Shown here one piece after another: positions 1 through 21,722 of a stretch of DNA of 21,722 nucleotides. The DNA comes from Paramacrobiotus metropolitanus (taxonomy: Eukaryota > Tardigrada > Eutardigrada > Parachela > Macrobiotidae), in contig NW_026570665.1 of assembly GCF_019649055.1 (NCBI RefSeq), positions 1 through 21,722 on the forward strand, read 5' to 3'. Position numbers and translations under genes: made by a program. Position 1 is the stretch's first letter. The number at the start of each line of letters is the position of its first letter. The notes below the pieces were generated by a model. It made no database searches. It had not been told where the DNA came from and saw only the letters and a list, made by a program, of their open reading frames with translations.

Positions 1-1877
1 TACTAGTAGACCCCGCGCAAATTGCGCGGAATATAACAACGATGGATGAATCGTAAATTAAAACAAAACTCAAAGAGACAGGTACTTACATATCTACATA
101 TGCTGTATATCTACGCATCTGTATTTCCTTAACTTTATCAACAGAACGTAAAATTTTCCTTCACAGAGAAAATGCTTGTGTCAACTTGTGTCAACTTCGT
201 AATGTCAGTGTCTAGCTATTTTAAATTACAACCTGTGTGAATATTTTCCCATCCGTAGATTGCACAGCTTAGAAGTGCACTTACACTTGCATTTGCACTT
301 ACGGATAAGTTAGAACTTAGAAGCCTGAGATAATGAAAAAACAAAGTTCTTTCCCTCGAAAACAGCTCCTTTCTCTTCGTTTGAACTTTACCGAGCTTTC
401 AATTCAGTTTTCAGATCATCCATCAAGAGAATTTATTCAGTTATAAAGTAGCAGCTTTGAATTTATTAAAAGTTTGCAGTTTTTTTGTTTTACTTTATTA
501 TTTCCAAGCATTGTTCGCTTTTCAGATATCCTTCCTTATAATTTAAGATGGCTCACCGTCAATAAATACCTTCTGGTGCCCTTGTCGGTACCCTTATCAA
601 TAGGAATACATAATATTTTCCATAATGCTTTGTATTAAGAACACAACAGTGAAATTATTAATAAGTAGGCTAAAGTAGTTAAGCACTTCCCAATTCATGT
701 GTTAAATTTCAATTGCCAATTAAACTGTCTAATTTTGTCAAACTGCCTTCAACGACAAAACTGTTTATCTCAAATAAGTCAAATCGTCTCGGTTGCTTAA
801 ACTTGCTACTCCGCAGGCTCCTCTTGTTGCAGCTCGGCGCCTTTGCAGCTCACCTTTATTACAGACTGATAAACTACTTGGAGTTTCACAAACTTATCGT
901 AAATGTAGCATTTGGCGTATATTTCTGCATCCATTCAATCAACTCCGTCAGCCACGCTAATCAGTATTTTCTGTTTATTCTGTAACGAAAGACGGTTATA
1001 CGTTGGTAATTTTTGCATAAAGTGCACATTTCCGTATTGGTTGCTAAAGCATTAGTTCTCGATTAACAGGAAGCAAAACAACAAATCATGCGGCATGCTG
1101 GGTAATCAACCATATAATATTCTAAACTTCGAACTGCTTTTCCCGTGAAATTAAAACGCAGAAAATTGCGCAAATTCGGCTGTTACGATTAACGATTTAC
1201 AAAGTTAGTATTTCCCTTTTGCTCAGTGTCAAACGTTCAAGCCGTAATGAATAATTTCGGAAGAAAAAATGCTATGAAGGCCACTTCGTGCGGTGTACCG
1301 TAGTGAGATACGGTTAATATTGACCGAGGCCTTAGTGCTTCAATGTTTAGCAAGAACATTCGTACCCATTAAAGGAGCGCAGCAACTTTAAAACCAGTCA
1401 CCCGCGCTGCGTAAGACAGCTACCTGAAAAACTGGGTTTGGAAATGAGAACCTCGACTGTTCCGTAGACTTTTTAATCAGACTTTCTTGTCAAATCCTGA
1501 TATTCCTCTATAACCATGCTTTAGAGGTAAAATCTATAAATCAGGGCTTTCCAGTGATTCAAACCCATTAAAGTTTCATCCATTGTAACGTTTCAGGTGA
1601 TTTATCAAAAATTGACATATTCTATTGGCAGTGGTGGGGTGATCGTTTTGTAGTGGTGGGGTCTCCACTTTTCCCATAGACTTTGCATGCTAAGGTTTTT
1701 CTTAACTTTCTTTTAAACCTAACTTTTGTTTCAAAACAGACTTCTGATGGCAAATATAGAAACTTAGACTATCAGAATGATATATAGCCATCAAAGTTTG
1801 GTTCTAGTAGTAGGGTCCTGTGAACTGTATGGAAATGGAATTTTGAAAGTCTTATTCTTTTAATATAGATAAAGGTC
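1..1877. other. AT-rich non-coding stretch
   Basis: I see no convincing gene here apart from one weak short reading frame on the minus strand, listed separately. Small items are a palindrome near 13-29 (8-bp arms, 1-base loop), a short direct duplication of TGTGTCAACT near 177-197, and a duplicated GTGGTGGGGT motif near 1633-1661. There is no rRNA or tRNA fold I can support. Confidence 0.5.
806..934 (-). CDS. Possible 42-residue small ORF or terminal exon (weak)
   Basis: On the minus strand an ATG (934-932), immediately preceded by an in-frame TGA, opens a 42-codon frame ending at TAG (808-806). The local DNA is less AT-rich than its surroundings. The peptide begins MDAEIYAKCYIYDKF and ends in a Gln/Glu-rich tail (ELQQEEPAE), with no low-complexity A/T codon bias. 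I recognise no family, signal peptide or membrane segment. It could be a microprotein, the last exon of an unseen minus-strand gene, or chance. A 90-codon plus-strand frame without an ATG start overlaps it and looks less protein-like. Confidence is low because length alone cannot separate it from noise. Confidence 0.18.
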   Translation of the reverse strand: MDAEIYAKCYIYDKFVKLQVVYQSVIKVSCKGAELQQEEPAE

Positions 1878-1965
1878 GATGCTGCGTGCACGGAAAACAC
1901 GGGTGTTGGCTGCGCTCACGGGTTTTAATTTGAATTTTTTTACGTTTACGTGTTGGCTGATTTGA
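1878..1965. repeat. Left member of a dispersed inverted repeat (GTGTTGGCTG family)
   Basis: This stretch contains GCTGCGTGCACGG, then CACGGGTGTTGGCTG, then a looser CGTGTTGGCTG about 60 bases on. The same words occur on the opposite strand at 4193-4345, about 2.3 kb away. The arrangement suggests the two ends of an old element whose inside has since received other insertions. I found no clear target-site duplication. Confidence 0.4.
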
Positions 1966-2821
1966 TATTCAAGTTTTCTTACTGTGACTCTCAAGTATTC
2001 ACAGTACTGCACTACTACTCGCATTAGCTGGTAACACAGTACTTATGATATACGATAAAACTGAGTACCCCAGTTCTGCGGCAAGCAGTTTTATGACATC
2101 GTCGGACACATTACACCGTCTTCATAACGGCATGTTGTAGTACACTTATGGAGGCCGTTTCAATATACACGGTGCTACGCCAAGTTCGGCACCTTCTCAT
2201 AAATTGCTACAGGTCACCCGTTAACAATTTCAAACTTATTTAAATTTTATGATATGACCGTATGTACGTGATCTTTCGCACTTCGATTCTCAATGCTGAT
2301 AGCATGTTTCGAACTGCAGCGAGCTTGAAACTAGAGCAACCCTGGCAAAAATGCGTCGACCCAAGTGCCATGGGAGACGTTCCTTCTGTTTATAATTGGC
2401 AAAATTCCCGTGACGTCGTTATCCATGGAAAATAAGCCTAACTTGTTTGTCGTTCAGAACCAGTGCTCTTGCAAAATAAGCCCAGGTTTGTGTGATTCAA
2501 TAAATCCACAAACTAGCTAAGTGCCTGAGGGCATAGTTAAGTGAATGATGACCCTTCATAAACGCCTGCCCTGAAACCGCGCGTGATTATCGTGACAGAT
2601 TTTAATGAAATCCATCTGCAAGGTACTGACACTTATTTAAAGCCTTCATCCGCACAATAAAAGAACACTTCAGCTCCAGCGCACTCTAACGGCAACCATA
2701 ACTTTTTTTTGCTGTCGCTTTGTTCGTTTTTCTTTCAATTGTTCGGCACTTTCATCTTTCACCCCCGTAGCGGATGGCCATCAAAACTTTAAAATCGTTT
2801 GATGTCCATTAAAATCCATGT
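1966..2821. other. Non-coding stretch, no gene seen
   Basis: No reading frame of useful length, no splice-linked exons and no RNA fold that I can support. Several ACAGTACTG-like words occur (about 1999 and 2035), as they do elsewhere in the window, with no evident meaning. Confidence 0.45.
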
Positions 2822-3463
2822 GGCGCCGTGACATTTGGGCCACCTGACACTTGGGCCACCTGACACTTGGGCCACCTGACATCTGGGCCATTTTACATGC
2901 ATTTGGCTACCATACTTTCAAAAGAAAACGTACGTAATAAAACATTCCGATGCGAATGATAGCTTCTTTATTCTTACTGCTGGTAAAAATTAAATATTGG
3001 CTTGTTAATAAAAGTTCTGCAACTTGCAGCATTAGCCATTAACAACGTACGAATAAGTACACAAGATTCGAAAACGAGGCGTGCATTAATATTATGGAGT
3101 GTTTGTAGGCATATAAGCGGATACACAGGGGCTGCATGGGTTCGATCAATGCACTATGTAGCAGCATAAGTAAATCGAACTCATGCACTGACGATGTGAG
3201 CACTGAGCAGTTGCCGTTAAATTTACTCCCGCATCCTTCTGCTTATCAAATCTTCCTGATCAGATTTCTGTTTGATTAAAATTTCAATTAATACATGGCG
3301 CTAAAAGCCCAAGAAACCTAAGAAAGCTGAGAAACATAAAAATACAGGGAAAGAAAAGAGTTACAAGAGACCGTAAAGTGCGGTGGCCCAAGTGTCAGGT
3401 GGCCAAAATGTCAGGTAGCCCAAATGTCAGGTGGCCCAAGTGGCAGGACACCATCCAGGCGCC
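2822..3463. mobile_element. 642-bp inverted-repeat (foldback-like) element with internal 16-bp repeats
   Basis: Both ends carry GGCGCC (2822-2827 and 3458-3463), followed inward by copies of a 16-base word, GGGCCACCTGACACTT. There are about four tandem copies on the left (2828-2896) and about four diverged copies in reverse orientation on the right (3373-3457). The inner edges also match as inverted copies (CATTTTAC-like on the left, GTAAAGTG on the right). The middle (2897-3372) is AT-rich and has no reading frame, so the element would be non-autonomous. I could not find an unambiguous target-site duplication, so the superfamily is open. Confidence 0.6.
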
Positions 3464-4192
3464 ATCATCGGAACGTGTTCGCTCGAGGTTACCTATGCTT
3501 CGGCGCTAGGCAATCACATCCTTCGGTAAACACGTTATAATATATACTGTACAAGTCTATGGAGGTAAACGTTGTTTCGGTGTCACATCGATCCTCGATG
3601 ATGCAAGGTTCATTTGCTAACCCGTAACAGACTCCATATGAGCGTCTCAACAGCTTAAAAAAAAATCCGTGCAAAAATTTTATTTGGGGAATTTTTTACA
3701 AAGGTTGTTATAATCATACCGAAACGACCTCTGCCCTCCCCTTTATTCATACAGGTGGTTGCTGACTGATTCTAAGATTTTTATTTTACGCTGCTGGATG
3801 GGCCATAAAAGTTGCACTGGGAAAGTGCAAAACGAGAAACGGAACGACGCATCGAAATACATTATAATTTATTTTGCACCACTGCCCGAACTTGGCGTAG
3901 CACCCCTGTACGCTTTTGTTTCTAAAATGCATTGTCTACGGAGTTAAATAATGCTTTCTTGAACTCAAAAAACACCCATCCTGAGTCATCTTTTGAATGA
4001 GGAAAACCGCGGGCACGTTTTTTTCTCAAATGAAACCGGGTACTGCTTAACTGTATTTTTGTTAAAAAATTATGGATTTTGTGACAGATTTTATTATTTT
4101 TATAGTAAACATTTAATACAATGCGAAGTAAAGCATATAAAAGTTAGACTATTAGTAAATAAATTAAATCAAGTTTAAATTGAATAGAATTA
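3464..4192. other. Non-coding stretch, no gene seen
   Basis: Three frames of 61 to 62 codons occur here, but they have unbiased composition, show no splice context and resemble no domain. I treat the stretch as intergenic. Confidence 0.45.
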
Positions 4193-4345
4193 CCCGTGCA
4201 CGCAGCCCGCGCCCGTGTTGAATCCCGTCTTCCCAGCCAACACCCGTTTCCAGACTCCGTGCCAACAGCCAACACTCGTGCGGACTCAAAAGGTCACCTG
4301 TGCTGCACATGTGACCAGCCAACTCCCGTGTTTACCCGTGCACGC
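4193..4345. repeat. Right member of the inverted repeat, with three CAGCCAAC(A/T)CCCG-like copies
   Basis: The block starts and ends with CCCGTGCACGCA-type sequence (4193-4204 and 4338-4349). Between them are CAGCCAACACCCG, CAGCCAACACTCG and CAGCCAACTCCCG. Read on the other strand these are the GTGTTGGCTG words seen at 1878-1965. A short palindrome (GGTCAC and GTGACC arms) lies at 4291-4315. The block is much more GC-rich than its surroundings. Confidence 0.45.
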
Positions 4346-5428
4346 AACCATAGTGTTATCATACAGCAGTATGTTAGTGTCAGTTGCTAGCGCGACCAGT
4401 TACGTTTAAGGTATAGAATTACGGTTCTGAAACTACTGTAGATGTGTGAATGAATTAAATGGAATTTCTCCTAATTTTTTTCAACTTTTTTTAAACGTAG
4501 AAATGCTAAGATACAGTACATGTATTAATGTATATGCTAAATATATAGTTAGCTAGCAGCGCGGAGCCAGCTTTGAAAATAATTTGAAATGTTAGGAAAT
4601 TTCTGGAAAATCAGAATCTTAATAAATATTATTGAATGTTCAATAAATATTTTGAAAAAGTTTTGCAGGTATGATATTTGGAAATTTTTGAAACTTCAAC
4701 AAATTCTAAAATGTGAATGCATGCGATGCCGTATACGTAATACGTCAGCATTCAAGTCATGTATTCAGTGCCTAAAATCTTCGGTATGGCATGTCAATAA
4801 ATAAGTATTTTCTTAGGGTTGCGACGAGACCAAATTTAGTCACACTTCTTCTGCTTATTGTGTTAGTTACTGAGCACATATCCTTTAATGGATGTGCCCA
4901 TAATAACAAATACCGAATCTCAAGAGTGACCCGTAAAAGATGCGCTAAACCTCAGTAAGACGGTGATGTCTTTTTCTCGCGTATAATAACATTAAATTTC
5001 AGCTTTCTTTAGCTTTCACCTCCTACACGAAAGCGGTAACTTTGTTCGCACAGTGTACCAAAATTCTGATTTAAAAATTAATGCCACTAAAAGGTCACGT
5101 GCATCAGTGTATGTACGTGCTTCAAGGTTCTCGCGAAAAAAAAGAATGCTAATTACTGGTCGAAGTCTTTAAAATTCATGCAAAAATTGCAATTCGTGTT
5201 GTAAAGTCGACCTAATGCAATTATTTTACTAGTATTAGTATTGTTAGTACTGATTGCAATTATTTGTGTTGCATTTACTGCACTCGATATTATAATACTG
5301 TATTTGGTTTGTGAGATCTTGCTAGTTAGTACCGTAATTAGTAGTCCAGTAGGTTTTTTTAAAGGACAGCCCACAATAATATTAATTTCCTATTTTAATA
5401 CTGTACTTGAAGGATTTGATTTGAGTCT
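4346..5428. other. AT-rich non-coding stretch, no gene seen
   Basis: Only short AT-driven frames occur here (for example about 4589-4804 and both strands of 5153-5432). They lack domain resemblance and splice context. Nothing else is supportable. Confidence 0.45.
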
Positions 5429-6690
5429 GTGACGTAACACAAATTGACGGGTTTGTCACACTGTCACTGAAATGCGACCATAAAAGAAAAGCAATTTGAA
5501 AGTTAAGATGTAAAAATTAATACTTCTGTAGTGACGTAACTCAAATAGGCGGGGCTGTCACACTGTCACCGAAATTCGACCGTGAAAAGAAAATAATTAA
5601 ACAATTAAGATTTAAAAATTAATAATTTTGTGGTGACGTAACTTAAGGCGAGGTAATTGTTTTGCCTTCATTTTCAGAGAGTTACAATAGCTACAGTTTC
5701 AGGTAGAAAAAATGCTTTAAAATGGATGTTTTTCGAAAGTCGAAGATCCAAATAAAGCACAACTGTGTAAAAGATCAAAAGGTACCGTGGGTCTAAAACG
5801 ACGTTCGATAAATAACTTAATATCTCTGAACTGCAAACAACCGCACGCGGGCTGCGTGTCTGCGTTGCGCTGCTACCGCGCGCAGACTGCGATTTGATGA
5901 ACGCTTTATGCAGCCTGCAGGTAGCGTGGTGGTATGTTTACTTTTCTGCGCCGATGCAGATGGCCATTTTCGAAAAACAAAAACCCATATTTACTAGAAT
6001 TAAAGTTTGGACAGTTCTACGCGCCTTATAATCCATTCCCGCAATGGAATTGGCTGTTCTTGGTACCGTTGGAAAGACAAAATTATTTTACATACTGGGT
6101 TTTTTTGGTTTTGGAATTGAGCCATTCGAATTCCAACGCTCAGTGGTTTTCTCAGTTAGGGGAATTAGTTTCATGTTTAAAAATTTATATCTTTACTGTT
6201 TTTTACACAAGATTTTTTCAAAATAAATCCAATATGTAAAATAATTATACGTTATATTTAGAAACAGCAAACTTGAAGTTGCCCCATTGGGTGCTTCAGC
6301 GCAGTTTTTTTGGGGCACATATAACATAATATTCTATATCCCGTTTGCACTTTTAGGCTTCATTTTAAAAACTTATATGTTAAAAAGTGCAATTTATAAG
6401 GTTTATAATGAATCTTTGCACTTCGAGAACAGACCAACCAAAGGCGCACAACAAATTTTCAAAGTTGTCAGTAAAATTGGCATGCTGCAAACAATTACAT
6501 CCCGTTAAGTAGGCGGGGCTGTCACACTGTCACCGAAATTCGACCATGAAAGGAAAATAATTTAAAAATTAAAATTTAAAAATTAATATTTTTGTAGTGA
6601 CGTAACTCAAACAGGCGGGGCTGTCACACTGCCACCGAAATTCGACCATGAAAGAAAAATGAATTTAAAAATAAAATTCAAAAATTATTT
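5429..6690. repeat. 102-bp tandem repeat, about four units, third unit split by an insertion
   Basis: Each unit begins GTGACGTAAC, continues with an AGGCGGGGCTGTCACACTG core and a GAAATTCGACC motif, and ends in an AT-rich stretch. Units 1 and 2 (5429-5530 and 5531-5632) are each 102 bases. Unit 3 is in two pieces, 5633-5646 and 6509-6596. These add up to exactly 102 bases once the 858-bp insertion and one TTAA are removed. Unit 4 starts at 6597 and fades by about 6690. TGACGTAA resembles a CREB/ATF-type site, but no function can be claimed. Confidence 0.8.
5643..6508. mobile_element. piggyBac-like non-autonomous element, 858 bp, flanked by TTAA
   Basis: TTAA occurs at 5643-5646 and again at 6505-6508, and joining the flanks at one TTAA restores a complete 102-bp repeat unit. 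Insertion at TTAA with a TTAA duplication is the hallmark of the piggyBac superfamily. The ends are imperfect inverted repeats: the left reads GGCGAGGTAATTGTTTTGC inward and the right CGGGATGTAATTGTTTGC inward, sharing GTAATTGTTT. The ends do not start with the CCC common in piggyBac elements. Inside, 5821-5935 is GC-rich with a GTCTGCG/CGCAGAC stem, and two Phe/Trp/Leu-rich frames (5934-6239 and 6287-6508) resemble no transposase. I call it non-autonomous. Confidence 0.65.
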
Positions 6691-7228
6691 TTTTATCAAA
6701 GAAATAATAAAAATAAATAAATTAATATTTAAAATTTATTTTAATAGTATTTCTTTAAGAATTTAAGATTAATAAATCCAGTTCCATTAAAAAATTTTCC
6801 ATTTACAATAAAAACATTTGCCCCGAGCCTTGAGCATACAGTATTCTCTGACGGAAACGGCTGAATCTGGTACACCGAGAAAATGCTTAATGCAAAGGTA
6901 CATTGCTTAGGGTAATCCGCATGTCGGTCATTATAGTAATTAATACAAAATAATTAATTTAAAATAGAATAACTGCCTAGTGCCTACTATTGGTTTTATC
7001 GTATAAACACATAATTATTGAATTACATTATAATTTATTTATAAACATATTATTATTGATTTTCGTTATTGTACTGACTTGAAATCATAGTGTTTCCTTC
7101 GTCATTTGTAGCTTTTCAAGAGAAGAAATTATTAATTCTCCTTTTCTGATTAAACTTTCAAATTCTGTTGCACTTCACTTGTAAGCACAATTCGCGTTGC
7201 TTCATCTACCGACTTTTCTCGTTTGCAG
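6691..7228. other. AT-rich stretch where exons 1 and 2 of locus A should lie
   Basis: Very AT-rich, with no BTB N-terminal exon, no AHK-type motif and no start codon that would join in phase to the exon at 7229. Either the 5' end of locus A was lost or its first exons were moved away. The intron-like pyrimidine run ending TCGTTTGCAG directly before 7229 is intact. Confidence 0.45.
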
Positions 7229-8927
7229 TTTTGTGTACACGGACACCGTGACGAGTCTAACCGTCGACAACGTGGCCCAGACGATGTACTGCACCGAAAA
7301 GTACAACATTCCGGCGCTTTTCGATCTGTGCTCGGAATTCATCATCGGTCAACTCACGGTGGACAACTGTCTGACCGTGTTGCAGAGTGTGTGTAATGTC
7401 TCCGTATTTGCACTGGCCGGTCAATCGCAATGTGGCGTTTTGCAGGTGCAACATCTGAACGCGGATAACGTTGTGGAGAAATGTCTGGAAATGGTGGATA
7501 CCAACTCGGCTACCGTTCTGCAGTCGCAGCAGTTTCGGGAGATTTATAGCAATGACACACTGTTCGCTGACGAGCATCTCATCTATGCGGCTGTTGAGAA
7601 GTGAGCGAAAATTATGGAATTCGTTTAAAGGGAAAACTTAATTGTACAGATATATCGATGGCAGAAGACATTCTCGAATTGATAGTGTTTAACCGCCGCA
7701 GACTACCAGATTTAGAGCTCACTAGAATTTATTAAGCTTTGGCTTTCGCTTTTGAACTGTTCTTCGTACACCCTATGGAGTTTTGAGCTGATGTTGAATC
7801 TTGGCTGTTTTTCTGAAGGTGGGCGGCCAATGCCTGCAATTTACGTGGTCTGGATCCATCGCCGGCCAATCGGCGTGAGGTGCTGGGACCGGCGCTGTAC
7901 TGTGTACGATTTCGCAAATGTCGGATATTCAACTAGCGGACGGCCCGGTCAAGGTACTCGGCTCCGTACTCCTATGTAAAAACTCTACTTCGAGTAAAAT
8001 CGAAGTAGCTGTGAGCGTGTGAGGATTGGAAACGGACTGAGCAACGGTTGACTGCAACATCACTCTCGGTTCCCAGTCCGTCCAGTTTAGCAGTGCGGCC
8101 AGGGCTTATTAAAATTTGAGCCTTATAAAAATTTGTTTTTGAAACCAAAGTTTCAGTAACTTCCTAATTTCTCTGATGTGACTGGAAAAATTTCATTCAT
8201 AACATAAGAATGTAACAAGCAAAATTAAGAACGCACAGAGCCGTAGAAAAAAGTAAGGTAAGACTAAGACTCATACTAGCAGTACCTATACTAGCAGTAC
8301 CTATAGTTATACTAGAAGTATAATTATGTGAGCCATCTGCTAAAATATGCATGAAATTTTTCCATTTTATTTGCAGCACACACCATCCACAATTTCACGG
8401 TTGAAATATTTTCAGACGGATTTACTGCTCTCTGATGAGCTGCGGAATATTTACCGGTTCAAGCACGCCACGGAAAAGCCGTTCACTAATTTCGCCACGG
8501 AACCGCGCCGTGCCCTTAAGTGCCCGGCAACCTTCCAGGTTCGTCAGGCCGTGTTTTCGAAAAAGAGGAAGTAATCGCCAAGAAGTATAACAATTGGCAC
8601 GCGGCGTACATTACGGGTGTTGATGGGGAAATGTTCCGTATTAAATGGGCGGAGGATTTAAAGGCGGACAGTCGTCGTCCGGAGGAGATTGTGCGTGCCG
8701 CGGACATCCTGCAGAGTTGGCAGAAGGTGGTCGTTTTGGCTGGCACTGAGCGTTATGAAGATGATAAGCAGGCATTCTATGTGAAACGCTTAACGACGGG
8801 TTGGCATCAGGTGGCGACTTTTAAACCGATCGTCTCGGCAGCTAGGTTCGGAGAATTGGTCGTGCTCCATAACGATGTACTGCAGTGGAAAGCGAAAATG
8901 GCAGCGCGCCGTTTGCTGAATGAGTAG
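7229..8927 (+). pseudogene. Locus A: 5'-truncated, frameshifted BTB-BACK-Tudor-like gene
   Basis: Four exons align with the array pattern: 7229-7388 (end of BTB, FVYTDTVTSLTVDN), 7446-7600 and 7819-7953 (BACK), and 8416-8927 (linker plus a Tudor/SH3-like domain). Splice sites are canonical and exon 3 has the family length of 160 nt. Exons 1 and 2, which encode the first half of BTB, are missing. Exon 4 lacks 24 nt in frame compared with locus D. Exon 5 has lost one base near 7911-7918 (135 instead of 136 nt), giving a TAG at 7934. Exon 6 has lost one base at the A-run 8560-8564, giving a TAA at 8572. The other frame then runs cleanly to TAG at 8925 and encodes WHAAYITGVDG, FRIKW and RAADIL. 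If transcribed it could not give a full adaptor. Both 1-base losses could also be consensus errors in a draft assembly. Confidence 0.7.
8296..8335 (+). repeat. Short imperfect tandem repeat inside the last intron of locus A
   Basis: ACTAGCAGTACCTATA occurs twice in a row starting near 8275, followed by a third, diverged ACTAGAAGTATA copy to about 8322. It is intronic and AT-rich. The bounds are approximate. Confidence 0.4.
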
Positions 8928-9225
8928 CGCTGTTCTTGACATTTTGAAAGGGGAATCTGTCTTTGATGTTAGCTTTTTATTTGAATGCCTGATTTTATCT
9001 AACTTTTATTTGAATATCTGATACTCCAGTTTCTCTTTATGTATTGCATTGGTATAACCATAGATGATATCGTGACGTTGGTACCTTAAACGGATTTCAG
9101 TGTAAATGCTAGTACTACGGTGGGTAGGATGCTTATCTTGCATGGAGGACGTCTATGCTGGTCGCGACTGTACCTTATGATTGCTCCCTGATGTACGAAA
9201 CGACGGGAAGTACATGTTTGTTCGA

Positions 9226-9231
9226 AATAAA
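9226..9231 (+). promoter_or_regulatory. Possible poly(A) signal AATAAA downstream of locus A
   Basis: The hexamer AATAAA lies about 300 bases after the final stop of locus A, with T-rich sequence after it. It is also close to the 3' end of the convergent F-box gene, so the two 3' ends face each other over about 200 bases. Confidence 0.4.
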
Positions 9232-9427
9232 CATTACGGTTATTATTTCCCTGGATCGAGCAGAACGTTGCTCAAAACCTCATAAACCGGAGCAAACTTG
9301 AAAAGACTACGGGACAAGTTAACTCTAAAAGTTAACAGCTGAGCGTGCTCCGCCTTAAAGCGATGAACATTTCTGGAACGGGTACCAACTAAACTTTTCG
9401 ACAATCATCAAAAAGGGCAGCATTTTT

Positions 9428-10954
9428 CTAATCGTCGTCGGATTCAGATTCGGTTCCGTCCTCGGATTCAGAATGCCCACGCTCGCTGTCCTCAGCTTCG
9501 GTTTCGGACTGCTGGTGCTCGCCGTTTTCGGATTCCGATCCGTTCGCGGATTCAGATTCGTCCTCGGATTTAGATTCGTCCTCGGATTCAGAGTCGGATT
9601 CGTCCTTGGAATCGGATTCACACAGCACGCGCTCGCTGTCTTGGACTTCGGATTGCATACACTTGTCCTTCCCTAATTCCGATTTGGATTGTGCATTGTC
9701 ATCCTCCGCGTATTCGGGCCACCAGAACGGCATGTAACGCGACAAGGCATACAAGCAGAATAAATTCAGCTTGCTCACGTCCACGCGGGTCACATTCTCC
9801 AGCGTCCACTCGTGATTTCGGTAATGCGCCGACGGACGCGGATCGCAGGATTGGTAGTATTGTAGAACCTGCAGAATAACGTAGCAGGACTAAGCAGGTT
9901 GAGCACGTTAACTGCTCCAAGAAACGAAACAAAACATTAAATACGGATTCTTAATAACACTTTTGTAAGACCGGTTCCGTTAAGGATTATAAGCCAACCA
10001 GTTTGAATGATTTGTGCAAGCAAGGCAGTGGCTGCATGTCAGTGCCGTACCTGAATCAGTTTCTCTTTGTTCAATTTATCATCGATGTGGGAGGCCATCA
10101 GCTGGCCAATGCCACCAGCATCCAGCGGCGGCCCCTCGCAGCCCAGATGCAGCTCCAACATGTCTGCAATGTGCACCTCATCGACATGTCCCGGCGTGAA
10201 GACAGCAGCGGGAATGTCAAACGCCACCAAGCACCAGCATTGCCAGGTTTCCCAGTTTAGCAGCCCGACAACCGCATTTTTCCAGAGTAAACGATCGCAA
10301 CACGACAGCAGTTTCACTATATGCGCGGTCGTCTGCGCGAAAAGTGAACATTCTTTCCCTTGACCGGTGACCGACGACGAGATCCCCAGCGACAGCTGGT
10401 CGAGGATGATGCGGTCAAGGCGGCTGCCGGCGTCGTCCACGATCTTCCGAATAAGGTCCAACGTTTCATCAGACACTTTCAGGTCCCAGTGGTGACCGGC
10501 AGACACTTCGGGATTGCGGATGCAGACGGTGCGGGTAGCGGGGGTGAGGTGCTTGACGATGCAGCCGTACATGGCGTAATTACGGTCCCACGTTACGGGC
10601 AATGCCGGGCTGGTCTGCTGCCGCGATACAACCACATCTCGGCACAGATCTTACGACGTAAGAATGCCTTCCAACTGCTGACAGGTGCGGCGACATCGCT
10701 TTCTGTCGACGGTGTCCAGTGAATGAAAGATCTCCTTCAGCATTCTCACAGGCAATTCTAATCCGCTTCGAAAGACGATCAATGTGTTTTTGCGCCTTGG
10801 CTCGGCATCCGACACTTCGGTTGTCTGAAGTATTTCGCGGCGATGGCCCACGGCGTCCCTGGAAATGGCATCCCGGGAAGATCCTGATTCCTTGGTTGGT
10901 GAACTTTCACCTATGTCTTCGGTTCTTTTCTACTTTACGGGCTTGCGCAGTCAT
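9428..10954 (-). CDS. F-box-like protein with acidic Ser/Glu/Asp-rich tail, four exons
   Basis: I assemble four minus-strand exons: 10954-10911 (ATG), 10858-10655, 10609-10051 and 9868-9428 (TAG). They give 415 residues in one frame, with introns of 52, 45 and 182 nt. Residues about 48-90 match the F-box pattern: a leading LELPVRMLKEIF, then SLDTVDRKRC and a conserved Cys/Leu continuation. F-box proteins bind SKP1 and bring substrates to a CUL1 ubiquitin ligase. Residues about 90-326 are a folded-looking region of unknown type with scattered Trp and Cys, ending MPFWWPEYAEDD. The last ~90 residues are almost all Ser, Glu and Asp, encoded by a degenerate 6- to 18-base repeat. The 45-nt intron rests on a strong GTAAG donor; without splicing, its second codon reads TAA in frame. 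The start and the 52-nt intron (GTGAAAGT donor, TTCCAG acceptor) are the least certain parts. Confidence 0.6.
9431..9700 (-). repeat. Coding low-complexity repeat for the acidic tail
   Basis: Degenerate copies of GAATC(T/C)GA(A/G)TC-like words code for Ser-Glu/Asp runs. The other frames of both strands also show periodic peptides (for example NPRTNL repeats), which is expected of a short-period DNA repeat and does not indicate extra genes. Confidence 0.6.
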
Positions 10955-11568
10955 CTTCCGATTGTCTGGGCGTCTTAGGTCTAATGAGGTAACCGTTCTG
11001 CTTTTCACTTATTCAGTGACCTTTGGTCCCTTTGTTCTGAATGCCCAGTATCGCCTACCTGATGGATCTTTCTGTCGCTTCTGCAACCATCTAGCTTGAA
11101 AACAGGTAAAGTATAATATGTATTCCTGTATATCTCTCGTGTTCTCATCAAAGACTACTGGTTCCGGTCTCCTTCGTCGTAGTTAGGCCATCTAGCTTTC
11201 ATCCATCATTCTCCGATAACAGTTTCAGATAGAGAGTTCTCTTACCGCTTGCGCCGTGGTCCTTCTGACTGTGATAAAGGGACAAGCAACGTGCAACGTC
11301 TTTTCTTTACATCACGACACCTTCGCCCTTCGGTACGATATTTTCCGGCGGTTTTGTAGATTTTGTTGTTTTTTGAAAATCTTGGCGTCTTTAATCGTTC
11401 TGCATGTATGTTTCGATTTCTGATGGAAGTTAACAAGTTACTTTGTTTTGCATGCAAGCATCGGAATGGTAGTCAGGCAAGCTATCTCTTTTACATGCGA
11501 AATTTTGCAAATGCTCTTTAGTCAATCTTTTGCTCATTAAAAGAATTATGACTTTTTGGATATTAAGA
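10955..11568. other. Upstream region of the F-box gene, no further gene supported
   Basis: It probably holds the 5' untranslated region and promoter of the minus-strand F-box gene. A basic frame of about 71 codons lies on the minus strand at 11242-11457 but has no ATG start, no splice context and no known domain, so I do not call it. Confidence 0.35.
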
Positions 11569-11572
11569 GTAC

Positions 11573-12129
11573 TGTCAGAGTAGAGATGGCAACGGCTGGC
11601 TTAATGGCTTATCGGCTGGCTGCGGCTGGCTAAAATAGCGAGCCGGCTCGAAAGTATCGGCTCACCTACCTGAGCCGGCTCTAACGGCTCGGCTCTGAGC
11701 GCGAGCCATGGCTCGCTCGGAGCCGGCTTAGCCGATAGTTTTTGGCGCGGGAAAACACAAGTACTTTTTCACTGAAAAGCACTTTTCCTGTTCTCTTAAG
11801 CTAAAAACTGTTTTTGATCAGTTTTTATTGGAAAAAGAGGTCTCCGAAACAAAAATTCAGAACTTTTTTATAAGATCATCGATTTTTCAAGTCTCTAAAT
11901 CGGCTTTGAACGGGCCAAAAAAGTTGAAATTAAACTTTCCAACACATTTTCGCGCACAATGCGCAAGCCGTTAGCCGACATCGGCTTACGGCTGGCTCGC
12001 GGCTGGCTGAGACTTCGAGCCGGCTCAATCGGCTCGGCTAGCATCGGCTACGGCTTCAATTTTGGGTCGAGCCGGCTTAGCCGCGGCTCAAACGGCTTCG
12101 GCTGAGCCGTTGCCATCTCTATGTCAGAG
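11573..12129. mobile_element. hAT-like non-autonomous element, 541 bp, with perfect 8-bp target duplication
   Basis: The ends are perfect 17-bp inverted repeats (TAGAGATGGCAACGGCT at 11581 and its complement ending at 12121). The element is flanked by TGTCAGAG on both sides (11573-11580 and 12122-12129). An 8-bp duplication and a TAGAGATGG start are typical of the hAT superfamily. The outer 100-150 bases on each side are packed with GGCTCGGCT-like words in inverted orientation, so the single strand could fold extensively. The AT-rich centre (about 11740-11950) has no transposase frame. Confidence 0.85.
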
Positions 12130-12573
12130 GCGGCAGCCTGCGCCTGGTGCGTACGGTCCACACAGGACGTACTTGCACCCATTGCATGCCGTTATCGCCT
12201 CTCTCGCTATACGTACGTGTGCTGCTGCTGCACTGACTCATCCGCTGAAGCGGATATACGCAGCGCACACACTGAGCAGTACTTGCTCTCTCGTCCCTCT
12301 CTCGCAGTACTACTCAGCGTTCATACGCTCGCGTTGGATCGAGTCCAGTCTGCGCATCATCACACAGCTGATACGACTGGCCTGCAGCACGCACGTGGTT
12401 GCCGCCAGCATTCCTTTCACGCCATCAGACGCTCAAGAACCCTTTTAGCATCCACTTGCTAGATTTGGCCAGACGTGCCTTTGTTCTTGCTTTCTGCTAT
12501 TACGCAGCATTGTTCCCCACTTTATTTGTCAATAAAGCACACTCGTGATCTCCTCGCCAGAGTCTCTTTAACA
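11573..12573. mobile_element. Probable solo LTR (452 bp without its insert)
   Basis: After removing the hAT-like insert (11581-12121 plus one 8-bp duplicate), the remaining sequence 11573-11580 joined to 12130-12573 starts TGTCAGAG and ends CTCTTTAACA, the TG...CA ends of a long terminal repeat. It is flanked by GTAC on both sides (11569-11572 and 12574-12577), a possible 4-bp target duplication. Inside are CT-rich promoter-like stretches and an AATAAA polyadenylation hexamer about 40 bases before the 3' end, as expected in an LTR. No internal retrotransposon genes are present, which suggests recombination left a solo copy. The flanking GTAC is palindromic and short, so this is not proof. Confidence 0.5.
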
Positions 12574-12577
12574 GTAC

Positions 12578-13134
12578 AGAAATAAGGCATACGCCTTATT
12601 TGTGGACATATGCGGTGTCAATTTTAGATCGGCGGAATAGCTGTAGCCTCTAGGTACTGTACCATAGCAGTTCTTCCTTAATCATTTTCGTCGTCGAATC
12701 GTCGGACGTCGATAATCTTGTTCTGCAATAAGCCGTGCTTTGCCGGGCAAACGTCAATGTACACGGTAGCGCGTTTAACTGACAACAGAGCAAGTGAGCC
12801 CGCCGTCGGCGAGCGCCCGAAATAAGAATCGCTTGCTTCCGGGTCTGTACCGCCTACCGGTGGTGTTGTCTATTTGTACAGATGCGGTTCAATGCACTCT
12901 GACGCAGCTGTAGGTTGTCAGCTGACCTACCAGCCAGGAATGCAGTCTGTCCGTGACTCCGTGTATCTGAGCTAGTTTAAGCACGAAACAGGTTTGCGCA
13001 GGTGCAGCGGTTCTTCACAAGCAGCTGGCGTTTTGTTTTGTTTCCGTTACAGCTCTTGCAGACTTTTTACTCCGTCTGTTTGTGCCAGTATTCGATCGGA
13101 TTAACAGACGTCGAGTTAGTTAGCTCGTTATATT
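12578..13134 (+). promoter_or_regulatory. Upstream region of locus B
   Basis: No coding sequence is seen. The stretch is more balanced in base composition than the left part of the window and probably contains the promoter and 5' untranslated region of the gene starting at 13135. I find no convincing TATA box at a set distance. Confidence 0.35.
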
Positions 13135-14575
13135 ATGTCTGATTCTACCGCGTGGGGATGGCAGGGCGCCACGAAAGGAGTTAGAGACCGTTGGGAGCAT
13201 GTCCTAGAATTTGGAAATTTCAGTGACGTGGAGTTTGTCGTCGAACAGAGCCAGAGCGAAGCCAAAATTTTCCGCGCGCACAAGTACTTCCGATGCTGCT
13301 GTGTTATACTGCAATGATGTTAAACAGTTGCAGAATAAACTCATTGGAAGCCTAGAGCCGTCTAGGTGGTGAATTATTTTGTCGTTGGTAGGCTTCTGCT
13401 GTGCATGAGTAGCGCGGTGTTTGAGACGATGTTCCGCGGGAGTATTCCGGAAGCCGGCGACAAACCTATCAAAATTTCCGACGTCACGGCGGAAACATTC
13501 GGCAACGTGTTGAGGCAAGTGGTGCTTGTTGTTGTTACTGCAAATTTAAAAATGGTACTGCTATCAAAAACTCTGTGAATGTGCTTCCAAGGCTCTAGCT
13601 AAGACGCAGCCAAAGCGTACTGCTGTTTTCCTTTAAATCGACGCAAATTTACCCGTTAATGTTTTCCGAATATTCTTTTAACTAAGACTTATTCTTTGAT
13701 GTACGTCAGTAGCTATTTGTACACGGATCGTACGGATGATATGAAAATGGAAAATGCTTTTGAAACTCTGTACTGCGCTGAAAAATACGGGATTCCGTCG
13801 CTGTTCAACCACTGCTCCCAGTTTATTGTCTGCCGGTTGGACAGCAACAACTGCTTGATCAGTCTGGAAAAGGTTCGTACTTGAAAAAGCATCACTGAAC
13901 ATTGCCGAGCAGGTCCACCGATTATAGCAGTTTTACTTACATATTTTATAGGCATTGCGCTTCGGTGCCGACAGTGTGATCAAGGGTTGCCTGGAATTCA
14001 TCGACGCCAACTGCAAAGCAGTGCTGGATACCCCAGAGTTCATAGCTGTCCGACACGAGATCCTGGAGAAGATTCTGCAGCGCAATACGTTGGCCGTGGA
14101 TGAGAATACGGTTTACAAAGCGGTCGAAAGGTACAAAACAATCAGCATTATCAATGCCTTTTTAAGCGTGTTGCAGTTCGAAGTTGTAAATGTTTATAGA
14201 TGGGCGGCGAACGCTTGTGCCGAGGCCGGAATCGACAGTTCCGCAGAAAACCGGCGTCAGGTGTTGGGAAAGGCGTTGTACCTGGTGCGCTTTCCACTGC
14301 TGACGGATGGGGAAATAGCGAATGGTCCGCTAAAGGTCAGTCGGCGTGGTACATTCTATCAAAATACGAAAACATTGCTTTTATGAATCTTGCAGAGCGG
14401 ATTGCTGTTGAAGGAGGAATTCTGCGCCATCTACGAGTATCTGTATAAGCACGGCGCCGACAAGCCGCACATTCCGTTTCCGGCTACGCCGCGCGTTCAT
14501 CTTTTGTCAGACCATCCGGTGCGACATGCCAGACAGCGACCCAGTACATTTTTTTATCTTCCGCGTCGCCGATGA
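13135..14575 (+). CDS. Locus B: intact BTB-BACK domain protein, six exons, 308 residues
   Basis: Exons are 13135-13283, 13392-13514, 13713-13872, 13952-14130, 14200-14335 and 14396-14575 (TGA). All phases agree. The BTB domain spans residues about 25-130: FSDVEFVV, FRAHK at 46-50, SSAVFETMFRG, and a phi-x-E motif I68-P69-E70 at the position that contacts CUL3 in other BTB adaptors. BACK follows at about 145-260 (VIKGCLEFID, RWAANAC, RRQVLGKALYLVRFPLL). The nearest known relatives by pattern are the BTBD2/3/6 group, but the PHR domain of that group is absent; a short basic tail ending LPRRR closes the protein. The expected role is a substrate adaptor of a CUL3 ubiquitin ligase. Intron 2 has a GC donor (AG|GCAAGT). 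Intron 4 (69 nt) is open in frame, so its retention would add 23 residues. Confidence 0.85.
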
Positions 14576-15741
14576 GATGTCGTCTGCCTTAATCATAGCG
14601 AGCTGTTTCTCGGGATAACGACCGGACAGTATGTCAGGAATTTCACGTTAAGTTTACAGCCGCGTTTATGTCTGGAAATTCCATTCAGAAGTGTTTGGTG
14701 CGGCAGTGAAGTAGTAATAGTTTTTGACGCGTAAAAGCTTATTTACGGATACTTTGTAATTTTGTAATTCTACTTTCAGTTATTTCAAGTCCGCAATTTT
14801 TTAAAATTTGTACAGTCGAACTGTGTTGAGCTTGTCGCTGAGTTTGGCAACTGTCTCATATCTACGGTGATTTTTCATGTTTGCTCCTGTTAATTTTGGA
14901 ACTTGTTTGTTTTGTGGAAACGTAGAGCGGACCAGCGGCGTTATACGTGGTACCTGCGGTTCGGCTTTTGTATAATTGGATCTTTGTACCTTTGTAAAAT
15001 AGCTTACGCAGTACTTGGCTGAGGAATCGAGCGAAAAATGTTATTAAACGTGGCTTACCAGTACAGTACTGTGATACATCCCGCTGATCCCGGCGGAAGC
15101 TTTTTGAGTCTAAAATAGTACTTGCAAGTTAATTTATTGTCAGGTTTGTGTTAGCAGTTTTCAAACCAGGCAGAAAATGTTGCTTGTGCTGTGTGCCGAT
15201 TTTTAAACAAACTTCACAGGCGGCTCACTTGTCAATTGCGAATACTTGTGTATGGTATGACTCACACGTACTGTAATAATTACCTGAAAAGTTGCTAGTA
15301 CAACCTAAGATAAGGAGCAGGTATCGGTCCATTTCTACTATCTGTAAAACATTAACCGATTAACGTAACTCTTACGTAAGTACTGTAATCAAATAGAGCT
15401 GCAACACTGTCGAACCCAACGGGACGGCAGCGACTAATACTAGTACAGTAGAGAATAGTACAGTACGCAGGAGAGCAAACCTGCTCCGCTTTCCGCAGTG
15501 AAGTACAGCAGATTTCTTCATAATTTTGTCACAAAATTCACAATGTGAATTACGAGTAAAATCCGTCTGACATTCTCCACGATTTGTCATCTAAATTCTT
15601 TGGGAAACATTTTGTCTGATTTAGAGCTGCAGAGTGGCAAGTTTCCAACGTATTCTGCAGATATTTTGTGAGCGAATTCGATCGCTGTTAGTTAGCTGCT
15701 TGTTTGTGGTTTGTGATCTACCAAGAACTGATCGGGAAATT
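14576..15741. other. Intergenic region between loci B and C
   Basis: No gene is seen. ACAGTACTGT-like words recur (about 15058, 15375 and 15435-15465). The frame leading into locus C stays open back to 15634 but has no ATG before 15742. Confidence 0.45.
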
Positions 15742-17564
15742 ATGCCAGCGATTCAAGAAAAACTTGCAGCCACAGGCGTCGTCAGCCGTCTGAGGAGTAC
15801 GTTGGCCACTGGAAATTATTACGACGTCGAGTTTTCTGTTGGCCGACAGTTTGGAGCGCCGAAGTTCCTGCGCGCACACAAGTACGATCGCCTGTACAAT
15901 CTGCACTGCAAAGCAGCCTGATATGAGGAACCTTCTGCCTACTCGAACGTAATTATTCGAAGTGTCTACTGTGCTGTTCTTGCAGATTGTTGTTAAGCAT
16001 CAGCAGCGACGTTTTTGTTCGGATGTTCTACGGAAATCTGCCAGATAAATGCGAGTCTCCTATTGATGTTCCTGAGATTCCGCCAGATGTCTTCCTCAAC
16101 ATGCTCAGGTGCGCACTTTTGTTCTGACAATTTATTCCAACTTGGGCGTTTAGTTTTTAGTATCCTAATAAATTATACTTTAATCTGTTGAACCATTATT
16201 TTTGTAACAACCTTTTTCTATTGTACATTTTAATTTTTAATGAGTAAATTGCGCTTGCATTTCGCATGCAGCGACTGCATAAAGTGCTTTTGGAAAATGA
16301 CGGGAAAATAATAATTCTTCATAAATCGTAATAACTTAGATATTGTGGTTTACGTTAAATGTCGTTAGTATATTAATTGATAGCTAGGCCTGTTCATTAC
16401 ATGTGTTTATTTATTTTACTGTCTTGAATTCAGTGTTTTTTATTGCTTATTTGTTCTGCTTCAGTAATTTTTTGTCTTTTTCTTCTGTAATTTAAAAAAA
16501 TTTAATACATGTTTCCTTTTTTGTTGCGCACCATTTTTGATAGTTGTAAGCGCGATTTGGACGGCTTCCACCCAATAAACGTTTCTGGTTCGCAGTTTTG
16601 TGTACACGGACGCCGTGCAGAGCCTGACTGTCGACAATGTAATCCCGACCATGCACTGCGCCGAGAAATACAATATTCCGCCGCTGTTTGATCTGTGCTC
16701 CGAATTCATCATCCGTCAGCTCAACGTGGACAACTGTCTGACTGTTCTGCAGAGCGTGCGTAATGTCAGATGTATCTAACTATCTGGCCTTGCAACAGAA
16801 TTTATTTTGATCGATCGCAACCTGGCTTTCTTCAGGTGATACATCTGGACGCGGGTGTGGTTGTGGAAAAATGCCGGGAGATACTGGACACCCACTCCTT
16901 GCCCGTACTGCAACCGCCGCAGTTTCCGGAGATGGATAATGGTACTAAACTGCGGATGATGGTGGCACGGAATACACTATCCGCTGCACGGCATCTCATC
17001 CATGCGGCCGCAGCGCCACCAGAGAACCGTGCTGATGCGACTGAAACGGCGCGAGTTGATGCGACGTCGATTGCCAAGGAGGCCAAGGAAAAAGCGGGCG
17101 CGAGCAGTGCAGCGGAAGGGGATGACGAAGAGAACCGGCAGCTCATGGCTGAAGCGGAGGCCGCGGCGGTGGCACAGCGGAAAGCCAGTTCTGATGGCAG
17201 GAGGGAGCGACGCCGCCTGCAGCGCCGGGAGAATCGGCCGGAGGTTCGGCGTCAAGAACGCCAGCGGAAAGCTGCGCGGGCCCACGACACGGAAGAGGAG
17301 CGGCAGCAGCGGCGTACCGAACATGAAGAGCGGACACAGCGGGAGCAGGCCGAAAGTTATGCGCGGTGTGTACAAGAACATTACAGCCGCTTGAAGCGCC
17401 AAAAGGCGGATGAGATTGCTGCAGCGGAGATGGAACTGGACGCTAGTAGCCAGTTCAATTTAAACTTCAATTGTCATAGAAAGGATTACTCTGGGTCAGC
17501 GTTGCCGTTACGTTCCAGTACACTATGTTTGCAGATTTATTCCGGAATACGACTTGTACAGTAA
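15742..17564 (+). CDS. Locus C: BTB protein with half a BACK domain and a charged coiled-coil tail, 383 residues
   Basis: Exons are 15742-15881, 15986-16108, 16596-16755 and 16836-17564 (TAA), with canonical GT-AG introns of 104, 487 and 80 nt. The first ATG in the open frame is 15742. BTB covers residues about 20-130 (NYYDVEFSVG, FLRAHK at 42-47, MFYGNLPD, YTDAVQSLTV). The first half of BACK follows (VVVEKCREILD to ARHLIHAA, about 148-199). There, exactly where the paralogues splice to the WA(A/M)NAC exon, the frame instead runs on into about 170 residues rich in Arg, Glu, Gln and Ala, with heptad-like spacing (RRQERQRKAA, EEERQQRR), ending in a short hydrophobic segment. The tail is GC-rich and unlike any other locus here. 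Similar Arg/Glu-rich helices occur in transposon proteins and in host coiled coils; its origin is unknown. Dimerisation by BTB is expected, but BACK function is doubtful. Confidence 0.75.
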
Positions 17565-18484
17565 CCATAATAATTAAAACATTTGAAAAGCTGTAGACAA
17601 AAATTGCGAAGTGTCACGTAATTGCTTGTAATCGAAATAATTACGCTAAATCGTAACCAACCCATCATTGTTGACTACAATGACTAATCAACTGGACAGT
17701 CTGGACTTCGGTTCGATATGAAATCAATAGAATACAGCACGGCGGAGCCACCCAAAATGTCCGGGTTTTATTTGACGAATGACTAACATATAGTTTTATT
17801 TGATTTTTCACGTTGCGGATTCATTTGCAAATGAATGTGTATTTCTACGGTATTAGGGCGAAAATTTGATCGGTTTACTGTTAGCAATGCCGGTGCATGC
17901 CCCATTCCGTAGCGCCTTCTCCCATAGCTCCCATCTTCCCATCATGGGAAGATGGGAGCTATGGGAGAAAGACTTACATGGGAATCCCATGTAAGTCTTT
18001 CTCTTCTCAGTCTGTTGGTAGATGTTCCGTTTGTTAACCACCTTTCCTACTGGCAAGTGGTATGGTATATTTATTTCAATTTTTAATACTTTTCTTGATG
18101 TTAACAAATTAGGTGATATGTAAAATAAAATTATTTCAGGCCTTCCGGCATCAACTTAAAACCGTCGGACATCCTGATGGTGTCGTATAGGGCTACCGCA
18201 CTAATGTGCGCACATACATCACCCCCGTCAGCAATCATACCAATAAGAAAAAGTCACTGTACTTGTAGTGCAAAAGTGACATAGTGTAATTTTTTTACTC
18301 CTATAATTTTAATGGGCCAGACTTGTTGCTTTTCAGTTCTCAAGCAGATGAATGTGCGAAATCCCGTATTTAAGACTGTTTTATCGATGTTTTGTGGATC
18401 TCACCTTAGACGCTTAGTGGCCGTATTTTGTGAACAGTGATTACTTTTTGAGTCACCCGTCGTATTCTAGACCTTTGAGATCGG
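17565..18484. other. Intergenic region between loci C and D
   Basis: It contains the double hairpin listed separately and no gene. An ATTAAA-type hexamer near 17571, just after the stop of locus C, could serve as its polyadenylation signal. Confidence 0.4.
17917..18003. repeat. Two overlapping near-perfect hairpins
   Basis: The first has 26-bp perfect arms at 17917-17942 and 17944-17969 with a single-base loop. The second has 19-bp perfect arms at 17965-17983 and 17985-18003, again with a one-base loop. They share five bases. The CCCAT/ATGGG word appears in both. No known RNA family fits. The loops are too tight for a normal microRNA precursor, so a DNA cruciform or a recent inverted duplication is more likely. 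Confidence 0.9.
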
Positions 18485-20645
18485 ATGTACATTAGTAAAA
18501 TGCCGAGTCGTCAAGAACCCGTTGAAAGCGTTATCAGCTGTCTGCAACGCACTCTGGCCAGTGGTAAATACAGCGACGTCCAGTTCACTGTGGGACGCCA
18601 ACTTGGTGAAGTGAAAACACTGCAAGCACACAAGTACGGGGAATCTATCGTTCTGGTTTTCAGTAATACTAGTAACGAACGCGAAAGCATCACATCAAAA
18701 GGCTAATTTTGCAGGTTGCTGTTGAGTGCCAAAAGTTTGATCGAATGTTCTACGGAAGCCTGCCGAAGCACCGATCGATGTTCCGGACATTCTGCCAGAT
18801 GCCTTCGTCAACATGCTAAGGTACGTTTAGCGAGGTTTACGGAACGGGTTCACAGTTTTTGGCCACCGCGACTTTGATATGTAACTTTGCTTGATGTATT
18901 TTGCGCATATTTCAGCTTCGTGTATTCGGATGCCGTGGAGCGTTTGGATATGGAAATCGTTTTTCAGACCATGTTTTGCGCTGTCAAGTACAACATTTAG
19001 CCGTTGTTTAATCGGTGCTCGAAGTTTATCATTGGTCAGCTGAGCCTGGAGAACTGTCTGACTGTTCTGCAGAGTGTGAGCTTACCGTACTACCGTAGTC
19101 CCGTTTGCTATTCTGCTATGGATGATACTAGTAAGAAGGAGGGTGCCATCCCGCTGTCTTATAGGTGAAACTGCTGGACGCACATATGGTTGTAGAGAAA
19201 TGCATGGAAGTCGTGGATGGCTTCTCTAAGGAGGGTTTGAAGTCGCAGCAGTTGATGACCGTTGACCGCGACATCTTGGCGATGATTCTTGTGCGTGGTA
19301 CATTGTCCGCTGAAGAGCACCTCATTTACGGGGCTGTGGAAAAGTAAGAAGTAGAGGCTATTTAAATGTAGAAACAATACTGGATATGTTGTATCTGTGC
19401 AATTATTCAAATACTACAAGGTTGAAGAAGTTACGTTTTGGCTTAAATACTCGTACCGTAGTTCGCGTCACTTATATTCCATCACGCTCAGCACATTTTT
19501 ATGATTTTTTTGAATTAAAAGCACCCTTTTAGAAACGATTGTTTGTTGTTTGTAATTTAGCTTAGTTAAAAAACATTTTCTCCAACAAGTTTTACTTCCC
19601 AGGATTTTGTTGACAAGATAAGTACTATGCATGGCAGGTAAGCTACGCAGCGGACACATGCTGTTGTGATTAATATTTTGCTGCAGGTGGGCAATGAATG
19701 CCTGCCAAATGAGCGATCTCGATCCATCGCCAGTCAACCGACGTCAGATGTTGGGTGCGGCTCTGTATCAAGTCCGATTTCCGCTGATGTCGGATGCTTT
19801 GCTGGCGGACGGCCCATTGAAGGTAAGTAGTCTCAGAATATCTTGTATAAGAATTTGTGTCCACAGTAGTCTGAATTTCAAAGCTGAGATCGGCTTCCGA
19901 AATAACGTGACAAAGATTACGTACTACAGTACCTTAATTGCGCACTAGGGGCATGTACTCTGCAATGGTGAGTGCGTTGCACGGTTTGTACAATCATAAA
20001 TTGTTTTGAATGTTTTGATTATGAAAGTATGCAGTTTGTTTGTGAAAATATGCAGTTTGATTGTGAAAGTACTACCCTAGTATGTGAAAGTACTGCAGAG
20101 TAACAAGATATGCAAATGTGTGGTAGACGGGTTTATTAACGATCGAGGAGATACGGGATATCTACCAAATGAAACATGCCAGCGTGAAGCCGGCCAGTGC
20201 TTTTGTAGCGGATCCTCGTCAGCCTGTGCACGTCTGCACAACCTTCGAGATCGGTGGGCACGTATTTCATTATGATGAAGAAGTGTTCGCTGCCAAAGAT
20301 CACGAACGCTGGTGTACCGCACGAATCAGGGGAATTGATGGTGACCAGTTCCGTATTGTCTGGTGTAAGAAGACTCAGTTTGACAGTCGTCCACCAGGGA
20401 AGATACTTCGTGCCGCGGATATCCTGAAGCCCATGCCGGGTTTGCCGTTGAAGGTCATCTTAAGTGAAAATCGCGGCAGCGCAACCTTTAAGCAAGTCTT
20501 GTCGGCGGAGGAATTGGAGTTTGTGACATCGGATGCTGTTGTCGTGACTGTCCCGTTAAACGATTTAGCAGTTCACAATCAGTATGTGACGGCGTGGAAA
20601 TTTTTGAAGGGTTTTCGGCGTGGGTTACGCGTAGACAGAGAATGA
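18485..20645 (+). pseudogene. Locus D: BTB-BACK-Tudor-like gene with damaged BTB exons
   Basis: Exons by homology are 18485-18633, 18715-18820, 18916-19075, 19165-19343, 19687-19822 and 20127-20645 (TGA). Exon 1 encodes the BTB start (KYSDVQFTVG, LQAHK; a second ATG lies at 18500). Exon 2 is 106 nt instead of 123, with losses of about 7 and 10 nt that change frame twice. Exon 3 has TAG at 18998, where the paralogues read NIP(A/P)LF. Exons 4 and 5 (BACK: VVEKCMEVVD, EEHLIYGAVEK, WAMNACQ, ALYQVRFPLM) are clean. The clean exon 6 carries a linker and a domain with FEIGG, EEVFAAK, W, GIDGDQFRIVW and RAADIL, similar to Tudor or chromo-barrel folds. As an adaptor the gene looks dead. The intact 3' half would matter only if it were transcribed from an internal promoter. 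Confidence 0.7.
20023..20098 (+). repeat. About four imperfect 21-base tandem repeats in the last intron of locus D
   Basis: The words TATGAAAGTATGCAGTTTG, TGTGAAAATATGCAGTTTG, TGTGAAAGTACTACCC and TGTGAAAGTACTGCAG follow one another just before the last exon's acceptor at 20126. They are intronic and AT-rich, with no coding role. Confidence 0.55.
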
Positions 20646-21229
20646 TCCGTTTCGTGGTTTTTTAAGTATGCAAACACCAATAATTGCGTCAGTTTGCGGG
20701 TAACTCTTGTCCTTCTTTTATTAGTGTTGTAAATTTGTAACGAGATGTTAGTAAACTAATGCTTTCCTGCTCTTTCGTTTCTTTGCTTTAACCAAATCAC
20801 TGCCAATGCGTTTTGTTCGTTCATATAACCCTATAATTTTGAATTTCAGATGTGATTACAGTTCTCGGATGTCTATAGATTCTGTATACAGTGAAAAATT
20901 AAACTGCTTCGGTGGTATGAAAATCTGAAAATATGTGAAGATACAAACATTGGACTGCGCAGTTTAGTAACCTGGAACTAAAGTAGTGATTTGACCATGC
21001 CAAATTCTTTTTATCTTTGGAAGTATCTTTTGTATCTTTGGAAGTGTTACTAATCTGTAACGAAGAAAAGGAAGAAAATATTGCCCATTTCAGCTTTCAA
21101 ATCTTTCATTCGATCAAATACAGGTTAGATTCTTAGTAGCTCCGTCCAGCGTGATTTCTGCTTCTTGTGATTGAAGAGGTCAATGTCATACGGCTCCTGC
21201 CTGCTCCTGCCACATGGAGATGGTACGGC
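20646..21229. other. Intergenic region between loci D and E
   Basis: No gene is seen. A duplicated TATCTTTGGAAGT word occurs near 21010-21045. The frame in front of locus E has no earlier ATG after the TGA near 21155. Confidence 0.4.
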
Positions 21230-21535
21230 ATGACAAGCGGAGTAAGAAAGCTTCTGAAAAATGTTCTGATGTCCGAAAGTTTTACTGATGTACAGTGTGC
21301 TTGCAGCAGAGCAACATCGGGGACATATCGCGCACACTAGTACGGTGCTGCTACAGTGCAAACTGTAAATGCAACGCGTCGAAATTGAAGTAAAGTAGTC
21401 TCATATGTCGTACAATCGACAGGCTCCTGCTTTGTGCGGGTACCGCCGTGTTCGAGACAATGTTCTACGAGAATGTGCAAGAAATCGGCGACAACCCGGT
21501 TCCAATTTCCGGGATGACGGCGGAAAGATGTTGAG
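21230..21535 (+). pseudogene. Locus E: 5' fragment of a fifth BTB gene, disrupted
   Basis: Exon 1 (21230-21339) encodes a BTB start closest to locus B. Upstream of its ATG, TWRWYG aligns with AWGWQG of B, which suggests the ancestral start was further upstream. The AHK motif is AH-stop: an A-to-T change gives CACTA|GT, and splicing to the G that opens exon 2 recreates TAG. Exon 2 (21423-21535) encodes LLLCAGTAVFETMFY and a phi-x-E-like VQE, but it has lost 10 nt near its end (113 instead of 123), shifting the frame. The normal AG|GT donor follows. Exons 3 onward would lie past the window, and the remaining 187 bases hold no match to exon 3. The copy is very probably non-functional. Confidence 0.65.
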
Positions 21536-21722
21536 GTTATATTATACCAGAAAGTGCACGTGATGTTGAAAGCTGCAGTTACTTGTTAGAAATGTATAAA
21601 AGGACGTCACTGATAACGCGTTTTGAAAGTTATGCATCTGCAAATTTACAATAGCCTGTACTTACTAATCGGTGGTTTAACTAAGTACCAATGGGCATGA
21701 TTCGTATCTACAGTATGATTCG

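What the first reader, a model, noticed from the sequence alone, without database searches (positions are those of the whole stretch)
20127..20645. BTB-BACK proteins with a C-terminal Tudor/SH3-barrel-like domain
Seen: the last exons of loci D and A share a domain with the pattern EEV.A.K....W..A.I.G.DG..FRI.W, then D(S)R.P..I.RAADIL, and a weaker shared ATFK block after it. Known: Tudor, chromo-barrel and PHF20-type folds show small-G.....W..A.I..ID, a later hydrophobic strand and an LR-type end. Inference: BACK is fused to a reader-like domain, so the ligase adaptor might recognise methylated proteins. I know no named family with this layout. B and C lack the domain, so it was gained or lost inside one array.
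Basis: partly seen in the sequence, partly recalled or inferred. Interest (0 to 1): 0.72.

Follow-up and report, generated by a model that had tools for sequence, protein, structure and literature searches.

The report
BTB-BACK genes with swapped C-terminal domain
Two damaged copies in a cluster of animal-type BTB-BACK genes, which probably encode adaptors that mark proteins for destruction, end in the same unnamed, protein-conserved domain in place of the usual PHR domain; it may be a small Tudor-like barrel, but nothing shows that it reads methylated proteins.

Summary
The shared domain is real. D exon 6 (20127-20645) and A exon 6 (8416-8927) share a BACK-end linker, a 55-57-residue block (27 of 55 aligned residues identical; 0 of 2000 random models as conserved) and a weak tail. 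Both exons start at the same phase-0 intron position as the last exon of intact copy B. B's BACK tail matches a recalled human BTBD6 sequence to within 8 residues of its PHR domain. So these look like BTB-BACK-PHR-type genes without PHR, with the new domain in the PHR slot of A and D.

A Tudor-like fold is possible, not shown: no credible Pfam, NCBIfam or PDB sequence match was found; AlphaFold pLDDT is 38 and 55; Foldseek rows are mostly Tudor, PWWP and SH3 barrels, but at E 0.09 or worse; profile comparison did not discriminate, since a ubiquitin control also beat its shuffles. The aromatic cage is not conserved, so methyl reading is not supported.

A and D are broken genes, C lacks the last exons, and no eukaryote collection was available to look for intact homologues. 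A new variant architecture of moderate interest.

The parts
20127..20219 (+). D exon 6, part 1: BACK-end linker TGLLTIEEIRDIYQ..KP...F...PR
   Evidence: 15/31 identical to A and 15/31 to B; acceptor AG just before 20127
20256..20426 (+). D exon 6, part 2: shared domain block (GHVF...RAADIL)
   Evidence: 27/55 identical to A by global alignment, 0 of 2000 random models as conserved; low-confidence beta strands
20427..20645 (+). D exon 6, part 3: weakly conserved tail to stop TGA
   Evidence: 15/66 identical to A, codon constraint not clear
8416..8508 (+). A exon 6, linker part
   Evidence: tblastn and frames
8547..8711 (+). A exon 6, shared domain block (reading frame changes just upstream)
8712..8927 (+). 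A exon 6, tail to stop
7229..7953 (+). A exons 3-5 (BTB end and BACK); exons 1-2 not found; frame change in exon 5
13135..14575 (+). B: intact 6-exon BTB-BACK gene, 309 aa (13135-13283, 13392-13514, 13710-13872, 13952-14130, 14200-14335, 14396-14575), no PHR and no barrel-like domain
   Evidence: Pfam BTB 4.1e-21 and BACK 2e-12
15742..17561 (+). C: exons 1-4 only; exon 4 runs on into a K/R/E-rich stretch; no exon 5 or 6 found
18500..19822 (+). D exons 1-5: BTB and BACK, with frame changes in exon 2 and TAG at 18998-19000 in exon 3
21215..21525 (+). E: exons 1-2 of a further copy, with an in-frame stop at the end of exon 1; the window ends soon after

Best explanation
The window holds a tandem array of BTB-BACK genes of the BTB-BACK-PHR (BTBD3/6-like) kind that lack PHR. 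In an ancestor of copies A and D, the last exon carried a different domain of about 57 residues, plus a 70-residue tail, in the PHR slot. The block evolved as a protein under purifying selection. It is most likely a small all-beta barrel of the SH3/Tudor type and most likely served as the protein-binding module of a Cullin-3 adaptor: BTB binds Cul3, BACK holds the module in place, the barrel picks the target. Shown: shared exon, intron phase, protein-level constraint in the block, BTBD6-like BACK tail, no PHR found, broken state of A and D. Inferred: the barrel fold, target binding, Cul3 binding. Not indicated: reading of methyl-lysine.
For: Shared exon and phase. Codon-position identity 34/42/24 of 55 and 0 of 2000 random models as conserved. 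BTBD6-like BACK tail, 41% over 58 aa, E 4e-9, ending 8 residues before PHR. No PHR by Pfam in the last exons of A, B and D; tblastn of recalled PHR gives only matches at E 0.69 or worse in the window; no PHR similarity of the tail by hhalign (score 11.5, 26 of 60 shuffles as high). Beta-strand order in both models. Of the 50 Foldseek rows listed (of 582) for the trimmed model, 21 Tudor, 15 PWWP, 10 SH3 and 1 designed SH3-like barrel; 17 of the 21 Tudor rows are one protein, SETDB1. SETDB1 and PHF20L1 Tudor in ranks 1-4 for the full exon.
Against: pLDDT 38.4 and 55.2. Best Foldseek E 0.093, and 1.4 for the full exon. No credible Pfam, NCBIfam or PDB sequence match. hhalign probability at most 11.7%, while 4 of 8 pairs of known small-barrel families reach 58-94% in the same test; ubiquitin, a control, also beat its shuffles, and three Tudor sets and chromo barrel were at chance. 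A and D are broken genes. No homologue outside the window, but no eukaryote collection was available.
Confidence: 0.5

Rival explanations
1. The domain is a true methyl-lysine reader, so the adaptor would recognise methylated proteins (a Cul3 counterpart of methyl-degron ligases).
For: Foldseek neighbours are largely Tudor and PWWP domains; PHF20L1 Tudor against D is reached by 3 of 1000 shuffles of D, against A by 21 of 1000.
Against: The PHF20L1 positions Y24, Y29, F47, W50, Y54 fall by my hand alignment (with a one-residue gap before the last) on D/H, C, W, K, F in D and K/Y, H, W, D, A in A: only one is aromatic in both. Which residues form the cage is recalled, except that a Y24W/Y29W mutant is titled. 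The alignment itself is weak.
Confidence: 0.07
2. The block and tail are a strongly diverged PHR domain, not a new domain: same place and similar length (141 residues after 'PR' in D, against about 150).
For: Position and length.
Against: hhalign against three PHR sequences: probability 0.14%, 26 of 60 shuffles as high, the reversed family scores higher. No PHR by Pfam. PHR structures are absent from the 50 Foldseek rows shown of each search.
Confidence: 0.12
3. The block is an unrelated small beta-rich domain, neither SH3-like nor PHR; the barrel neighbours come from a poor model.
For: Low pLDDT; non-significant E-values; no discriminating profile match.
Against: Two runs, trimmed and full exon, lead to Tudor neighbours at the top, and the strand order fits.
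Confidence: 0.28
4. A and D are only relics: the fused exon has no working copy anywhere in the genome.
For: Both copies are broken; the only intact copy in the window lacks the domain.
Against: The block itself is still open in both, and the array runs on towards the window end (copy E).
Confidence: 0.35

Closest known systems
BTB-BACK-PHR (BBP) proteins: BTBD1, BTBD2, BTBD3, BTBD6
   Same: BTB, BACK and the BACK-end linker to within 8 residues of PHR (family described in PMC1257465, passages read)
   Different: No PHR; an unnamed domain (A, D) or a short tail (B) in its place
Tudor domains of PHF20L1/PHF20, SETDB1, FXR2/FMR1
   Same: W..A.I..I/G pattern, predicted strand order, nearest Foldseek rows
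   Different: Not significant by sequence or fold search; aromatic cage not conserved; not known to me after BTB-BACK (recalled)
Methyl-degron ligases: CRL4 with DCAF1, and CRL4-DCAF5 with L3MBTL3
   Same: Would work alike if the domain read methyl marks (PMC11763709, passages read)
   Different: Cul4 system, not Cul3; methyl reading not supported here
BTB-BACK-kelch (KLHL, KBTBD) proteins
   Same: BTB-BACK with a C-terminal target-binding module (PMC1257465, passages; PDB matches)
   Different: No kelch propeller found

Membership tests
BTB-BACK-PHR (BBP) proteins | BTB domain | tested here: met
   Copy B, Pfam BTB 4.1e-21
BTB-BACK-PHR (BBP) proteins | BACK domain with BTBD6-like end | tested here: met
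   Copy B, BACK 2e-12; 41% over 58 aa to recalled BTBD6
BTB-BACK-PHR (BBP) proteins | C-terminal PHR domain | tested here: not met
   No PHR by Pfam in the last exons of A, B and D, nor by tblastn or hhalign
Tudor/royal family domain | Significant sequence or profile match | tested here: not met
   0 families for both exons; only PAW at E 0.15 for the trimmed A block; hhalign at most 11.7%
Tudor/royal family domain | Five-stranded SH3-like barrel | tested here: inconclusive
   pLDDT 38-55; strand order and Foldseek rows fit
Methyl-lysine reader | Aromatic cage | tested here: not met
   One of five positions aromatic in both copies by a weak hand alignment to PHF20L1 (sequence confirmed; cage list partly recalled)
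Cullin-3 adaptor | Binding to Cul3 | not testable with these tools
   Needs experiment

The most novel reading that the evidence does not exclude
An animal lineage replaced the PHR domain of BTBD6-like Cullin-3 adaptors by a Tudor/SH3-like barrel, giving an unnamed BTB-BACK-barrel class with working members elsewhere in the same genome that pick targets through the barrel.
Probability: 0.28. Interest if true: 0.6.

Novelty: new variant of a known kind. Interest (0 to 1): 0.38.

Why it matters
BTB-BACK adaptors are sorted by the module after BACK (kelch, PHR). A swap close to the PHR boundary would show that this slot is exchangeable and would add an architecture to the BTB catalogue. It would bear on methyl-dependent degradation only if a cage were found, which the present copies do not show.

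Tried and rejected
Homologue searches: viral contigs with D, with D+A and with the BTB exon, genome contigs twice and plasmids found no relative. These hold viruses, prokaryotes and plasmids, so the absence says little. Own-genome search: none is held. Diverged PHR: tested and not supported. Profile comparison with Tudor families: rejected as proof because a ubiquitin control scored above all its shuffles too. Paper searches aimed at BTB with Tudor or reader domains: searches gave no paper, searches listed 3 and 7, none of whose titles or abstract starts names such a fusion. The library is limited to open-access papers. Only passages of PMC1257465 (no occurrence of 'tudor'), PMC5531438 and PMC11763709 were read. 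Organism: not identified. A tardigrade is a guess from memory; the one tardigrade genome paper looked at has a single BTB mention. Dropped rows: the A exon-3 rows and the A-D tail row were in a wrong frame and are replaced; the first B model had a wrong start base and is replaced. The report was first sent in a form that did not fit the schema and is sent again with the same content.

Full report
Observation. The window looks eukaryotic, with introns, and no genome is held for it. A six-frame search places BTB-BACK copies A, B, C, D and the start of a fifth, E, on the + strand. The exon of the finding, 20127-20645, is an open frame of 172 residues that begins right behind an AG acceptor. It matches A exon 6 in two pieces, because A changes frame once: 45 residues of linker at 40% and 127 residues at 32%, E 2e-18. 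The central block scores 129 against a maximum of 42 in 1000 shuffles. A profile of the block, run on 935 six-frame stop-to-stop pieces of the window, finds these two, and nothing else better than E 4.6.

Constraint. Over the 55 aligned codons of the block, 34, 42 and 24 bases agree at codon positions 1, 2 and 3, and 27 residues are identical. Of 2000 random placements of the same 65 base differences, none kept as many residues, and 1702 made a stop. A hand alignment with other gaps gives 29 of 55. The tail beyond RAADIL is weak: 15 of 66 identical, above 300 of 300 shuffles by global score, but no clear codon constraint (407 of 2000 random models reach it). The ATFK match is reached by 34 of 1000 shuffles.

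Gene structure. Copy B is intact: six exons, one GC-AG intron, 309 residues, Pfam BTB 4.1e-21 and BACK 2e-12. In A, B and D the last intron lies at the same place in phase 0, before TDLL, SGLL and TGLL. B's protein ends 26 residues after the shared PR, without the domain. Exon 3 identities: A-C 46/55, A-D 35/55, C-D 36/55, B to each 25/55. So B is the most distant of the four by this exon, and whether B lost the domain or branched off before its gain is open. No exon 5 or 6 was found in C at E up to 1 in the right frame.

Broken state. D changes frame twice in exon 2 and has a TAG at 18998-19000 in exon 3; in A, exons 1-2 were not found, and the frame changes in exons 5 and 6. So neither carrier of the domain in this window is an intact gene. 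B is intact over six exons, which argues against a generally error-ridden assembly; this is an inference.

Where the domain sits. A recalled human BTBD6 C-terminus, which Pfam scores as PHR at 3e-48 with the domain starting at its residue 65, aligns with B at 41% over 58 residues, E 4e-9; the alignment ends at its residue 56. Its first 70 residues score 96 against a maximum of 33 in 100 shuffles. The best bare-BTB match of B in the PDB is BTBD6, and KBTBD4 ranks first overall. BBP proteins are described as BTB-BACK with a C-terminal PHR expected to act as the substrate-recognition module (PMC1257465, passages). The block of A and D therefore stands in the PHR slot. It does not look like PHR: hhalign probability 0.14%, 26 of 60 shuffles as high.

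Fold. Pfam gives no family for the two exons at E up to 10; for trimmed blocks, only PAW at 0.15 for A. NCBIfam gives none. PDB sequence searches give no credible match: one chance-level hit each for D alone (E 0.64) and the D+A profile (E 0.38), none for the trimmed profile. AlphaFold from four rows gave pLDDT 38.4 for the whole exon, and from three rows 55.2 for 71 residues, with strands 4-7, 10-13, 18-23, 26-36, 39-44, 50-53 and a helix at 55-60. Foldseek on the latter found 582 rows with E up to 10 and none below 0.001. Of the 50 shown, I count 21 Tudor (17 of them one protein, SETDB1), 15 PWWP, 10 SH3, one designed SH3-like barrel and 3 others, best E 0.093. The full-exon model gave 136 rows, with SETDB1 and PHF20L1 Tudor in ranks 1-4 at E 1.4 to 1.6, mixed further down with retinoic-acid-binding proteins and others. 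Models this weak cannot prove a fold.

Profile tests. Against eight small-barrel families and three unrelated controls, the block scored best with FMR1 agenet (0 of 150 shuffles as high, probability 11.7%) and PHF20 (1 of 150, 9.2%). Of the rest, SH3 had 7 of 150, PWWP 15, KDM4/53BP1 41, PCL 73, SMN 83 and chromo barrel 99. Of the controls, ubiquitin had 0 of 150 (3.1%), the B1 domain 6 and CspA 144. With the whole tail, PHF20, FMR1 and ubiquitin each had 0 of 60, at 5.2, 4.7 and 1.8%. Of eight pairs of known small-barrel families in the same test, four reach 58 to 94% and four (PHF20-FMR1, SMN-FMR1, PWWP-SMN, SH3-SMN) stay below 5%. The test therefore misses true relatives and passes a control. 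Pairwise, PHF20L1 against D is reached by 3 of 1000 shuffles and against A by 21 of 1000.

Cage. On the PHF20L1 Tudor sequence (confirmed), positions Y24, Y29, F47, W50 and Y54 fall, by my hand alignment with a one-residue gap before the last, on D/H, C, W, K, F in D and K/Y, H, W, D, A in A. Only one is aromatic in both. The list of cage residues is recalled, apart from Y24 and Y29 being named in an entry title. The methyl-reader idea is thus not supported.

Mechanism. Most likely: BTB binds Cullin-3, BACK holds the C-terminal module, and the barrel-like block binds a protein target. BTB, BACK, position and constraint are shown; binding and fold are inferred from what is written of BBP and BBK proteins. 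Cul4 ligases that act on methylated targets exist (PMC11763709, passages), so a methyl-dependent adaptor is conceivable, but nothing here points to it beyond fold neighbours.

Limits. No eukaryote collection could be searched; the scans of viral, prokaryote and plasmid records found nothing. Novelty in print was probed only by the searches.

Noticed in passing
10654-10929 (-): An F-box (Pfam E 5e-5) on the opposite strand inside the BTB array: a second kind of ubiquitin-ligase adaptor gene next to the first.
   Followed up: partly
16764-17564 (+): C exon 4 runs without a stop from BACK into a long K/R/E-rich stretch (RRENRPEVRRQERQRKAARAHDTEEERQQRR...), no Pfam match at a meaningful level; possibly an inserted element or another new tail.
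   Followed up: no
13515-13520: B intron 2 has a GC donor (GAG|GCAAGT), which keeps the frame.
   Followed up: yes
17917-18003: Two perfect palindromes back to back: arms of 26 nt (17917-17942 / 17944-17969) and of 19 nt (17965-17983 / 17985-18003), each with 1 nt between the arms.
   Followed up: partly
9428-9889 (-): Low-complexity acidic repeat frame (SESED-type), only weak Pfam matches (E 0.29 or worse).
   Followed up: no
21215-21525 (+): A fifth copy, E, with an in-frame stop at the end of exon 1; only exons 1-2 lie before the window end.
   Followed up: partly
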